64,000 nucleotides of DNA, taken from contig JACOEH010000001.1 of assembly GCA_024998685.1 (NCBI GenBank), positions 124,001 through 188,000 of the forward strand, in the 5' to 3' direction. The notes under the pieces were generated by a model. The model did not search any database, was not told the DNA's origin, and saw only the letters and a list, made by a program, of their open reading frames with translations. The position numbers and the translations under genes were made by a program. The stretch is from Nitrospira sp. (GTDB lineage Bacteria; Nitrospirota; Nitrospiria; Nitrospirales; Nitrospiraceae). Below are positions 1-64,000 of this stretch, piece by piece (position 1 is the stretch's first letter; the number at the start of each line of letters is the position of its first letter).

Positions 1-90
1 CTGGCTTACTATCGCAAATCTCACAACTTCTTCAGCGCCATTATCTGTGTTGCCACGGTCATCTATCAACCAGACAGACCGGACAGACTT
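1..90 (+). other. Edge sequence, possible transposase tail
   Basis: Read on the plus strand from base 1, this stretch is open and gives a hydrophobic peptide containing YRKSHNFFSAI and then CVATVIY. This loosely resembles the C-terminal end of IS5-like transposases (Y-x-K ... NF ... A motif). It has no visible stop before the degenerate repeat at 61-92, and the match is too short to be sure. On the minus strand it is simply the region downstream of aceF. Confidence 0.2.
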
Positions 91-92
91 TT
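61..92. repeat. Degenerate GGTTTRTCYGG-type intergenic repeat, copy A
   Basis: A short CA-rich run (ACCAGACAGACCGGACAGAC) lies directly after the aceF stop codon. It shares the 6-8 base imperfect unit (AACCRGA / YGGTTTGT) of the longer copies at 1464-1563 and 27128-27216. Only one arm is present here, so it cannot form the long hairpin seen in the other two copies. Confidence 0.45.
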
Positions 93-1443
93 AGAGTCCC
101 AAAAACATCGCCTGAAAGTCTTCCAACGCTTTGGCGATTTCGTTGGTAAAACGCGCGCCGACCGCTCCATCCACCAGACGATGATCGTAGGCCACGCACA
201 ATTGCAAGACCCGGCGGGGCACGAATTGGCCGTCGCGATACACCGGCATCATGCGGGCCTTCCCGACGCCCAAGATACCGACTTGTGGCGCATTGATGAT
301 CGGAGTGAACGGACCGGAGCCGAGCCCACCCATGTTGCTCACGGTAAACGTGGCGCCGCGCAACTCTTCCAGCTTCACCTCGCGTTGACGCGTGCGTTCC
401 GCCAGATCAGCGAGCTCGACGGAAATTTGAAACAGGTCTTTATGGTCCACGTCATGGACCACCGGCACGATCAATCCCGCGGGCGTATCCACGGCGACGC
501 CGATGTTGTAATAGTCCTTGTAGATCACTTCGCCGCCGGTGAGGTCGAGGGCGGCGTTCAACTGCGGATACCGCTTCAGAGCGTGGACGACGGCTTTGAT
601 GATGAGGCTGGTGAGCGTCAGTGTCGCGCCTTTCTTCTTGAAGTCGAGCACGTAGCGTTTGTGCAGCTCCATCAGATCGGTGATGTCGGCATCCTGAAAT
701 TGATGAACGTGAGGAATGGTCGTCCAAGACTGCGTCATGTTCGCCGCAATCTTCCGCCGCAGTGACGGGAGAGGCTCGCGGCGCTCCGTGCCGTACGTCG
801 TGGTAAAGACGCCGCCCGATCCGGAAGGCCCGGCGGCAACGCCGCTGCGCCTGGTTCGTTCACGAACAAAGGCTTTGACATCATCGGCCGTAATCCGACC
901 GCCGGCTTCAGAGCCTTTCACTTGCGTCAGATCCACGCTCAATTCGCGGGCAAGCCGGCGCACCGACGGAGGCGCAGGGATGGCGGCTCCGTCGGACGAC
1001 GAGGAAGGCGTTGCAGCCATCTTGTCCTTAGGCGGTGAGGGCGACGGCTTCTCCGCTTCCTGTGAAGCTGTTGTGGAAGGTTCAGTCGGCGGCGCGTCCC
1101 GTCCTTCCACGGCCTCCGCATGGGCCGATTCGACGACAGCCGGCCGTTGCGGGGCTGGAGCAACGGCTGGCTTATGCGGCGTCGGCGTCGTGGCCGACCG
1201 ACCTGCGCCCTCTGCACCGTCCAGTTCGACGAGGGCTTGCCCGACCTTCACGTGATCTCCCTCGCGGACCAGCAAGCGTACAACTGTACCGGCTCCCGGC
1301 GCCGGTACCGGAATCGTGGCCTTGTCGGTCTCCAACTCGATCAACGCTTGGCCTTCGCTGACCTGATCGCCTTCGTGGACCAGGACCATGACGACATCGC
1401 CGCCTTCGATTCCTTCAGCGAGAAACGGTAGTTCCACTTTCAT
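91..1443 (-). CDS. aceF: Pyruvate dehydrogenase E2, dihydrolipoamide acetyltransferase
   Basis: This is the acetyl-transferring core of the pyruvate dehydrogenase complex. It takes the acetyl group from E1 on a lipoyl arm and passes it to CoA in the cytoplasm. The 450-residue protein has one N-terminal lipoyl domain (residues about 1-75, modified Lys41 in ELETDKATIP), a long Pro/Ala linker, a peripheral subunit-binding domain (about 155-190, SVRRLAREL) and the catalytic acyltransferase domain ending in DHRLVDG near residue 420, which holds the catalytic His. Having one lipoyl domain rather than the three of E. coli is common outside enterobacteria. It lies 126 bases downstream of aceE and is probably co-transcribed, although a hairpin repeat occupies the gap. 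E3 is not in the window. Confidence 0.95.
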   Translation of the reverse strand: MKVELPFLAEGIEGGDVVMVLVHEGDQVSEGQALIELETDKATIPVPAPGAGTVVRLLVREGDHVKVGQALVELDGAEGAGRSATTPTPHKPAVAPAPQRPAVVESAHAEAVEGRDAPPTEPSTTASQEAEKPSPSPPKDKMAATPSSSSDGAAIPAPPSVRRLARELSVDLTQVKGSEAGGRITADDVKAFVRERTRRSGVAAGPSGSGGVFTTTYGTERREPLPSLRRKIAANMTQSWTTIPHVHQFQDADITDLMELHKRYVLDFKKKGATLTLTSLIIKAVVHALKRYPQLNAALDLTGGEVIYKDYYNIGVAVDTPAGLIVPVVHDVDHKDLFQISVELADLAERTRQREVKLEELRGATFTVSNMGGLGSGPFTPIINAPQVGILGVGKARMMPVYRDGQFVPRRVLQLCVAYDHRLVDGAVGARFTNEIAKALEDFQAMFLGL

Positions 1444-1463
1444 AGCTCAGTCTCGTCTCGGTC

Positions 1464-1563
1464 TTGTTTGTCCCGTTTGTTTGGTTAAGTGGAGTCCTCG
1501 GCATTCTGGATCTCCAATCTGATAAACCGATTAACCCAGATAAACCGAACAGGCCGGATAGAC
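1464..1563. repeat. Degenerate hairpin repeat, copy B, between aceE and aceF
   Basis: Two arms built from the same short unit face each other. The left arm is TTGTTTGTCCCGTTTGTTTG at 1464-1483 and the right arm runs through GATAAACCGATTAACCCAGA from 1521. They can pair imperfectly around a loop of roughly 35 bases. The element lies inside the aceEF transcription unit, so it may affect mRNA stability or attenuation. Copies A (61-92) and C (27128-27216) share the unit. Confidence 0.5.
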
Positions 1564-1569
1564 TTCTCG

Positions 1570-4257
1570 TCACCGCTGCCAGGGTGCCTGGTCGGGTGTT
1601 CGGATATCAAGATCTTTCGCGGCTTGGCGAACGGTCTGCGCGTGTACGGCTCCGTCTCGGCGATGGAGAGCGTAGAGTGTCGCCACGACGAGATGCTCGG
1701 CATCGATCTCGAAGAACCGGCGCAGGGCCTTGCGGGTATCGCTCCGGCCGAATCCATCGGTACCGAGTGTCAGCAGGCCTCCCGGTACCCATGGAGCGAT
1801 CTGCTGGGGAACCATGCGAACATAGTCGCTCACCGCCACGCTGGGACCTTGAAACGTTTCGGCAGCCTGCTGAAGATAACTCTTTCGCGGCGGCTCGTCC
1901 GGATGCCGCATGTTCCACCGCTCGGCTTCAAGCGCCCGCATCCGCAACATCTTATAGCTCGTCACGCTCCATACGTCTGCCGCCACGCCGTAGCGTTCCA
2001 GCAACAGCTCTTGCGCCTTGAGCGCTTCGTTGACGAGCGGTCCGCTCGCCAACAACCGGGCTTTGTGCTGGGCTTCTTTGGGCGCCGGACGGAAGCAATA
2101 CATACCTTCGAGTATTCCCTCTTCTGTGTCGGGCGGCATGGCCGGCATGGGATAGGGTTCGTTGTAGAGCGTGATGTAATACAACCGATCCTCCTGACGC
2201 TGATACATCCGCCTCAGCCCGTCCTGCAGAATGACGGCGAGTTCGAACATAAATGCCGGATCATAGGCGGCGATCGTCGGATACGCATGAGCCAGTAAAT
2301 GGCTGTGCCCGTCCTGATGTTGCAAACCTTCGCCCTCCAACGTCGTACGCCCCGCTGTGGCCCCCAAGAGAAAGCCGCGGGCGCGCATGTCCGAGGCGGC
2401 CCACATCAAGTCTCCGATTCGCTGAAATCCGAACATCGAGTAAAAGATGTACAAGGGAATCGTGTTGAGTCCATGTGTCGCATAGGCTGTGGCGGCGGCG
2501 ATGAAGGAAGACATCGCGCCGGCTTCGGTGATGCCTTCTTCAAGGATCTGACCGTTCGTGGATTCGAAGTAATAGAGCAAGGAACTTTTGTCCGCCGGTT
2601 CATAGAGCTGACCGAGATGCGAATAGATGCCATATTGACGAAACAGCGCCTCGAGCCCGAACGTACGCGCTTCATCGGGAATGATCGGGACGAGATGTTT
2701 GCCGAACGGCTTGTGGCCCAAAAGGCGGCCCAACATGCGGGCGAAGCCCATCGTCGTGGAGGCGGCACGGTCTCCCGATCCTTCGAGAAACTCCTTGAAC
2801 TGATCGAGGCCCGGCGTCTCCAACGGCTCGACCTTCACCCGCCGCTTCGGAAGTGAACCACCCATGGTCTTTATCCGCTCGGCGAGGTAGGTCGCTTCCG
2901 GACTGTCGGCAGGCGGACGGAAAAACGGCGTCGAAGCGAGTTGTTCATCCGAGACGGGCACGCTGAATCGCGTGCGGAATTCGCGCAACTCCCGCTCATT
3001 CATCTTTTTCTGCTGATGGGTGATGTTGCGCCCTTCCCCGGCCTCTCCCAAGCCGTACCCTTTGATCGTCTTCGCGAGAATCACGGTCGGTTGACCTCGG
3101 TGTTCCACGGCGGCCTTGTAGGCGGCATAGACTTTCCGTGGATCGTGACCGCCGCGCAGCAGTTTGTGGATTTGTTCGTCGGAATAGGAGGCCACCATTT
3201 GAAGCAGGCGGGGATCGGCGCCGAAGAAATGTTTCCGAGCGAAGGCGCCGCCTTCCACCGTATATTTCTGATACCAGCCGTCGACGATCTCGCCCATCCG
3301 TCTCACCAGCAGCCCCTCGTCGTCCTGCGCCAACAACGGGTCCCAATCGCTTCCCCAAACCACCTTGATGACATTCCAACCCGCGCCTCGGAAGATGGAT
3401 TCGAGTTCTTGGATGATCTTGCCGTTGCCGCGGACCGGGCCGTCCAGGCGCTGAAGATTGCAGTTGACGACCCATATCAGATTATCCAACTGCTCGCGGG
3501 CCGCGAGCGTCAGCGCAGCCATGCTCTCCGGCTCATCCATTTCACCGTCGCCGACGAAGGCCCATACGCGCTGCCGGCCGGTATCTTTCAGGCCGCGATC
3601 CCGTAGGTACCGGTTGAAACGGGCCTGATAGATCGACATGATCGGGCCCAGGCCCATCGACACGGTCGGAAATTCCCAGTAGTCCGGCATCAGCCAAGGA
3701 TGCGGATAGGAGGACAAGCCCTTGCCCTCGCCGGTGAGCTCGCGCCGGAAGTGATGCAGCATCTCTTCTGAAAGTCGGCCCTCGATATAGCCACGCGCGT
3801 AGATCCCGGGGCTGGCATGCCCTTGGACATAGAGGAGGTCGCCGCCCTGCGGAGAATCTTTGCCGTGTAGAAAATGATTGAAGGCCACCTCATACAAGGT
3901 GGCCGCCGAAGCATAGGTCGAAATATGCCCGCCGATGCCGGAATGTTCTTTATTCGCTTTGACGACCATCGCCAGGGCGTTCCACCGAATGAGACTTCGG
4001 ATGCGACGCTCGAGCTCGAGGTTGCCGGGATAGGCCGGTTCCCGCTCGGCAGGAATCGTATTGATATACGGTGTGTTGGAGGAGCCGGCAATCCGCGCCC
4101 CTCGTTCACCAAGCCGATCGCGGAGACGATCGAAGAGATAGGTCGCCCGCTCGGTCCCTTTCGCCTGCAGTACGTACTCCAAAGAATCGAGCCACTCGCG
4201 GGTTTCCTGGGGGTCGGTATCAGACTGCGGTTGCGTACTGCGATGGTCGTCGCCCAC
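1570..4257 (-). CDS. aceE: Pyruvate dehydrogenase E1, homodimeric type
   Basis: Thiamine-diphosphate-dependent decarboxylase that oxidises pyruvate and acetylates the lipoyl arm of AceF. The ThDP motif is visible as GDGEMDEPES followed by NLQRLDGPVRGN, and the whole length fits the homodimeric AceE family (895 residues here, about 887 in E. coli). The reading frame is open 30 codons further upstream, but I chose the GTG at 4257 because a strong AAGGAGG lies 7 bases before it and the extra N-terminus has no family counterpart. It is followed by aceF on the same strand. Confidence 0.95.
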   Translation of the reverse strand: MGDDHRSTQPQSDTDPQETREWLDSLEYVLQAKGTERATYLFDRLRDRLGERGARIAGSSNTPYINTIPAEREPAYPGNLELERRIRSLIRWNALAMVVKANKEHSGIGGHISTYASAATLYEVAFNHFLHGKDSPQGGDLLYVQGHASPGIYARGYIEGRLSEEMLHHFRRELTGEGKGLSSYPHPWLMPDYWEFPTVSMGLGPIMSIYQARFNRYLRDRGLKDTGRQRVWAFVGDGEMDEPESMAALTLAAREQLDNLIWVVNCNLQRLDGPVRGNGKIIQELESIFRGAGWNVIKVVWGSDWDPLLAQDDEGLLVRRMGEIVDGWYQKYTVEGGAFARKHFFGADPRLLQMVASYSDEQIHKLLRGGHDPRKVYAAYKAAVEHRGQPTVILAKTIKGYGLGEAGEGRNITHQQKKMNERELREFRTRFSVPVSDEQLASTPFFRPPADSPEATYLAERIKTMGGSLPKRRVKVEPLETPGLDQFKEFLEGSGDRAASTTMGFARMLGRLLGHKPFGKHLVPIIPDEARTFGLEALFRQYGIYSHLGQLYEPADKSSLLYYFESTNGQILEEGITEAGAMSSFIAAATAYATHGLNTIPLYIFYSMFGFQRIGDLMWAASDMRARGFLLGATAGRTTLEGEGLQHQDGHSHLLAHAYPTIAAYDPAFMFELAVILQDGLRRMYQRQEDRLYYITLYNEPYPMPAMPPDTEEGILEGMYCFRPAPKEAQHKARLLASGPLVNEALKAQELLLERYGVAADVWSVTSYKMLRMRALEAERWNMRHPDEPPRKSYLQQAAETFQGPSVAVSDYVRMVPQQIAPWVPGGLLTLGTDGFGRSDTRKALRRFFEIDAEHLVVATLYALHRRDGAVHAQTVRQAAKDLDIRTPDQAPWQR

Positions 4258-4464
4258 TATCCACCCTCCTTGAACGTTGGAAAATCGTCCGAATGTGCCG
4301 GGTCTGCATGTCGGTCGAAGCCGTGTTACCGTTTTCCTAACCCACACATTCTAGTCCTCCTACTAGGGGACTCTCCAGGCTTTATATCAGGTAAGTAAGC
4401 TGTTCAATAACCTAGAGTGATCCCTAATATTCCACTTTGATCCTTCCGTCTACCTTGCGAGGCG

Positions 4465-4857
4465 ATGAAAAAGGCGCGGCATCGTACGGCTTCCAATACA
4501 GTACCCTCTTCCGCTACCCGTCAATCGCAGTTGGTGCCCCTGTCCTGCCCCGATTGTTTCGGTGTGCTACGGTTCGAGCGGGAAGGGCCGAGAGGGCATC
4601 TCGTCTACTGCTGCCAGGTGGATCATCGATATAGCCAGAGCAGTTTGCTCTATGCCAAGGAAGCGCAATTGGAACGGACCCTGTGGTCGGCCGCGCTGTT
4701 GTTGAAACAGATGGGGTATGCCTACCAGGATCTTCTCGAAGAAATAAAAAGTACAAGGGGCGCCGAACGAACCAGGGTGCGCCGACGCATCAACGAAGTG
4801 AGGAAGCAGGGCCTCGCGATTCGAGCGATGATCGAGACGACCCATGCCCTCCAATAA
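4465..4857 (+). CDS. Stand-alone CheB-type C-terminal metal-binding-like domain protein
   Basis: A 130-residue protein with CPDCFGVL near residue 43 and a following YCCQVDHRYS, then a helical segment (LERTLWSAALLLKQMG). This matches the tail usually fused to the C-terminus of single-domain CheB-like methylesterases (CP-x-CGG-x-L ... CRVGHAYS ... ALW). Here it is a separate gene placed before the methylesterase gene and overlapping it by 14 bases, so the normal order is reversed and split. The Cys/His pattern suggests metal binding, which is an inference. Function in isolation is unknown; translational coupling to the next gene is likely. Confidence 0.7.
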   Translation: MKKARHRTASNTVPSSATRQSQLVPLSCPDCFGVLRFEREGPRGHLVYCCQVDHRYSQSSLLYAKEAQLERTLWSAALLLKQMGYAYQDLLEEIKSTRGAERTRVRRRINEVRKQGLAIRAMIETTHALQ

Positions 4858-5505
4858 ACGCAGAGACTCCGGTCTATATAAGATCAGGCGTTCCGCCGTT
4901 AATGCCGAACGTATCAAGAGGGATATCATCGTGATCGGCGCATCCGCCGGCGGAGTCGTGACATTGACGGAGCTCTTCGCCTCATTTCCGCCTCATCTGG
5001 CGGCCGCCGTCTGCGTCGTCCTCCATCGCTCTCCCGAGAAGGGAGAGCTGGCCCACGTGTTGAGCCGCCGCTCGGCCTTGCCGGTGATCGAACCGGAGGG
5101 GAAACCGCCCTCAATTCCGGCCGCATTTATCTGGCTCCGCCGGACCATCATGTCTTGTTGACCTCGCAGGGAATCGCGATTCAACGCGGTCCGAAGGAGC
5201 ACAGCACCAGGCCGGCGATCGACGTCTTGTTCCGTACCGCAGCCGTGGCCCACGGGCCACGAGTGGTCGGGGTGCTGTTGACGGGCGCCGGAGAAGACGG
5301 TGTCAGCGGATTCATCGCCATATCCAGGGCGTCCGGCATCACGTTGACTCAAGATCCCGACGAAGCCTACATGCCCTACATGCCGCTCAATGCCTTGAAG
5401 ATGGATGATGTGGACGGTGTCTTACGCATCAAGGAGATGGCGCCGACCCTGACGGCGCTGGCTGCCGGAGAACCAGTCATCATGGCATCGAAGGAACCAA
5501 GGTGA
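4844..5505 (+). pseudogene. CheB-like protein-glutamate methylesterase, one frameshift
   Basis: The first frame gives IIVIGASAGGV, the start of the CheB methylesterase fold with the G-A-S-A-G catalytic serine region, and runs to about 5105. The second frame resumes with SGRIYLAPPDHHVLL (catalytic His region) and continues through GVLLTGAGEDGVSG to the stop at 5503-5505. One base is missing near 5100-5112 (around AAACCGCCCTCAATTCC); restoring it gives 220 residues, a normal length for a stand-alone CheB domain without receiver. It is therefore either a recent pseudogene or a sequencing error. Confidence 0.8.
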
Positions 5506-5598
5506 GACGGCGATGCAGTCGATTGTGCCCACCCCCGGCGGCATTCATCGGAATTACGTATCTCGAATTTCCTGCCCCTTGCTCCATAGGGACGAAAG

Positions 5599-5633
5599 GC
5601 CTACAATCCGCCCTACAATCGGCCCTACAATCG
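5599..5633 (+). repeat. Three tandem copies of a 12-base unit
   Basis: The unit GCCCTACAATCG occurs twice exactly at 5610-5633 and once as an 11-base variant at 5599-5609. It lies in the junction between the frameshifted cheB and the truncated CheB part of the following CheB/CheR fusion, a place where about 150 residues of the usual CheB domain are missing. It may mark the deletion or slippage junction. Confidence 0.7.
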
Positions 5634-5701
5634 CTCTTCTCAAACCGGTTGCCATGGCACCACGCACAGGACCAAAAAAGAAAGTTTCGCCGCGCATCAT
5701 C

Positions 5702-8545
5702 GCGCGGCCTCGTAACGGACGGCACGCTCGGGGTGAAGGCGGTGAAAGAGCATTTGGGCCTGGCGCTCGTCCAGGATACTCGATCCGCCAAATACGACAG
5801 CATGCCGAAGAGTGCGCTGAGGACCGGACTGGTGGACTATGTCGCCGCGGCCCAAGACCTCCCGCAAAAACTGATGGGCTATGTGCGCCACAGCGCGAAG
5901 ATTTCCCGCGACGTCGCCGTGCAAGAACGGTCGGTTTCCTCCTCGCTGCTGCGCATCTTCACCCTGTTGCGCGCCCATACCGGACACGACTTTTCCTTCT
6001 ACAAAAAAACACCCTGTATCGGCGTATCGAACGCCGGATGAATATCCATCAGATCAGACACATCGGACGGTACGTCCGGTTTCTGCAAGAGAACCCCGAC
6101 GAACTCGACCTCCTGTTCAGGGAGATCTTGATCGGAGTCACGAACTTTTTTCGCGATCCGGAAGCCTTCAAGGCGCGGAAAGAAGACGTGCTGCCGGCGG
6201 TGTTGAAAAACAAGACCACACACAGCAGTGTGAGGGTTTGGATCCCCGGCTGCTCCACCGGCGAAGAAGCCTATTCCATCGCCATCATCATCGTGGAATG
6301 TTTGGATCAGCTCAAATTGCTCAGCACCGTGAAAGTGCAGATCTTCGCGACCGATATCGACAAAGAAGCGGTGGACCGTGCCCGCCAGGGCCTCTATATG
6401 TCCACCATCGCGACCGACGTCTCGCCGGAGCGCCTGCATCGGTTCTTTGCCAAAGATGACCATGGGTATCGCCTGTCCAAGACCATCCGGGAGATGGTGG
6501 TTTTCGCTCCGCAAAACCTCATCATGGACCCCCCGTTTACGAAGCTGGATCTGCTCTGTTGCCGCAATCTGCTCATTATTTCAACGCCGAACTGCAAAAG
6601 AAATTGCTGCCGCTGTTCCATTACACGCTCAATCCCGGCGGGATTCTGTTCCTGGGATCGTCCGAATCGATCGGGGGATTTCAGGATCTCTTCGGCACGG
6701 TGGATCACAAAAGGAAGATCTTCGGCCGGAAAGAATCGCCCGTCGCCGCGGCCGCCGGCTTGGTCGATTTCCCCAGCGCCCTGCTTCCGCACGAGCAGGG
6801 CAAGCCGCGCCACCAGCCGAAATCGACGCAGGATGTGGGAGCCTCGTTGTCGGATTTATCGCGTCAATTGCTGTTGGAGCGGTTCGTGCCGCCCTCGGTG
6901 CTCGTCAATGAGAGCGGGGATATCCTGTACATCCAAGGCCGCACGGGCCGGTACTTGGAGCCGGCCATGGGCGAGGCCTCGATGAATATCTTTACCATGG
7001 CCCGCGAGGGGATTGCGCCTCGAAGTCGGAGCGCTGGTCAGAAAGGCTCTCTTGCAGCGCCGTGAGGTCGAGCGTGACGGGCTTCGCGTGCAGGTGAACG
7101 GCGGATACCAGACCGTCAAAATCCTCGTGCGGCCTTTGAGCGGGCGATCGATCACTCGGGGTATGGTGCTGATCTCGTTCGAGGACCGGGAACCGGCCAA
7201 GCGGCTGAACCGGGAGAAGAAGGAGAGCGGCACACCGCCCAAAGAGACGGAGGATTTGACCCAGGAGTTGAAATACACCAAGGAACAGCTCCAAACCACC
7301 GTGGAAGAAATGGAAACGTCGCAGGAAGAATTGAAATCGGCCAACGAGGAGCTGCAGTCGACGAATGAGGAACTGCAGAGCACCAATGAAGAGATGATCA
7401 CCTCCAAGGAAGAGCTCCAATCCCTCAACGAAGAGCTGGTCACGGTCAATTCCGAATTGCAGCAGAAGATCGAAGATGTCTCGCAATCGAACAACGACAT
7501 GAAGAATCTGCTGAACAGCACGGACATCGCCACGATCTTCGTGGACAACAACCTGAGCATCATGCGCTTTACGCCGCAAGCCGCGTCGGTCATCAATTTG
7601 ATCCCCGGCGATGTCGGACGGCCGATCAGCGACATTGCCACGAACCTCAGGCACGACGGGTTGGTGGACGATTTGAAAGAGGTGCTGCGGACATTCGCGT
7701 ACAAGGAGATGCAGGTCGAGACGAAGCAGGGCGATTGGTACCTCTTGCGCATCATGCCGTACCGGACCACCGAGAACGTCATCGACGGAGGCGTGCTGAC
7801 CTTCACCAACATCAACGCGGTAAAAAAGCTGGAAGCCTCGTTGAGGACCCGCGAGAGCCGCCTGCAGCGGTTGTTCGACGGCATGGCCGTCATGTTCGTC
7901 GCCTTCGACGAGCAGCATCGCACCGTGGCCTGGAATCACGAATGTGAGCGGGTGACCGGCTATCGGGCCAAAGACATGATCGGCAAGCCGGATGCGTTTC
8001 AGCTCCTGTCTCGAAGTCCGAAACCCGGAGTCGACCGGGACGGCGGTGTCCTAGGCGGAGCCCGAGTTGAAGAGCGGCCGATCAATTGTAAAGATGGAAC
8101 CGTACGGTATGTCGAGTGGCTGCCGATGGCGCAGGATGTGTCGCTGTCCGGATGGGTGCAATGTTGGGTGGGAATCGACGTGACGGAACGCCGGGAGGCG
8201 ATCGAACGGCTCGCCGGATTGTTCCACTCGTCGTCCGAGGCCTTGGGCTTTTCGACGCTCGAGGGAGAGCTTCTGGAAGTGAATCGCGCCTTCCTGGACC
8301 TGACCGGTTATACGAAAGACGACCTGCTGCGGCAGAGTTATCACATCTTGCTCTCCCCGGAATATCGCGGGCGCCACGCGGAAATCATGGAGCAGGTCGT
8401 CAAGACCGGACAGCCCGGCACGTTCGACAAGGAGTATGTCTGGAAAGACGGCACGCGGGTGGGGGTGAGCGCGACCATCTTTCTCGTGCGCGGGCTGGAG
8501 GGAAAACCGATCGGGCTGGGCAGTATCGTCAAACGGAGAGAGTGA
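5702..8545 (+). pseudogene. CheB/CheR-PAS fusion methyltransferase, truncated and frameshifted
   Basis: Members of this family fuse a CheB methylesterase, a CheR methyltransferase, a long coiled coil and PAS domains. Here only the last part of CheB remains (TDGTLGVKAVKEHLGL onward). CheR follows (FFRDPEAF, then VWIPGCSTGEEAYS for SAM binding), then the coiled coil ([18 protein letters not shown]) and at least two PAS domains. Four reading frames are needed. A run of seven A at 6003-6009 has one base too few, one base is missing near 6574-6581, and one extra base lies near 7008-7014. The segment 7013-8545 is open for 510 codons and could still make a PAS protein. Signs of decay are strong unless these are read errors. 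Confidence 0.8.
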
Positions 8546-8556
8546 GGGAGGAGGCC

Positions 8557-9822
8557 ATGGCCTACCATACACCGACCGTATTAGCCGATCTCAGACGGCG
8601 AGCAGAATCGGCTCTGAACCGTCTGGTCAAACCATCCGTGCCGAGTCTCTCACCGGAAAACGTTGAAGCCCTGATGCATGAACTGCGCGTGCATCAGATC
8701 GAGCTCGAGATGCAAAATCAGGAGCTGCAGCGGGCAAACCATGAGGTCGAGGAAAGCCGGACCCGCTACCGTGAATTATACGAATCGATTCCCATCGGTT
8801 ATGTCACGATCGATGCGACAGGCCGGATCTATGACGTGAATCCCGCCGGAGCGCGGTTGCTGGGCATCGAGGAGTCGAGGCCTGAGCTGAACAACAACAA
8901 CTACTTCTTCTTCTTTGACGGCGACGTCGATCGCATCACGCTCTTCGCGAGAAAGGTGATCGAACGGCAAACCTCCGAAGTGGATGAATACCGGATGAAA
9001 CGCGTCGACGACAGTTGTTTTACGGCGTTCCTGCAGGCTGCCCCGGTCCAAATCGGCGAGGGCGAAGAAGGACGAATTCGAATAGCTTTTCAAGACATTA
9101 CCCGGCAAAAACATTCCGAAGCGGAATTGCGCCGCCAGCGGGTCGAGTTGGAAGCGAACCAGGCGGAACTGCGTGAGCTCACGACAAAGCTGTTTGCCGC
9201 CCAGGAAGAGGAGCGCAGGCGGATCGCCAGAGAGCTTCACGATGACCATTGCCAGCGAGTGACGGCCTTGATCTTGGAAGCCAATATGCTGACGAAGGTC
9301 TGTAAAACGCGACTGCCGGATATCGCCCCACGACTCACCGCGATGAGTCAAAAACTGACCGACATTCTGAGTGATTTTCGGTCACTCTCTCATGAGCTCC
9401 TTCCACGGAATCTCGACGATACGTCCTTGATCGCTCCGATCCGCGTTTTGATCGGCGAATTCAGCGGGAAAGCGGGCTTCGAGGTGAAGTTTGTCGAGCC
9501 CCCTGTCGCGCTGGTCATTCCACCTCCGATCATGACGGCTCTCTTTCGCCTGTTGCAGGAATGTCTGAGCAATATCGCGAAACACGCAAATGCGAAGCGT
9601 GTCACCGTGACATTGACAGGGACGAACCAAACGGTCGAACTTCACGTGACGGATGACGGTGTCGGGTTTGATCCTGGATTGTTGCCGGCCAAGCGAGAAG
9701 CGACGGGGATTGTCGGGATGCGTGAACGATTACGCCCGTTCGGAGGGACCGTCCACATCATCAGCAGACCGGGTCAAGGCGCGACCGTGACTTCCTCAGT
9801 CCCATTGCCGGAATCGACGTGA
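8557..9822 (+). CDS. PAS-domain histidine kinase, NarX/DegS type
   Basis: A soluble 421-residue sensor kinase. The N-terminus is a coiled coil (residues about 30-70, HELRVHQIELEMQNQELQ), then a PAS domain (about 70-185), a HisKA_3 dimerisation domain with phosphoacceptor His228 in RRIARELHDDH, and a HATPase domain with DDGVGFDPG and GIVGMRERL. There is no membrane segment. I place the start at 8557, after GGGAGGAGG, rather than at upstream in-frame codons inside the preceding gene. It begins 11 bases after the damaged CheB/CheR-PAS gene, which suggests a former shared operon. No cognate LuxR-type regulator is adjacent. Confidence 0.85.
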   Translation: MAYHTPTVLADLRRRAESALNRLVKPSVPSLSPENVEALMHELRVHQIELEMQNQELQRANHEVEESRTRYRELYESIPIGYVTIDATGRIYDVNPAGARLLGIEESRPELNNNNYFFFFDGDVDRITLFARKVIERQTSEVDEYRMKRVDDSCFTAFLQAAPVQIGEGEEGRIRIAFQDITRQKHSEAELRRQRVELEANQAELRELTTKLFAAQEEERRRIARELHDDHCQRVTALILEANMLTKVCKTRLPDIAPRLTAMSQKLTDILSDFRSLSHELLPRNLDDTSLIAPIRVLIGEFSGKAGFEVKFVEPPVALVIPPPIMTALFRLLQECLSNIAKHANAKRVTVTLTGTNQTVELHVTDDGVGFDPGLLPAKREATGIVGMRERLRPFGGTVHIISRPGQGATVTSSVPLPEST

Positions 9823-10106
9823 CGTACGCCTCCCGACCCGCCTTGTGATACCGACCGGATGTCCAAAATCGGCCTTTCCCCCTTGCATTCAAAGCACTGG
9901 CAATTACCCAAGGAAATCTGGTTAATTAATGGGTCAGTCGTATCGCCAGGCATGAATGATCGGATTTCTGTCTCACGGTGGGTATTGCCGCTCGCAAGCA
10001 GGAAACTCTGTACTGCCTATCAAGGTTGCACTGATCGAACAACGGACAAAATCGCGAGCGAGAAGAGATATTTGTCCAATGCCGTCGCGGTGTCCATGGA
10101 GGCACA

Positions 10107-10988
10107 ATGCAGCTGACAGGAATGCAGAATACGCTCGGTAAGAGCCAGTCGATGTCTGATCGTACGGCAACGGTAAGCCGCCTCGAAGAGGTGGTATCGA
10201 CGTCGGAAGAGTTCGATCGAATCGTCTCACAGGCGCTGCCGATGCTGTTGGATCGAGCGACGGGCTATACAAAACGATTTTTGCGTGAAACCGGCCAGTG
10301 GAACGATGATATCGAGCATGAAAAATTCGCGCTGCGCTGGGGCGCCGAATACCTCGAGCGGTTTCTCGTCTGTGGACGCAGTGAAGTGCCGTGCCGCCCG
10401 TTGTTTCTGTTCGACTCGTTAGTGGCCAAACAGCACAGCAAACCGGAACCGTTTTGTTATCATCCGGACTTGCTGAGGCCGCTCGGTCGATTTGTCGACG
10501 GACTTGTGGCGCGGGCGGTCGTCAGCCGTGACGCGCTGATCGCGATTTATCACCACTCCTATGGATGGGGCCCGGGAGAAGTGATTGCGGTGACCGGACT
10601 CAATGGGTTGGAGAGCCAGCGCATCTATAAGAATTTTCGCCGATGGCGCGACACCGGCTGGCAGCGCACGATGGATGAGATGGGCATGACGAAGGCGGAG
10701 CTCGCGGAGCTGGGGAATCAGCAACAGCGCCATCGACAACGATTCAACAGCGAGGCTGAGCAGCTCATCCGGGTCGCGCAGGCCCATTACCGAAAAAGCG
10801 AGCCGGACCATTATCCCTGTCTCTCGCGATCTCAATGGGGGGAGATGTTTACTCAAGGCTATGGCTGCGATTACCGGATTTGGCACCTGGCGCTCTGTCT
10901 CGATTGTATGCAAACGGCCTGGGGATTGGGATCCAGCGGATCAGCGGTCGGCGAAAAACCGCGTCTGGAATTACAGGTGCGGCCCTAA
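10107..10988 (+). CDS. Unrecognised protein, sigma-factor-like
   Basis: A 293-residue soluble protein that I cannot assign to a named family. An early segment (ALPMLLDRATGYTKRFLRET) has the spacing of sigma-70 region 2 helices. The segment DALIAIYHHSYGWGPGEV, followed by SQRIYKNFRRWRD, looks like the helix-turn-helix of region 4. The C-terminus carries a Cys cluster (HYPCLSRS, GYGCDYRIW, ALCLDCM) that could bind metal. GGAGG sits 4 bases before the chosen ATG. It is followed 77 bases later by a membrane-anchored coiled-coil gene, an arrangement that recalls sigma/anti-sigma pairs. That role is inference only. Confidence 0.6.
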   Translation: MQLTGMQNTLGKSQSMSDRTATVSRLEEVVSTSEEFDRIVSQALPMLLDRATGYTKRFLRETGQWNDDIEHEKFALRWGAEYLERFLVCGRSEVPCRPLFLFDSLVAKQHSKPEPFCYHPDLLRPLGRFVDGLVARAVVSRDALIAIYHHSYGWGPGEVIAVTGLNGLESQRIYKNFRRWRDTGWQRTMDEMGMTKAELAELGNQQQRHRQRFNSEAEQLIRVAQAHYRKSEPDHYPCLSRSQWGEMFTQGYGCDYRIWHLALCLDCMQTAWGLGSSGSAVGEKPRLELQVRP

Positions 10989-11065
10989 GGCCGAGCTCGT
11001 CGCGTCGTGTCGTATGGAATCGTGAGCTGGAAAATAGAAGGTGCCAAGGAAGATATGGAGGATAT

Positions 11066-12337
11066 ATGGGTCAGGAAGAGGATCTGGAATTATATCGGTC
11101 GCGACTCCTTGAATCGTTGAATGGCCGATCCAGCCGCTCCCTTAGGAACGCATCGGATCCCATTCAGGTGTATATCAACGAGCGCCGTGTGGGAGAGCTT
11201 GAAGGAAGGGGAATCGGCGCGACGCTGCAAGTTCAGTGCGTCGATCACATCGACACGGTGCAGCTTCGCACTGAAGAAGGAATTCTCCTGGGAGGGCTCG
11301 CCGCTCCCGAGCAGGGATTTAGAACGGACCGTCTCCGGCTTTCCGTCGATACGATCGAGCTCTGTGTCCATAACACCGCACAGGGGGGGACGCTCAGTGC
11401 GCTGTTCAGTCCTGCCCCCAGTTTCTGGGGTCGCGTCTGGAAGGGCATCGTTGATGTGACCGACAGATTGACGGCCCGCCGTCCGGATACGGCGATTGCA
11501 TATGGTGGCGCTTATGGAATGCGAACGGTCGCCTTCACGCAAGCGCTCTTGGCGATTGCCGTCGTGGGATTGGTCGCCGACCGTGCGACGATATGGATGA
11601 CGCCGGAGCCCACGCCCTCTCCGGTCGTCCAAACAGCGAGTCTTCCCGCATCTCCGCCGGCAGAAACGGCAAGGCTTGAACAGCAGCTGGATGAGGTGGC
11701 ACGGATGCAGGCCAAGATAGGAGAAGCCCTTGCGTCTCAACAGAACGGCATCGTGCAGCTCCATCAAGCCGTGGCCAAATTATCATCGACTCAAGAATCT
11801 GTGGCGTCCAGCGTGGTGATGGTCAAGGAAGAAGTCAAGGAAGAAGTCAAGGAAGAGCTTGAGAAACGGCTGGAAGCAGTCGGTCGTGAGACCGACCGCA
11901 CGACGCGACACGTCGCGAACAAGGGGCGAATCGAGCAGGAACAGCTTGAAGCCGCGATCCATAGTCTCACCGCAGATAATGATCGGTTGTCGAAAGAAGT
12001 GGCCGGCCTGGAAGAGAACAACCAGAGTCTGAAGGCCAAATTGCAGACAGCGGTGGCGAATGTCCCGAAATCTGCCGACCCAAGCCCGGAGCGTCTCTTG
12101 AAAATGGCCGACAGCATGCAGGGCAACCAGCAGCCGTTCCTTTTCTGGGTGACGTTCAGCGAAGGAACGAGTCAGGAAAGCATCGATCAATGGGTCAATG
12201 GAATGAAGGGTCATAAGGGAGCGCTGAACGAAGGTTGGCAGGAAGTACGGATTATTCCGCCACCGGTCCCGCCCGATCGTTTCTTGGAGCAGATCAGAGG
12301 AGAAAAAATCATCAAGGCTGCGCGGATCAATCAGTAG
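11066..12337 (+). CDS. Membrane-anchored coiled-coil protein, unknown function
   Basis: A 423-residue protein. The N-terminal 145 residues are probably cytoplasmic and beta-rich (IQVYINERRVGELEG). One membrane segment lies near residues 150-172 (ALLAIAVVGLVADRATIW), followed by a Pro-rich spacer, a long coiled coil of about 140 residues with a charged EEVKEEVKEELEKRLE repeat, and a C-terminal globular tail. The topology (inside domain, one TM, outside coiled coil) fits a transmembrane signalling or anti-sigma-like protein. The start at 11066 follows GGAGG; the frame is open further upstream, but that part overlaps the preceding gene. No family name recognised. Confidence 0.65.
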   Translation: MGQEEDLELYRSRLLESLNGRSSRSLRNASDPIQVYINERRVGELEGRGIGATLQVQCVDHIDTVQLRTEEGILLGGLAAPEQGFRTDRLRLSVDTIELCVHNTAQGGTLSALFSPAPSFWGRVWKGIVDVTDRLTARRPDTAIAYGGAYGMRTVAFTQALLAIAVVGLVADRATIWMTPEPTPSPVVQTASLPASPPAETARLEQQLDEVARMQAKIGEALASQQNGIVQLHQAVAKLSSTQESVASSVVMVKEEVKEEVKEELEKRLEAVGRETDRTTRHVANKGRIEQEQLEAAIHSLTADNDRLSKEVAGLEENNQSLKAKLQTAVANVPKSADPSPERLLKMADSMQGNQQPFLFWVTFSEGTSQESIDQWVNGMKGHKGALNEGWQEVRIIPPPVPPDRFLEQIRGEKIIKAARINQ

Positions 12338-12818
12338 GAGCATTGCCGGGAGAGCATTCTTACTCCGCATCGTCGTTCACATCGATAGGTCTTGAAATCC
12401 ACACGGGCAGCGGCTTTCGATGATCTTCATCCGAAGAGGGGCCTACCGACGTTCGTCGACGCACAATGTTTTGATCATGTCGAATCAGCTATGCGACCGG
12501 ATAATTTGTCGGAGTTATGTGTCGATGGATCAATCATGAGGCCCCATGTCCGGTCAAGATCCTCGACTGGACATATTCCGGCTCGATCACAGACGTTTTG
12601 TCCGTTGAGCCACGTGAGATGGAGTGAGTAGCATGCATCGTAAGCGAGGGAAGCAACGAGTATACGGGCAGCCAAGAGATAGCAAGATGTCATCACCGGA
12701 TAATGTCCCACCGATCAACCGGCGATTGCTTTCAAACCGGCCCCTATCAGAACAACACACAAATCAACTCGGCGATTGAACCAAGCCATCACGCTGCAAG
12801 GAAGAGAAAGGAAGATCC
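12338..12818. other. Intergenic region with one possible short gene
   Basis: 481 bases without a clear gene. A 48-codon ORF at 12633-12779 (+) starts MHRKRGKQRVYG, has GGAG 8 bases before its ATG, and ends 40 bases before the glycosyltransferase. It is basic and low in hydrophobic residues and has no recognisable family, so I do not call it a gene. No strong terminator or promoter was recognised. The region probably holds the promoter for the 12.8-19.9 kb cluster. Confidence 0.4.
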
Positions 12819-13904
12819 ATGAGAATCGCACAAGTGGCTCCATTGTGGGAGAGCGTTCCGCCCAAACTCTACGGGGGAACCGAACGCATCGTTTCGTACA
12901 TTACGGAGGAGTTGGTCGCGCAGGGACATGACGTCACGCTGTTTGCCAGCGGTGATTCAGAGACGAGCGCGCGGCTTGAAGCAATCTGCCCGCAGGCTCT
13001 CCGGTTGAATACCGGAATCTTCAACCGGGACGCTCCGATGATGATGCTTCAGGAGCGAGGCCTTGGAGCGGCGAGGGGCTTCGACATTATTCATTCGCAC
13101 CTGGATTTCATCGGATTCCCATTGGCACGACGGAACACCATTCCGGTCGTGACGACCCTGCACGGGCGTCAGGATCTTCCGGAATTGGAGCCGGTGTTCC
13201 GTGAATTTTCTGAAATGCCCTTGGTGTCCATTTCGGACGCCCAGCGTAAGCCGTTGCCTTGGGCGAATTGGGCGGGGACCGTCCACCATGGTCTTCCGCG
13301 CAATCTCTACACGTTTCATCCTCAGTCCCAAGGGTATCTGGCCTTTCTGGGCCGCATCTCTCCGGAAAAGCGCCCGGACCAAGCGATAGAAATCGCCAAA
13401 CGGGCAGGCCTCCCCTTGCGGATTGCGGCAAAAGTCGATCCAGCCGACCAGAACTACTTTGAAGCCGAAATTGAACCGTTGCTCAACCATCCCTTGATTG
13501 AATTCATCGGAGAGATTTCCGATGCCGAGAAAGACGAGTTTCTCGGCAATGCAATGGCATTGGTATGCCCATACGATTGGCCGGAGCCCTTCGGATTGGT
13601 GTTGATCGAAGCCTTGGCCTGCGGAACTCCGGTGCTGGCCTACCGACGGGGGTCGATCCCGGAAATCCTCGATCATGGCGTCACCGGTTTTATTTGCGAG
13701 ACGGTGTCCGAATTGGTGGACGCAGTCGGACAGGTCCCGCTTATCGATCGGCGGCACTGCCGGGCCGCCTTTGACGAGCGGTTTACTGCGGACCGGATGG
13801 CACGCGACTATGTGGCGCTGTATGAACGTCTTCTCGAAGATGAAGACGCACAGGCGTTCGCCTCCGAGCAACATAAGATTCTTGGGCGAGGCCGACATGT
13901 CTGA
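12819..13904 (+). CDS. Glycosyltransferase family 4
   Basis: Retaining sugar transferase with two Rossmann domains (GT-B fold), 361 residues. The N-terminal domain begins MRIAQVAPLWESVPPKLYGG with the sugar-acceptor GGTER loop. The C-terminal nucleotide-sugar site has FLGRISPEKRPD and the EX7E element in PEPFGLVLIEALACGTPV. An AAGGAAG lies before the ATG. It overlaps the next gene by 8 bases and opens a cluster that also holds two exporters, a BON protein and an amylo-alpha-1,6-glucosidase, so it may act on a storage or osmoprotective sugar. The donor and acceptor cannot be read from the sequence. Confidence 0.88.
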   Translation: MRIAQVAPLWESVPPKLYGGTERIVSYITEELVAQGHDVTLFASGDSETSARLEAICPQALRLNTGIFNRDAPMMMLQERGLGAARGFDIIHSHLDFIGFPLARRNTIPVVTTLHGRQDLPELEPVFREFSEMPLVSISDAQRKPLPWANWAGTVHHGLPRNLYTFHPQSQGYLAFLGRISPEKRPDQAIEIAKRAGLPLRIAAKVDPADQNYFEAEIEPLLNHPLIEFIGEISDAEKDEFLGNAMALVCPYDWPEPFGLVLIEALACGTPVLAYRRGSIPEILDHGVTGFICETVSELVDAVGQVPLIDRRHCRAAFDERFTADRMARDYVALYERLLEDEDAQAFASEQHKILGRGRHV

Positions 13905-15216
13905 CGTACTTGCCGATGCGAAAGAGACCGGTTCCGCTCCGAGCCGTGCTCGCGGTTGGGAGTTGGTTAAAACCAGAGACTTCGGCTTTTTGTTCGCCGG
14001 CCAGACGATCTCTCAGATCGGTGACAGCCTCAACAAAGTGGCGCTTTTGTGGTTCGTCTATGAAATGACCGGGTCGGCGCTCAAGATGACGGTGGTCGGA
14101 CTGCTTCAAACGCTTCCCCCATTGCTGTTCGGCCCGTTGATCGGTGTCTTTCTGGACCGCGTTCGAAAGAAACCGGTCATGATCTGGGTCGATCTTCTTC
14201 GGACCTTGATGGTGCTCCTGATTCCGCTGCTCTATGCTGCGGGTGAATTGACTCTCGATCGGCTGTACGTCCTCATCTTTGCCACCGCGATCTTTTCCAC
14301 TGTCTTCGGGCCGGCTTTGACATCCGCGGTTCCTCTCATTGTGCCCAAGGAGCGGCTTATCGCCGCCAACGCGCTCATGCAGACGACGACCAACGTCGGG
14401 CTTCTTGTGGGGCCTGCCGTCAGCGGCCTCGGTATCGCGCTCATCGGAGCGCAAAACGTCCTCTATGCCGACGCGGCGACCTTTTTTATCTCCGCCCTGT
14501 GCTTGTTCCCCATTCGTATGCATGAAATCCTCGATCGTCGGCGTACGGCAAATAAAGGATTGACGGAAGACATCACCGCCGACTTGATGGCGGGTTTTCG
14601 CTTCGTCTTCGTCGAGCAGAAGACCGTCTTGCTCCTCATGTTGACGGCCACTCTCTATAGCGTCGGCATCAGCGCCTTCATCTTTTTGCTGCCGGTCTTC
14701 GCGAAAGACGTGCTGGGGGTGGGCCCGATGCAACTCGGGTGGCTATGGTCGGCGCTCGGCGTCGGAATGTTGCTTGCCTCCCTTGGTCTGACATCGATCA
14801 CACAGGGAGACGTATCTTGGCGTTTGCGGTTCATGTCCGGGGCATTAGCCGTCGGCGGTCTGGCCGTCGCGGCGCTCGGTTTCCTCGAAGCTCCTGTGGT
14901 GGCCGGTGCTTTGATCGCGGTGATCGGAGGAAGCACCGCCATGTTTACTCCGCTGGTGTGGACGATGCTCCAAGAATTGACGCCGGCGCATCTCTTGGGC
15001 CGAGTCTTTACGAGCTTCGCCACGGGAGGAATGGCGTCATCCATGGCCGGTATGGCCGGTTTTGGATGGGCTGCCGATACAATCGGTCCTGCCGCCAGCC
15101 TGGGAGGAATCAGCCTCATTCTTCTCATGACGGCTGCGACCGCATGGCTGTTCAGTTTTTACAAGTCGCACACAGGAGCCTTGGCCGTTTCTACGCCAGG
15201 CCCCTTGGTTTCTTAA
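13897..15216 (+). CDS. MFS transporter, EntS/MFS_3 type
   Basis: A 439-residue inner-membrane protein with about 12 hydrophobic segments. The loop between TM2 and TM3 has GVFLDRVRKKPVM, the MFS signature, and the N-terminus has FLFAGQTISQIGDSLNKVAL as in exporters of the EntS/MFS_3 group. The ATG at 13897 lies inside the end of the glycosyltransferase gene (8-base overlap), so the two are translationally coupled. It is clearly related to the second MFS protein at 16355. Substrate unknown; siderophore, drug or glycoconjugate export is possible. Confidence 0.87.
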   Translation: MSDVLADAKETGSAPSRARGWELVKTRDFGFLFAGQTISQIGDSLNKVALLWFVYEMTGSALKMTVVGLLQTLPPLLFGPLIGVFLDRVRKKPVMIWVDLLRTLMVLLIPLLYAAGELTLDRLYVLIFATAIFSTVFGPALTSAVPLIVPKERLIAANALMQTTTNVGLLVGPAVSGLGIALIGAQNVLYADAATFFISALCLFPIRMHEILDRRRTANKGLTEDITADLMAGFRFVFVEQKTVLLLMLTATLYSVGISAFIFLLPVFAKDVLGVGPMQLGWLWSALGVGMLLASLGLTSITQGDVSWRLRFMSGALAVGGLAVAALGFLEAPVVAGALIAVIGGSTAMFTPLVWTMLQELTPAHLLGRVFTSFATGGMASSMAGMAGFGWAADTIGPAASLGGISLILLMTAATAWLFSFYKSHTGALAVSTPGPLVS

Positions 15217-15297
15217 TCCACCGTCCAATTCGTAGATCAGCATTGGACGCGTTGTTCACACACCATCCTGAAGTTTCATCAACAGACGCATCACTCG

Positions 15298-15326
15298 GAC
15301 GGCCTCTGAGATACGAGGAGGCCGTC
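15298..15326 (+). terminator. Stem-loop between MFS and BON genes
   Basis: GACGGCCTC and GAGGCCGTC form a perfect 9-bp stem with an 11-base loop, 82 bases after the MFS stop. No T-run follows, so it is a weak candidate for an intrinsic terminator and may instead be an mRNA-stabilising or processing structure. Confidence 0.45.
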
Positions 15327-15419
15327 TCGCTCGGGGGAAGAGATGACACGGAAGCCGTTGCGAGTTAGAATGGCCCCGGTGAATTCTCAGGAACATCGTG
15401 TACGAGGAGGGCTCTCGCG

Positions 15420-16355
15420 ATGACCATGTCGCCACGAGCGCTGATCATACTGAGCATGAGCGTGCTCCTGCTGGGACCTATAGATCCCGCATTCTCCGAT
15501 ACCCATGACAAGGAAAGTTCAACGGAAGCGCCTGCTCCGCGCCCACAACGTCCTCCCACCGCCTCCGATGGTCAGCCGGCGCCGCCCAAGCCACCGACGG
15601 ACGTGAAGCCGCAGCCCTCACCCGCTCCGACGACGAAGACGGACACATCAACTGATCACAAAGAAGTCGCGCCTGAGAAGCCCGTGCCGCCCAAGCCACC
15701 GACGGACGTAAAGCCGCAGTCCCCACCCAGTCCTCCGACGAAAGCGGACTCGACCGATCACAAAGAAGTCACGCCGGAGAAACATGCGCCGACTAAGCCA
15801 CCGGCGGAAGGGAAGGCGCAATCCGCACCCGCTCCGGCAACGAAGGCGGACTCACAACCGGCTGAATCTGAGAGTAAGGAAAAGGATCAGTCTGCCAAAA
15901 GGCCCCTGGGTTCACTGATTTTGTCGGTCAAGCTTGCGCTGATGGGAGATCCACGACTTTTCCGTTACGAGATTGAAGTGGGAGACGACCAGCAAACCGC
16001 GACTCTGGCAGGACGTGTCTCGACTGAAGAAGAAAAAACGGCCGCGACAGAAATCGCGCAAGCCGTCCCAGGTGTAAAGACCGTGGTCAACAAGCTTGCC
16101 GTCGAGAAAGACCTTGCGAAGACGCTGTCGAAGAAACAGGATGAAACCCTCACGACCTTGATCAAAGAACGTTTCTCCAAAAGCGCGACCCTGAAGGCAG
16201 CCAACTTCGAAGTGAAGACCGAGGACGGTGTCGTTCAGCTCAACGGAACGGTGCGTTTCCAGGTCACCGCTCTCGAAGCCGCCGAGACGGCCCGTCAAGT
16301 GCCGGGTGTCCGAGCAGTGAACACCGAAAAGATACGGCTGGAGGGCGAGAGCTGA
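15420..16355 (+). CDS. Secreted Pro-rich protein with two BON domains
   Basis: A 311-residue exported protein. A signal peptide (residues 1-25, cleavage near PAFSD) leads into a Pro/Lys-rich stretch of about 120 residues made of three imperfect repeats based on KPPTDVKPQ ... TDHKEV. Two BON domains follow (about 165-230 and 237-308; TATLAGRVSTEEEK and GVVQLNGTVRF). BON domains bind phospholipid or surfaces in the periplasm and help keep the envelope intact. AGGAGG lies upstream. Its TGA overlaps the next ATG (TGATG), so it is coupled to the second MFS gene. The Pro-rich part could span the peptidoglycan. Confidence 0.85.
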   Translation: MTMSPRALIILSMSVLLLGPIDPAFSDTHDKESSTEAPAPRPQRPPTASDGQPAPPKPPTDVKPQPSPAPTTKTDTSTDHKEVAPEKPVPPKPPTDVKPQSPPSPPTKADSTDHKEVTPEKHAPTKPPAEGKAQSAPAPATKADSQPAESESKEKDQSAKRPLGSLILSVKLALMGDPRLFRYEIEVGDDQQTATLAGRVSTEEEKTAATEIAQAVPGVKTVVNKLAVEKDLAKTLSKKQDETLTTLIKERFSKSATLKAANFEVKTEDGVVQLNGTVRFQVTALEAAETARQVPGVRAVNTEKIRLEGES

Positions 16356-17716
16356 TGCAAGGCCGCTCCGGCCCCTTGCCTTACTCTCCCCCTACGGTGG
16401 AGAACGCAGACAGCATCTCAGCAGGGCGGCATGCCGATGTTTCAGTTGCCGACCCGGCTCCCCCTATGGCGGAGAACGCAGACAGCATTTCAGCCCAGGA
16501 TCGTCCGCTGCTCCTGACCCGTGATTTCGGACTTGTCTGGTCCGGACAATTTATCTCCCAAATAGGAGACGGCATCTCAAGACTGGCGCTCCTGTGGTTC
16601 GTCTATGCCGTCACCGGGTCGCCCATCAAAACGTCCGTCATCGGCCTGCTGCAGACGATCCCCCCGATTGTGTTGGGTCCGATCATCGGCGTGTATGTCG
16701 ATCGGCTTCCGAAAAAGGTGCTGCTCATCACCAGCGATATATTGCGCGCGTTGTTGATCGGGTTGATTCCCTGCCTCATTCCCGTGGAATCCTTTACGGT
16801 ATCCGTCCTCTATATCTTGGTCCTCTTGCACGCCATTGCGACGGCGGTGTTCGGTCCGGCTCTCACCGCCGCCGTACCTTCGTTCGTCCCTAAAACTCAA
16901 TTCACGGCCGGCAACGCACTTCTCCAAAGCACGACCAGCCTCGGCATTATTTTCGGTCCCGCGCTGAGCGGCTTAGGCATTGCCGCGTACGGGTCACAAG
17001 AGGTTCTATGCCTCAACGCCGCGACATACATGATTTCCGCCGCGTGCCTCACCCTGGTCCGCTTCAAGAACTCCGGGCCGCAGGTTCCGTCACGTGCCGC
17101 GCGGCCGACGATGCTGCAAGATCTGGTTGAAGGATTTCGCTATAGTGTGGTCATCCAACCGACGATCTTGCTCTTGACCGGCACCGCCGCTCTCTATACG
17201 TTCGGCACCAGCGCGTTGACCGCTCTCTTTCCTGTGTTCGCGCGGAAGATGCTGGGACTGGGCCCGGTAGAGATCGGGTATTTATGGTCCGCGGTCGGCG
17301 TCGGACTCTTCATCACATCGATCGGGCTCCTGTGGGCGACCGACTGGATGATCAAGGATCGAATGCGCCTCATCATGGGTACCAGTGTGTTGAGCGCGGC
17401 GGCCCTTTTCGCGTTGACTGGAACGACTGATCTGTATATGGCCGGTCTCCTCATGGGTTTGATCGGCTGTGGGATGGGCGCCTTTACCCCGATTGCGTGG
17501 GGCATCATCCAAGAACTCGCGCCGAGACAGATGATCGGACGAGTCTTGGGATTCTATGGAACAGGCGCGATGACGGCCGCCATCGGGGGAATTTCTGCAT
17601 TCGGATGGATCATGGAACAGCAGGGTACGGAAACCGGCGTATATGGGATCAGCCTCGTTATGTTGGTGACGAGCCTGGTCGCCGCGCGCATGAGCCGAGC
17701 AAAAACCATGCACTGA
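16355..17716 (+). CDS. MFS transporter, EntS/MFS_3 type, second copy
   Basis: A 453-residue, 12-TM inner-membrane transporter resembling the MFS gene at 13897 along its length (RDFGLVWSGQFISQIGDG, GVYVDRLPKKVLL). It differs by an N-terminal extension of about 50 residues that holds two copies of ENADSISA, encoded by a 37-bp direct repeat. The start ATG overlaps the BON stop by one base. An alternative ATG at 16466 lacks a ribosome-binding site. The pair of related exporters around a BON protein may form a hetero-oligomer or have split specificity. Confidence 0.85.
   Translation: MQGRSGPLPYSPPTVENADSISAGRHADVSVADPAPPMAENADSISAQDRPLLLTRDFGLVWSGQFISQIGDGISRLALLWFVYAVTGSPIKTSVIGLLQTIPPIVLGPIIGVYVDRLPKKVLLITSDILRALLIGLIPCLIPVESFTVSVLYILVLLHAIATAVFGPALTAAVPSFVPKTQFTAGNALLQSTTSLGIIFGPALSGLGIAAYGSQEVLCLNAATYMISAACLTLVRFKNSGPQVPSRAARPTMLQDLVEGFRYSVVIQPTILLLTGTAALYTFGTSALTALFPVFARKMLGLGPVEIGYLWSAVGVGLFITSIGLLWATDWMIKDRMRLIMGTSVLSAAALFALTGTTDLYMAGLLMGLIGCGMGAFTPIAWGIIQELAPRQMIGRVLGFYGTGAMTAAIGGISAFGWIMEQQGTETGVYGISLVMLVTSLVAARMSRAKTMH
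16386..16494 (+). repeat. 37-bp direct repeat inside the MFS N-terminus
   Basis: Copies at 16386-16422 and 16458-16494 differ at three positions and are 72 bases apart, a multiple of three. Both keep the frame and encode PP-[TM]-[VA]-ENADSISA. The core GGAGAACGCAGACAGCAT is identical in both. The repeat looks like a mobile short element absorbed into the coding region, or a local duplication. Confidence 0.75.
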
Positions 17717-17728
17717 AGGAAATCATTC

Positions 17729-19894
17729 ATGAACGACGTGATCAGATTGAAGGATCAATATTATATCCTCGCATCATCCTCCTTGGCCGAAGGCCGCTCG
17801 GAAGCGTTGAAGCAGGGTGAGACCTTCGCCGTGTTCGATCGGTACGGCGACATCCATCACGTGTTGCCGGGCCCGCAGGGTCTCTATCATGAAGGGACGC
17901 GGTTCCTCTCCCGATTCGAGCTCTCGCTCGGGGGAGAGCGTCCGATGTTGCTCAGCGCGAAGGCGAAAGACGACAATGCGCTCGTTCGGATCGATCTCAC
18001 CAACGCGGACATGATGCTGGATGCGCAACGGCCGGTGCCGCGCGGCACGCTCCACCTGTGCCGTACCCGGTTTCTCTGGCAAGGGACCTGTTACGAGCGC
18101 ATCCGGGTTCATAACTACGGAGTGGAGCAATTTCCCCTCCGGCTCATGGTCGCCATGGATGCGGATTTCGCCGATCTCTTCGAAGCGAGGGGTCGACAGC
18201 GTCCTCGTCGCGGACGAAAGCTGAACACCGTTCGATCGAAGATCGGGCTGGTGCTTGGATACAAAGGACTGGATGAGACCGTCCGTCGAACGTATATCAA
18301 ATGCTCCCCGGCGCCGAAGCGGATCACGTCTGATGGGTTGAGGATCGAGGCGAACATCCCTCCGCACGCCGACATGGCGTGGGAGATCTCGATTTCCTGC
18401 GAAATCAAGCAACGGCGGAGGGCGTTTCTCTCCTACGACGGTGCCCACCGTGAGGCCTTTCGCGCGTTACAGAAAGCCAAAGCCTCCGATGCTCACATCT
18501 ATACGTCGAATGAACAATTCAATCACTGGTTGAACCGGTCGATGGCCGATCTCCACATGTTGGTTTCGGAGACACCGCAGGGGCTCTATCCCTATGCCGG
18601 CGTGCCTTGGTTCAGCGTCCCGTTCGGGCGAGACGGGATTATTACCGCCTTGCAAATGCTGTGGATGAATCCCGCTCTCGCGCGTGGAGTCCTCGGCTTT
18701 CTGGCCGCGACTCAGGCGACGGAGAATCGGCCGGAACAGGATGCGGAGGTCGGCAAGATTTTGCACGAGACGCGTCAGGGCGAGATGGCGGCCCTCGGGG
18801 AAATTCCGTTCGGCAGATACTATGGGACTGTCGACGCCACGCCGTTGTTCATCGTTCTGGCGGGCGCCTATTACGAACGGAGCGGCGATCGCGGGTTTCT
18901 TACGGCGCTCTGGCCGCATATTCAGCTGGCCCTGCAGTGGATCGATCAGTACGGCGATCCGACCGGCATGGGTTTTACGACCTACGCTCGGCGGACCGAT
19001 ACGGGACTGGTGCATCAAGGATGGAAAGACTCTCACGATGCCGTTTTCCACGCCGACGGGACGGCCGCCGAAGGGCCGATTGCGCTCTGTGAGGTCCAGG
19101 CTTACGTCTATCGAGCCAAACGAACGGCGTCGGACTTGGCTCGACTTTTGGGAGATTCCGATCACGCCGATCGATTGCTGAAAGAAGCGGACTCACTCCG
19201 AGATCGATTCGAGCGGGCGTTCTGGTGCAAGGAACTGGACTTGTATGCTCTTGCGTTGGACGGGAAGGGACGGCCTTGCCGCGTACGTTCCTCAAACGCC
19301 GGCCATTGTCTCTACGGCGGCATTGCCGAGAAGGAACGCGGGGTACGTACGGCACGCGCACTCTTGAGCGAGGGGTTTTTCAGCGGATGGGGCATCCGCA
19401 CGATTGCCACCTCGGAGGCACGGTACAACCCGATGTCCTACCATAACGGGTCGGTGTGGCCTCACGACAACGCCGTCATCGCGGCCGGCATGGCGGCTTA
19501 CGGCTATAAGCAAGGAGCGATGAAGGTCTTGACGGGCATCTTCGACACCAGCCTCTTTATCGAACTCCATCGGCTGCCCGAATTGTTCTGTGGATTTTCC
19601 AGGCGGGCCGGGGAAAGCCCCACGCTCTATCCGACGGCCTGTTCACCGCAAGCTTGGGCGGCCGGTGCCGGCTTCCTGCTGCTCCAAGCCTGTCTGGGCT
19701 TGCGAATCGACGCGCCTCATCGTCTGGTGAGTTTCGACCGCCCTGTGTTGCCGCCTTTCCTTGAGCGGGTCGAGATTCGGAATCTCTCCGTCGGAACCGC
19801 GCGTCTCGACCTCGTGCTTGACCGCCATGAGAACGAAGTCGCTTTGAGAGTGGCCCGCCGCGTCGGCGAGGTGGAAGTCGTGCTGACCATGTAA
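17729..19894 (+). CDS. Amylo-alpha-1,6-glucosidase / glycogen debranching-type protein
   Basis: A 721-residue cytoplasmic protein with a GDE_N-type N-terminal beta domain (about 20-220, starting ETFAVFDRYGDIHHVLPG and GLYHEGTRFLS) and a C-terminal (alpha/alpha)6 barrel of the GH63/GH133-like type. Visible motifs are VPWFSVPFGRDGIITALQ, where the Asp is a likely catalytic residue, and YHNGSVWPHDNA. The family removes alpha-1,6 branches or hydrolyses related alpha-glucosides; exact substrate is not readable. It lies 12 bases after the second MFS gene and closes the cluster, linking it to alpha-glucan or compatible-solute metabolism. Confidence 0.85.
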   Translation: MNDVIRLKDQYYILASSSLAEGRSEALKQGETFAVFDRYGDIHHVLPGPQGLYHEGTRFLSRFELSLGGERPMLLSAKAKDDNALVRIDLTNADMMLDAQRPVPRGTLHLCRTRFLWQGTCYERIRVHNYGVEQFPLRLMVAMDADFADLFEARGRQRPRRGRKLNTVRSKIGLVLGYKGLDETVRRTYIKCSPAPKRITSDGLRIEANIPPHADMAWEISISCEIKQRRRAFLSYDGAHREAFRALQKAKASDAHIYTSNEQFNHWLNRSMADLHMLVSETPQGLYPYAGVPWFSVPFGRDGIITALQMLWMNPALARGVLGFLAATQATENRPEQDAEVGKILHETRQGEMAALGEIPFGRYYGTVDATPLFIVLAGAYYERSGDRGFLTALWPHIQLALQWIDQYGDPTGMGFTTYARRTDTGLVHQGWKDSHDAVFHADGTAAEGPIALCEVQAYVYRAKRTASDLARLLGDSDHADRLLKEADSLRDRFERAFWCKELDLYALALDGKGRPCRVRSSNAGHCLYGGIAEKERGVRTARALLSEGFFSGWGIRTIATSEARYNPMSYHNGSVWPHDNAVIAAGMAAYGYKQGAMKVLTGIFDTSLFIELHRLPELFCGFSRRAGESPTLYPTACSPQAWAAGAGFLLLQACLGLRIDAPHRLVSFDRPVLPPFLERVEIRNLSVGTARLDLVLDRHENEVALRVARRVGEVEVVLTM

Positions 19895-19907
19895 TGGTTT
19901 CGAACAT

Positions 19908-19955
19908 CGTTCGTGGTGAGTTCTCCGATGAGCTCGACAAGCTCAGGGCGAACGG
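19908..19955. repeat. REP-like GAGCTTGTCGA palindromic element
   Basis: The element has outer arms CGTTCG and CGAACG and an inner GAGCT/AGCTC pair, with the phrase CTCGACAAGCTCAGGGCGAA. This sequence style is a common extragenic palindrome in many GC-rich bacteria. It sits between two convergent genes (the debranching-type gene and the hybrid kinase) and may act as a bidirectional transcription barrier. Confidence 0.6.
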
Positions 19956-19969
19956 ATGATCGCGGTACT

Positions 19970-22840
19970 TTAAGCGTAGTCGCTTTTAGGTTCACGTAAT
20001 CGTTCATCGCGGCACTTGACGATCGTGGCGATAAGCTCTTCCGCAGCCCATTCCTTGGACAACAGCGTCTCGGCACCGGCTGAAACGATCTCGCGTTTCA
20101 TGTGCTCTTCCGTGTGAATCGAAAGCCCGATCACCACCATCTGCGGATGAAGTCGTTTGAAACGCCTCGTCGCTTCGATGCCGTCCATGTCGGGCAGATT
20201 GATGTCCGTGACGACCATGTCGGGAACCAAGTTGGCCGCCAGCATCAGCGCTTCCTCGCAAGTGCCTGCCTCGCTGACGACGCGGATTCGATCGTCCGAG
20301 GCCAAGAGCTCCCGCAACCCCTGACGCACCGACTTGTGGTCATCCACCAGAAGAACACGGATGGCCGCTTGCTTCGGAAGTGCTGAGTTCTGAGTCCTGA
20401 GTGCCGAGTTTTGCATTTCAGGCAACTTGGAACTCAGCACTTTTGTCTCAGCACTCCTTGCCAAAGGCAATACCAGCGTCACCGTCGTGCCTTGACCAGG
20501 CCGCGATTCCACATCGACTCGGCCGCCCATTGCGCGGAAACGTTCCCGCACGCTGATGAGCCCCAGATGGCCGGGCTGAGCGGAGCGTTGCAATGCATCC
20601 GGACTCAATCCTTTGCCGTGATCCGTCACGGCGATCCGCAAGGAGTTATCCTGGTCCGGCGTCACGGTCACCGTCGCCTGGCCGACATCCGCATGTTTCA
20701 TCACGTTGAACAGCAGCTCGCGCACCGCCTGAAACACCACGACCGACTGTTCTTCAGGCAACGGTATGGAGACACAATTCACCTGCACGTCCACCTGGAG
20801 CCCATCCTTTTCAAATCGCTCAGCCAGCCATTTCAATGCGATCGGCAAACCGGAATCCTCGAGCGACGGAGGGCTCAGTTCGGCGATCAGGGTGCGCGTA
20901 TAGGCCAACGCTTCTTGAAACACCTTGCCCAAATCCTGCAAGAGGCCTGTGCTTGCTGGCTTGGGTGGAATCTGTTTCTTCAGCATGCCGGTTTTCATCT
21001 GCCCGACGACGAGCATCTGAGCCAGATAATCGTGCAGCTCACGGGCCAGCTTGCGACGCTCCCGTTGCTCGGTCAGGCTCAATTGCGAGGTCAATGTCAT
21101 CAGCCGACCTTGCGTCGCCAGCAGTTCTCCGGTCCGCTCTTGCACGCGAGTCTCCAGCTCATCCTTCCACCGGCGCAGTTCCTCCTCCTGTCGTTTGCGC
21201 GTGGTCATGTCGCGCGCCACCTTGGATGCACCGATAACCCGACCTTCGTCGTCCTTGATGGGTGACACCGTCAGGGAGATATCCAGCAATGTGCCGTCTT
21301 TTCGGCGCCGGACGGTCTCAAAATGTTCAACCGACTCCTCGCTTCTAATGCGCGCGAGGATCTCCGGCTCTTCATCGACACGGTCCGGGGGTATGAGCAT
21401 CGTGATCGACCGACCGATCGCTTCCTGTTCGGTGTAACCGAACAGGCGTTCCGCTCCACGATTCCAACTCGTAATGAGGCCGTTCAGGTCTTTACTGATG
21501 ATGGCGTCGTCGGAGTGCGTCACGATCGCCGCCAAGTGCGCTTGCGCCTGCTCGGCCTCGCGCAAGTCGGTAATGTCGGTATTCGTGCCGAACCATCGGA
21601 GTATCCGTCCATCGGTATTGCGAATCGGCACCGCCCGGGAAAGAAACCATCGATATTGTCCGTCGCGTCCCCGCAGGGGGAACGTATCCTCCCATGTCGC
21701 TCCTGTTTCAAGAGCCTGCCGCCATTTTTCGACCACATGCTGAAGATGGTCAGGATGATGAAATTTTTGCCAGCCCCATCCTTGCATTTCTTCCAAGGTC
21801 GTGCCTGTGTAATCAAACCAGCGCTGGTTGTACCAGAAGAACCCACCTCTTTCATCCGCCATCCAGGCCAATTGCGAGATGTTATCGGCCAGGGTGTGGA
21901 ATCGTGCTTCGCTCTCGCGCTGGGATTCTTCGTATCGCTGACGTTCCGAGAGATCGTAAAAATGGCATACCACGCCCCACCGTCCGTCAGGCAGCATGAG
22001 ACGTTCGATTTTCCAATCGTATGCTTCCAGTTCGCCGCTGTCACGCCGCCGCTCTATCGTGCTGGGCGCATGATACGGCTTCCCGGTTTCCAACGTGTGT
22101 CGGAACAAATCGATGGCCTCGCCGGCGAACGGCTCCGGCCAAATCCGGCGCAGTACGTCGGCAAAATCCCTTCCCAATAGAGGTCGGACGTTTTGAAACA
22201 CTTTCTGGGCTCCGGCGCTCACCTGGATCAGGCGAAAGTCTGCGTTGACCACGTACACGCCGAAGGGGGACTGTTCGACAAGATGACGGAACGTATCGTG
22301 AGCCGCGCGCAGGTCTTCCTCTACCTGCTTGCTCCTGGTCATATCGCGATTCGCTGCGCGGTACGGCGCAATCTTGTCTTGCGTCTGCGATTGTCGGATG
22401 AGTCTACGATTTTGTTTTTCGAGGCCCGCCAACCTCAACAACATCCGCACGCCGACCAGCAACTCCACCGGATCGATGGGTTCTCTGAGGTAACTATCGG
22501 CTTCCTGTTCGACCTCGACGGCAAAACTCTTCTTGAGTGTGCGGGAGGAAGAGACCAGCAGCACCATGATGTGGGATGTTGCGTGCTCTGCTTTGAGACG
22601 TCGGCAGACCTCCAGTCCGTCGATGTCCGGCAGACCGACATCGAGGATGATTAATTCCGGTGAATCCGTAGCGGCTAAGCGGAGCGCCTCCTGGCCCGCA
22701 GAGGCTTCGCTCACCTGGTAGCCGGCTCGGCCCAACATGCGGCTGCGAGACTCACGAAGAGATCGGACACGGCCTACGATCAGAATTCCGGCGCCGCGCG
22801 CGCTCGGATTCGACGATGAGGACATAGGCTCCTTCGCCAT
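19970..22840 (-). CDS. Hybrid PAS histidine kinase with N- and C-terminal receivers
   Basis: A soluble multi-domain kinase of about 956 residues. In order: a receiver domain (Asp near residue 68 in IILDVGLPDIDG), a coiled coil, three PAS domains (VEQSPFGVYVV, DNISQLAWMADE, HSDDAIISKDLNG), a HisKA_3 domain (ERRKLARELHDYLAQ), a HATPase domain (VTDHGKGLSPD), a short linker and a NarL-type receiver (LLVDDHKSVRQGL, VVTDINLPDMDG) without a DNA-binding domain. The first receiver lacks the usual acidic pair (ILIVGRVRS in place of DD) and has REP instead of KP, so it is probably not phosphorylated normally. I use the ATG at 22840; a TTG at 22852 is also possible. A 58-codon gene lies just upstream. 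Confidence 0.88.
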   Translation of the reverse strand: MAKEPMSSSSNPSARGAGILIVGRVRSLRESRSRMLGRAGYQVSEASAGQEALRLAATDSPELIILDVGLPDIDGLEVCRRLKAEHATSHIMVLLVSSSRTLKKSFAVEVEQEADSYLREPIDPVELLVGVRMLLRLAGLEKQNRRLIRQSQTQDKIAPYRAANRDMTRSKQVEEDLRAAHDTFRHLVEQSPFGVYVVNADFRLIQVSAGAQKVFQNVRPLLGRDFADVLRRIWPEPFAGEAIDLFRHTLETGKPYHAPSTIERRRDSGELEAYDWKIERLMLPDGRWGVVCHFYDLSERQRYEESQRESEARFHTLADNISQLAWMADERGGFFWYNQRWFDYTGTTLEEMQGWGWQKFHHPDHLQHVVEKWRQALETGATWEDTFPLRGRDGQYRWFLSRAVPIRNTDGRILRWFGTNTDITDLREAEQAQAHLAAIVTHSDDAIISKDLNGLITSWNRGAERLFGYTEQEAIGRSITMLIPPDRVDEEPEILARIRSEESVEHFETVRRRKDGTLLDISLTVSPIKDDEGRVIGASKVARDMTTRKRQEEELRRWKDELETRVQERTGELLATQGRLMTLTSQLSLTEQRERRKLARELHDYLAQMLVVGQMKTGMLKKQIPPKPASTGLLQDLGKVFQEALAYTRTLIAELSPPSLEDSGLPIALKWLAERFEKDGLQVDVQVNCVSIPLPEEQSVVVFQAVRELLFNVMKHADVGQATVTVTPDQDNSLRIAVTDHGKGLSPDALQRSAQPGHLGLISVRERFRAMGGRVDVESRPGQGTTVTLVLPLARSAETKVLSSKLPEMQNSALRTQNSALPKQAAIRVLLVDDHKSVRQGLRELLASDDRIRVVSEAGTCEEALMLAANLVPDMVVTDINLPDMDGIEATRRFKRLHPQMVVIGLSIHTEEHMKREIVSAGAETLLSKEWAAEELIATIVKCRDERLREPKSDYA
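20378..20455 (-). repeat. Palindromic CTGAGTTCTGAGT repeat forming a coding linker
   Basis: AAGTGCTGAGTT at 20378-20389 and AACTCAGCACTT at 20431-20442 are a perfect 12-bp inverted repeat, with extra CTGAGT units between and a further TCTCAGCACT after. Sequences of this kind normally lie between genes. Here it is in frame and encodes the Ser/Leu-rich linker (VLSSKLPEMQNSALRTQ) joining the HATPase domain to the last receiver. Confidence 0.75.
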
Positions 22841-22922
22841 AGAAGTTCGCAAGATTCTGAGGCACTACTTGCTGAAGATCAAGACCCTCCATCGGGCGAT
22901 TGATCTTCATTCATCGATTCCC

Positions 22923-23099
22923 TTACGATTCTGGGATCGTATGGACCGACGGGGTCAGCCGTCTGAGTTCGTCCAAATAATAGACGATCAGGTGACGTTC
23001 GTCCTCGCTTAACGGTTCATCGCCGGACATCATGCGAAGTGAAATGAGCTTCTCGCATGATCGCGTGAAGTCTTGAATCTCTTTCCGCAGCGGAATCAT
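22923..23099 (-). CDS. Short unrecognised protein (58 residues)
   Basis: A small ORF starting MIPLRKEIQDFTRSCEKL and containing LSEDERHLIVYYLDEL. It has a very good ribosome-binding site (AGGAGG, 7-8 bases before ATG) and lies 82 bases upstream of the hybrid kinase on the same strand, so the two are probably co-transcribed. The sequence is amphipathic and helical, with no signal peptide or Cys. It could be a small partner or regulator of the kinase; that is inference. The strong RBS and operon position are why I call it a gene. Confidence 0.6.
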   Translation of the reverse strand: MIPLRKEIQDFTRSCEKLISLRMMSGDEPLSEDERHLIVYYLDELRRLTPSVHTIPES

Positions 23100-23532
23100 C
23101 GGTTTCCTCCTGATCAGAGATTATAAGTGTGCCTGTCTTGTTGCCTCGACCGCTGTTATCGTCAATACTCTCGTTGTGAAGGATAGGCATTTTTTATAGG
23201 GCCTTACCCCAGGGGTTTCCATGCTACTATTATTGTCCCGCGAGAGTCTGTCGCCTAGACGACAAAAGACACCCCCCATGCACCGGCCGACACTGAAACT
23301 TACCTCGATGATGGGACACGGTATTCTGAAGAAAGCCCATCAATCGGTCCCCTTGGCCGATCTGCTTGGCAGATAAATTCGAGTTTCATGGAGTCAATCA
23401 CCGTCGGCATTACGCAAGAATAATTCGTTCATGTAACCACTTCTTCATGTGAGAAATGAACAATGTCGGCCAGACGACAGAATCCACGGACGCTCTGGGC
23501 TATTCTCGCCGTTCTGCAAGGGAGAAGCCTTA
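23100..23532. other. Divergent promoter region
   Basis: About 430 bases between the minus-strand short gene and the plus-strand Crp-like gene. It holds TGTCGCCTAGACGACA, an inverted TGTCG/CGACA repeat near 23250 that could be an operator. A 51-codon ORF at 23221-23376 starts MLLLLSRESLSPRR and has AGGGG upstream, but it is weakly supported and not called a gene. No convincing -35/-10 pair was recognised. Confidence 0.4.
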
Positions 23533-24246
23533 GTGGATGTCGCGCGATATGCTCGGAACAATTTGGTATTGCAATACATTCCCCTCGAAAACTTCTCCAA
23601 ACTCATCCCGCACATGCACATTCAGGAGGTCGATGCCAAGGAAGTGCTGCACCAGGCCGGTGAGCCCATTCGGTTCATCTACTTTCCCATCACGGCCCTC
23701 GTGTCCATGCTCATGCCGACTTCGGACGGCTCGACGGTGGAGTTGGCCATGGTCGGGCGTGAAGGTTTCACCGGGATGAGCGCCTTTCTGAACAACGTGA
23801 CGACCCGCGAGCATGGCGCATTGGCGAAAGTCATGACCGTTATTCCGGGGTCGGTGGTTCGAATGAAGAGCGATGCCTTTATCACCGCCGCCGATTCGAG
23901 CTTGCCGGTCGCCCGCTCCTTGCGCCGATATTTGAGTCTGCTGTTCACTGAACTGGCGCTGTCGGTGACATGCAATCGACTGCATTCTTTGGAGCAGCGA
24001 TGCGCGCGCTGGCTGTTGACCGCCATGGATAAAAGCGGCACGACTGAAATCCCGGTGACTCAGGAAATGCTGGCAGGCATTTTAGGCGTGTATCGCCAGA
24101 GTATCGTCCAGGTCCTCAATGACTTCGAAACGGCGGAATTGATTCAGCGCGGTCGGGGAGCCATTCGGGTGGAAACTCGGGAGCGTCTGGTGGCGATCGT
24201 CTGCGAATGCTACTTTGCCGGAAGAAAAAGAACCTTGGGACGCTAG
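23533..24246 (+). CDS. Crp/Fnr-family regulator
   Basis: A 237-residue transcription regulator with an N-terminal cyclic-nucleotide-binding-like beta roll (VLHQAGEPIRFIYFP, GSTVELAMVGREGFTGMS) and a C-terminal winged helix-turn-helix (VTQEMLAGILGVYRQSIVQV). The beta roll does not show the canonical cAMP-binding R-S pair, and there is no FNR-type Cys cluster, so the ligand is unclear. I choose GTG 23533 after GGGAGA because upstream residues look non-family. A second regulator of the same type follows 79 bases downstream. Confidence 0.82.
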   Translation: MDVARYARNNLVLQYIPLENFSKLIPHMHIQEVDAKEVLHQAGEPIRFIYFPITALVSMLMPTSDGSTVELAMVGREGFTGMSAFLNNVTTREHGALAKVMTVIPGSVVRMKSDAFITAADSSLPVARSLRRYLSLLFTELALSVTCNRLHSLEQRCARWLLTAMDKSGTTEIPVTQEMLAGILGVYRQSIVQVLNDFETAELIQRGRGAIRVETRERLVAIVCECYFAGRKRTLGR

Positions 24247-24325
24247 ACTAGTACGTAAAGTTTCGCCCAGTCACCTGAGACATACCCTAGTAAAAGCTCT
24301 CTCTAATGTTGTACGCTTTTTCGTT

Positions 24326-25045
24326 ATGATGTCGGAATTCGACCGGCACCAACTCCTGACGATGCTTCCTGTTGCCGAAAAGCAGGCGTTGAGCCCGCAC
24401 GTCAAACTCATCATGCTGTCTACGAAAGAGGAACTGAACCCCGTGGACAGTCCGTTGCGGTACCTGTACTTTCCGCTTGGCGCCGCCATCAGCGTGATGG
24501 AGATGGAGCGAAGCGGCCGTGTGCTTGAAGTGGCGGTCGTCGGAAAGGAAGGGTGTTTCTGTCCGGATGTTTTGAACGGAGTTACAGCTTCACCCACGCA
24601 TACCATCGTGCAGATCGGCGGCGCGAGCTTGTTTGTGGATACGGCCACACTCGTCGGCATGCTTCCCGCTTTGCCCGTATTTGCAAGAATGGTCAGGCGT
24701 TTTAGCGCTCTGATGTTTCGCCATGCGGTGATCTCCGTCGGCTGCAGCCAATGGCACTCGGTCGAGCAACGGTTGGCTCGGTGGCTGTTGGCGCATCATC
24801 ATCGGACTGGCGACATCATTTTCCCCTTCACCCATGGATTCCTTGCCGATCAACTGGGATCCCAACGGGTCACGGTGACGGAAACGCTGTCGGCGTTTCA
24901 ACGCAACGACATGGTCCGGTATAGCTACGGCAAAGTGGAATTGATCAACATTGAAAAGGTGAAGGACATGAGCTGTGAGTGTTTTAGTCTTGCTACGCAG
25001 GCCATTGAAGACTATCTTCGCGATATTCAGTCTTATACGATGTGA
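24326..25045 (+). CDS. Crp/Fnr-family regulator, second tandem copy
   Basis: A 239-residue paralogue-like regulator. The sensor roll has RYLYFPLGAAISVMEM and VLEVAVVGKEGCFCPDV. The winged helix has FTHGFLADQLGSQRVTVTET, where the recognition helix (QRVTVTE) differs from the neighbour (YRQSIVQ), so the two likely bind different sites. The start is set at ATG 24326 (ATGATG). It ends just before a pair of strong hairpins that separate it from the converging DUF1328 gene. Confidence 0.8.
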   Translation: MMSEFDRHQLLTMLPVAEKQALSPHVKLIMLSTKEELNPVDSPLRYLYFPLGAAISVMEMERSGRVLEVAVVGKEGCFCPDVLNGVTASPTHTIVQIGGASLFVDTATLVGMLPALPVFARMVRRFSALMFRHAVISVGCSQWHSVEQRLARWLLAHHHRTGDIIFPFTHGFLADQLGSQRVTVTETLSAFQRNDMVRYSYGKVELINIEKVKDMSCECFSLATQAIEDYLRDIQSYTM

Positions 25046-25094
25046 TCGTTTTTTACTAAAGGTCTGTAGACCATAAGTGCAGTGATAAGGCAAT

Positions 25095-25139
25095 CCCGGC
25101 GGCGCGTGAGCGCCGCCGGGTGCCTGCCGTTACGGCAGG
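25095..25139. terminator. Two adjacent perfect hairpins between convergent genes
   Basis: The first hairpin pairs CCCGGCGGCGC with GCGCCGCCGGG (11 bp, loop GTGA, 25095-25120). The second pairs CCTGCCG with CGGCAGG (7 bp, loop TTA, 25123-25139). They lie between the stop codons of convergent genes, so they plausibly stop or protect transcripts from both sides. No clear U-run is present, so factor-independent termination is not certain. Confidence 0.65.
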
Positions 25140-25188
25140 GAAGGACTACACCATGACAATAGACTCGACGCAATCAGTCTCTATGTTG

Positions 25189-25353
25189 TCAGGCAACCGG
25201 CTTACGACCGGTGAAGAAGCCGATCAGCGCCAAGATGATAAAAATAACGAACAATGCATAAGCAATGCTCGTGGCTGTTCCGGCGACTCCCGATAGTCCG
25301 AGCACGCCTGCAATAATCGCGACGACCAAGAATGTAACCGCCCAGCTCAGCAT
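25189..25353 (-). CDS. DUF1328 small membrane protein
   Basis: A 54-residue, two-TM inner-membrane protein of the DUF1328 (YtjA-like) family, starting [19 protein letters not shown] and ending with the charged [17 protein letters not shown] lies before the ATG at 25353, which is why I do not use the upstream in-frame codons. The family is widespread and usually induced by envelope or osmotic stress, but its function is unknown. It sits with a CsbD-like gene, a frequent stress pairing. Confidence 0.85.
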
Positions 25354-25453
25354 AGTAGACCTCTCCCCTTCAGTACTGATTGACCTCCGACGGTATGTCA
25401 GCATTGGTCAACCCGACTGTTCTTAGAGCCTACCGACACAGGACGAACCGACG

Positions 25454-25678
25454 TTATCTCTGCTGTCCCGAATGGGCGGTACTTTGCTTGTCAAACCAGT
25501 CGTTCGTCCACTTCATGACGTCTTCCTTCTTGTCGCCGTAGCGCTCCTGCACGCGCCCGAGAAACTTGTCATAGTTTCCTTCGGCCTCAGTCATATCGTC
25601 ATCCGTGAGCTTGCCCCACTGACGTTTGGCCTCTCCCTTGAACTGAGTCCACTTCCCTTTGAATTGTTCTGCGTTCAT
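25454..25678 (-). CDS. CsbD-like stress protein
   Basis: A 74-residue hydrophilic protein with the CsbD core: MNAEQFKGKWTQFKGEAK, WGKLTDDD and a final YGDKKEDVMKWTNDW helix. The ATG at 25678 has AGGAGG 4 bases upstream. CsbD proteins accumulate in general stress; their molecular role is not known. It lies 100 bases upstream of the DUF1328 gene on the same strand. Confidence 0.88.
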   Translation of the reverse strand: MNAEQFKGKWTQFKGEAKRQWGKLTDDDMTEAEGNYDKFLGRVQERYGDKKEDVMKWTNDWFDKQSTAHSGQQR

Positions 25679-25886
25679 GTCTCCTCCTTGTTTGAAGATT
25701 CTCCTCCTGAGCGATTCCACTGATTCTATTTAACTCTTAGGACATTCCCAGGTCAGCTAGATAATCCCCTTGGATTTTACTTTCTAAAACTAAAGCGGAT
25801 AAGTATGACGACCTCAATTGACATGGATGGTCATGACATCGGATTAGTGGCGAATGACATCGTCGTTTCTACGAAGGGATCGATGA

Positions 25887-27119
25887 CTATTCGTAGCGCA
25901 ACGCTTCGATGGGGTTCAGCTTTGAGGCTTTATTGGCCGGATAGAGTCCGAAAAAGACACCGACGGCCAAGGAAAACAAGAAGGCAGACGCGACGGCGGG
26001 CACGTTGACGATCGTCGGCCAGCCGATGACTTGGGTCAACAACCTGGCGCTGCCGACACCGAAGGCAACGCCCAGCACTCCGCCGATCGCCGTCATGATG
26101 ATGGCTTCGATCAAAAACTGCAGCAAGATATGCGCCCGCTTCGCGCCGACGGCCATGCGGAGTCCGATCTCCCTCGTCCGTTCCGTCACTGAGACCAACA
26201 GGATGTTCATGATGCCGATGCCGCCGACAAGCAGAGAAATAGAGGCGATGCCCATCAACATGAGCATCATGGTTCGGCTGGCGCCCGCCATGGTTTTGGC
26301 GAGGTCTTCCATCGTTCGGATGGTAAAATCATCCTCGTCGGAAGGATGCAACCGATGTCGCGCGCGCAGCAATTCCCTGATGTCTTCCACCGCCGCCGGT
26401 ATGTCATGGCGGCTCTCCATGGCGACGATAATGATCCCTACCGTCCCCAAGAATTGCGTGCCGAGCACCTTGCGCTCCGCCGTCGTAAAAGGCAGGATCA
26501 CGATGTCGTCCTGATCCTGTCCTGAGACGAACTGGCCTTTCGAGGCCAAAATCCCGATGACGCGCAGCGGCACATTTCTGATACGGATTTCGCCGCCGAC
26601 AATGTCCTCACCGATTTCAAAGAGATTTTGCGCCGCGGTTTTGCCCAGCACCGCGACCTTCGCGGCCGAATCCATATCCGACTGGGTGAAAAAGTGCCCC
26701 TGGGCCGTCGACCAATTCCGAATGTCCTGAAATTCCGGAGTGGTTCCCATAATCGCCGTGCTCCAGTTCTTATTTTCCCGGATGACTTGAAGGACTGAGC
26801 GGCTCGCGTACATGACACCGGTGACCCCTACGGCTTTCTTCTCGATGTCCTGTGCGTCATCGACGGTCAAGGTTGAGACGGAGCCGAGACCGCCACGAAC
26901 GCCGCCGACAGTGGTTGCGCCGGGGACGATGATGAGGACGTTGGTGCCCAGGCTTGAGATTTCAGCTTGAACGGAAACCGTCGCGCCCTGACCCAGTCCG
27001 ACCATGGCCACGACTGCGCCGATTCCGATGATGATGCCGAGCATGGTCAATCCGGCGCGCATGGGATTACGCCGGAGGACGCGGAACGCGGAGAGAACGG
27101 TGAGCCACAAAAAGGACAT
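25887..27119 (-). CDS. MacB-type ABC permease (FtsX/MacB_PCD), no ATPase domain
   Basis: A 410-residue inner-membrane protein with one N-terminal TM (AGLTMLGIIIGIGAVVAMV), a large periplasmic MacB_PCD domain (about 45-250) and three C-terminal TM segments (GIASISLLVGGIGIMNILL). The family pumps substrates with the mechanotransmission cycle of MacAB-TolC, but it needs an ABC ATPase. None is encoded here, either as an N-terminal domain or as a neighbour: upstream is the MacA-type adaptor and downstream is CsbD. The ATPase must come from elsewhere. Confidence 0.88.
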   Translation of the reverse strand: MSFLWLTVLSAFRVLRRNPMRAGLTMLGIIIGIGAVVAMVGLGQGATVSVQAEISSLGTNVLIIVPGATTVGGVRGGLGSVSTLTVDDAQDIEKKAVGVTGVMYASRSVLQVIRENKNWSTAIMGTTPEFQDIRNWSTAQGHFFTQSDMDSAAKVAVLGKTAAQNLFEIGEDIVGGEIRIRNVPLRVIGILASKGQFVSGQDQDDIVILPFTTAERKVLGTQFLGTVGIIIVAMESRHDIPAAVEDIRELLRARHRLHPSDEDDFTIRTMEDLAKTMAGASRTMMLMLMGIASISLLVGGIGIMNILLVSVTERTREIGLRMAVGAKRAHILLQFLIEAIIMTAIGGVLGVAFGVGSARLLTQVIGWPTIVNVPAVASAFLFSLAVGVFFGLYPANKASKLNPIEALRYE

Positions 27120-27127
27120 TGATCTCG

Positions 27128-27216
27128 GTTGATTTGGTTTATTTTGTTTGTTTGGTTTACTCGGTTAAGACAAACACGAAACAAACCGGATGAACCAAAT
27201 GAACCAGACAAACGGT
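27128..27216. repeat. Degenerate hairpin repeat, copy C
   Basis: The left arm (27128-27167, units TTGGTTTATTTTG and TTTGTTTGGTTTACT) and right arm (27178-27216, GAAACAAACCGGATGAACCA and the following units) are imperfect inverted copies and can pair over about 35 bases. It lies between the MacA and MacB-type genes. This is the longest of three copies of the family (see 61-92 and 1464-1563). Confidence 0.6.
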
Positions 27217-27219
27217 TTT

Positions 27220-28551
27220 TTATCTCATCCCTCGACCCGGTTGGAATCCCGGCGGCAATTTCTTTTGAGCCTGCTCCTCTTCCGATTCAATGCCGATGAT
27301 GACGCGATCTCCTCGATTCAACGAGCTCCCCACAATCTCGGTGGAAAGAGAATCGGCAATCCCGGTCGTCACCTCCACTTGGCGCGGCTGATTGTTTTGA
27401 TCGAGCACCCAGACCCTTGAGGCTTTCCTATCGATGGGTACGTTGGGCATCCGAAAACGGATGGCGCCGTTCGGCACACGCAAAGGGTCGTCCTTTTGCG
27501 CCGTGACGATGGTGACATTCGCCGTCATGCCCGGCTTCAGTTTCAAGTCCGGATTGCTCACCGTGATGACGACATCATACGTGACGACGTTCTGAATGTT
27601 GATGGGAGCGTTGCGGACCTGTGTCACCAGGCCCTCGAAGAATTGCTTGGGATAAGCGTCCACGCGGAAGTGGGCTTCCGTCCCTTCGTGGACACCCCCG
27701 ATGTCCGCTTCGCTGACGCTCGCATTGACCTGCATCCTGGTGAGGTCCTGAGCGATCACGAAAAGGATCGGTGTTTGGAAGGCCGCCGCCAACGTTTGGC
27801 CGACATCCACGTTCCTGGACACCACGATACCGTCCACCGGAGAGTAGATCGTCGTATAACCGAGGTCCAATTCCGCCGAAGCCAGCGCCGCCTGGGCCTG
27901 ATCCAACTGGGCTTGCAGGACCTCGACATCGGCCGCCGCGTCTCGATAATTCGTGTCGGCGAGATCCACATCGGCCTGCGAGACGTAGGCCTGTGGTCGA
28001 AGCGCCGCCATGCGATCGAACTCTCGTTTGCGCTGTGCGGCAAGCACTTCGGCTTTTCCAATGTTCCCCTTGGCGCTCTTCACGGCGGCACGCGCTTGGC
28101 TCAAACGGGCCTTGAACGGCTTTTGATCGATTTGCGCCAACACCTGTCCGGTTACGACTTGCGAGTTGAAGTCTGCGAAGAGTCGAGAGACCTTGCCGGA
28201 AACCTGACTGCCGACCTGCACCGAGACGACCGGATTGATCGTGCCTGTGGCAGTCACGATCGCGGTGATCGGTCCCCGGTCAACAACGGCGGTCTTGTAT
28301 TGGACGGGGGGAGCACCGGAGGTCCCCCAGTACCATAGACCCCCTCCGACGATGGCGAGAACGATTGCCGTTCCGATGAGCCAGGGAAGACGTGATCTTT
28401 TCGATCCTGTAGGAAGCACTGCGATTGATGTCGGTGCTTTCTCTTCAGGCATTGATTCGGGTCGATGAGGCGCCGGTGTAACGGGGGCGTGAGCTGGAAC
28501 GATTTCAGTCCTGGGGTAATGGTGAGCGGGGTCCTGGCGATGATCGGTCAT
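27220..28551 (-). CDS. MacA/RND-type periplasmic adaptor protein
   Basis: A 443-residue membrane fusion protein. A Pro-rich cytoplasmic tail is followed by one TM near residues 55-75 (WLIGTAIVLAIVGGGLWYWG), a barrel-sandwich (VVSVQVGSQVSGKVSRLFAD), an alpha hairpin (about 150-240) and a beta barrel (LKPGMTANVTIVTAQ). It bridges an inner-membrane pump and an outer-membrane channel. Its natural partner is the MacB-type permease 100 bases downstream. Its ATG overlaps the P-type ATPase stop by 4 bases, so the two are coupled in translation. Confidence 0.88.
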   Translation of the reverse strand: MTDHRQDPAHHYPRTEIVPAHAPVTPAPHRPESMPEEKAPTSIAVLPTGSKRSRLPWLIGTAIVLAIVGGGLWYWGTSGAPPVQYKTAVVDRGPITAIVTATGTINPVVSVQVGSQVSGKVSRLFADFNSQVVTGQVLAQIDQKPFKARLSQARAAVKSAKGNIGKAEVLAAQRKREFDRMAALRPQAYVSQADVDLADTNYRDAAADVEVLQAQLDQAQAALASAELDLGYTTIYSPVDGIVVSRNVDVGQTLAAAFQTPILFVIAQDLTRMQVNASVSEADIGGVHEGTEAHFRVDAYPKQFFEGLVTQVRNAPINIQNVVTYDVVITVSNPDLKLKPGMTANVTIVTAQKDDPLRVPNGAIRFRMPNVPIDRKASRVWVLDQNNQPRQVEVTTGIADSLSTEIVGSSLNRGDRVIIGIESEEEQAQKKLPPGFQPGRGMR

Positions 28552-31364
28552 GATGTGTGAGCCATTCCGGCATTCATCCGGTGACGGCGCCTGTTCACTA
28601 GTATCTTACGCCCTTCCTCGGCCAGCAACAGTGCCAGAGCCCCAAGCGCGAGCGGGCCGTAGATCCAGAGCGGCAAAGGGCTGGTTCCGAAGATGTCATT
28701 TCCAACCGGCGTATAGGTAATGAGCATCAGGAGAATCAGTTCGGTGACGACTCCCCACACGATCAGCGGGTTCGTGAACCATCCGAGCCGCCTGATGGAA
28801 AGCCGATCAGACCGACAAGCAAACACATTCGCAACCTGGGTCAGGACGATCCCGGCGAAGGTCACGGTGGTTGCTTCTTTATATAAAGGAGAGGACCACT
28901 CCAGGCGAGTACCCCAGGTCCAACCGTGACCATACAGGTATAAGAAGAACCCACCCATCGCGACAACCGCTTCGATGACGCCAAGGAATAGATAAGTCCG
29001 CAACAAGAGCGGGAGATTGAGAAGCCGCTCAGTTCGCGGTCTCGGCGGGACCTCCATGACGCCGGCAAGGGGCTGTTCAGTGCCGAGACCAAGAGCCGGG
29101 ATCATGTCGGTTCCAAGATCGACTGCCAAAACTTGGGGAATCGTGAGTGCCAATGGCATCCCGAGGAACCCGAAGCCTAAGTAAGGCACCATTTCGGGCA
29201 CATTGCTCGCAAGTACGTAACTGGTGAACTTGCGAATGTTCTCATAGACCGCCCGCCCTTCTTCAATGGCGCTTACGATCGTCGCGAAATTATCGTCGAG
29301 GAGGATGATGTCCGCAATTTCTTTCGCCACGTCCGTCCCGGCAATACCCATCGCGACGCCGATGTCGGCCTTCTTGAGCGCCGGCGCGTCGTTCACCCCA
29401 TCACCCGTGACTGCGACCACTTCTCCCATCTCTTTGAGGATGGAGACGACCCGCATCTTGTGCCGAGGCGCCATGCGGGCGAAGACCGGATCCGGTTCGT
29501 TGAGGTGGGACGGGGTCAGCAGCCGTTGAAGAGTTTCATCGTTCATGTTATCGAGCTGCGCTCCCTCGATGACCGGGACAAACGTCGGTGCTGAGAGTCC
29601 AGTGATCTGATCCGGCGCGAGACCGATCTTACTCGCAATGGCCAGCGCCGTGAGCGGATGGTCGCCCGTGATCATGATGACTCGAACGCCGGCTTGCCGG
29701 CACCTGGCAATCGCCTGCGGCACCTCACGATGCGGAGGGTCCATCATGGCCACCAAGCCCAGGAACGTCAGATCGGTTTCGATCGTCTCCACTTCGATGT
29801 GCTCGGGTTGGTGGGCGACATCCCTCATGGCCACGGCGAGGACCCGATAGGCTTGTTCGGCGAAGAGACGACTTTGGTTCAGAATGCGTGTGCGTTCGTC
29901 CGAAGTCATGGGTTTGACGTCATCATGGAGCCGGATGCTCGTGCAATGCGCCAGCACGGACTCCGGAGCGCCCTTGATGAATGCCACGAGCCGTCCTTCC
30001 GCCCAATGCAGAGTGCTCATCCGCTTTCGGTCGGCGTCGAAGGCCAGCTCGCCCATTCGTCGTAGGGGTAGCCGATGGGCCAACCCATGCTCGATGGCAA
30101 ATTCCAAGAGCGCGACTTCCGTTGGATCGCCGGTGACGACGGAGTGTCCATCGGGCTGGCGGACTCGCTTGGCGTTGTGGCAGTGGAGGAGTACGTCAAA
30201 AAATGGTCGCCATTGCTCGGCCTCCGCAGTACTGACCAGGTGTCCTCGGGTGAAGAAATATCCCTCTCGCGATTCGATCACGAGTCCGTCGGTGTAGAAT
30301 CGATCCACCTTCATGTGATTTTCCGTCAACGTACCGGTTTTATCGGTGCAGATCACCGTCGTACAACCGAGGGTCTCGACGGAGGGCAAGTGTTTGACCA
30401 GGGCCTTGCGCTTCGCCATGCGTTGGCTGCTCATGGCAAGGGCGAGGGTGACGGTTGGGAGGAGTCCTTCCGGCACATTCGCCACAATGATCCCGATGCC
30501 GAAGATGGCGCTGACCCAGAAGCCGAGCCCCGTCCAGAGGCCGATGACAAAAAATGCGGCACCCATCGCCAATGAAATCACAGCGACGACCCGGGTGACC
30601 TTGATGATCTCTTTCTGGAGGGGACTGAGGCCGGTTTCGACCGTTGTGGTGAGATCGGCAATCTTGCCGAATTCGGTTCGCATGCCGGTTGCGAACACCA
30701 CAGCATGTCCGTGCCCTGACAGGATCGTGGTTCCAGCGAAGACCAGGTTCGGCAGATCGGGCCAGTGCCCGTCTTCCGTGGCTTCGGCAGTTCGTCGTTT
30801 GGGTTTCGCTTCGCCGGTCAACGAGGCATTATCCACTCGCATCCCGCTGGCCTTGATGAGACGCGCATCAGCAGGGATGCGTTCCCCTTCTTCAAGGATG
30901 AGCACATCGCCGGGCACAATTTCGCTGCGTACGCATTCGATCAATTGCCAGCCTCGCTTCACCCAGGCTTTGTCCGGTAGCAGGCGGTGGAGGACTTGCA
31001 CGGCCTGCTCCGCCTTGTATTCCTGGAAGAACGCAAAGCCGGCATTGATGACGATGACTCCCAGAATCGCCCAGCCCAACGTGGCCATGCCCTCGCCCGG
31101 TCGCATGAAGTCAGCGGCAAAGGAGAGCCCGGCGGCGATCCAAAGTAGAACGGCAAGGAAGTGGGTGAAATGGCGGACAAGCCCTTTGAGGAGCGAGTAC
31201 TGGTCCGGCTCAACGAGGACATTCGGACCGTACTGAACCAATCGTCGTTTAGCTTCATCGGAACGGAGGCCGTCATTGCCGGTTTCGAGTCGTTTGAGGA
31301 CATCCTCAGTCGAGAGCTGGTGAATGTCGTGATATGCGAAGTCAGCCACGCGCGCCTCGCACAA
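28548..31364 (-). CDS. P-type cation ATPase, P2 (Ca2+/Na+) type
   Basis: A 938-residue ion pump with the phosphorylation motif CTDKTGTLTENH, the A-domain motif SLTGEAKP, the N-domain KGAPESVL, the hinge ITGDHPLTA and TGDGVNDAPALKKADIG. The TM4 motif is NVPEGLLPTVTLALAMSS, as in Na+/K+- and related P2 pumps, with no heavy-metal CPC motif. It has about ten TM segments. The gene overlaps the universal stress gene by 23 bases and the adaptor gene by 4, so USP, pump, adaptor and permease form one operon. Ion specificity cannot be set from motifs alone. Confidence 0.9.
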   Translation of the reverse strand: MCEARVADFAYHDIHQLSTEDVLKRLETGNDGLRSDEAKRRLVQYGPNVLVEPDQYSLLKGLVRHFTHFLAVLLWIAAGLSFAADFMRPGEGMATLGWAILGVIVINAGFAFFQEYKAEQAVQVLHRLLPDKAWVKRGWQLIECVRSEIVPGDVLILEEGERIPADARLIKASGMRVDNASLTGEAKPKRRTAEATEDGHWPDLPNLVFAGTTILSGHGHAVVFATGMRTEFGKIADLTTTVETGLSPLQKEIIKVTRVVAVISLAMGAAFFVIGLWTGLGFWVSAIFGIGIIVANVPEGLLPTVTLALAMSSQRMAKRKALVKHLPSVETLGCTTVICTDKTGTLTENHMKVDRFYTDGLVIESREGYFFTRGHLVSTAEAEQWRPFFDVLLHCHNAKRVRQPDGHSVVTGDPTEVALLEFAIEHGLAHRLPLRRMGELAFDADRKRMSTLHWAEGRLVAFIKGAPESVLAHCTSIRLHDDVKPMTSDERTRILNQSRLFAEQAYRVLAVAMRDVAHQPEHIEVETIETDLTFLGLVAMMDPPHREVPQAIARCRQAGVRVIMITGDHPLTALAIASKIGLAPDQITGLSAPTFVPVIEGAQLDNMNDETLQRLLTPSHLNEPDPVFARMAPRHKMRVVSILKEMGEVVAVTGDGVNDAPALKKADIGVAMGIAGTDVAKEIADIILLDDNFATIVSAIEEGRAVYENIRKFTSYVLASNVPEMVPYLGFGFLGMPLALTIPQVLAVDLGTDMIPALGLGTEQPLAGVMEVPPRPRTERLLNLPLLLRTYLFLGVIEAVVAMGGFFLYLYGHGWTWGTRLEWSSPLYKEATTVTFAGIVLTQVANVFACRSDRLSIRRLGWFTNPLIVWGVVTELILLMLITYTPVGNDIFGTSPLPLWIYGPLALGALALLLAEEGRKILVNRRRHRMNAGMAHTS

Positions 31365-32247
31365 TCAGAACAGAACAGGGTGCGTGTCTCAAGAGACTTT
31401 CGGACACGCTTCCGAGATAAAGCCGCTCGCTCTTCATCAAATCGCGGGAACCCATCACCAGCAGTTGGGCATGGTCGGTCTCGACATATTTCACGATCGT
31501 ATCGATCACATGTCCCATTTGCACCTGGGTTACGACCGAAAAACCGCCTTTCATGAACTCGTCCCGCATGGTATTGACCAACGTGGCGGCTCGTTCCATG
31601 ACCGGTCGTTTCAATTCCGCCAGTTGCGGTTCGGAGAGGTAGCGCGCAGCGAAGTCCGTGAGGGGACTTTCCACCGATGTCAGGATCGTGACCGTAGCGG
31701 ATTCCGGGAGGATACAGGATCGAAGAAACCGGGCGGCGGTGCGTGATGCTTTGGAGTCATCCACGGCGAGGGCGACATTAAGCAGGTTAGTCAACGGTCG
31801 CTTCACGACCAACAGGGGACAGGGAGCCATCGCTGCCACACGTCGGGAGACACTGCCCAACAAGAATCCTTGAATATCGCTCAAGCCTCGCGACCCTATC
31901 AGGATCAGGTCAGCTTTCAGTCGCCGGGCTGTTTTCACAATGGTATGGGAGGCCGAACCATGCGAGAGAATGGTCTGGAATGTTGTGCGTGGTCCGGTTG
32001 CCGCCTGTCCGAGGGCGAGCCGGGCCGATCGTGCCGTGTCGCGCAGCACGATGTTACCGGCCTTTTCCATGGCGGCAAGGGCGCGTTTCGCTGCGACGGG
32101 GTTCTCGTTCTTGGCGGCCTGGAGCGTCGGTCGGTCGACTATGTGCAGAAGCACCACATGCTCCGGCTCTCGACCGGCAAGGGCCTCAAGCGCTTGTATT
32201 CCCCACTGTGAATGTTCCGACCCATCGACCGCACATACGATCCGCAT
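31342..32247 (-). CDS. Universal stress protein with two UspA domains
   Basis: A 301-residue cytoplasmic protein with tandem UspA folds. Each carries the ATP-binding G-x2-G-x9-G-[ST] pattern: GSRGLSDIQGFLLGSVSRRV in the first domain and GSRDLMKSERLYLGSVSE in the second. AAGGAG lies 10 bases before the ATG. It is the first gene of the operon with the P-type ATPase and adaptor, which suggests a stress-controlled ion-homeostasis unit. Confidence 0.9.
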   Translation of the reverse strand: MRIVCAVDGSEHSQWGIQALEALAGREPEHVVLLHIVDRPTLQAAKNENPVAAKRALAAMEKAGNIVLRDTARSARLALGQAATGPRTTFQTILSHGSASHTIVKTARRLKADLILIGSRGLSDIQGFLLGSVSRRVAAMAPCPLLVVKRPLTNLLNVALAVDDSKASRTAARFLRSCILPESATVTILTSVESPLTDFAARYLSEPQLAELKRPVMERAATLVNTMRDEFMKGGFSVVTQVQMGHVIDTIVKYVETDHAQLLVMGSRDLMKSERLYLGSVSESLLRHAPCSVLIVRGARG

Positions 32248-32669
32248 AATAAGAGGTCTCCTTCCGTACAGACCGTGACTCGGAGGAATCGTTTTGGGTA
32301 TCAGTTCTGCATTGGATATGCCTGTAGTATGGAGAGAACGGAGAGAAAAATCAGTCGTCTTTCGAAGGCTTACGAACGCTATCCGTGTTGCAATCAGAGG
32401 GAATATTGCGGCGTTTTGCAGCAGGGGCGCATGGCGGGCTGTGGTAATTCTCGCCAGTCGACCGAGTATCCCTTACTTGGAAAATACTCCACAACTCGCC
32501 GAGGAAGGACAAGTCGTCTCAGAAGCGAAGATGACGGTTATGGAGAGAGACCCATGTGGGAGTTTGCAAGCTCCGCGTCGCCGGTGCTGCTGAAAGCAGA
32601 TGAACCTCGGCCGTTCGGGCCGTCAGCGACATGCGGGCAGTGAAGTATGACGATCGGTAAGGAGGGGAG
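32248..32669. other. Intergenic region between USP operon and CBS genes
   Basis: 422 bases with divergent genes on both sides, so it should hold two promoters. Several ORFs cross it; one starts at 32329 (MERTERKISRLSKAYERYP) and has four Cys, but it shows no ribosome-binding site or family match, so none is called. No clear operator or promoter hexamers were recognised. Confidence 0.4.
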
Positions 32670-33125
32670 ATGCCGAAAACAAAGAGGGGCAAAAAGATGG
32701 ACAAGGTAGTCAAGGTCAAAGACTTTGATTCCATGACCGTCAACCAGGTGATGGAGAAAGAAGTGCAATTCGTGCGCATGAGTACGAAGGGTGATGTGAT
32801 TGCTACTCTCCTCATCGAGGGATTCGGGGCTGTCCCGGTCGTGGAGAATGGGAGGAAATTGGCCGGCATCGTGAGCGAGTACGATTTACTCGCGGCCATT
32901 GACGACCGTCATCACCTCGGCGCCGTCGCGGCGAAGGACATCATGACCTCGAATCCCTATTCGGTAAGGGCTGAAACGACGCTCGGCACGTTGGTCCATG
33001 TGTTGCGCGCCAGCGATCTCGTTCGTGTTCCGGTCGTGGATGCCAAGGATAAACTGATCGGTATCATTGCGAGACGCGATGTCTTACGAACGTATCTTGC
33101 CACGGGGGGAAAACGAGAACAGTGA
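32670..33125 (+). CDS. Tandem CBS-domain protein
   Basis: A 151-residue protein with two CBS motifs in one Bateman module: MTVNQVMEKEVQFVRMST ... LAGIVSEYDLLAAI and AKDIMTSNPYSVRAE ... LIGIIARRDVL. CBS pairs bind adenosyl ligands and sense energy state. GGAGGGGAG lies directly before the ATG; ATG 32697 is an alternative. It is followed 7 bases later by a second CBS gene of like design. Confidence 0.88.
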   Translation: MPKTKRGKKMDKVVKVKDFDSMTVNQVMEKEVQFVRMSTKGDVIATLLIEGFGAVPVVENGRKLAGIVSEYDLLAAIDDRHHLGAVAAKDIMTSNPYSVRAETTLGTLVHVLRASDLVRVPVVDAKDKLIGIIARRDVLRTYLATGGKREQ

Positions 33126-33132
33126 GGAACTT

Positions 33133-33567
33133 ATGAGACAAACGGACTTTTTCATGAAAGCCGGCGATCCCAAGACCTTGACCGTGGAACAGTTGATGCA
33201 GGACGCGGTGACCCGATGTACGTCGCGCACCGATGCCTCAACCATTGCCCATATGATGACTCACCGGAACTTCGGGAGTCTTCCGGTTGTGGAAGAGGAC
33301 GGCACGCTGGTCGGGATCGTGACGGAATACGATCTCCTGCAGGCCATGCTCGACGGGCGCGATCTTCGGAAGGTGCTTGCCACGGAAATCATGTCCACAC
33401 ATCCTGTAACCGTTACAGAAGATCAAACACTCGCCCAAGTGGCCGATCTGTTCCAGGACCGCTATCTCACCCGCGTCCCGGTGGTTCGAAACAACAAGCT
33501 GGTCGGAATTCTCGCCAGGCGGGATTTGTTATTCGGCTATATGAAAGCGTCGCAGTATTGGTCGTAA
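33133..33567 (+). CDS. Tandem CBS-domain protein, second copy
   Basis: A 144-residue CBS-pair protein (TVEQLMQDAVTRCTS ... VGIVTEYDLLQAM; ATEIMSTHPVTVTED ... VGILARRDLLFGY). It shares the same layout as the gene 7 bases upstream, pointing to tandem duplication. The start at 33133 follows GAGGAA. The two proteins may form a heteromeric nucleotide sensor. Confidence 0.87.
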   Translation: MRQTDFFMKAGDPKTLTVEQLMQDAVTRCTSRTDASTIAHMMTHRNFGSLPVVEEDGTLVGIVTEYDLLQAMLDGRDLRKVLATEIMSTHPVTVTEDQTLAQVADLFQDRYLTRVPVVRNNKLVGILARRDLLFGYMKASQYWS

Positions 33568-33693
33568 CCATTTGACGGCAGCACGAAGCGGATTAGTTGC
33601 TGTTGCTGCGACGTATAATCCGGAAAGAGGATGAGAAGAGGAACCGAGCCACCCGCCTGCAGGCTGTAGGGTTCACGCAGGGAGGTGAGTATT

Positions 33694-34215
33694 ATGAAAA
33701 GCAAAGGATTTTTTCGATTCTTCTCTTGGATGCGTCTGATCGCCGCGCTTGCATCGTGCATTGATGTGCTCGGCCTACCCGAGGCTCATGCCAAGGAGTT
33801 CTGGTTTGAAGCGCAGGAACTGGGTAAGGGGAAGGGCGTTTTCGAAATGGGAGAAACGGAAATCTGGCTCCCTACTACCGTGGTCATTGACCGGAAAGAA
33901 GATCTCAATGAACCCTTATGGTTTGTCGTCCAGAACCCGACCGGCATCGACCACGAGTTCGCGGTGGGAGGGCTTTCCATGCTGGTGCCTGAAGAGGAGG
34001 CGATCCCCGAGATAAAGTTGGATCCTGAATCCGGAGGGCTACTCCCCAGAAGCATCCCGGTGCCGCTTCATATCCAGGTGAAGGCTGGAGAGACGAAGAA
34101 AGTCCAGGTGGCGCGGCGCGGGTTGGTCGGTGAGGAAAACCTGGGGGCTCGGTATCAGTTCTTTTGTCCCAAGCACAAGGATATCCGAGTCAGCGGGACC
34201 ATCTATGTGGACTAA
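33694..34215 (+). CDS. Exported cupredoxin-like protein
   Basis: A 173-residue periplasmic protein with a signal peptide (about 1-31, cleavage near AHAKE) and a beta-sandwich. The pattern NPTGIDHEFAV (possible ligand His) and RYQFFCPKHKDIRVSG (Cys and His) is that of cupredoxins, but the usual Met after the C-x2-H loop is not evident, so copper binding is uncertain. A perfect GGAGGTGA sits 5 bases before ATG 33694. No electron-transfer partner is adjacent. Confidence 0.72.
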   Translation: MKSKGFFRFFSWMRLIAALASCIDVLGLPEAHAKEFWFEAQELGKGKGVFEMGETEIWLPTTVVIDRKEDLNEPLWFVVQNPTGIDHEFAVGGLSMLVPEEEAIPEIKLDPESGGLLPRSIPVPLHIQVKAGETKKVQVARRGLVGEENLGARYQFFCPKHKDIRVSGTIYVD

Positions 34216-34299
34216 TAGGATGTCTCGCCGTTACCGCGCGCTCGGATCCGCTGCGCAATCGGCTCATTCCGTCGGCGACGGCCGCTCAGGCATGCCGGG

Positions 34300-34440
34300 T
34301 CATGCCCACACCTCCTCATCGTTTGTGAGTTCCAAGATCCGTTCGCCTACCAGCCTCTTGAGTCGGGCATTCTCGCGCTGCAGGCGGACTTCGCGATCCG
34401 TTCGTTGAGCGACCTCAAACGTCTTCGAAATACTTCTTAC
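34300..34440 (-). pseudogene. IS3-family OrfA remnant (C-terminal coiled coil)
   Basis: On the minus strand this reads VAQRTDREVRLQRENARLKR and then LVGERILELTNDEEVWA before a stop. The ENARLKRLVGE phrase is the leucine-zipper tail of IS3-type OrfA transposases. No N-terminal helix-turn-helix and no OrfB follow, so it is a small fossil. It lies in the gap between the cupredoxin-like gene and an exported Pro-rich protein. Confidence 0.6.
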
Positions 34441-34452
34441 GGCGACTACATG

Positions 34453-34815
34453 TTATCGTGCCGGTCGATCGAAATGTCTTCTCATGTTCTCCGACTCATG
34501 ACCGGATCGCAATCGGGCCGGGCCAGGACCGGAGTCCGGCCCCAGCAGACCTGATCCAGGGCCTATGGAGGGAGACAGGGGAAATGTCGGTGAGCCGAGA
34601 TCCGGGCTTCGCGGCGGAATATGAGAGTCCGGGAGGGCGCTTGGAACACGTGACGGACGTGATCCGCCGAGAGCATTCGGAATGCCTGTGATGTCAGGTG
34701 ATCCAGTGGGGTTTGTTCGACGATTGCCGTATAAGTCCGGATCTTGACCGTACACGACGGCACCATCCACCAGGAGAGACACGATCAAAATCGATCCGAG
34801 GACGAAATCCTTCAT
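34453..34815 (-). CDS. Exported Gly/Pro-rich small protein
   Basis: A 120-residue protein with a signal peptide (MKDFVLGSILIVSLLVDGAV, cleavage near VYGQD) and a low-complexity mature part rich in Pro, Gly, Ser and Asp (GSPDITGIPNALGG, IGPGSGLLGPDSGPGP). AAGGAG lies 5 bases before the ATG at 34815. No family recognised. It follows the efflux operon on the same strand with a gap of 78 bases. Confidence 0.55.
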   Translation of the reverse strand: MKDFVLGSILIVSLLVDGAVVYGQDPDLYGNRRTNPTGSPDITGIPNALGGSRPSRVPSALPDSHIPPRSPDLGSPTFPLSPSIGPGSGLLGPDSGPGPARLRSGHESENMRRHFDRPAR

Positions 34816-34893
34816 CGCCGCTCCTTTTTCCCGATCGATCGCTTCTACCCGCCGACTCGCGACCGTGCGAAACAACAGTTTGTCGGCGCGTGT

Positions 34894-36114
34894 TTAGTCG
34901 CTCGGCTTCAACACGGATGAAGCGATGCGAGACACCATGTTGGTCTTCATGACTTCTTGCGCCAGCGATTCCGCGTCCGTCAATTCGTTGTCATAGACGT
35001 CGGTCTGATATTCCTCGGTGTCGGCTTTCGCCAGAGACGACCAGATGGATTGACCGACATCGCTGACGCGGATTTTTGTGACCGTTGAGAGGCCGGGCCT
35101 AATAGGATGCTCCTGCAGTTCTTCGGCTCCCAGCGCGATCCGTACCGGCACCCGTTCGATGATGTGAATAAAGTTACCGGTGGAGTTGTCCGGCGGTAAA
35201 AGCGCGAACGGACTACCCGTGCCGGGTACCAGGCCTTCCACAGTGCCGTGAAACGTGTGTTTGCTACCGTGGAGGTCCACGCGCACTTCGGCCGGTTGAC
35301 CCGGTCGGACGTCCACCAAGTCGGTTTCTCGCAAGTTGGCTTCCACCCAGAGATGGTCCAGCGGAACGATCGTCATGAGGTTCGTGCCGTGCTTGACCCG
35401 GTCGCCGACCTGCGCCTTGCGTTTCGCCACGTATCCGGACGCCGGCGCTCGGATCTGCTGTCGCGCATATTCGAGATGGGCGTGGATGAACTCATGCTTC
35501 GCCAGCTCGACCGTCGGATGTTCCATCACGGTCGTTCCGCCGATCTGAGCGTCGAGCGCGTCGTATTCAGCCTGTGTTTCCCGCACATCCGCTTCCAATG
35601 CCCGCAAGTGGTCCAGCGCATTCTGAAGAATCTGCCTCGACACGGCTCCGCTGGGCACCGCTCGACGGTACCGATCCACGTCGTGGCGGATCACGTCGTG
35701 CCTCGCCCTGCGAGCCGCCAATTTGTCGGCCAGCTGCCGTTGCGTAATGAAGAGCGAGTTGATGCGCCGGATCGCGTCGCCGAGTCGACCGCGCGCCTGT
35801 CCCAGCGCCGTCGCGGCTTCGTTTGCATCGAGACGGACCAGCACATCGCCCCGATTCACGAACTGAGTTTCTTCGACCAGCACCCGCGTGATGATGCCGC
35901 CGGCCTGCGCCGTGACCGGCACGAGGTTGCCGGTTACGTAGGCATTGTCGGTTTGAACCCAATGCCGGGCCGTCGTCCACCAATATCCGCCATAGACGAG
36001 GCCCGCCAGACTCAGCGCGAGCGCCACGATCAACAGCCGCCGGTTGCGCTGCGCGTGCAGCGACTCTTCGATCAGCTGCGGCGACGGTGGGGGAATGGAA
36101 TGGGTGTCGCTCAT
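34894..36114 (-). CDS. EmrA/HlyD-type membrane fusion protein
   Basis: A 406-residue adaptor with one N-terminal TM (LLIVALALSLAGLVYGGYWW), the biotinyl-lipoyl motif TDNAYVTGNLVPVTAQAGG, a long alpha hairpin (about 95-190) and the HlyD_D23 segment APASGYVAKRKAQVGD. It pairs with a DHA2 MFS pump to drive drug or fatty-acid export across both membranes. ATG 36114 is chosen over the upstream codons, which only extend into the NodT gene. It is the last gene of the efflux operon, 4 bases after the channel gene. Confidence 0.9.
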   Translation of the reverse strand: MSDTHSIPPPSPQLIEESLHAQRNRRLLIVALALSLAGLVYGGYWWTTARHWVQTDNAYVTGNLVPVTAQAGGIITRVLVEETQFVNRGDVLVRLDANEAATALGQARGRLGDAIRRINSLFITQRQLADKLAARRARHDVIRHDVDRYRRAVPSGAVSRQILQNALDHLRALEADVRETQAEYDALDAQIGGTTVMEHPTVELAKHEFIHAHLEYARQQIRAPASGYVAKRKAQVGDRVKHGTNLMTIVPLDHLWVEANLRETDLVDVRPGQPAEVRVDLHGSKHTFHGTVEGLVPGTGSPFALLPPDNSTGNFIHIIERVPVRIALGAEELQEHPIRPGLSTVTKIRVSDVGQSIWSSLAKADTEEYQTDVYDNELTDAESLAQEVMKTNMVSRIASSVLKPSD

Positions 36115-36118
36115 ACGT

Positions 36119-37630
36119 TCAACTCGTCGGCTCCTTCGGCTTCTTTTCGACATCGGGATTGTGGTATCCGCCGCCTAGCGCTTCAATGAGATCCACCACC
36201 GCTACGAGTTGATCGCTCTCCAGCGCCCGCAAAGCATATTCCTGTTCCAGCACCGGGTAGCGATGGCGGAGCACCTCCCGGTCGTCGTCCAGTCCGGACA
36301 CGACCCGCACTTTCGCGAGCCGCCAATCCTGGCTGAGCGACGTTACCAACCGATGATGCGATTCCAGCATCTCGCGCGTCGCATGCCACGCGCTCAGACT
36401 GTCCGCCACTTCCCGCAAGGCGTCGAGCAGCGTGTCGTTATACAGTTCCACCGCCGCGTCGTACTCCGCCCGGCGCGTCGCCAGTTCGCCTCGCAAGCGA
36501 CCGCCTTCGAAGATCGGCAAGCGCAGGCCGGGCGCGAGGCCGTAGGAAAAACTCTGTCCCGAGAACAGGAAATTCGCCAACTTGTCGGCGCCTTTGGTGA
36601 ACGTCAACGCATTGAAGCCGACGAAGGCGGTCAGATCGATCGTCGGGTAGAACTGCGTCCTCGCAACCTTCACCACCCGAGCGGCGGCGTACGCGCGATA
36701 CAGTGCCGCGGCCAAATCAGGCCGGTGGACCAGCAATCCGATCGAGAGGTGCTCAGGGATCGGCATCTGCTCAGGAATGATTGGGGAAGAAACCGTAAAG
36801 AAGTGTCGACAGTCGTCCGGTCCTTTGCCGATGAGGCGGGCAAGCAAATTACACTGAATATCAAGTTGATCGTGAACCGAGGCTTGGCGTGTGACCGCCG
36901 CTTCGTAGTCGGCGATAGCTTGTTTTACAGCCAAATCATTATCTAATCCCAGTTTGGACCGGGTCTCCGCGAGCATCCGAAGCCGGCGGCGTAGATCGAC
37001 GATGGCGTGGACCAATTCCAGCTGATGATGGAGCGCATGACCGCGGAAGTAGGCGCGCGCGATGCCGGTGGTCAGCCGGAGTCGGACTTCGGCCAATTCC
37101 GCTTCTTGGGCTGCTGCATGCCCGAGCGCCGCTTCGAGCGTCGCGCGATATTTGCCCCAGAAGTCGAACTCGTAGCGAAACGTGAGCGGGTTGATCATGC
37201 CGAGCAGAATGCGCTGTCCCGCGGTCTCGGAGTTCAAGGCAGCGAACACTCCGCGTTGCGAGATGCGCTCGTAGGTCAACGAGGCGTCGGCATCCAGGAA
37301 GGGAAGCAGGCGTGCGCCTTCCACACGTGCCAGCCCGTGCGCTTCCCGTAAGCGAGCCGAGGCCACCTTGAGCCCTGGGTTGTCGCGCAGCGCCGTCTCC
37401 ATCAGTCGGTTGAGCTCGGTGTTTTCGAATTGTTCCCACCACCGGTCGTCGGGCCATTTGTCCAACCGGTTGGTCACTTCCTCAAGGGTTTCCTGCAACT
37501 CGGGCGATACCAGATAGGTCGCCGGCGGATCGCCCTTCGGAATCCACCATCCGCAGCCGGTGACCGCGAACATGATCGACAGACACAGGCCTGAGACGTA
37601 TGGGGGGATGGTCGGTCGGCCTTGGATCAT
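36119..37630 (-). CDS. NodT-family outer-membrane efflux lipoprotein
   Basis: A 503-residue TolC-like channel with a lipoprotein signal (SIMFAVTGCG, lipid Cys near 26) and two OEP repeats (about 60-270 and 290-490). It has typical motifs such as PDDRWWEQFENTELNRLM, ALRDNPGLKVASARLREA and VHRPDLAAALYRAYAA. It provides the exit duct for the EmrB/EmrA-type pump. The start overlaps the MFS stop by 4 bases. Confidence 0.9.
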   Translation of the reverse strand: MIQGRPTIPPYVSGLCLSIMFAVTGCGWWIPKGDPPATYLVSPELQETLEEVTNRLDKWPDDRWWEQFENTELNRLMETALRDNPGLKVASARLREAHGLARVEGARLLPFLDADASLTYERISQRGVFAALNSETAGQRILLGMINPLTFRYEFDFWGKYRATLEAALGHAAAQEAELAEVRLRLTTGIARAYFRGHALHHQLELVHAIVDLRRRLRMLAETRSKLGLDNDLAVKQAIADYEAAVTRQASVHDQLDIQCNLLARLIGKGPDDCRHFFTVSSPIIPEQMPIPEHLSIGLLVHRPDLAAALYRAYAAARVVKVARTQFYPTIDLTAFVGFNALTFTKGADKLANFLFSGQSFSYGLAPGLRLPIFEGGRLRGELATRRAEYDAAVELYNDTLLDALREVADSLSAWHATREMLESHHRLVTSLSQDWRLAKVRVVSGLDDDREVLRHRYPVLEQEYALRALESDQLVAVVDLIEALGGGYHNPDVEKKPKEPTS

Positions 37631-39225
37631 GGTTGCTCCATCAGCTCTTCCGCCTGCAACTCGCGCACGGCTTCCGCTCGCTTCAATACCGGCACGCGGC
37701 TGGAATGCGCGAACCAGACCAGCGCCGCAATCCCCAGACAGAGATAGCTCGACAGGAGGAACGTGTCGTTCAAGGCCAGAATCCCGGCCGCCTGCTTGAT
37801 CGTCAGTTGCACCTTGCGTTGGATCATGGCCGGATCGAAGCCGAGGGCCTCGAGTTTAGCCGTGAACTGGTTGAGCGCGTCATACGAAGCCGAGATTCTC
37901 CCGCCGAAATGGTCGCTGAGGTGCAATTGATGAAAGGGGAGGCGGCGGAAGACGACGATCCCTTGCCAGGTGATCCCCATCGCGCCGGCGGCGATACGAA
38001 GAATATTGGCCGTTTCCGCGGCGCGAAGCATTTGCTCGCCTGAAAGGCCGTGCAACGTCAACACGGTCAACGGCGTGAAAAACGAGCCGAGGAAGACCCC
38101 CTCGAGCACCATCGGCCAAAAGATCTGATCGTAGGAGTGGGGATCGTCGAAGAGGCCGATCCAATAAAACGTGGCGGCGAATCCCAAGCTGTTCAAGCAG
38201 GCCAGCCATCGGACATCCAGCCGTTTTGCGAGTTCGTGCATCAGGGCGATCATCGGCATACCCAGCAGAATCATGGGCAGGAACACCAGACCGGCCAGCT
38301 CGGAGGAATAGCCCAGCAACAACTGCAGCTGAACGACGAAGAGGGAAAGCAATCCTTGAATCGAAAGAAATCCCAGACCGAGACAGAGTAAACCGACCGA
38401 GAAATTCCGATGCGCGAATAATCGAAGATCCATCGCCGGGCGGCGTTCTCCAAGCTCCCAGACGATCCAGACCGGGACGGTCACGATGACGACGACCAAC
38501 ATGGCGCGTAAAAGCGGATCGTCGAACCAGTCAAAGTCGTTGCCTCCGTTCAAAATCGTCTGAAGGCTGCCGAAGATCACGAACAACAGGACAAATCCAA
38601 CGAGGTCGAACGGCTCATGGCGGACATCATGGCGTCTCCCATGGAACAAGGCGGCTGCCAGGGCGGCGATCAACACCGCCAGGAGGATGTTGAGGTAGAA
38701 CAGGGTGCGCCAGCCCCAATGATCGGCAAGCCAACCGCCGGTGACCAGCCCCAACGTAAAGGGCATCAATGTGAAAAGCCCCCAGATCGCCAAACCCAAC
38801 GACTTCAGGTGATCGGGATACTCCTTGATCAGCAAGGATTGACTCAGCGGCAAGGTGACGCCGCCGGCGAGACCGAGAAGGACGCGAGCCGACACGAAGC
38901 CTTCAATGCCGCCGGCCGTCGCGCAGAATACCGATGCCACTGCGTAGGCGATGAAGGCGCCGCTCAAGACGCGTGGTTCTCCATAGCGGTCGGAGAGCCA
39001 GCGGGCGAGGGGAAAGCCCAGGGCCAGGGCGATCATGAAATTCGTCTGCGCCCACCTCCCGAAACTGACCAGCACGCCGCCTAGGCCTCCTGCCGCGTGC
39101 GGTTCCAACGCTACGTATGAGCCGGCGTTGAACAGCACCACGATGTGGGCGAGGCCCAGCACGACGTTGAGGATGATGAAGTGCCATCCGACGCATCGGG
39201 TCTCTTGATGATCACATGTCGTCAT
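37627..39225 (-). CDS. DHA2-family MFS drug exporter (EmrB/QacA type)
   Basis: A 532-residue inner-membrane antiporter with about 14 hydrophobic segments. Motif A appears as LARWLSDRYGEPRVL and motif C-like glycine-rich helices follow (LLGLAGGVTLPLSQSLLIK). It is the first gene of the EmrB-NodT-EmrA operon and starts about 75-85 bases after a sigma-54-type promoter. The neighbouring sigma-54 activator is the likely controller. Substrate unknown. Confidence 0.9.
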   Translation of the reverse strand: MTTCDHQETRCVGWHFIILNVVLGLAHIVVLFNAGSYVALEPHAAGGLGGVLVSFGRWAQTNFMIALALGFPLARWLSDRYGEPRVLSGAFIAYAVASVFCATAGGIEGFVSARVLLGLAGGVTLPLSQSLLIKEYPDHLKSLGLAIWGLFTLMPFTLGLVTGGWLADHWGWRTLFYLNILLAVLIAALAAALFHGRRHDVRHEPFDLVGFVLLFVIFGSLQTILNGGNDFDWFDDPLLRAMLVVVIVTVPVWIVWELGERRPAMDLRLFAHRNFSVGLLCLGLGFLSIQGLLSLFVVQLQLLLGYSSELAGLVFLPMILLGMPMIALMHELAKRLDVRWLACLNSLGFAATFYWIGLFDDPHSYDQIFWPMVLEGVFLGSFFTPLTVLTLHGLSGEQMLRAAETANILRIAAGAMGITWQGIVVFRRLPFHQLHLSDHFGGRISASYDALNQFTAKLEALGFDPAMIQRKVQLTIKQAAGILALNDTFLLSSYLCLGIAALVWFAHSSRVPVLKRAEAVRELQAEELMEQP

Positions 39226-39310
39226 AAGAAGCTCGTTCGGCGGAACGCGGTGTGCTATGGGCGCTCTGGTGAATGTGCGTAAGCCGATCTCTATGTCTTG
39301 AGGTGGGTAC

Positions 39311-39328
39311 CAGCAAAGGATGTGCCTA
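39311..39328 (-). promoter_or_regulatory. Sigma-54 promoter of the efflux operon
   Basis: On the minus strand the sequence TAGGCACATCCTTTGCTG has the invariant GG (39326-39325) and GC (39314-39313) with exactly ten bases between, matching the TGGCAC-N5-TTGCW consensus at all but the first base. It points at the DHA2 gene, whose ATG is about 85 bases downstream. A sigma-54 activator gene lies directly upstream, which raises confidence. Confidence 0.75.
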
Positions 39329-39413
39329 TTCAGAATAATTGTCTTAACATAATGAAATTTAATATCTTCTATGGGTTTTCTTCATAAGTCACAAAGGAAA
39401 ATGACTGAGATCC

Positions 39414-39427
39414 CACGATATGTCGTG
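39414..39427. promoter_or_regulatory. Candidate activator-binding palindrome
   Basis: CACGATATGTCGTG is a perfect inverted repeat (CACGA / TCGTG, 4-base spacer), about 90-100 bases upstream of the sigma-54 -24 element. That is the usual place for an enhancer of a Fis-type sigma-54 activator. It lies between the activator gene and the efflux operon. Confidence 0.5.
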
Positions 39428-39516
39428 ACGCATCGCGGGCTTTACTCACGGCGGATCGAGGCTTCTATGCTAAAGCGACGGAGAGCATACATACGGGATG
39501 GGAGGTGCGGAGGGCG

Positions 39517-41070
39517 TCAGTGAGCAGCCGGTCGTTTTATCCCAAGGTGCTTCATCCGGCTGCGCAGGGTACTGGGCGGGATGCCGAGACGTGCGGCTGC
39601 TCCGTCGCGACCTTCGAGGCGCCAATCGGTCAACGACAGAGTTTGGAGAATGTGTTGGCGTTCGAAATCCTTGAGGCTGGACGACGGCAGACCGGTGAAT
39701 GAGCGGTCCTGCAATCCCAGGAGATGGTCATCGATCCGCAAGATCGGCTCGTGCGAGAGGATCAAGGCTCGCTCGATCACATTCGCCAATTCACGGACGT
39801 TGCCCGGCCACGAGTAGCGAACCAATCGTTCTAAAGAATCGGGATCGATATGTGTGCACGAGCGGCGGAGTTTCACCGCATACACTTCAAGGAAGTGTCG
39901 GGCCAACAAGGGAATATCTTCCGGACGCTCGCTCAGTGTGGGCAGGTGGATCGGAAACACGTTCAGGCGATACAGAAGATCCGCTCGGAACGTGCCGAGC
40001 TTGACTGCTTCGGAAAGATCGCGGTTTGTGGCGGCGATGATACGAACATCCACTCGAATGGGTTGTTTCCCGCCCAAACGATCGACCATCCCATCCTGTA
40101 AGACCCGCAGCAACTTCGCCTGTGTCTCCAGCGGCATTTCTCCGATTTCATCCAAGAACAATGTTCCTTCATGGGCCAGTTCGAATCGGCCTTCACGGGA
40201 TCGGTCCGCTCCGGTAAATGCGCCGCGTTCGTGGCCGAATAATTCACTTTCAACCAGTCCGGCCGGGAAGGAGGCGCAATTCACGCGAACCATGGGTTTT
40301 CGACGGCGTTGACTCAAATCATGGATGGTTTGAGCGATCAATTCCTTGCCGGTTCCTGTCTCGCCCGTCAAGAGGACGGTCGTCGACGTCGGCGCAACTC
40401 CCTGCGCGAGGGTCAATACATGCTGAAAGGCGGTGCTTTCTCCCACCAATCTGTCGATGTTTTTTGTGAGCCGCAGTTCCTCGTTCAAGTACACATTTTC
40501 CTTGGCAAGTTGGTTTCGTAACCGATCGATTTGTTCGTAGGCTTGGACGTGATCGATCGCATAGGCGATTTGCATCGCGACTTGTGTGAGGAATTCGATA
40601 TCTCCAGGATCGGGAATGCCCGATTCCCGAGTGCCGATATTGAGAATACCAAGGCATTGATCTTTCACGAGCAATGGAAGATTAATCATCCGTCCGAGCC
40701 CTTCTTGCGCGTAGAACTTGTCTTCAGGAAAGACTTGCTCTTTCTTGAGATCAGGACGAATGTGCAGAGTTTTGTGTTCGTATACCCATCCCATCCCGCT
40801 TCCGTGGCGCGGGACGACGGCATCGCGGTGAAGCGCAACCTGCGGGATCGTGGTCGCGAGAACATAAAATCGGAATGCATCGGTCTGAGAATCGTACAGG
40901 GTGACCGATGCGCGGGCCCATGGGATGGCTTTGGTAATCTCCACGGTAATCGCTTCCCACAAGCTGCGCATGTCGCGCTGCGAGTTCAGCACGAGGGCGA
41001 CGGACAAGAGTGCTCGATAGTTGCGTTCGATCTGATCCAATGATTTCCATCTCCGGACGTTTTGATTCAA
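39517..41070 (-). CDS. Sigma-54-dependent activator with GAF sensor (NorR/FhlA-like)
   Basis: A 517-residue regulator. An N-terminal GAF domain (about 20-175) is followed by a linker helix, an AAA+ domain (about 205-435) and a C-terminal Fis-type helix-turn-helix (DGAAARLGIPPSTLRSRMK). The AAA+ domain has Walker A GETGTGKE, the sigma-54 contact loop GAFTGA and Walker B GTLFLDEIGEMP. GAF-type members sense small molecules or redox state. It is encoded just upstream of the efflux operon on the same strand; with the sigma-54 promoter and palindrome in the gap, it very likely activates that operon. Confidence 0.93.
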   Translation of the reverse strand: MNQNVRRWKSLDQIERNYRALLSVALVLNSQRDMRSLWEAITVEITKAIPWARASVTLYDSQTDAFRFYVLATTIPQVALHRDAVVPRHGSGMGWVYEHKTLHIRPDLKKEQVFPEDKFYAQEGLGRMINLPLLVKDQCLGILNIGTRESGIPDPGDIEFLTQVAMQIAYAIDHVQAYEQIDRLRNQLAKENVYLNEELRLTKNIDRLVGESTAFQHVLTLAQGVAPTSTTVLLTGETGTGKELIAQTIHDLSQRRRKPMVRVNCASFPAGLVESELFGHERGAFTGADRSREGRFELAHEGTLFLDEIGEMPLETQAKLLRVLQDGMVDRLGGKQPIRVDVRIIAATNRDLSEAVKLGTFRADLLYRLNVFPIHLPTLSERPEDIPLLARHFLEVYAVKLRRSCTHIDPDSLERLVRYSWPGNVRELANVIERALILSHEPILRIDDHLLGLQDRSFTGLPSSSLKDFERQHILQTLSLTDWRLEGRDGAAARLGIPPSTLRSRMKHLGIKRPAAH

Positions 41071-41438
41071 TCATAGACGAAACCGTGATGTCCAGGTGCC
41101 GGCGGGCGGGAGCGGATCCGAGCTTTCCGATATCGAGCCGCTTCCAGGTGGTCAATACCCGGCCCGGTCGTGGATACTTCCGTTCCGTCCGCCTTATTGC
41201 GGATAACGATCGCGGACAGGTAACCTATACCTAGGTGATTCGTCACGCCCGCATAGGATGCTACTGTCCACCAAAGATGTCCGCATGACTTGGCAGACGA
41301 TGCGACTAGCTGTGCAGGCCGACATGGTCAATATCATTCCGGCAAATGCCATGAAGTTATTCAACCGTCGTCTTTAAAGACGGCTCGAATAGCTTTTTAT
41401 CAATAACGGATGCATTACAAAGGAGGCATGGTGCGAAC
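41071..41438. other. Intergenic region with palindrome 41370-41381
   Basis: 368 bases between the divergent sigma-54 activator and PII-like genes. GTCTTTAAAGAC at 41370-41381 is a perfect 12-bp palindrome about 58 bases before the PII-like ATG, a possible operator. AAAGGAGG lies near 41420 and also precedes a four-codon leader ORF (ATG GTG CGA ACA TGA) whose stop overlaps the PII-like start as ATGA. Nothing else was recognised. Confidence 0.5.
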
Positions 41439-41747
41439 ATGACAACTCTCATCATCGTGGCCCGCGATTCGATGTTAAGTGACTTGGAAGAGCTTCTGCA
41501 CCGGAACGGTGTCAAGGCATACACCATACTGAACAACGTCATGGGCAAAGGGGTAACGGGAAAAGTGTACGGAACCTTCCTCAATCCTTCCATAAATACC
41601 ATCATCTTTGCGGTGCTCCCACCCGACGAAGCGGACAGGGCCATCAGCGCCCTCAATGATCTTCACAAAAAGCGGAAGGATGCGACACAGGGACAACAGC
41701 CGATCCCTCTCAAGGTGTTTTCGTTTCCCTGTGAAGAGCACGTCTAG
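41439..41747 (+). CDS. PII-like signalling protein (ferredoxin-like fold)
   Basis: A 102-residue cytoplasmic protein of the PII superfamily (TLIIVARDSMLSDLEELL, GVKAYTILNNVMGKGVTGK, a T-loop-like stretch and LKVFSFPCEEHV). It resembles small PII-like proteins found beside membrane transporters rather than true GlnB; no uridylylation Tyr or Q-loop consensus is obvious. No transporter is directly adjacent, so its partner is unclear. The only strong ribosome-binding site is 12 bases upstream and also serves a four-codon leader that overlaps the start. Confidence 0.65.
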   Translation: MTTLIIVARDSMLSDLEELLHRNGVKAYTILNNVMGKGVTGKVYGTFLNPSINTIIFAVLPPDEADRAISALNDLHKKRKDATQGQQPIPLKVFSFPCEEHV

Positions 41748-41877
41748 CGTGACGGGATACGGGCGGCTCGGCAAGTGAACGTTCTTCAAGCGGGTATTCG
41801 GCGAGGGAGGATGACCGACTGATCCAGCTGCCGCAAGGCCTCAGAATTCGTTCAACCCTCAGCGCTCGGTGACGCAG

Positions 41878-43524
41878 TCACCTCGCGAGCATGCGCCTAG
41901 CCTCGGCGATCTCAGGGCGCGGGCTGTCGGCGTGCTCGGTCAACTCAAGCAGCCGCTTCGAGTAGTAGATTGCCTTCTGCTCATTGCCCGCTCGCGTGGC
42001 ACTGTGAGCGGCTCCCGCGATCGCGCGATATCGATTCGGCTCCTGCTCAAGAACTTTTTCGAATTCAGCGAGCGCATCGGCCGGCTTGCCGCCGCGTTCA
42101 AGTGCCGTCGCCAACATCTCTCGCGCCGGAACGATCGGCCCAGGCGTGATGACGTTTTTTGCAACCGCATCCTCACGATCCGCCGCTCGACGCAGCATCG
42201 CGATCCCCTCATCGCACTTGTTTTCCGCAAAAGCCGTGAGTCCGCGTACGATTTCGATCTGTATGTCGATCTGATCGGCCCAGTAACTCAATCTCATCCC
42301 CGCTGCCGCATCGCGAAATTCGGTCAACCGCTTCACTTCGACGTTCGCCTTGGCCGGCTCTCCGCTCATGGCTGAACCAATGCCGCGAGCGAAAGCGTTG
42401 ATCGCTTCAGCCTGCGGATACTTTTTCCATGGATAAGCATCCTGCGCAGGATAGAGCGGCAAGTTTGCCGCCTCCTGCCAAGCTGCGCGTTCAAGCGCGA
42501 TCCTCGCGGGGATGGCAGCGTACGGATACGCGACCCCGAACATGTCGATCCCATGTCCGGCTCGCTCTTGCTCTAAGACTTTTCGCGCCGCGAGATCCTG
42601 ACTTAACTGCAGGTGGGCATAGACCATGTAGTCGGATGCATGATGCCCGTCGTGGGTGATTGAATCGTCGGCCGTCGCAGCCGCCCGACGGTTTGTCTCA
42701 ATCGACTCTTGCCAGAGACCCGTGAGGGTGAAGATATGCGAGGGCATATGCAGCGCGTGAGGCGCATCCGGCGCGATGTTCGCATACCTCCGGGCAGCCT
42801 CGACCCCGTACTTCGCCAGCGGCGGATAGTCATAGCTGTGGATCAGGTAGTGCGCCACCCCAGGGTGGTTCGGCTCCCGGGAAAAGATCGGCGCGAGTAG
42901 CTTGGCGGCGCGCAATTGGTTGCTATAGGTCTTGTCGGCGGGATCGAAGTTTCTCGAGAGGAAGAGCGCATATAATACCGTCGCCTCACTGTCTTCCGGA
43001 TATCGCTGCGCCAGTTGCGCCATCGCCGCTTCGAAGGCGCCGGCCCTTTCACGATAGTTCGTCTTGTCTAAGCCGTTGAAGAACACCGCGAGCGCTTCGA
43101 CATAATCGCGCTCCCGCTGATTCTTGAGCCCGGCCTTGCGTGCGGCGTCGAGCAACACCGGCCCTTCAGTCATTGCTTTCATGGACAGAGTGATCGGCCA
43201 GGCAAATGGGTTGTCGAGCATCGCGAGAGCCTTTACCCAGTGAGCCATTCCGCAAGTGGGATCGGCCTGGAGCACGCGGTCGGCAGTTGCAATGGCGCGC
43301 TGCCATTGAAAGGAGTGGTAGTACGCCATTGCCACGTTGAATTCGGCCTGGGCCGTCGCGTTGCATTCCACTTTGAAATGCACCTCCCCAAGCTTCGCTT
43401 CGCGCGCGCCTCCGTCGTGCGCTCTCGCAAACTGCACCGTCGCCAGCGCAAAGAGCGCCGACGCGAAAGCCAGAATCCGGAACAGCTCGCCCTCGCTCCT
43501 GCCACTGCACATCGTGTTCTGCAT
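41878..43524 (-). CDS. Exported TPR-repeat protein
   Basis: A 548-residue protein with a signal peptide (ILAFASALFALATVQFARA) and many helical TPR-like repeats (AEFNVAMAYYHSFQWQRA, GKPADALAEFEKVLEQEP). Conserved patches HPGVAHYLIHSYDYP and HALHMPSHIFTLTGLW are typical of a widespread periplasmic TPR family of unknown role. It follows the DUF1264 gene by 17 bases and is likely co-transcribed with it. Confidence 0.8.
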   Translation of the reverse strand: MQNTMCSGRSEGELFRILAFASALFALATVQFARAHDGGAREAKLGEVHFKVECNATAQAEFNVAMAYYHSFQWQRAIATADRVLQADPTCGMAHWVKALAMLDNPFAWPITLSMKAMTEGPVLLDAARKAGLKNQRERDYVEALAVFFNGLDKTNYRERAGAFEAAMAQLAQRYPEDSEATVLYALFLSRNFDPADKTYSNQLRAAKLLAPIFSREPNHPGVAHYLIHSYDYPPLAKYGVEAARRYANIAPDAPHALHMPSHIFTLTGLWQESIETNRRAAATADDSITHDGHHASDYMVYAHLQLSQDLAARKVLEQERAGHGIDMFGVAYPYAAIPARIALERAAWQEAANLPLYPAQDAYPWKKYPQAEAINAFARGIGSAMSGEPAKANVEVKRLTEFRDAAAGMRLSYWADQIDIQIEIVRGLTAFAENKCDEGIAMLRRAADREDAVAKNVITPGPIVPAREMLATALERGGKPADALAEFEKVLEQEPNRYRAIAGAAHSATRAGNEQKAIYYSKRLLELTEHADSPRPEIAEARRMLAR

Positions 43525-43541
43525 AGGAATAGAACTTCCGC

Positions 43542-44054
43542 CTATTTTGTCGAAGTGAGACCGGGGAACGGATGGCTGATGGCTTGCGGGAAAGTCACGG
43601 TTCCGTCAGGGAACTCCTTCCCGTGTTGCCACAGGTGATAGATCACGCCGTCCGTCTTGGCTGCCGCTTCAGCCACTTTTTTCGCCTGCTCCTCCGGCAC
43701 ATCGAGAACTTGAAGTCGGCCGGTCGCAATCTCGGCTTGGTGGTCATGGAAGTGGCGGTGCCATTGAATAGCGGGAAGCTTGCGGGCCAAATCTTTCGCC
43801 ACAAAGTATTCGACGGCGACCAATTTAGCCTTTGGATCAGTTGATTCGAACAGCAGACATTGCAGGATCTGGTCTGAAATGCCTTTGCAGTAATGATGGA
43901 AGGGCCCGCCCACCGTGCCGTCCGGCATCATATGGGGAACCTGGACGTGGATGTCGTAACCGGTTGCGGGAGATGCCTGTTCGGCACTATGCACCGGGGC
44001 CGAGACCGAGCCGATGATACCGAGTAATCCAATGACACGCAGCCATTGATTCAT
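43542..44054 (-). CDS. DUF1264 family exported protein
   Basis: A 170-residue protein with a signal peptide (LLGIIGSVSAPVHSAEQ) and the DUF1264 signature: GYDIHVQVPHMM, HHYCKGISDQILQCLLF and AIQWHRHFHDHQAEI. The family (related to plant oil-body-associated proteins) is rich in His, so metal binding is possible, but its function is not known. AGGAGG lies before the ATG. It leads the two-gene unit with the TPR gene. Confidence 0.85.
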   Translation of the reverse strand: MNQWLRVIGLLGIIGSVSAPVHSAEQASPATGYDIHVQVPHMMPDGTVGGPFHHYCKGISDQILQCLLFESTDPKAKLVAVEYFVAKDLARKLPAIQWHRHFHDHQAEIATGRLQVLDVPEEQAKKVAEAAAKTDGVIYHLWQHGKEFPDGTVTFPQAISHPFPGLTSTK

Positions 44055-44122
44055 TGCGTCCTCCTTACTGTGAAAGTGACAGGTTAAGAGCGCTCACTGC
44101 ATCACACCGTGCCGGGGAACGA

Positions 44123-44371
44123 TCACTCAGCGGCTTTTCCCAGGCCTGCAATGACGCGATCCAGTTTGTCTTCGAGTCGCAGATTGACAGCACCCGCGAA
44201 ATACCAAACTAAGAAGAAGTTGACGAATGGGATGGCTCCCAAGACTGTCCATGCAACAACAGATCCTCCCTTTTGCCGTGCTAGAATATTAGCAACAGCA
44301 GCAATCACCATACTTGCAATCAGCAGGGGCAGGAACATCAGCAATGGGCTTGGCGGTGTGCATGTTTCCAT
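44123..44371 (-). CDS. Small inner-membrane protein
   Basis: An 82-residue protein with two TM segments (LLMFLPLLIASMVIAAVANI and WTVLGAIPFVNFFLVWYF) joined by a short polar loop (ARQKGG), and a charged C-terminus. AGGAG lies 5 bases before ATG 44371. It resembles generic two-TM proteins of unknown function. Confidence 0.65.
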   Translation of the reverse strand: METCTPPSPLLMFLPLLIASMVIAAVANILARQKGGSVVAWTVLGAIPFVNFFLVWYFAGAVNLRLEDKLDRVIAGLGKAAE

Positions 44372-44377
44372 TTTCAC

Positions 44378-44671
44378 TCCTACAGATCCTCTTTTGATTC
44401 CCGCCCTGCGCTGTCTATCCGATCAAGGATAAGACTGATCGGGAGGTTCGAATCATGTTTGAGGCGACCTGGTATCGAGACGAAGCTCGCGCTCCTCACC
44501 TGCAAGCGTTTGAACGGCATCTTTGTGAGGTGGTGCCAAGCCTCCTTCGAGGAATGTCCCGTCACCCGACAAAACCGAGGCGTTCGTGATGCTCATTGAG
44601 CATGTCGGAAAAAGAATGGTGCCGGCGTCCCAACCCTTGGCTGAGCGATACCTACGAGGAGCTGCTGATTC
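44378..44671. other. Intergenic region with weak short ORFs
   Basis: About 294 bases. A 44-codon plus-strand ORF (44455-44589, MFEATWYRDEARAPHLQ) follows GGGAGG at 8 bases. A second in the same direction reads MSEKEWCRRPNPWLSDTYEE. Both are unlike known families and could be gene debris. No terminator was recognised. Confidence 0.35.
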
Positions 44672-45298
44672 TTAGGGGGGCGACGTCATCTGTGTGCCCT
44701 CCGCCTGGCCGGTGAGTGTGGCCGAAGACTCCAGGGACGATGCCAACGGCACTTTCAGAATGGGACACGACTCGGCTCCGAACGTCATATGAAAATCACC
44801 CTCGTCTCGTTTCTGTTCATCGTGGACCTGTCGAGTGATCACCGCCGAGAAGAATTCCGTATGCAAGTCAAGCTCCCATGCCCCTAGATAGGTACATTCT
44901 CGTGACCGAACAGTAAACGTGGCCGGCATAGAGGCCTGCCACACTCCTTGTGCAAGGTCCAGACGTACTTCGGTGAGGCGATAAGAACCGGCAGGTAATT
45001 GCACCGCGAACGGACCGTCGATGGGGAGTTCATCGATCAGGACACGTCTCCCGTGAAGTTCCTTGGTAATCAACCATTTCAAATCGAGAGGCCGGTCCTT
45101 CCCGTTTTCCGTGACGTGCATCCGTCCGAACACCAATCCGTGATCCGAATCTTTCATTGCCACGGATCCCGGCTTCAAGGGAACCACCACAGTAGCGGCG
45201 CATCCGAGCGCGAAGCCGCAACCGAGAAGAAGGGTACCGACGAGAATACTTCTCGCCGACGGATGAGCCTTCAGAGGTGTTTCGCGCCGTGCCAACAC
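44672..45298 (-). CDS. Putative lipoprotein, unknown
   Basis: A 208-residue protein with a lipoprotein signal (ILVGTLLLGCGFALGCAA; lipid Cys probably in LGCA). The mature part is beta-rich (VFGRMHVTENGKDRPLDL, GPFAVQLPAGSYRLTEVRL), as in transthyretin-like or DUF2846-like envelope proteins. The start is GTG at 45298. No named family. Confidence 0.6.
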   Translation of the reverse strand: MLARRETPLKAHPSARSILVGTLLLGCGFALGCAATVVVPLKPGSVAMKDSDHGLVFGRMHVTENGKDRPLDLKWLITKELHGRRVLIDELPIDGPFAVQLPAGSYRLTEVRLDLAQGVWQASMPATFTVRSRECTYLGAWELDLHTEFFSAVITRQVHDEQKRDEGDFHMTFGAESCPILKVPLASSLESSATLTGQAEGTQMTSPP

Positions 45299-45412
45299 TT
45301 CACCAATTCACCTTCCTGAACTGAAGACACGTTGATCAAAGTTGCGGCCACAGTGAGCCCGTTACATGCCGAGCCATCCCAAATGATTCAAGTGTATTGC
45401 GCCGTCTGTGGA

Positions 45413-46945
45413 TCAAGCCGATCCTGTCCGAACGGAAGCTTCCATGGCCGCTTCGACCTTTAGGCTCTGAAGATCGCGGGAGATGGTCGCGACCGCAAGG
45501 GTCCGTCCCGCCAGTTTGTATGTGACAGCACAGTCTTGTGCTTCCAGGCTTCCGTCGATCTGAACCGCGTCCCATTTTTCCGCATGACCGACATAGCTGA
45601 TGGAAACGCCGTATTGCTGTGTCCAAAAGAAAGGCACGGCGTTGAATCGCTCCCTGCGCCCCAAGATATTGCGTGCCGCGACCTGACCCTGGCGTTCCGC
45701 AACGACCCAATGCTCGATGCGGACGAGCCCTCCGGAATGGGGGTCGGGCCAACGGGCGATGTCGCCCGCGGCAAAGATGCCCGGCACGCTGGTTTGGAGA
45801 TATTCGTCGACTACAACGCCGCGATCCATTTTCAATCCGGCTTGCTCGGCAAGCGCGAGCGACGGTCGCACGCCGACTCCCACGATAATCAGATCGGTTT
45901 CGAGCGTACCGCCGCCGCTCAGTGTTGCATTGCGTCCGTCGACCCGAGCGACCGTTTCGCCCAAGTGAAAGACCACGCCGTTCGTCTCGTGGAGGCCGCG
46001 AATAAACCGGCCGACTTCCCGGCCCATCACCCGCTCGAGCGGCTGCTGCTCCGGGGCGACCACGTGGACGGCCGCGCCTCGTGTGCGCAGGGATGCGGCG
46101 ACTTCGAGTCCGATGAAACTCGCGCCGATGACGAGGACTTGTTTCGCGGATGCGGCCTTTTCGGACAGGGCCCGGCTGTCGGCAAACGTGCGAAGGTAGT
46201 GGAGCTGAGCGTCGGATGCGCCGGGAATGGATAATGTGACAGGTTCGGCCCCCGTCGCGAGTAAGAGGGCGTCGAACTCGAAAGACCTGCCGTTGTCGAG
46301 CTGAAGCGATTTGCGTTTTGCGTCCAGCGATGCAACGCGTGAATTGAGGAGGAGATCGATGCGGCGCTCGCCGTAAAAATCCGACGGTCGCAATGGAATC
46401 CAATCCTCCTGGGCGGTACCGGCGAGATAGTCTTTGGACAGATTCGGGCGGTCGTACGGAGCCGCCTCGTCGGCGCTTATGATGGTGACGCGTCCTTCGT
46501 ACGCTTCACGCCGGAGCATCTCTGCCGCCGCGAATCCGGCGGCGCCTCCGCCGACGATCACGACCGAGGCGGGCGCTTTTTGCGGGGAAACGGATGCCCG
46601 CGCCCGACCGGGTGCGGACAGCTTTTCCCGCACGAATACGGTTTCGCCGATTCGTTCGACACGCCAGCATGGAACGGCGTCGAACGCGGGCGCATGCAGT
46701 GCCTCTCCCGTATGAAGACTGAAGCAGGCGTGATGCCATGGGCAGCGCAACTCGTCACTGAGCATCAATCCTTCAACGAGCGGCCCGCTGTAGTGCGAGC
46801 ACTTGGCTCCGACTGCGAAGAATTCACCTCCGCGTCGCGCGAGGATCACCTCCTCCTGGCCGATGTGTCCCAGAAGCATTTCTCCGTCGGGAAGACGATC
46901 TGTCGAGACTCCCTTACTGAAATCCGGCCCGTTCCCGCCTTCCAT
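45413..46945 (-). CDS. Rieske-type FAD-dependent NAD(P)H oxidoreductase (AIF-like)
   Basis: A 510-residue fusion. The N-terminal Rieske domain has ligands in AKCSHYSG (Cys49, His51) and RCPWHHACF (Cys68, His71). The rest is a two-dinucleotide flavoprotein: FAD motif VVIVGGGAAGFAAAEML near 127, NAD(P) motif VLVIGASFIGLEVAASL near 270 and the second FAD contact GIFAAGDIARWPD near 395. The family transfers electrons between NAD(P)H and ferredoxin- or Rieske-type partners. The substrate is unknown and no partner dioxygenase is adjacent. Confidence 0.92.
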   Translation of the reverse strand: MEGGNGPDFSKGVSTDRLPDGEMLLGHIGQEEVILARRGGEFFAVGAKCSHYSGPLVEGLMLSDELRCPWHHACFSLHTGEALHAPAFDAVPCWRVERIGETVFVREKLSAPGRARASVSPQKAPASVVIVGGGAAGFAAAEMLRREAYEGRVTIISADEAAPYDRPNLSKDYLAGTAQEDWIPLRPSDFYGERRIDLLLNSRVASLDAKRKSLQLDNGRSFEFDALLLATGAEPVTLSIPGASDAQLHYLRTFADSRALSEKAASAKQVLVIGASFIGLEVAASLRTRGAAVHVVAPEQQPLERVMGREVGRFIRGLHETNGVVFHLGETVARVDGRNATLSGGGTLETDLIIVGVGVRPSLALAEQAGLKMDRGVVVDEYLQTSVPGIFAAGDIARWPDPHSGGLVRIEHWVVAERQGQVAARNILGRRERFNAVPFFWTQQYGVSISYVGHAEKWDAVQIDGSLEAQDCAVTYKLAGRTLAVATISRDLQSLKVEAAMEASVRTGSA

Positions 46946-47326
46946 ATCTCACCTGTCAGAATGTTGAATGCCGGCACGGTTCACTTAACTTTTACTGTAA
47001 TGTGGTCGGTCACGGCAAGATGCAAGATGGTTGTGGTCTTTTGGTGAGAGATTATGAATTGTATTGGAGCGTGAGTCGGAGGTAACTAGGCATTCCCCCA
47101 AAGCGATGTTATGGTCAGACATACGTGAGCTTATTGGGCCGACAATAAGCGTGAAGAATCAAGCACGTGCGCATAAATGACTGCTTCAGCGAGTAGCGGA
47201 TAAGGAGGCCGATCATGGCGAGAAAGGAACTCGATGAAGCAGGTCTTTCATGACAGACTTGCAGAAGACTTCTATAAGTTCTCGATAACAGTAGCGTTCC
47301 TGATCAAGTATCTTGGCCACATGAGC
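46946..47326. other. Intergenic region with perfect inverted repeat and truncated leader
   Basis: 381 bases. GCTTATTG at 47129-47136 and CAATAAGC at 47143-47150 form an 8-bp perfect inverted repeat with a 6-base loop. A very strong AAGGAGG (47202-47208) precedes ATG 47215, which opens only 12 codons (MARKELDEAGLS) before TGA, as if a gene start has been cut off. The other sequence is unremarkable. Confidence 0.5.
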
Positions 47327-49801
47327 TCACCTCGCAACCTGCGACGATGATCGCGCCAGAGTAATCCGAACCGACTTAAACGCAGGTTGATCACTCCGGT
47401 CGTCAACGCTCCGGACTGATATGAGGACGTTGGTTTCCGGGTAATAGGCGGCCGCGCACCGCCTGGGAATGTCGTACGGCACAACTTGAAATCGGCGAAC
47501 CACCCGCTCCTCGGCCTCGAAATGACTTGTGATGTCCACCAACTGCCCCGCCTTCAACCCTCTGTCATCCATATCTTCCTGGTTTAGGAAAATGACCCGA
47601 CGACCACCATAGATTCCGCGATACCGGTCATCCAACCCATAGATCGTCGTGTTGTATTGATCGTGACTGCGGATCGTCATCATGAGTAACTCTCCCGGCG
47701 CGAGGTCCCGCTGGGGAATGGTGTGGACGGTGAAATTGGCCTTTCCTGTTTTGGTGATGAACTTGCGATCGCGCGCCGAGTTCGGCAAATAAAAAATATC
47801 CTTGCGGATGCGCTCGTTGAACCTTTCGAAACCGGGAATGACCCTGGAGATATGGTCACGAATGCGATCGTAGTCGGCCTCAAGGGCTGCCCAATCCACC
47901 CTGCTGCGATTACCTAAGGTGGCCTTGGCCATCCGTGCAATAATAGCCGTCTCACTGAGTAGATGTGAGGAGGCAGGCTTGAGCACACCGTGCGAGGAGC
48001 TGACGACTCCCATCTGATCCTCAACCGTCACAAATTGATCCCCCGTGGGTCTCATATCTCGGTCCGTCCGACCGAGGCACGGCAGGATCAATGATTGCTC
48101 GCCGGTGACAAGATGCCCACGGTGCAGTGTCGTCGATACCTGGACCGTCAGTCGGCATCGACGCATGGCTTCGGCCGTGTATGCCGTATCAGGTGCGGCG
48201 GACAGAAAGTTGCCGCCGAGTCCAAAGAATACTTTCACTTCGCGCTCATGCATCGCCTTGATCGTATCCACCGCGTCGTAGCCATGCTTCCGAGGCGGTT
48301 TAAAGTTGAATTCATGCTCTAAGGCCTCTAAGAACCCTTCAGGTGGGCGTTCCCAAATCCCTACCGTCCGGTCACCTTGCACATTCGAATGCCCACGCAT
48401 GCAGCACACACCAGCGCCGGGTTTTCCGATATGGCCGCCTAACAGCAACAGATTGACGGCCTCCTCGATGGTATCCACGCCGTTTCTGTGCTGCGAGAGC
48501 CCCATACTCCAGCAGCAAATCATGCGCTTGGATCCGGCCACAATTTTTCCAGCCGCACGGATCTGCTCGAGAGGAACGCCGCTTCCCTCCACGATTTCAT
48601 TCCAGCTAATGCGTCTGAGTTCGGCCACGACAGCATCAAATCCGGCCGTAAAGGTGTTGATGAACTCCCGATCGAAGACTTGCCCTGGATGCCGATCTTC
48701 TTCGTCCAGCATCTGTTTCATGATGCCCTTAAGCACCGCCATGTCACCGTTGATGCGCACCTGCAGCAAAAGATCCGAAAGGGCCGCACCTTCGCCAAGA
48801 AGGGCGGGAACCATCTCCAGCGGGTTGGGGTACTCCTGTGGGTTCGGATTCTTAAAGCGCAACACTCCTATTTCCGGGAGCGGATTAATTGCGATCATCT
48901 TTGCTCCCTTCCGCTTGGCATGCCAGAGTGAGGTCATCATGCGGGGGTGATTGGTGCCGGGGTTCATGCCGATCAGGAGGATCGTATCCGCGAGCTCGAA
49001 GTCCTTCAGTGTGACTGTCCCTTTGCCGACGCCGATAGTTTCGGACAAGGCAGTGCCGGACCCTTCCTGACACATGTTCGAGCAATCAGGCAGATTATTC
49101 GTGCCGAACTGGCGGGCGAATAATTGGTAAAGGAATGCCGGCTCATTGGTGATTTTGCCGGACGTATAAAAGGAGGCTTCATCCGGAGAGCCAAGCCGGT
49201 TCAATTCCTCGGCAATGAGCGAAAACGCGTCTGTCCATTCGATCGGTTCATAATGACGCCGGCCCCGTCTCAGAACCATGGGGTGGGTCAGGCGACCTTG
49301 CTGATTGAGCCAGTAGTCCGATTGCGCGGCGAGTTGTTCAACGGACCAACGTCGGAAGAACTCAGGGGTCACCCGACGGGTCGTCGCTTCCGACGCCACA
49401 GCCTTGGCCCCGTTCTCACAAAACTCCGCGCGATGCCGTTTCTCGTCCGGGCTCGCCCACGCGCAACTCGGACAGTCGAAACCATCCTTTTGGTTTATGT
49501 TGAGGTACGTCCTGAGGCTACGCACGACCCCCATCTGATGCCATCCAAACTCCATCGTTTTAAGAACCGCCGGTATTCCCGCGGCAGCATGGGACGCTGT
49601 CCCGCGTCTGGCCGGAACAGTTTCTTCAGGGGGTTGTGCAGACTGTAAAACAGGATCACCATCGGCATTGGCCTTACATGTTTTGAGCATTTCCAGCCGG
49701 TCATGAGGACTCTGCTGCCGGTGGTTGGTCCTGGGCGTATGTTGCACATCGACACGATATCGGCTCGTCTGCTCTGCATTAGGACGCTGTTCTGTGCTCA
49801 T
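47327..49801 (-). CDS. FdhF/YdeP-family molybdopterin oxidoreductase, formate-dehydrogenase-like
   Basis: An 824-residue cytoplasmic enzyme (no Tat signal) of the FdhF/YdeP group. The iron-sulfur segment is FDCPSCAW ... AEFCENGAK (Cys110, 113, 128). The likely Mo ligand is Cys244 in LPDCSNMCQEGSG, so it is a Cys enzyme, not a selenocysteine one. Molybdopterin-binding motifs include ILLIGMNPGTNHPR and GGHIGKPGAGVCCMRGHSN. YdeP-type members are often called formate dehydrogenases, but activity is not proven for the group. fdhD lies 44 bases upstream on the same strand, supporting a formate-type Mo enzyme. Confidence 0.88.
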   Translation of the reverse strand: MSTEQRPNAEQTSRYRVDVQHTPRTNHRQQSPHDRLEMLKTCKANADGDPVLQSAQPPEETVPARRGTASHAAAGIPAVLKTMEFGWHQMGVVRSLRTYLNINQKDGFDCPSCAWASPDEKRHRAEFCENGAKAVASEATTRRVTPEFFRRWSVEQLAAQSDYWLNQQGRLTHPMVLRRGRRHYEPIEWTDAFSLIAEELNRLGSPDEASFYTSGKITNEPAFLYQLFARQFGTNNLPDCSNMCQEGSGTALSETIGVGKGTVTLKDFELADTILLIGMNPGTNHPRMMTSLWHAKRKGAKMIAINPLPEIGVLRFKNPNPQEYPNPLEMVPALLGEGAALSDLLLQVRINGDMAVLKGIMKQMLDEEDRHPGQVFDREFINTFTAGFDAVVAELRRISWNEIVEGSGVPLEQIRAAGKIVAGSKRMICCWSMGLSQHRNGVDTIEEAVNLLLLGGHIGKPGAGVCCMRGHSNVQGDRTVGIWERPPEGFLEALEHEFNFKPPRKHGYDAVDTIKAMHEREVKVFFGLGGNFLSAAPDTAYTAEAMRRCRLTVQVSTTLHRGHLVTGEQSLILPCLGRTDRDMRPTGDQFVTVEDQMGVVSSSHGVLKPASSHLLSETAIIARMAKATLGNRSRVDWAALEADYDRIRDHISRVIPGFERFNERIRKDIFYLPNSARDRKFITKTGKANFTVHTIPQRDLAPGELLMMTIRSHDQYNTTIYGLDDRYRGIYGGRRVIFLNQEDMDDRGLKAGQLVDITSHFEAEERVVRRFQVVPYDIPRRCAAAYYPETNVLISVRSVDDRSDQPAFKSVRITLARSSSQVAR

Positions 49802-49845
49802 GGGTCATCCTCTTTCGCCTACAATCCAAATTAATACCGATCCAG

Positions 49846-50739
49846 CTAATCACAGATGCGTTGAGCAGCACTGTACACGTTGAACCGTCCGTCCCGTACG
49901 AAGCCGACCAGCGTCATATTGGCATCCCGGGCCAGGTCCACCGCGAGACTCGACGGAGCGCCTACGGCGGCCAGGATCGGAATGCCGGCTGCAATCGCTT
50001 TCTGGACCAGTTCATAGCCCACGCGTCCGCTCACGAGGAGCACTCGGTCATACAAGGGGACCATGCCATCGAGAAACTGCCGGCCGACCAGTTTGTCGAG
50101 AGCGTTATGCCGCCCGACATCTTCTTTCACATCGTGCAGCCGTCCGTCCCGGTCAAAGAGCGCGGCTGCATGCAAACCTCCCGTAGAATCGAATACCATC
50201 TGCGAGTGACGCAGCATGTCGGGGAGTTCGTGGATGATGGAAGCAGCCACGACGAAACCATCCGGTAATCGGGTTCGGTGCAAGGCCGGCAGGGCCTCGA
50301 TCGAAGCCTTTCCGCAGACACCACAGCTTGACGTAGAGAGGAAATTTCGTTCCAGACCAGTCAGGTCAATCTTCGCCTCGGACCGCAGTACGACGCGCAC
50401 GACATTCCGGAGTTGGAGCGATCCCGCGGGAGGGCCGCAGTGCTGTATGCTCTGAACGTCCTTGGGGCAATGGACGAGGCCTTCAGCAAAGAGAAAGCCG
50501 ATAGCCAAGTCCAGATCGTTGCCCGGGGTGCGCATTGTCACGGAGATCGTCTTGCGTGTGCGCCGGTGTGTAGCACCATACACAAGACGAATCTCGAGCG
50601 CCTCCTCGACCGCCAACAGATCTTGGTCTTGCAACACATCGGAGCCGCTCCAGCGCTCCACGGCCATGTCGACCACTCGCTGTTCGAGTACCGCGGGCCG
50701 ATCAGGATGACAGCGGCTTGGGTCATCTAGAATTCTCAT
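49846..50739 (-). CDS. fdhD: Formate dehydrogenase accessory sulfurtransferase FdhD
   Basis: A 297-residue protein that passes sulfur from IscS to the bis-MGD molybdenum cofactor. The required Cys loop is visible as STSSCGVCGKASIEAL. DLDLAIGFLFAEGL and VKEDVGRHNALDKLVG are family signatures. Start ATG 50739 has AGGAG 8 bases upstream. It sits directly before the FdhF/YdeP-type gene, its probable client, and may also serve the Tat-exported molybdoenzyme further upstream. Confidence 0.95.
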   Translation of the reverse strand: MRILDDPSRCHPDRPAVLEQRVVDMAVERWSGSDVLQDQDLLAVEEALEIRLVYGATHRRTRKTISVTMRTPGNDLDLAIGFLFAEGLVHCPKDVQSIQHCGPPAGSLQLRNVVRVVLRSEAKIDLTGLERNFLSTSSCGVCGKASIEALPALHRTRLPDGFVVAASIIHELPDMLRHSQMVFDSTGGLHAAALFDRDGRLHDVKEDVGRHNALDKLVGRQFLDGMVPLYDRVLLVSGRVGYELVQKAIAAGIPILAAVGAPSSLAVDLARDANMTLVGFVRDGRFNVYSAAQRICD

Positions 50740-50814
50740 GGCATGTTCTCCTTGGCTACATCTTCGATGGCACCGCAGAGAGTCGGTGTCGACTGTTTGA
50801 CCCATTTCATTCTC

Positions 50815-52377
50815 TTATCGCGGCTTCGGCGTCGCGGTGATATGACCCGGGATGTCGGGAGCCGGGGCCGGCGTCAAGCCGTTGGCGTTCCGGAAGGGAT
50901 CTCCAGGCAAGCCGACGGGCGGCGGTCCACCGCTCAAGAGAAACCCCTTGATCAACACGCGGGGGACGTGCAGTTGCACCAGGCGCACGACATGGTTCTG
51001 TCGCTGCGCGAAAAAGTCGTCCTGCGCCTCCAGCACCTCTCGCCAGTTCGCCCGATTCTCTTGATAGCTTTTGAGCTGGGTGGTGTAGCGTGTTTCGGCC
51101 TGCGGGAGAATGGCGCTCTGCAGAGCCCGCACATACTGCAGCGAGGTCAGATACATCCCGAACGCATCAGCCAGTCGGCGCCGCAGATCCAATTGCATGC
51201 GTGTGATTTCGTACTGCGCATTCTTGAGAGCCGCCTTGGCTTGCTGAATCGTGCCTTGGTTCCAGTCGAAGATCGGTACGTTGATGAACGCCGTCACATT
51301 CGCCACATTCCATGGTCCAGGTCCCGCCCGGCGCGCGCCTTCGTGATTCACTCCGCCGTCGCCTCGGACGGTGAGATTCGGGATCGGCTCGACCTGTTCC
51401 CGCTGGACCTTGATGCGTTCGAACTTGATCAAGGCTTCCGTCTGACCGAGCTCCGGGCTTTCCGCGAGCATCCGCTCCAGTTCCTTGTCGAACTCGAGCG
51501 GCGGCGTCAGGTCTGCTTCGAGGTTGTCTTCCAGCGGGCTGAGGGGGAGCGGCTTCCCGATGGTGGTCACGAGATTCTCCCAATGCATGCGCAAACTGTT
51601 CTCCGCTTCCAGGACCTTCAGCTCCCGTTCCTGCAAGACGATCTGAAGGTGCTGGACAACGGCGCCATCGACCACGCCCTTGTTGAACCTTCCCTGCGCC
51701 ATGACGAGCTGATCCTGCGCCCATTGCAGGCGCTCCTTCCGGATCTGCAAGATGCGTTGCGCGCCGAGCACGGTGAAATAGTTGATCCGCATGCTGTTGG
51801 TCACCCTGAACATCTGCTCGAGTGCCTCGATTTCCGCCAACGAGGCGCGCATCAGGAACTTCTCCCGGCTCAGGCGCAGCTTGCCCCCAGTGATGAACTC
51901 TTGCTTCGCGAAGCCGCCGATGAAGATGGGACCGCCGGAAGGAAGAAAGAACTGCACGCCTGAAAAACCCAGGATCGGATTGGGGTAGAGCCCGGCCTGC
52001 AACGCCTTGGCTTCTTCCGCCTCCACATGCCCGACCGCTTGGGCGAGGGTGGGATTGAACCGAAGCGCCAGATTGCCCAACTTCTCCAGTGTGAACGGCG
52101 GAGTCAGCAGCTCCGCTTCTTTCTGCGGATCGACATCGCGGGCCTGCAGAATCTGTCCGGAAGGTGGCTGCGTGCGCGGGCCGCCGCCGAATGTCACGGT
52201 CTGCGCCTTGGCTTTGTCATAGATGCGCGCCCCTTCCATATCGTGATGAGGGAACTGACAGGCAAACATTCCGCAGAGAAGGGGTATGGTCATGAGGCTC
52301 CGTGGTAGCCGGCCGATAGGCCGGCTGCCCACACAAGGGTGCAGAGTCGAGCGCCGAACGTGCGTGGACAGGGTCAT
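50815..52377 (-). CDS. TolC-family outer-membrane efflux protein
   Basis: A 520-residue channel-type protein with a signal (LMTIPLLCGMFACQ, possible lipid Cys) and two OEP repeats (about 95-290 and 300-480; LGNLALRFNPTLAQAVGHVE, LKSYQENRANWREVLEAQ). It resembles CzcC/CusC-type channels of metal RND pumps, but no RND or adaptor gene is adjacent. The start at 52377 follows GGAGG. It lies between carbonic anhydrase and fdhD on the same strand, 75 bases before fdhD. Confidence 0.85.
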   Translation of the reverse strand: MTLSTHVRRSTLHPCVGSRPIGRLPRSLMTIPLLCGMFACQFPHHDMEGARIYDKAKAQTVTFGGGPRTQPPSGQILQARDVDPQKEAELLTPPFTLEKLGNLALRFNPTLAQAVGHVEAEEAKALQAGLYPNPILGFSGVQFFLPSGGPIFIGGFAKQEFITGGKLRLSREKFLMRASLAEIEALEQMFRVTNSMRINYFTVLGAQRILQIRKERLQWAQDQLVMAQGRFNKGVVDGAVVQHLQIVLQERELKVLEAENSLRMHWENLVTTIGKPLPLSPLEDNLEADLTPPLEFDKELERMLAESPELGQTEALIKFERIKVQREQVEPIPNLTVRGDGGVNHEGARRAGPGPWNVANVTAFINVPIFDWNQGTIQQAKAALKNAQYEITRMQLDLRRRLADAFGMYLTSLQYVRALQSAILPQAETRYTTQLKSYQENRANWREVLEAQDDFFAQRQNHVVRLVQLHVPRVLIKGFLLSGGPPPVGLPGDPFRNANGLTPAPAPDIPGHITATPKPR

Positions 52378-52467
52378 GATGTCCTCCCTGAAATCGTGAC
52401 CAAGCGTCGTGATGCTGAACATGGGATCCGAGCCTGATTCACGCCATCCGATGACTGAGGATTCATG

Positions 52468-53289
52468 CTAATACTCCTCCACGTTCCGGTCATGGGTGGG
52501 CTGCACCGGTCGAGCGTTCTCTCCGATAATGTCCGCAAACCGCTTCTGTTGATCGACAGAGATCTGAACGGGTTTTTCCAGCAGGATCCACTGCACTCCC
52601 TCGGTACAAGGCGGCGTGGTTAAGGAACCCTTGTACGTATAATGATGAGTATTTGACGGGAGAATCTCTGCGACGTTTATGAAGAGCGGTGTGGACACGT
52701 CGGTCGTCGTTTTAGGCATCCAGTTCCAGATCTTGGCGATCCAGGGATTTGCGGCACCGAGTTCCAGAAAGACACTGACCACGACGATATGCCCCCTGGA
52801 ATCTTGATGGACCAGATGAAGCTCCATCGGGTAACGGACTCCCTCAATCTCGTGTTCACTGGGGTCATGAAAGTGAAACTGCCGAAGGCGGTAGGTCCGG
52901 TCGTTCACATGCAGCACGCTGTACGATTTATAGTCCACTTGAATCGTATGACCGTTGTTGGCGACGTGAACAGGAGTCGGTTTGTAATCGAACGCCAGCG
53001 TTTCTTGCGTATTGGAATGGCGAGGCGCGTGGATATTGATGGGCGATTGCTTCGAGCCGGCTTCGCACGTCATATATTGCGGGCTCAACATGGCCCAATG
53101 TGTAGGCCCTTCGATCCCCATATAGCCCCAGTGACTCTGTAGGCGAGCGTCCTGTTGTGCCTTGGGCAGCTTGTCCTGGTCACCCGCCGGCTTCTTCTCT
53201 GTTGCGGCGGCAGTGCCGAACAGCAGACCGATCAGGCTGACGGCGAAATAATAAGAGAATCTTTTCGCGCGAACAGCATTCTTGATCAT
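52468..53289 (-). CDS. Alpha-type carbonic anhydrase, exported
   Basis: A 273-residue periplasmic enzyme that interconverts CO2 and bicarbonate. A signal peptide (FSYYFAVSLIGLLFGTAAA) precedes the alpha-CA fold. The zinc ligands are visible as His139 and His141 in RQFHFHDPSEHE and His158 in MELHLVH; SKQSPINI and SLTTPPCTEGVQW are further family marks. The mature length is typical. It lies between a Tat-exported molybdoenzyme and a TolC-like gene, in a minus-strand series that also has fdhD and a formate-type enzyme. Confidence 0.94.
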   Translation of the reverse strand: MIKNAVRAKRFSYYFAVSLIGLLFGTAAATEKKPAGDQDKLPKAQQDARLQSHWGYMGIEGPTHWAMLSPQYMTCEAGSKQSPINIHAPRHSNTQETLAFDYKPTPVHVANNGHTIQVDYKSYSVLHVNDRTYRLRQFHFHDPSEHEIEGVRYPMELHLVHQDSRGHIVVVSVFLELGAANPWIAKIWNWMPKTTTDVSTPLFINVAEILPSNTHHYTYKGSLTTPPCTEGVQWILLEKPVQISVDQQKRFADIIGENARPVQPTHDRNVEEY

Positions 53290-53415
53290 GGTGCACGTCC
53301 TTCCACTGAACCGCCGCGTCCGGGCGGCAGATGCAGGACATCCGCCGCCTCACGCGAACGACATTCAGCCGCATGATTGAATCAATCCGATACTCGGACC
53401 ATGCATGATCGCCGA

Positions 53416-55941
53416 TTACAATTTCTTCGCTTGAACCGCTCGGTTGACCGTGCCGCCGAATTCCAGCACGGCGAACGGCTCTTTGGATTTCCCATTCAGT
53501 TCCGCGAGCCGCGCCAGCAGCCAGGGCTCGGGCTGACCGAAGCTCAGTCGTCGAACGGCAACGGGTGACGATTTCAGGTGCGGCTGTGCGCTGATGGGGT
53601 CCTTCGCGTACCAGGTATGCTGGTTGGCTGATTGGGCACGGTGGCCGTAATGCATCGGCACGAACACTTCACCAGGCCGGACCGTATCGACCACTATCGC
53701 CGGGCCTTCCCACCGGCCATGCGGGGAGGTAATCTCGACCAGGTCACCGATCTCAATCTTCAGGCGGTCGGCGTCGGTGGGATGAATCTCGACATAGGCA
53801 TGCGGCGCCCGTTCGTTCAGCGCCATTGATCGGGCGGTCTTGGTGCGGGTGTGGAAGTGATAGACCACACGCCCGGTGTTGAGCAGGAACGGGTACTCAA
53901 CAGAAGTCGGGTTCGGGTGCGGTCGCCAGTGCGCCGGCTTCAGGAATGCCTTGCCTTTGGGGTCGATCCGCTCGTAGTCGCCGCGGGTGTTGTGGTTGCC
54001 GGTCAGGAAATCGGCACCGTACGTTTCGCACTCATCGATGCCGGTCCAGAATTTGAGGTCCTCATACAGGCGCTCAGACCCGTTGGGATGCTGCTCGTTA
54101 CAGGGCCAGCGCACCGCGCCCATTTTCAGGATCAAGTCATAGGTCATGCCGGAGTAGTCGCAGGGCCGGCCTTTCGAAACCTTGCGCCATTCCTCAAACG
54201 CATCCTTGGGCTCCTTGAACGAGATCAGCGGCGCGCCATGTCGGTCCTTGAAGCCCAGCCGGTCGGAGACCTCGACGAAGATGTCGAAATCGCTCCGCGC
54301 TTTCCCCGGTGGATCGACGGCCTTCAGCATGAGATTGACGCTTCGGTCTGCGTTGGTGATGCAGCCCGTCTTCTCTCCCCACATCGCCGCCGGCAAGTAG
54401 ATGTCGGCCAAGTCCACCGTCTCGGCATCCAAGAACGCGTCCTCGACCACCACGAAGAGTTGACGCATGATCCGCTCGGTGCGGTTCTGATCAGGCAGGG
54501 TCACGAGCGGGTTTGTGCCCATCACCCACATGAATTCGATTTCACCACGTTCGGCGGCCTCAAGCATGGACACGATGTCTTTCGGGACCTCGGGATGAAA
54601 CGTGTCAAAGTCAAGCTTCCAATGCTCGCACAGGTCGCGCATCTGAGCTTGGCTGTGGGGGTTGCGGTAGGCGGGATACGAACCGCCCGCCCCCGTCTCC
54701 CGGTTGGACATCGCGGAGGGTTGGCCTGCCATCAGCAAGGGACCGGCGCCGGGCTTGCCGATCGCCCCCAGGAGCAAATGCACCGTGTTCACCAGCGAGG
54801 ACGCGGCCGTGGCTCCGATACTCTGGTAAACCCCCATCAATGTGGTCGACACGACACGCGGTGTGGTACCGATCCACTCGGCCGCCGTTTCAAGATCCTG
54901 CCGGGGAATGCCGCAGATTTCGGCCACGCGCTGAGGCGGATACTCGCGGACGACCGCGTCGAGCTGCTCGAACCCCACCGTGTGCTTCGCCACAAAGTCA
55001 CGGTTCACCCGGCCGCGCGCGATCAGCAGATGAATGATGCCGTTCAGGAGCGCGACATTCGTCCCGACGCGCAATTGGAGGTGCAGGTCGGCGCCCTGTC
55101 GCACGGTCGGCGTCCGGCGCGGATCGGCGACAATGATGCGCCCGCCGTTTTTCTGTTTTGCGGCCAGCATGCGCTCCCAGAGAACCGTGTGGACCTCGGC
55201 GACATTGTGGCCGTACAGGCACAGCAGGTCGGCCTGATCCATATCGACATACGAAGCCACGGGGCCGTCCGCACCGAAATTGGCCATGCAGCCGGTGGCG
55301 GCGGTGGCGGTGCACATACGAGTGTTGCCGTCGATGTTGGCCGATCGCAGGCCACCCCGCCAAATCTTCCCCAGCGTGTACAGCTCCTCGACCGTCAGTT
55401 GCCCGGAACTGTAGCAGGCCAGGTTCTGATGCCCCTTCTGCCAGGCGGCTTTGAATCGTTCGGTGAAGAAATCCATGGCTTCCGTCCAGCTCACCGGCTG
55501 CAGCGGAGCGCCTTTCGTCCGGCGGATCATCGGGGTGGTGCCACGGGCCTTCGAGTTGTTGGCGACCCAACCGTGCTCGCCCTTCGGACCAAGGTGCCCG
55601 AAATTGACCGGGTGATCGGGGTTTCCGCGGACACCCACGATGCGGCCGTCCTTCACGGCGATGTCAAGGCCGCAGCCGTTGGCGCACAACACGCAGGCCG
55701 AATGCACCCACTTGTCCGGTTCGCCTTTGATACTGAGATTGGTGTCGATCCTTGGTTGCATATGATCTTCCCTCTTCACCGGAACGCGAAACTCCCTCTG
55801 CTCACCAAGCTCTCTTCCTTGCGGATTCCCCGCCTTGATCACCGGCTGCTGCGCCGCCAGCGCTAAGGCCTGATCCCCCATGGCCGCAGCCGCTGCGGTC
55901 CCTGCGGAGACTTTTAGGAATTGCCGTCGTGATAAGGACAT
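53416..55941 (-). CDS. Tat-exported nitrate-reductase-like molybdopterin oxidoreductase
   Basis: An 841-residue enzyme with a twin-arginine signal (SLSRRQFLKVSAGTAAAAAM) and the fold of NapA/NasA enzymes. The iron-sulfur segment has CVLCANGC (Cys83, 86, 90), but the fourth ligand position reads FGHLGPKG, with Gly118 where LCPKG is usual. The Mo ligand is probably Cys210 in NTRMCTATAATG. Further motifs are YGHNVAEVHTVLW and ADPRRTPTV. The substrate is not certain; nitrate is a guess. A repeat-bearing lipoprotein gene ends 34 bases upstream. No electron-transfer subunit (NapB, ferredoxin) is adjacent. Confidence 0.88.
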   Translation of the reverse strand: MSLSRRQFLKVSAGTAAAAAMGDQALALAAQQPVIKAGNPQGRELGEQREFRVPVKREDHMQPRIDTNLSIKGEPDKWVHSACVLCANGCGLDIAVKDGRIVGVRGNPDHPVNFGHLGPKGEHGWVANNSKARGTTPMIRRTKGAPLQPVSWTEAMDFFTERFKAAWQKGHQNLACYSSGQLTVEELYTLGKIWRGGLRSANIDGNTRMCTATAATGCMANFGADGPVASYVDMDQADLLCLYGHNVAEVHTVLWERMLAAKQKNGGRIIVADPRRTPTVRQGADLHLQLRVGTNVALLNGIIHLLIARGRVNRDFVAKHTVGFEQLDAVVREYPPQRVAEICGIPRQDLETAAEWIGTTPRVVSTTLMGVYQSIGATAASSLVNTVHLLLGAIGKPGAGPLLMAGQPSAMSNRETGAGGSYPAYRNPHSQAQMRDLCEHWKLDFDTFHPEVPKDIVSMLEAAERGEIEFMWVMGTNPLVTLPDQNRTERIMRQLFVVVEDAFLDAETVDLADIYLPAAMWGEKTGCITNADRSVNLMLKAVDPPGKARSDFDIFVEVSDRLGFKDRHGAPLISFKEPKDAFEEWRKVSKGRPCDYSGMTYDLILKMGAVRWPCNEQHPNGSERLYEDLKFWTGIDECETYGADFLTGNHNTRGDYERIDPKGKAFLKPAHWRPHPNPTSVEYPFLLNTGRVVYHFHTRTKTARSMALNERAPHAYVEIHPTDADRLKIEIGDLVEITSPHGRWEGPAIVVDTVRPGEVFVPMHYGHRAQSANQHTWYAKDPISAQPHLKSSPVAVRRLSFGQPEPWLLARLAELNGKSKEPFAVLEFGGTVNRAVQAKKL

Positions 55942-55975
55942 AACATGCCTCCTGGTTTATGAATGCATTGCACCA

Positions 55976-56260
55976 CTATTTTTCTAGAGGTGGTTCTTGC
56001 CCGCTTTGTCCACCGACTCTCTCACCGGCATCGCTCGGTATCGCGGTCCCTTTTTCTAAAGGTTTTTCCAATCCGCTTTGTCCGCCGATCCGCTCAGCAG
56101 GAGAGTTCGGTACAACGCTCCCCTTTTCTAGTCGCTCTTTCGCTCCGGCTTGTCCACCGACTCGTTTACCAGTACTGAGCTTGGACGCATCTGTTGCACA
56201 CCCTCCAAGGAATGCCACCATCAACAGGAGTCCGCATACTGAGAACCGTTGAGACCTCAT
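55976..56260 (-). CDS. Small lipoprotein with three tandem repeats
   Basis: A 94-residue lipoprotein (signal FSVCGLLLMVAFLGGCA, lipid Cys in GGCA) whose mature part consists of three near-identical units, G-x-RVGGQSG-x-E-x-PLEKG-x3-P, at about 37-53, 57-75 and 81-94. GGAGGG lies 6 bases before the ATG at 56260. It is directly upstream of the Tat molybdoenzyme on the same strand, so it may be co-transcribed. No family name; binding or scaffold role is conjecture. Confidence 0.75.
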   Translation of the reverse strand: MRSQRFSVCGLLLMVAFLGGCATDASKLSTGKRVGGQAGAKERLEKGSVVPNSPAERIGGQSGLEKPLEKGTAIPSDAGERVGGQSGQEPPLEK

Positions 56261-56381
56261 GGATTTCCCTCCAATATGGATTATTCGCCCGACATGAATG
56301 GACATATGCTCTCTTGCACGGTTTTTCTCGGTAACGTGGGACTCAATACGCCGAAAGCGCGCCGTGCGTTCGGTGTAATCG

Positions 56382-56547
56382 TGTGACGCGCCCATCGTCG
56401 CTGCTGCGGACAAATCTTGAGCAACAGACGTGCCCGTTCGAGCAGAAGACAATATCAACGAGTTACGTAGTTTATTTTGCCGACAATGGACAAGTTGACG
56501 AAATCGGACGGACAAATTGACCGTCGTGCCGGTAAGAGGCGACGTTG
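56382..56547. repeat. 166-bp direct repeat, copy 1
   Basis: About 90% identical by eye to 62761-62927, with the same orientation. Shared blocks include CTTGAGCAACAGACGTGCC, GAAGACAATATCAACGAGTT and GGACAAGTTGACGAAATCGG. Copy 2 directly follows the stop codon of a histidine kinase; here the kinase end is displaced by an IS3 fragment. No coding or RNA function recognised. Confidence 0.85.
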
Positions 56548-56550
56548 ATT

Positions 56551-56707
56551 TTCCCACCGGCACGGCATGCACCTGCACGTGTTCAGCTGGGCAAACCGAT
56601 GCAGCACACGCTTAGTGAAAGTTTCAATCGCAAGCTTTGGCAAGACTGTTTAGGCACTGGCGCAGCTGGTGATTGAAGTATGGCAGCGGGAATACAACGA
56701 AGAATCG
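56551..56707 (+). pseudogene. IS3-family OrfB (integrase) remnant
   Basis: The plus strand reads VQLGKPMQHTLSESFNRKLW followed by QDCL, the region around the last catalytic Glu of IS3 integrases (GKP-x2-N ... ESFNGKLRDECL). A frame change leads to AQLVIEVWQREYNEES, the W-x3-YN-x-RPH tail. Stop codons and a deletion between the two parts show that it is a fossil. It lies between the 166-bp repeat and a kinase 3' remnant. Confidence 0.75.
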
Positions 56708-56732
56708 GACGCGGAGGAAGGTCACCATCAAG

Positions 56733-56793
56733 AGACTCGGGGCAACCAGACAGCCAAGTCGTACTCTTGCCAGGCGCGCTTTTGACCGCAACG
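56733..56793 (-). pseudogene. Histidine kinase 3'-end remnant
   Basis: The minus strand reads DLAVWLPRV, matching TFAVWLPES at the end of the kinase at 62925, with nucleotide matches such as GGGCAACCAGAC continuing through the adjoining bases. It shows that copy 1 of the 166-bp repeat once stood directly behind a kinase gene, as copy 2 does now. Confidence 0.6.
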
Positions 56794-56794
56794 T

Positions 56795-57267
56795 TTAATT
56801 TTCGCCTTTATCAGGCATGTTCAAGGGCGCTGCCCTTATGAGCTGCGATATGATCGGCTTGTCGCTTTTGATCTCGTACTGAGGATCGCCGATCCCCGCG
56901 CCGAGGATGAGGCGAGCATCTCGCGGATGCCATGCTCCGCAGCTTCGTGGATCGCGAACCAGTTGCGCCGACCTGTGGTGAGTGCGACGCGCTGGGGATC
57001 GATGTGTGTGAGGATCAAGCTCGCGTCGCGAACCGTTTGGGCTTCGATGGGCACGAAGAGAGCCGCCACATCGCCATTGTATCCGGCAGAACGGTCGACC
57101 CGACCTTTGGGTGTGAGGCGGCCGTAGAGCGGTTTTGCCGTATAGTGGCCCCGAAGCCGATCCTGTACCAGGAGATCGTGAAAATCGCGTCGATGCAATC
57201 GATAGCGAAAATAATAGGAAACTCGGGGAATCCGCCTCAACTCGTCGAGATCGAGATCGTCCAGCAT
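56795..57267 (-). pseudogene. Unrecognised protein, one frameshift, downstream of encapsulin
   Basis: The first frame (MLDDLDLDELRRIPRVSY ... WFAIHEAAEHGIREM) changes near 56910 to a second (DARLILGAGIGDPQYEI ... RAAPLNMPDKGEN). The total of 473 bases is one short of 158 codons, so a single-base deletion is the simplest reading. GGGAG lies 7 bases before ATG 57267. No family is recognised. It is the last gene of the DyP-encapsulin operon and, if restored, could be an additional cargo or a regulator. Confidence 0.55.
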
Positions 57268-57304
57268 CACTCAGCTCCCAATCCCGGATGGATGCGCCCA
57301 ACGT

Positions 57305-58110
57305 TCACTTTGACCCAGACACCAGGACTACGACAGCCTCGGTCGTCAGCAATCGGAACGTGAAGGTCTCCTGCAAGTACAATTCGACGACCGTCTTGGA
57401 ATGGCTCACGTAACCGATAGAGATGTCCTGCCCGATGTCTAATTCGAAATCATCGCCACGGGTCGTCAGCACCATCCCCCCTTCAATGGCTGGGGCCCAA
57501 ATGATCTCTCCATCGACAAGGCGCTGAATATGTTCAAGGAGGGGATATCCTTCGTCACTCCCCCCGCTGACGGCCTGGTACGGCCCTGCGCCCAGCAAGA
57601 GAGCGTAGGGGCCGTTGACGCCGGCGAGCCGCAATTGACTCACCGCCTGCGCGACCGCACCGGGATAACCCGTCACATTGGAAGGGAGCGTCACCGGCAG
57701 ATTGCTGCTGCCTTGACGGACGCCCTGAATTCCAGCGGCAGCATACCCATTGAAAACCGCGCGATCTTCCGCGAAGGCGATTTGCGCGCCGCCTCCTTCA
57801 GCGGCAACCAGTCCGAATCCGTTGCGCCACGTTCCACGTCGTCAATCGCCTGGCGCGTGAGTTCGAACGGAACGCGCAATTCGACGAGCGCGTTCGCCTC
57901 GCGCTGTGCGGCCTGGATCCCATCGCCGGGTGCTTGGATCTGGTGGAGATGACCGGTGCCGACAGCCGAAAGGTCGAAGCCCTTCGGACCCTGCACGTCT
58001 ACGACCCGCCGAGCCGCCAAGTGTCGCTTGAGAGTGCGAGACGCTTCCTCTTCGATTTGAGTCCAAGCTTTGTCGGAGATAGGGGCGAGTTCCCGATGGA
58101 GATTATTCAT
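57305..58110 (-). pseudogene. Encapsulin shell protein (family 1), one frameshift
   Basis: The N-terminal frame begins MNNLHRELAPISDKAWTQIE and has the family marks RRVVDVQGPKG, LSAVGTGHL and ELRVPFELTRQAIDDVERGA. Near 57777-57796 (GGCGGCGCGCAAATCGCC on the minus strand) one base is missing. The second frame then gives AFAEDRAVFNGYAAAGIQGV, DGEIIWAPAIEGGMVLTTRG and DISIGYVSH to the stop. The 806 bases are one short of 269 codons, the usual size of this HK97-fold shell (about 265-270 residues). Its ATG overlaps the DyP stop by 8 bases. As written, only the first 107 residues would be made in the correct frame. Confidence 0.88.
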
Positions 58111-59167
58111 ATCCTGCCTCTTTCTTCAGCGAACCAATACCGAGTGAACCGTCTGGCGGAGACAATCGCGATGCGGACTTGTCCCCAGCCTCGCGTTTGT
58201 TGGAGGTTGGGCCCGCCATCGAAGGGGCCGCTTCCCCTGTTGAAACATTTTCCAGGAACGTCGCGGACGGCACAAAAAACAGCGTACCGGTCACGGCGCG
58301 ACTAAAGTCCAGTAGCCGGTCATAGTTCCCCGGTGGCCGACCGACGAACATGTTCACGAGCATCTGCTCGATCCTGTGTGGTGACCGGGCATAGCCGATG
58401 AAATAGGTGCCGAATTCCCCTTTTCCCACGTCCCCGAACGGCATGTTGTCGCGCAGAATCTCCAGTTGCTTTCCGTCTTCGATAATCGTCGTCAACGCGT
58501 TGTGTGCCGAGGTCGGCTTCACGGCATCGTCGAGTTCGACGTCGGAGAGTTTGGTTCGGCCGATGATCCGCTCCTGTTCTTCAATAGGGAGCGCATTCCA
58601 GCCCTTCACATCGTGAAGGTACTTCTGGACGGTTACATAGCTCCCCCCGGCAAACGCGGCATCCTCCTCGCCGATGATGGTGGCGTCGACAGCGGCCTGT
58701 TCCACCGGATTCTCCGTCCCATCGACGAATCCGATCAAGTCGCGGTCATCGAAGTAGTTGAAACCGTGCACCTCATCCACCGCGGAAACAGCGCCGTCGA
58801 GCCGTGACATGATCTGTGTCGCCAGTTCGAAGCAGAGATCCATGCGCTTCTTGGACCGGATATGAAAGAGGATGTCACCCGGCGTTGCGACGGCGTGATG
58901 GCGGCCGTGGATCTCACGGAACGGATGCAGGTCTTTCGGTTTCGGCGCTCCAAAGAGTCGATCCCATGCGTCGGAGCCGAACGCCATGACACATGACAGC
59001 CGACCCTCGAGGTCACGGAAGCCCACTGCGCGCAGGAGCGCGGCCAAATCACCGCACAAGGTCCGAACCGCAGCTTCATTGTTCCGTCCGGGGTTGACGG
59101 TCACGACGAGAAAAATAGCGGCCCGCGTGAGCGGGGCAACGACGGGTTGTGGAACGAGGGATGGCAT
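58103..59167 (-). CDS. Dye-decolorizing peroxidase with encapsulin cargo-loading peptide
   Basis: A 354-residue heme peroxidase of the DyP family. The catalytic GxxDG motif is in LIGFVDGTENP, and the proximal heme His is probably in KPTSAHNA. After the catalytic domain comes a flexible tail ending DGSLGIGSLKKEAG, which matches the loading peptide that directs DyP enzymes into encapsulin shells. Start ATG 59167 is preceded by AAGGAG at 6 bases; the further upstream codons run into the next gene. It overlaps the encapsulin gene by 8 bases, as expected for cargo and shell. Confidence 0.95.
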   Translation of the reverse strand: MPSLVPQPVVAPLTRAAIFLVVTVNPGRNNEAAVRTLCGDLAALLRAVGFRDLEGRLSCVMAFGSDAWDRLFGAPKPKDLHPFREIHGRHHAVATPGDILFHIRSKKRMDLCFELATQIMSRLDGAVSAVDEVHGFNYFDDRDLIGFVDGTENPVEQAAVDATIIGEEDAAFAGGSYVTVQKYLHDVKGWNALPIEEQERIIGRTKLSDVELDDAVKPTSAHNALTTIIEDGKQLEILRDNMPFGDVGKGEFGTYFIGYARSPHRIEQMLVNMFVGRPPGNYDRLLDFSRAVTGTLFFVPSATFLENVSTGEAAPSMAGPTSNKREAGDKSASRLSPPDGSLGIGSLKKEAGYE

Positions 59168-59177
59168 ACGTGACTCC

Positions 59178-59789
59178 TTACTGACTTGTTCGAAGTTGCC
59201 GATCGACGCTTTTGGGCGGGGAGCCATGCCAGCCCTTGATCGCCGTTCGGAGTGTCTCTTCACCGCCAAACATGACATCCATGATTTGATCCGTCTCATC
59301 GATCAAGAACACGGCAGGTTGTCTGATCGGGACGCCTGCCATCTTGCTCCGGATGAGTGGGCGCACACGATAGGCATGCTCTCCTCCGCCATCACGTTGC
59401 ACCACTGCCCATTCCTGGTCTACAACCAGCGGCTGCGCCAGTCGGCCCCGCACGATCTGATGGAAGCCCGAATCTCCGACGCGGTGGTACCCGACCGCCA
59501 CATTCTGCTCATTGACGACGATGTGCAATCGATCGCCTTTCTTCAGCGGCCAGACGCCTTTTTCTTGCGCTTCCTTGGCGGACAGATAGCGCGGTTCCAC
59601 ATCATCCGCATCCATCTTGACTTGAACCTGATCGCCACGGATGTCCGTGACGGTGCCGACGATGACGCGATCATCCGGCAACAGCACCATCTGGCCCAGC
59701 GCGTATGGCGCGTGCAAGACTAACAGGCCGGCAAAGACCCACCTCCGGCGATAATATCGATATCGCAATGACGACGATGTGTGTTCCAT
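59178..59789 (-). CDS. Exported hypothetical protein of the DyP operon
   Basis: A 203-residue protein with an N-terminal hydrophobic segment (WVFAGLLVLHAPYALG) and a beta-rich mature part (VIVGTVTDIRGDQVQVKM, KKGDRLHIVVNEQNVAVG). The pattern resembles repeated SH3/OB-like barrels, but no family is recognised. It ends 10 bases before the DyP start and is probably co-transcribed. Confidence 0.6.
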   Translation of the reverse strand: MEHTSSSLRYRYYRRRWVFAGLLVLHAPYALGQMVLLPDDRVIVGTVTDIRGDQVQVKMDADDVEPRYLSAKEAQEKGVWPLKKGDRLHIVVNEQNVAVGYHRVGDSGFHQIVRGRLAQPLVVDQEWAVVQRDGGGEHAYRVRPLIRSKMAGVPIRQPAVFLIDETDQIMDVMFGGEETLRTAIKGWHGSPPKSVDRQLRTSQ

Positions 59790-59822
59790 GAGTCAACCTC
59801 AATGCCTTCCGTTTGGAAGCCG

Positions 59823-60392
59823 TCAGCGGATGATTTCGCGGTTATCGAGTTTCTGCGGGGGCAACCGATCCACCACCTGCAAGTGATTGCTCACTTTCTT
59901 GACCCCTTGGACGCCCTGAGCCGCTTTTTCGGCTGCATTCTTCGAGCGGTCGTCGAGAACATCGCCCTTGAGGGTCACTTCGCCCTGACGCACGGAGATT
60001 CGGACGGTTGGATTCTTTTCGAGCGCAGGCGTCTGCTTAAAAACTTCCCAGACATCCCGTCTGATCTTGTAGTCCGGTGCAAGTGCCACATCCACGATCA
60101 CACTGTTTCTCACGTTCAGCACATCCGGTACCGTGCCGGCGATCGTCTCGGCCCAGCCTTTTTCCTCCGGACTTGCAACTTCACCGAATAACGTGACGTT
60201 GCCCTTGTCGACATTGACGCGCAACATTTCCCAATTGATGCGACCGTCCTCCCGCAATTGCAGTTCGATCTTAGACCGGACCGTTTCATCGGACACATTG
60301 GATTCCGTCGCGGCAAAAAGTGCTGCCGGCGTGACAACGCCTATCCACAGTAAGACGCTCGCCCAGATTACTCTCTCATTTAACTTCCACAT
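59823..60392 (-). CDS. Exported protein with two BON domains
   Basis: A 189-residue periplasmic protein. The signal peptide is VIWASVLLWIGVVTPAALFA, followed by BON domains at about 30-100 (GNVTLFGEVASPEEKGWAE) and 105-185 (QGEVTLKGDVLDDRSKNAAE). GAGGAG lies before ATG 60392. BON proteins hold lipids and stabilise the envelope under stress. It precedes the exported hypothetical gene by 33 bases and follows a helical exported protein. Confidence 0.87.
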   Translation of the reverse strand: MWKLNERVIWASVLLWIGVVTPAALFAATESNVSDETVRSKIELQLREDGRINWEMLRVNVDKGNVTLFGEVASPEEKGWAETIAGTVPDVLNVRNSVIVDVALAPDYKIRRDVWEVFKQTPALEKNPTVRISVRQGEVTLKGDVLDDRSKNAAEKAAQGVQGVKKVSNHLQVVDRLPPQKLDNREIIR

Positions 60393-60440
60393 GGTTGTTC
60401 TCCTCACTGTGTCCATGAATAGTGTCGCGGACCTCGTCGA

Positions 60441-61127
60441 TCATGAGGCTTTCACCGGTGCGATCTTCTTTCCGAATTTTTCGATCTCCTCTCCGACATC
60501 CTCAATCCCTTTGCCGACCTCGTCGGCTGCCCAGTCTGCGCCTTTCATCATTTTTCCGGCGAGTAGGCGTGTGGCCTTAATGGTCTTGGCCCCGGCGGCT
60601 TCCGCTTTATGTCCGGCCCAGATCAAGCCTTGATCAAAATGCACTGCCGCCGCTTGCAGATCCTGTCCGACCTTGCGGGCCGCTTGCTCGGCATGGTTCG
60701 TCCAAGATTCTTTAGCCTTCAGATGATGGTGGTGAGCAAGGGCCTGGTGAGCACGAGCAAAGGCCTCATCGAGCCGCTTCACGGAGGTGATGGTGCCATG
60801 TTCGACGTCCTCTGCCAGTTTGGCCAATTCATGGCCGGATTCTTCCATCAGCTTCTTTCCCTCCTCCGTAGCCCGGCCCGCTTCCAGTTTCAGAAAGGTC
60901 TCGCCCTTTCGGATTTCTGCAGCCGCCTTTTTCAGATCCTTTTTCAGAAAGGATTTGTGAGCTCGATGGAAATGTTCTTCCGGCTCGTCATCGACGACAA
61001 GCCACACTTCCTCGTCGACAAGGAGATAGCCCTCAGGAGCTTTCGACGGTGTTGATTCGGCTCCAGCCCCTACAGGCATCATTCCGATTGTGACCGCCAT
61101 CGCAAGTCTACACAGGGTCGAACGCAT
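60441..61127 (-). CDS. Exported helical protein
   Basis: A 228-residue protein with a signal peptide (LAMAVTIGMMPVGAGAES) and a mature part that is almost all helical and highly charged (HRAHKSFLKKDLKKAAAEIR; LDEAFARAHQALAHHHHLKA; GKGIEDVGEEIEKFGKKI). The overall plan resembles YfdX-like acid-stress proteins but I cannot confirm the family. It heads the gene series that ends with DyP and encapsulin. Confidence 0.6.
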   Translation of the reverse strand: MRSTLCRLAMAVTIGMMPVGAGAESTPSKAPEGYLLVDEEVWLVVDDEPEEHFHRAHKSFLKKDLKKAAAEIRKGETFLKLEAGRATEEGKKLMEESGHELAKLAEDVEHGTITSVKRLDEAFARAHQALAHHHHLKAKESWTNHAEQAARKVGQDLQAAAVHFDQGLIWAGHKAEAAGAKTIKATRLLAGKMMKGADWAADEVGKGIEDVGEEIEKFGKKIAPVKAS

Positions 61128-61323
61128 GATCGTCCTCCTTCCGCGCGCATGAGCCGGACGCGCTTCCGTACCGGGTTACTGATCCGACCATGAAAGAGTG
61201 CGCAATTTGTCAGTAAGAACATCCCGAAAAGCGGCTGTTTATGCGCTTTTCAAGAAATTAAGGTACGCACTATTTAGCGTTCGCCTCAGTAAGATGTACC
61301 AGCCGCCCCAGTGCCTCTCAGTC

Positions 61324-61989
61324 TCATCCGGATTGTCGAGTCGGCTGTTGTTCGAAGAGCGCTCTCGGCAGAGCGTCCGTCGCGCGCTCTTGAATCTCCT
61401 GTGGCGTCATTCTACGGATATTCACTGCGAGCATGGCCAGCCAGGCGCCGTTGAAGATCATGTCGATCGCGACGAGCGTCCCGATCAGCCACAGGGCTGA
61501 TTCCGGCCATTGGATCCACACGAGAATGCCGAGCAGAAACGTGACAATCCCGCTCGCGAGTAGCCATCCCCAACTGGGCGGTCGGAGGATTACAGCCCCC
61601 ATGGTCCGAAACACTCCCACGACCAGAAAAAACGAGGCGAGCAGCAGAGTCAGCGATTGGGCTCCTGCCAAAGGATGCACCGCCATCAGCAGACCGGTGA
61701 TGACATAGAGCACGCCGATCAAGAGGTCCAAGAGGAATCCGCTCCACTTGGACGTGGACATCTTAAAAGCATGACCGGTCTGGAATATCCCGCCGATCAG
61801 GAGCACCACTCCAAACACAAAGACGGAGGCCAGCGTCGTGAGAACCGTATAGGCCAGAGCGATCGTGCCAAGCGCCAGGAAGGCGATTCCCGAAGCAAGA
61901 AAATATCCCCAATGCTTGTGCACTGTCTCAAGGCCGGCAAGAATCCGATTTTGAGCACTCTCCATGGTCGAGTCAGGGCTCATATGCAT
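61324..61989 (-). CDS. HdeD-family membrane protein (DUF308)
   Basis: A 221-residue inner-membrane protein with six TM segments and DUF308 repeats (GIAFLALGTIALAYTVLTTL, GGIFQTGHAFKMSTSKWSG, LASGIVTFLLGILVWIQWPE). E. coli HdeD supports acid resistance at high cell density. Neighbours are Hsp20 and BON genes, forming a stress patch. Confidence 0.87.
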   Translation of the reverse strand: MHMSPDSTMESAQNRILAGLETVHKHWGYFLASGIAFLALGTIALAYTVLTTLASVFVFGVVLLIGGIFQTGHAFKMSTSKWSGFLLDLLIGVLYVITGLLMAVHPLAGAQSLTLLLASFFLVVGVFRTMGAVILRPPSWGWLLASGIVTFLLGILVWIQWPESALWLIGTLVAIDMIFNGAWLAMLAVNIRRMTPQEIQERATDALPRALFEQQPTRQSG

Positions 61990-62119
61990 CTCCTCTCACT
62001 TACGAGAGTCCTGGCCTCATATCATGAGGCCGCAGACACCCGGTGCATGAGAACCGACGACGTTCGATGGTCCGACAGACAGCGAGTCATCTTCCCCCGT
62101 CGGTTCCCTACCCGTAGCC

Positions 62120-62593
62120 TCATGTAATTCTGATCTCGGTGCTCTGAGGTTTAGCTTTCTGGGATTTGGGAACGTGGACCTTCAGGACACCGTCTTTGAA
62201 GTCGGCGGCGACTTTGGTTTCGTCGGCATCTTCCGGAAGCATGAAGTTGCGCGTAAAGCTTCCATAGGCTCGCTCGATGCGATGAAACTTTTTGTTCGTT
62301 TCTTCCTTTTCGTACTTCCGCTCGCCTGTAATCGTGAGGACATCGTCATGGACCGAGAGTTTCACATCCTCCTTTTTGACCTCCGGCAGCTCGGCCTTGA
62401 TGAGGTATTCCTTTTCGTCCTCCGTGATGTCTACGAGAGGCGTCCATTCGGCGACGGTCATTTCCTCCTTGCCGCCTTTCGGGCCGGCCGGGGAACGACC
62501 GAAGAATGTTGCCAACCGATGCTCCATCTCCTCCAGGTCTTTGATCGGATGCCAACGTGTCTTCAATGGGTCCCAACGGGTCAGTGGGTTCAT
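62120..62593 (-). CDS. Small heat-shock protein, Hsp20 family
   Basis: A 157-residue alpha-crystallin-type holdase. The alpha-crystallin domain spans about 47-145, with EWTPLVDITEDEKEYLIKAE, LPEVKKEDVKLSVHDDVLTI and the C-terminal GVLKVHVPKSQKAK with an IEIRIT-like tail (TEIRIT). GGAGGG lies 7 bases before ATG 62593. It prevents aggregation of unfolded proteins. Confidence 0.95.
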   Translation of the reverse strand: MNPLTRWDPLKTRWHPIKDLEEMEHRLATFFGRSPAGPKGGKEEMTVAEWTPLVDITEDEKEYLIKAELPEVKKEDVKLSVHDDVLTITGERKYEKEETNKKFHRIERAYGSFTRNFMLPEDADETKVAADFKDGVLKVHVPKSQKAKPQSTEIRIT

Positions 62594-62760
62594 GATAGGC
62601 CCTCCTTTTTTGTGGAACTGTTTAGGCGATAGATTGTGTGTCCGCAAACTATAAGAACTCTCAAAAAGGCGATAACTCGGGAAACACCTAGAATTTTTTG
62701 CCGATGAGGTTTGGCCGTTTTGAACCACGTCGAAGGCGGGCAGTACGCTCGACGTGATCC

Positions 62761-62927
62761 TGTGACGTATCCATCATCGCTGCTGCGAACAAACCTTGAG
62801 CAACAGACGTGCCTGTTCGAACAGAAGACAATATCAACGAGTTAGTAGTTTGTTTTGCCGACGATGGACAAGTTGACGAAATCGGACAGACAAATTGACC
62901 GTCGCGGCGGGAAGAGAGGCGACATCA
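62761..62927. repeat. 166-bp direct repeat, copy 2
   Basis: Same orientation as copy 1 (56382-56547) and about 90% identical by eye. It begins at TGTGACG and ends exactly at the kinase stop codon, so the repeat unit looks like the downstream flank of this kinase gene. Differences include a missing C in GAGTTAGTAG and a GCGGCGGGAAGA stretch. Confidence 0.85.
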
Positions 62928-64000
62928 ATGCGATTCGGGCAACCAGACGGCGAACGTCGTGCCTTTGCCCGGCTCACTGTCGACCGAAACCTTGCCGCCT
63001 TGCCGGGTCACGAGCATCCGGCTGATGGAGAGACCGAGCCCCGTGCCTTCTCGCCCCTTGGTCGTAAAGAACGAGTCGAAGATTTTCCGCATGACGTCGG
63101 GCGCCATGCCGGCACCGGTATCCGCAACTTCGATGACGACCCCCGGGCGGTCGCCTTCATCACGGTCGAACGTCCGCACGGTGAGCCGTCCGCCACCGGG
63201 CATCGCATGAATGGCATTGACCAGTAGATTTACAAGGACCTGCTGTAACTCAGTCCTGTTCATTTGGATGAGTCGCGACGCGCGATGGTCTCGCTCGACG
63301 GCAATCGTCGTCTTCTTGAACAGATGTTGGACCAGCGGTAACGTGTCGGTGACGATCTCCGCGACGTCGTACTGTTCGGAGTAACCCGCGTATTCTTGCG
63401 GCTTCGCAAATCGAAGCAGCCTGGTGACAATTTCACCGATGCGGTGCAGCTGCTCGTCTATGAGCCGAAATTCCGTCTTTGCCGCTTCGGCCTTGCTGCC
63501 CATCAAGTCGCGGAGCACCTCCAAATTTCCCTGCATGACCGCGATCGGATTATTGACCTCATGCGCCACGCCGGCGGTGATTTCGCCTATCGCGGCAAGT
63601 TTTTCCGACATAATGAGTTGTTGGGTCGTCGTCTCCAATCGTCGATTGGCTTGTTGCAGCTCGAGCGTGCGTCCCTCGACACGCTGATTGAGCTCCTCAT
63701 TCCACTGGCGCAGCTGCGCGTCGCGCTCCTGGATTTGATCGAGCAGATGATCGAGATGAAGCGCCACTCGGCCGATCTCGTCCTTACTCTCGACATGGCC
63801 GGTCCGTGCATCAAGATCGCCGCTCTCGACCTGGGTGATCGTTCCGATCATCCGCTCAAGAGGCCTGAAGATTTCTGCGGCCCATCTCAGAAATAGTGGA
63901 ACAGTCGCGGCGACTGCGAGCAGGAACGCAAGCCCTATCTCCAGCAAAGTCCGACGCTTCGCTTCGGTGAAGGGCCTCTCGAGAAACCCCGCATAGAGCA
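62925..64000 (-). CDS. HAMP-domain histidine kinase (5' end outside window)
   Basis: The open frame reaches the window edge, so the N-terminal sensor part is missing. Visible parts are a TM segment (IGLAFLLAVAATVPLFLRW), HAMP (FRPLERMIGTITQVESGDLD), coiled coil, HisKA with the phosphoacceptor in TAGVAHEVNNPIAVMQG, and a HATPase domain (VEVADTGAGMAPDV, KGREGTGLGLSISRM, PGKGTTFAVWLPES). It is a NtrB-like membrane sensor. Directly after its stop lies the 166-bp repeat also found near the encapsulin locus. Confidence 0.9.
   Translation of the reverse strand, partial: LYAGFLERPFTEAKRRTLLEIGLAFLLAVAATVPLFLRWAAEIFRPLERMIGTITQVESGDLDARTGHVESKDEIGRVALHLDHLLDQIQERDAQLRQWNEELNQRVEGRTLELQQANRRLETTTQQLIMSEKLAAIGEITAGVAHEVNNPIAVMQGNLEVLRDLMGSKAEAAKTEFRLIDEQLHRIGEIVTRLLRFAKPQEYAGYSEQYDVAEIVTDTLPLVQHLFKKTTIAVERDHRASRLIQMNRTELQQVLVNLLVNAIHAMPGGGRLTVRTFDRDEGDRPGVVIEVADTGAGMAPDVMRKIFDSFFTTKGREGTGLGLSISRMLVTRQGGKVSVDSEPGKGTTFAVWLPESH

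Follow-up and report, generated by a model that had tools for sequence, protein, structure and literature searches.

A clade of molybdenum oxidoreductases with glycine in place of the fourth FS0 cysteine, part of which adjoins DyP peroxidase-encapsulin genes

Does a glycine at the place of the fourth iron-sulfur ligand of a molybdoenzyme mark a damaged gene, or does it belong to a family of such enzymes? The question is raised by an open reading frame at 53416..55941 in a stretch of 64,000 nucleotides of Nitrospira sp. DNA (the window; all its features given here lie on the minus strand). The frame encodes 841 residues with a Tat signal, and its Pfam matches above cut-off (TAT_signal; Molybdop_Fe4S4, PF04879; Molybdopterin, PF00384; Molydop_binding, PF01568) together with its fold place the protein in the Mo/W-bisPGD (DMSO reductase) superfamily. 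As a preliminary description had stated, the coding strand read with the alignment has Gly118 (GGT, 55590-55588, in the context GHLGPKG) at the place of the fourth FS0 Cys, one change from TGT. The three remaining FS0 ligands assigned by alignment, Cys83, Cys86 and Cys90 of CVLCANGC (55672..55695), and Cys210 (55312..55314), the presumed Mo ligand by alignment with NapA, are present as that description claimed. It also took the rest of the protein to be normal, which holds for Cys210 but not for the clade-specific Thr211 beside it (55309..55311), where Met is found in all 41 outgroup rows.

Relatives were collected from one scan of genome contigs and from whole-genome and plasmid searches. Of the 21 loci from the scan, eight are closely related to the window enzyme, with best segments 71-83% identical (Acidobacteriota, Alpha- and Betaproteobacteria and one Bacteroidota), and the other searches added relatives at 41-49% identity in Deinococcus, Streptomyces, Rhodococcus, Georgenia, Arthrobacter, Curtobacterium, Halomonas, Hymenobacter, Gloeothece, Staphylococcus and further genomes. 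Seventeen of 21 plasmid places were read (H64, H68, H69 and H71 were left out), locus L066 comes from one of the two plasmid searches only, and the 34 phage records with a match were each below 60% identity. Matches of at least 350 bits were retained, 76 after removal of duplicates. L008 and L119 are one gene under two locus numbers, as are L009 and L128. Rows of at least 600 residues made up an alignment of 72, comprising 31 clade members and an outgroup of the 41 nearest Nap/Nas-type relatives. Four broken clade members outside this alignment (L042, L047, L066 and L115) were restored, their residue at the column being taken from individual BLAST segments, which gives 35 clade members.

Column 118 of the 72-row alignment holds Gly in 30 clade rows and Asp in one, against Cys in 41 of 41 outgroup rows; with the broken members included, 34 of 35 have Gly and one has Asp. 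All four Gly codons are used at this position across the clade; GGT recurs in a second genome of the genus, whose copy is 94% identical. A quick IQ-TREE run separates the LGPKG clade from the other rows by a branch with an SH-aLRT support of 100, the placement of two long rows, L063 and L111, being less certain. Since many relatives have the same Gly in the family alignment, it is a normal subfamily trait, and the idea of a single odd mutation of Cys118 was withdrawn in favour of a trait at the level of the clade. Judged from the sequences, Gly118 is fixed in a Mo-bisMGD clade that stands apart in the NasA/NapA/FdhF neighbourhood, and the pattern of the tree is most simply that of an ancestor in which Gly had already replaced the fourth FS0 Cys, and Thr the Met after the Mo-ligand Cys. 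Searches of open-licence PMC papers listed none whose title or abstract shows it to describe this clade. NasN of Mycobacterium smegmatis, described as a monomeric NADPH-dependent reductase (PMC7816997), was considered as a described member and rejected; the available part of that paper gives no mention of this Gly.

It was also suggested initially that the enzyme might be dead. Comparison of the window gene with the 94% identical copy, using our own Nei-Gojobori script, gave a dN/dS of 0.14 at a dS of 0.24, and comparison with five other near-clade genes (those of the sub-branch that includes the window gene) gave 0.09-0.14 at a dS of 0.68-1.11. This purifying selection, together with Gly in 34 of 35 members and its four codons, contradicts a dead enzyme, and the window enzyme is probably active. 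An error in sequencing, or a mutation that recently inactivated the enzyme at Cys118, would be in keeping with GGT being a single change from TGT and with the broken frames of some other members, but the recurrence of the Gly throughout the clade in four codons and the dN/dS of 0.09-0.14 make this hardly credible. Broken frames occur in the records of five of the 35 members (L042, L047, L060, L066 and L115), and stem from either decay or sequence error.

The Mo site is also distinctive. Cys210 and Arg414 are present in all 35 clade members and Lys120 in 34, with Glu in L066. Directly after the Mo-ligand Cys, all 35 members have Thr and every outgroup row has Met, and further clade-specific residues include Trp125, His245 and Tyr372. 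By single sequence and by fold the closest solved structure is NapA of Desulfovibrio desulfuricans (PDB 2nap, 2jim), the best Foldseek match with a TM-score of 0.76-0.77 by query length; the AlphaFold model used has a mean pLDDT of 70.6, falling below 50 at residues 206-209, 370-375 and 405-425 around the Mo site. The window enzyme shares with NapA the Mo-ligand Cys and an Arg aligned to Arg354, but differs in lacking the fourth FS0 Cys, in having Thr rather than Met after the Mo-ligand Cys, and in a clade-specific stretch around residues 639-648. Fold and domain order are also those of FdhF (formate dehydrogenase H/HDCR-type), and HDCR FdhF is a close solved relative. Formate dehydrogenases, however, have four FS0 Cys where the window enzyme has three, and at Mo they have Cys or Sec followed by His; HDCR FdhF shows CHA in the alignment, in contrast to the Cys-Thr of the window enzyme. 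Among the 25 NCBIfam matches listed for the window enzyme none attains its own cut-off: formate dehydrogenase alpha (TIGR01591), the best by E-value, reaches 463 bits against 666, NasC 395 against 1100, NapA 338 against 931 and arsenite oxidase AioA (TIGR02693) 148 against 359. Since Thr211 replaces the Met of the outgroup, plain Nap/Nas activity is argued against, and the window enzyme is probably not a Nap-type nitrate reductase. Plasmid members of the clade carry the annotation "nitrate reductase", which calls for caution, as in these genes the outgroup's Met is missing, and in some of them the FS0 site altogether.

The three other Cys are all retained in 28 of the 34 members readable at the motif. 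The remaining six (L062, L064, L065, L113, L114 and L117), on actinobacterial plasmids of Rhodococcus, Streptomyces and Georgenia, have no FS0 Cys at all, but Ser/Thr-His-Asp and then Gly or Asp at 118. They form one branch (SH-aLRT 100) nested within the Gly clade and still have the Mo-ligand Cys. On this sample it would appear that the fourth ligand was lost first and the remaining ligands later, and a clade-level variant with graded loss of FS0 stands as our reading of these sequences.

Three Cys without a fourth, and with no ligand gained nearby, point to either a [3Fe-4S] cluster or a [4Fe-4S] cluster with a solvent ligand. In the 72-row alignment no Cys or other likely ligand has been gained clade-wide near the FS0 site, the nearest clade-wide changes being Gly103, Trp125 and Ala127, and the different protein ligand offered in the preliminary description is thus unsupported. 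Its other option, a [3Fe-4S] cluster, we place first as the most likely by analogy with AioA. A [4Fe-4S] cluster with water or a small molecule bound to the fourth iron in place of a protein ligand fits the sequences equally well: 28 of 34 members have three Cys and no replacement ligand, and Gly, having no side chain, leaves room. Such non-protein ligands at the fourth iron are found in aconitase and in radical-SAM sites. However, AioA, the one three-Cys FS0 described as characterised in the superfamily, is [3Fe-4S], and we regard the solvent-liganded cluster as a possibility of rather low probability.

It is less likely again that the window enzyme holds no cluster, its three Cys being leftover or structural and the whole clade working without FS0. 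The six members that are ligand-free yet retain the Mo site would accord with this, but in all 28 members outside their branch the three Cys are unchanged at 43-94% identity to the window enzyme, which is unexpected for unused ligands. A distant residue substituting for the fourth Cys is very improbable. The candidate for this role would be the clade-specific His245, present in 34 of 35 members where the commonest outgroup residues are Ser, Ala and Met; yet it is retained in all six ligand-free members and absent from L058, which has three Cys, it lies past the Mo-ligand Cys in sequence and away from the FS0 loops, and no residue has been gained near the FS0 site itself.

The window enzyme, then, would most likely hold a [3Fe-4S] FS0, which, as in arsenite oxidase, would still carry electrons between pterin and exterior. 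AioA shares with the window enzyme a three-Cys FS0 (Cys-X2-Cys-X3-Cys) with a non-Cys at the fourth place; this is Ser after 70 residues in AioA and Gly after 27 in the window enzyme, and the two sequences are remote. The FS0 of AioA is given as Cys-X2-Cys-X3-Cys-X70-Ser with a [3Fe-4S] cluster at +270 mV, and AioA is there called the sole superfamily member with a [3Fe-4S] FS0; its Mo, apparently without a protein ligand, is contrasted with that of enzymes having one (PMC3758308). In the actinobacterial branch, as in TorA and DMSO reductase, electrons would have to pass from the Mo-bisMGD by a path other than FS0. Both groups are without FS0 ligands, their lineages being remote, and the Mo ligand of the actinobacterial branch is Cys, unlike the Ser of TorA/DMSO reductase. 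Moco is described as the sole prosthetic group of TorA, and the same account states that in NarG the insertion of FS0 must precede that of the molybdenum cofactor, an order also given for DmsABC in the title of a paper cited there (PMC5123574). Since three-Cys and ligand-free members occur within one clade, this rule of insertion order becomes testable in close relatives, as does the route by which a relay cofactor is lost.

The surroundings of the gene bear on its role. Upstream of it lie a DyP-type peroxidase gene (58103..59299), whose product ends in the encapsulin targeting peptide GSLGIGSLK, and an encapsulin gene (PF04454; 57308..58110) in two overlapping frames. Downstream is an alpha-type carbonic anhydrase (52468..53289), and an FdhD sulfurtransferase (49846..50805) and an FdhF/YdeP-family oxidoreductase (47327..49801) are also neighbours; all three are in G023 too, the carbonic anhydrase again downstream. 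The FdhF/YdeP-family protein scores 896 bits with TIGR01701, passing the cut-off of 582, and has no Pfam Fe4S4 domain match. The window encapsulin is split near 57784, by decay or assembly error, and the G023 copy is one whole frame. The consensus targeting peptide is given as GSLxIGSLK (PMC10960027), and nothing like it is present at the C-terminus of the molybdoenzyme, GGTVNRAVQAKKL.

Near-clade genes adjoin a DyP peroxidase-encapsulin pair in six of ten cases, with the encapsulin within about 2.4 kb (G000, which is the window's genome, G023, G059, G064, G065 and G066). In two near-clade genomes (G060 and G062) the encapsulin is on a different contig and in two (G061 and G063) it was not found; contig ends cut the loci of G062 (L040) and G063 (L041). 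In the rest of the clade, the far clade, less than 1 kb separates encapsulin from the enzyme's aligned portion in G576 and about 64 kb in G921, and there was none in G024, G297, G478, G605 or eight plasmid records. Among 59 genomes of the window's order, encapsulin occurs only in G000, G001 and G023, and the full near-clade gene in G000 and G023. In G001 contig C67 ends in the C-terminal piece of the enzyme and contig C105 in the small upstream gene, so the enzyme gene probably fell into an assembly gap. Since these three genomes are close kin, they represent one event at most, not three.

In enterobacteria, one gene of the DyP-encapsulin operons carries the annotation formate dehydrogenase (PMC10960027, PMC12140327). 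The DyP with its targeting peptide and the encapsulin of this FDH-DyP-encapsulin-RpoH operon are as in the window, and G023 and G001 have a dehydrogenase gene beside DyP which appears, by eye and by likeness to PMC10960027, to be of the NAD-FDH type. The available text of both accounts mentions no molybdoenzyme, and, judged by title or abstract, no open-licence PMC paper listed in the searches describes one of this type beside encapsulin. With this clade, DyP-encapsulin loci gain a candidate enzyme. The company of DyP-encapsulin and, in the window's genus, of formate-related genes suggests that the enzyme might belong, as a soluble oxidoreductase, to a stress module for peroxide/formate and act on a small substrate; most far-clade members have no nearby encapsulin, so such a role would not be general. 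Taken as a whole, a clade-fixed Gly118, a three-Cys [3Fe-4S] FS0, a ligand-free branch and a DyP/formate stress module form the best explanation, which we consider reasonably probable. At one clade locus, in a complete Arachidicoccus genome (L047, 3672-8258), the DyP and molybdoenzyme frames are broken and the encapsulin is whole, and the adjoining genes resemble, by eye, those of molybdenum cofactor synthesis.

Two further features divide the clade. The Tat leader and linker of the window enzyme (residues 1-60, 55762..55941) are a feature of the window's genus, and near-clade genes of other phyla are without them, starting at what is Met61 here (MQPRID and variants). The simple reading is that the enzyme would be exported in the window's genus and cytoplasmic elsewhere. 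In the comparison of the window with G023, dS is lower in the leader (0.07, on few sites) than in the rest (0.25). The contig carries, beyond the window and about 12.7 kb away from the enzyme, a partial duplicate (L004, 1315-1966) made up of the first 48 codons of the leader (residues 1-48, 94%) and the small upstream gene, which is lipoprotein-like and encodes 94 residues.

Far-clade enzymes are accompanied by a protein of about 155 residues, helical by look, which was not found beside near-clade genes. It is fused to the C-terminus of the enzyme in L061, L118, L122/L151 and L123, and adjacent downstream in L058, L059, L110, L112, L120, L121, L124 and others. Of 24 far-clade loci inspected, 23 were assigned a copy, the exception being L063 (L066, the 25th, is outside the count); the assignment is by annotation rather than BLAST for L064 and L113, and only partial in L111 and L060. 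Two copies matched no Pfam family above cut-off, and the conserved residues form no clear metal site by eye; a chaperone or an electron-transfer subunit is possible. We lean slightly towards a clade in graded loss of FS0, by Cys to Gly with a Cys-Thr Mo site and then of the whole cluster in one branch, whose reaction would be tied to DyP-encapsulin compartments in the sub-branch of the window and to the helical partner in the other. G023 has a clade member of each type, a near one beside DyP-encapsulin (L119) and a far one with the fused partner (L118, 48%).

Follow-up and report, generated by a model that had tools for sequence, protein, structure and literature searches.

The closest described relatives of the locus analysed here are the FDH-DyP-Enc(-RpoH) operons of enterobacteria (Klebsiella, E. 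coli; PMC10960027, PMC12140327; PDB 8u50, 8u4z, 9e5e), which occur on mobile elements and in which a formate dehydrogenase (FDH) gene is located upstream of the gene for a DyP-type peroxidase (PMC10960027, PMC12140327). GSLxIGSLK is the reported motif of encapsulin-associated DyPs (PMC10960027). The homologous operon in the 64,000-nucleotide stretch of Nitrospira DNA that we analysed (the window) belongs to this already known kind of system: it shares the family 1 shell, the DyP gene order and the GSLxIGSLK peptide, and in both Nitrospira relatives that carry it (genomes G023 and G001) FDH is found immediately before DyP. Unlike the enterobacterial operons, the window copy resides in a Nitrospira chromosome, has lost FDH and has a frameshifted shell gene; of the genes that lie downstream, none was recognized as RpoH-like.

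The nearest relatives that we found outside Nitrospira are the operons of two gammaproteobacterial MAGs, JOPF214 and JOPF060 (L014 and L015), with the same FDH-DyP-shell order as in the Nitrospira relatives and with identities of 79–83% for the shell and 79–81% for DyP. In contrast to the window copy, both are intact, and they lack the small gene that follows the shell in Nitrospira (gene 3, see below). The host is a nitrite-oxidising Nitrospira. The benefit of encapsulation to DyP is still debated. We consider it probable that a copy of the known mobile FDH-DyP-encapsulin operon, acquired horizontally, is decaying in the Nitrospira chromosome, with the shell reduced to a pseudogene and DyP kept and used in free form.

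Cargo and shell genes of the window operon

The DyP gene (58103..59167, minus strand) encodes an intact protein of 354 aa, in whose complete frame both Dyp_perox_N and Dyp_perox_C are near full length (Pfam PF04261 and PF20628). Its closest solved structure is the Klebsiella encapsulin-associated DyP (8u4z, E-value 1.9e-148). The translated C-terminal region (58103..58147, minus strand) ends with ...DGSLGIGSLKKEAGYE and includes GSLGIGSLK, a sequence present in the DyPs of the window, G023 and G001 alike. It fits the published GSLxIGSLK motif, in agreement with an earlier note on this DNA, which had interpreted the DyP terminus as an encapsulin loading peptide, i.e. a targeting (cargo-loading) peptide. 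The 8-base overlap between DyP and the shell gene reported in the same note is also present, as the DyP stop is at 58103 and the shell ATG at 58110. The locus therefore has what characterizes DyP-type family 1 encapsulins, a cargo DyP with C-terminal GSLxIGSLK in an operon with a shell.

The shell gene itself, a family 1 encapsulin (57305-58110, minus strand), is split over two frames. Its 5' part (57691..58110, minus strand; PF04454, E-value 4.5e-40) is an open frame of 139 aa, composed of the native residues 1-110 (57781-58110) and 29 out-of-frame residues, and terminated by TGA at 57691-57693. The 3' part (57305..57780, minus strand) follows in the next frame and is likewise recognized by PF04454 and encap_f1, with E-values of 1.9e-45 for PF04454 and 1.7e-53 for NCBIfam encap_f1 over 57305-57754; both halves exceed the curated cut-offs for HK97-type Linocin_M18 / encap_f1. 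Alignment with G023 and G001 places the frameshift at 57781..57783 (minus strand), where the window reads GCGCGC-AAA-TCGCC and both relatives read GCGCGC-AAAA-TCGCC (codons AAA ATC). This single missing base accounts for the one that the earlier note had predicted to be needed near 57777-57796. A single open shell frame of ~265-270 codons is found in G023 (268 aa) and not in the window, and the KIAFAED frame is open in 10 of 10 non-Nitrospira relatives.

A search of the window genome for a second shell copy found none. The one-base deletion after codon 110 would leave only a 139-aa fragment without most of the HK97-type fold, and judging from the sequence, no shell is likely to be assembled in this organism. 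Apart from the frameshift, the window shell departs from the invariant residues of the family only at three positions (A17T, D121N and G220D), and with so few departures the break must have arisen very recently or else be an artefact. An intact shell allele may exist in other strains of the species.

Neighbouring genes and deletions

In G023 and G001, the gene directly upstream of DyP encodes a 313-aa protein of the 2-hydroxyacid-dehydrogenase family, which matches the FDH of the enterobacterial operons. FDH is found directly before DyP in G023, G001, L014 and L015; the window has none, and its place is taken by a 203-aa exported protein from a Nitrospira-wide family (59178..59789, minus strand). 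Farther upstream are a BON-domain protein (59823..60416, minus strand; PF04972, E-value 5.2e-26) and a 228-aa exported protein (60441..61127, minus strand), each at ~94% DNA identity and syntenic in the relatives, where FDH separates them from DyP. These two are native Nitrospira genes at the operon insertion site. Thus, the earlier note correctly described three exported or BON genes preceding DyP, but its view of this context as unusual for an encapsulin does not hold: the apparent oddity results from native synteny around an acquired operon minus its FDH gene.

On the other side of the shell, gene 3 (56836..57270, minus strand) encodes a small protein with matches at 99% and 90% identity. 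Its residues 1-122 align with the 128-aa gene of the relatives with no stop and no change of frame, so the previous claim that the gene behind the shell also needs an added base has to be abandoned; gene 3 is native up to residue 122, and its 3' end has been replaced. We rejected GDPQYEIKSDK... as the restored C-terminus of gene 3, as it corresponds to what is left of the 3' end of another gene, located two places downstream in the relatives. This relict (56789..56888, minus strand; 89% DNA identity to L009 8403-8503) is the end of a gene which, from its sequence, we take to be HVA1/DUF2945-like, and which lies two genes farther on in G023 and G001. The deletion junction, at ~56889-56912, fuses gene 3 to the relict, and the deletion of ~0.66 kb removed the end of gene 3, a DUF488 gene and most of the HVA1-like gene. 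Deletions have therefore taken FDH on the upstream side of the window operon and two genes on its downstream side.

We also considered whether gene 3 might be a further cargo, or else a conserved member of the operon, and rejected both possibilities because homologs are absent from all 10 non-Nitrospira genomes with closely related operons, a Pfam search gave no match, and the C-terminus has no targeting peptide. The family occurs in the three Nitrospira and on a conjugative plasmid of Agrobacterium, whose copy is the nearest outside homolog (49% identity) and adjoins genes of the uracil-DNA glycosylase family and DUF488. Gene 3 is a neighbour of the encapsulin operon and not its cargo.

Origin of the shell frameshift

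The earlier note had offered compartment loss, recoding and a read error as alternatives, among which recent loss is now the best supported and the other two are unlikely. The more serious of the competing explanations, although we regard it as improbable, is that the base is missing through an error in reading or assembly, or only from a minority allele, and that the operon in the organism is ordinary and intact. It would be in keeping with the loss of a single base within a short A run, with the good preservation of the remainder of the shell, and with a second single-base frame break on the same contig, in a presumably CheB-like gene at 5098-5101. However, the window is located on contig 94 of an assembly of 4.83 Mb in 105 contigs, three ends of which have identical terminal 53-55 bases, while two further contig pairs have 50-52 bases in common near their ends; contigs that break at ~50-base repeats indicate de Bruijn assembly of short reads. 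Homopolymers as short as three or four bases seldom come out with a wrong length in assemblies of this type, and this applies to the three-base A run of the shell. Moreover, our survey of frame breaks, made on fetched stretches of the genomes, revealed 4 per 157,827 aligned coding bases in the window assembly, with just two mid-gene breaks per 158 kb (those in the shell and the CheB-like gene), and 5 per 155,013 bases in G023, at least 2 of which are antisense reflections of breaks in the window genome. So few breaks imply that the window genome is not peppered with indels, of which homopolymer errors would give more. The operon has also been harmed in other ways, by the deletion of neighbouring genes. 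A read error is thus an unlikely source of the frameshift, and from these comparisons we infer that the one-base deletion is probably genuine in the organism and not an artefact.

Recoding, by programmed -1 frameshifting or transcriptional slippage, could in principle produce the full shell, or truncated and full forms together, as the -1 frame stays open from 57841 onward and overlaps the native frame by ~150 bases. We find this very hard to accept, as the whole shell contains zero canonical X XXY YYZ slippery heptamers, runs of at least 6 bases are limited to two GGGGGG stretches located past the overlap, and the shell is encoded in a single frame in all relatives. Nor do we give real credence to a shell functioning as two separate chains translationally coupled at the overlapping GTGA (57691-57694), where the first-frame TGA shares bases with a GTG from which a C-terminal frame of 129 aa starts: in the sequence of the relatives this GTG simply encodes a conserved valine, and the two pieces together would be missing native residues 111 to ~139 (IAFAEDRAVFDGYAAAGIQG...), which belong to the best-conserved residues of the family. 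The reading that the compartment was lost recently is favoured by the short-read style of the assembly, the low rate of frame breaks and the lack of a slippery site, as well as by the relaxed shell, the constrained DyP and the independent lesions in both sister operons that are described below.

Selection and the fate of the operon in Nitrospira

For the part of the shell beyond the frameshift point, the three Nitrospira copies give pairwise dN/dS values of 0.34-0.46. Control genes nearby give 0.14-0.28 and DyP gives 0.15-0.22, and the values among other bacteria are 0.035-0.21. Changes assigned to the window lineage are 25 synonymous and 5 nonsynonymous in DyP, and 11 synonymous and 7 nonsynonymous in the shell, a contrast on the window branch that is not significant (Fisher p = 0.10). 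These values are only suggestive of a constrained cargo DyP and a relaxed shell. If the decay of the shell has proceeded as we propose, the intact and constrained DyP would work as a free cytoplasmic peroxidase, and its targeting peptide would now be a relic. Employment of DyP in free form, without a compartment, is the most likely situation, and we infer from its sequence that the enzyme would be active in that state. Selection on the cargo during decay of the shell would argue that the peroxidase is useful without its compartment. It would also mean that a tally of DyP genes carrying a targeting peptide puts the number of working nanocompartments too high.

Analysis of the phylogenetic distribution reveals encapsulin in 3 of the 79 genomes of the genus, at a locus common to all three. 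The closest shell relatives outside the genus are from Gammaproteobacteria and Bradyrhizobiaceae (70-84% shell identity), which points to a single horizontal acquisition as the most likely origin of the operon. Both sister copies carry lesions of their own. In the complete genome of G023 (L009 10359-11354), a loss of 71 bp has taken the start codon and the first residues of DyP, leaving a GTG-started frame of 321 aa, and the adjoining 268-aa shell and the targeting peptide are intact. In G001, the DyP gene is complete, and the shell beside it (L010, G001:C105, minus strand, 2195-3103) is interrupted after residue 127 by a 102-bp in-frame palindromic repeat, a 34-residue insertion with the hairpins CCCCGCAGCAAGCTGCGGGG and CCCCGTAGCGAGCTACGGGG. 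Partial copies of this repeat are present in the window genome, some of them at contig ends. The structure predicted by AlphaFold for this shell, insertion included, is too poor for use (mean pLDDT 42).

It is conceivable, although we put this forward with some doubt, that three species with one acquired operon each broke a different component, and that encapsulation of DyP is dispensable in Nitrospira. If so, the three strains would form a natural series that bears on the contribution of the shell and on a DyP that has a targeting peptide and no shell. The matched intact and broken operons, with ~90-94% DNA identity, could be used for a direct test.

Our literature search for frameshifted or pseudogene encapsulins returned no relevant paper. 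Possible parallels are found on plasmids of Sphingomonas hankookensis (pSZ.B2R2_1, L070) and Shinella sumterensis (UPHL-collab-3, L071), in which DyP is annotated and the shell is unannotated and spread over two frames. Their apparent shell breaks are located elsewhere than in the window, at about residues 69-84 and 146-149, and suggest that shell loss with retention of the cargo may be recurrent.

Outside the operon, the window gene at 4844-5502, which from its sequence we take to encode a CheB-like methylesterase, has a single-base frame break at ~5098-5101 relative to G023. The gene for a TolC-like outer-membrane efflux protein at 50815-52422 matches two tandem paralogs in G023, with 88% and 79% identity.
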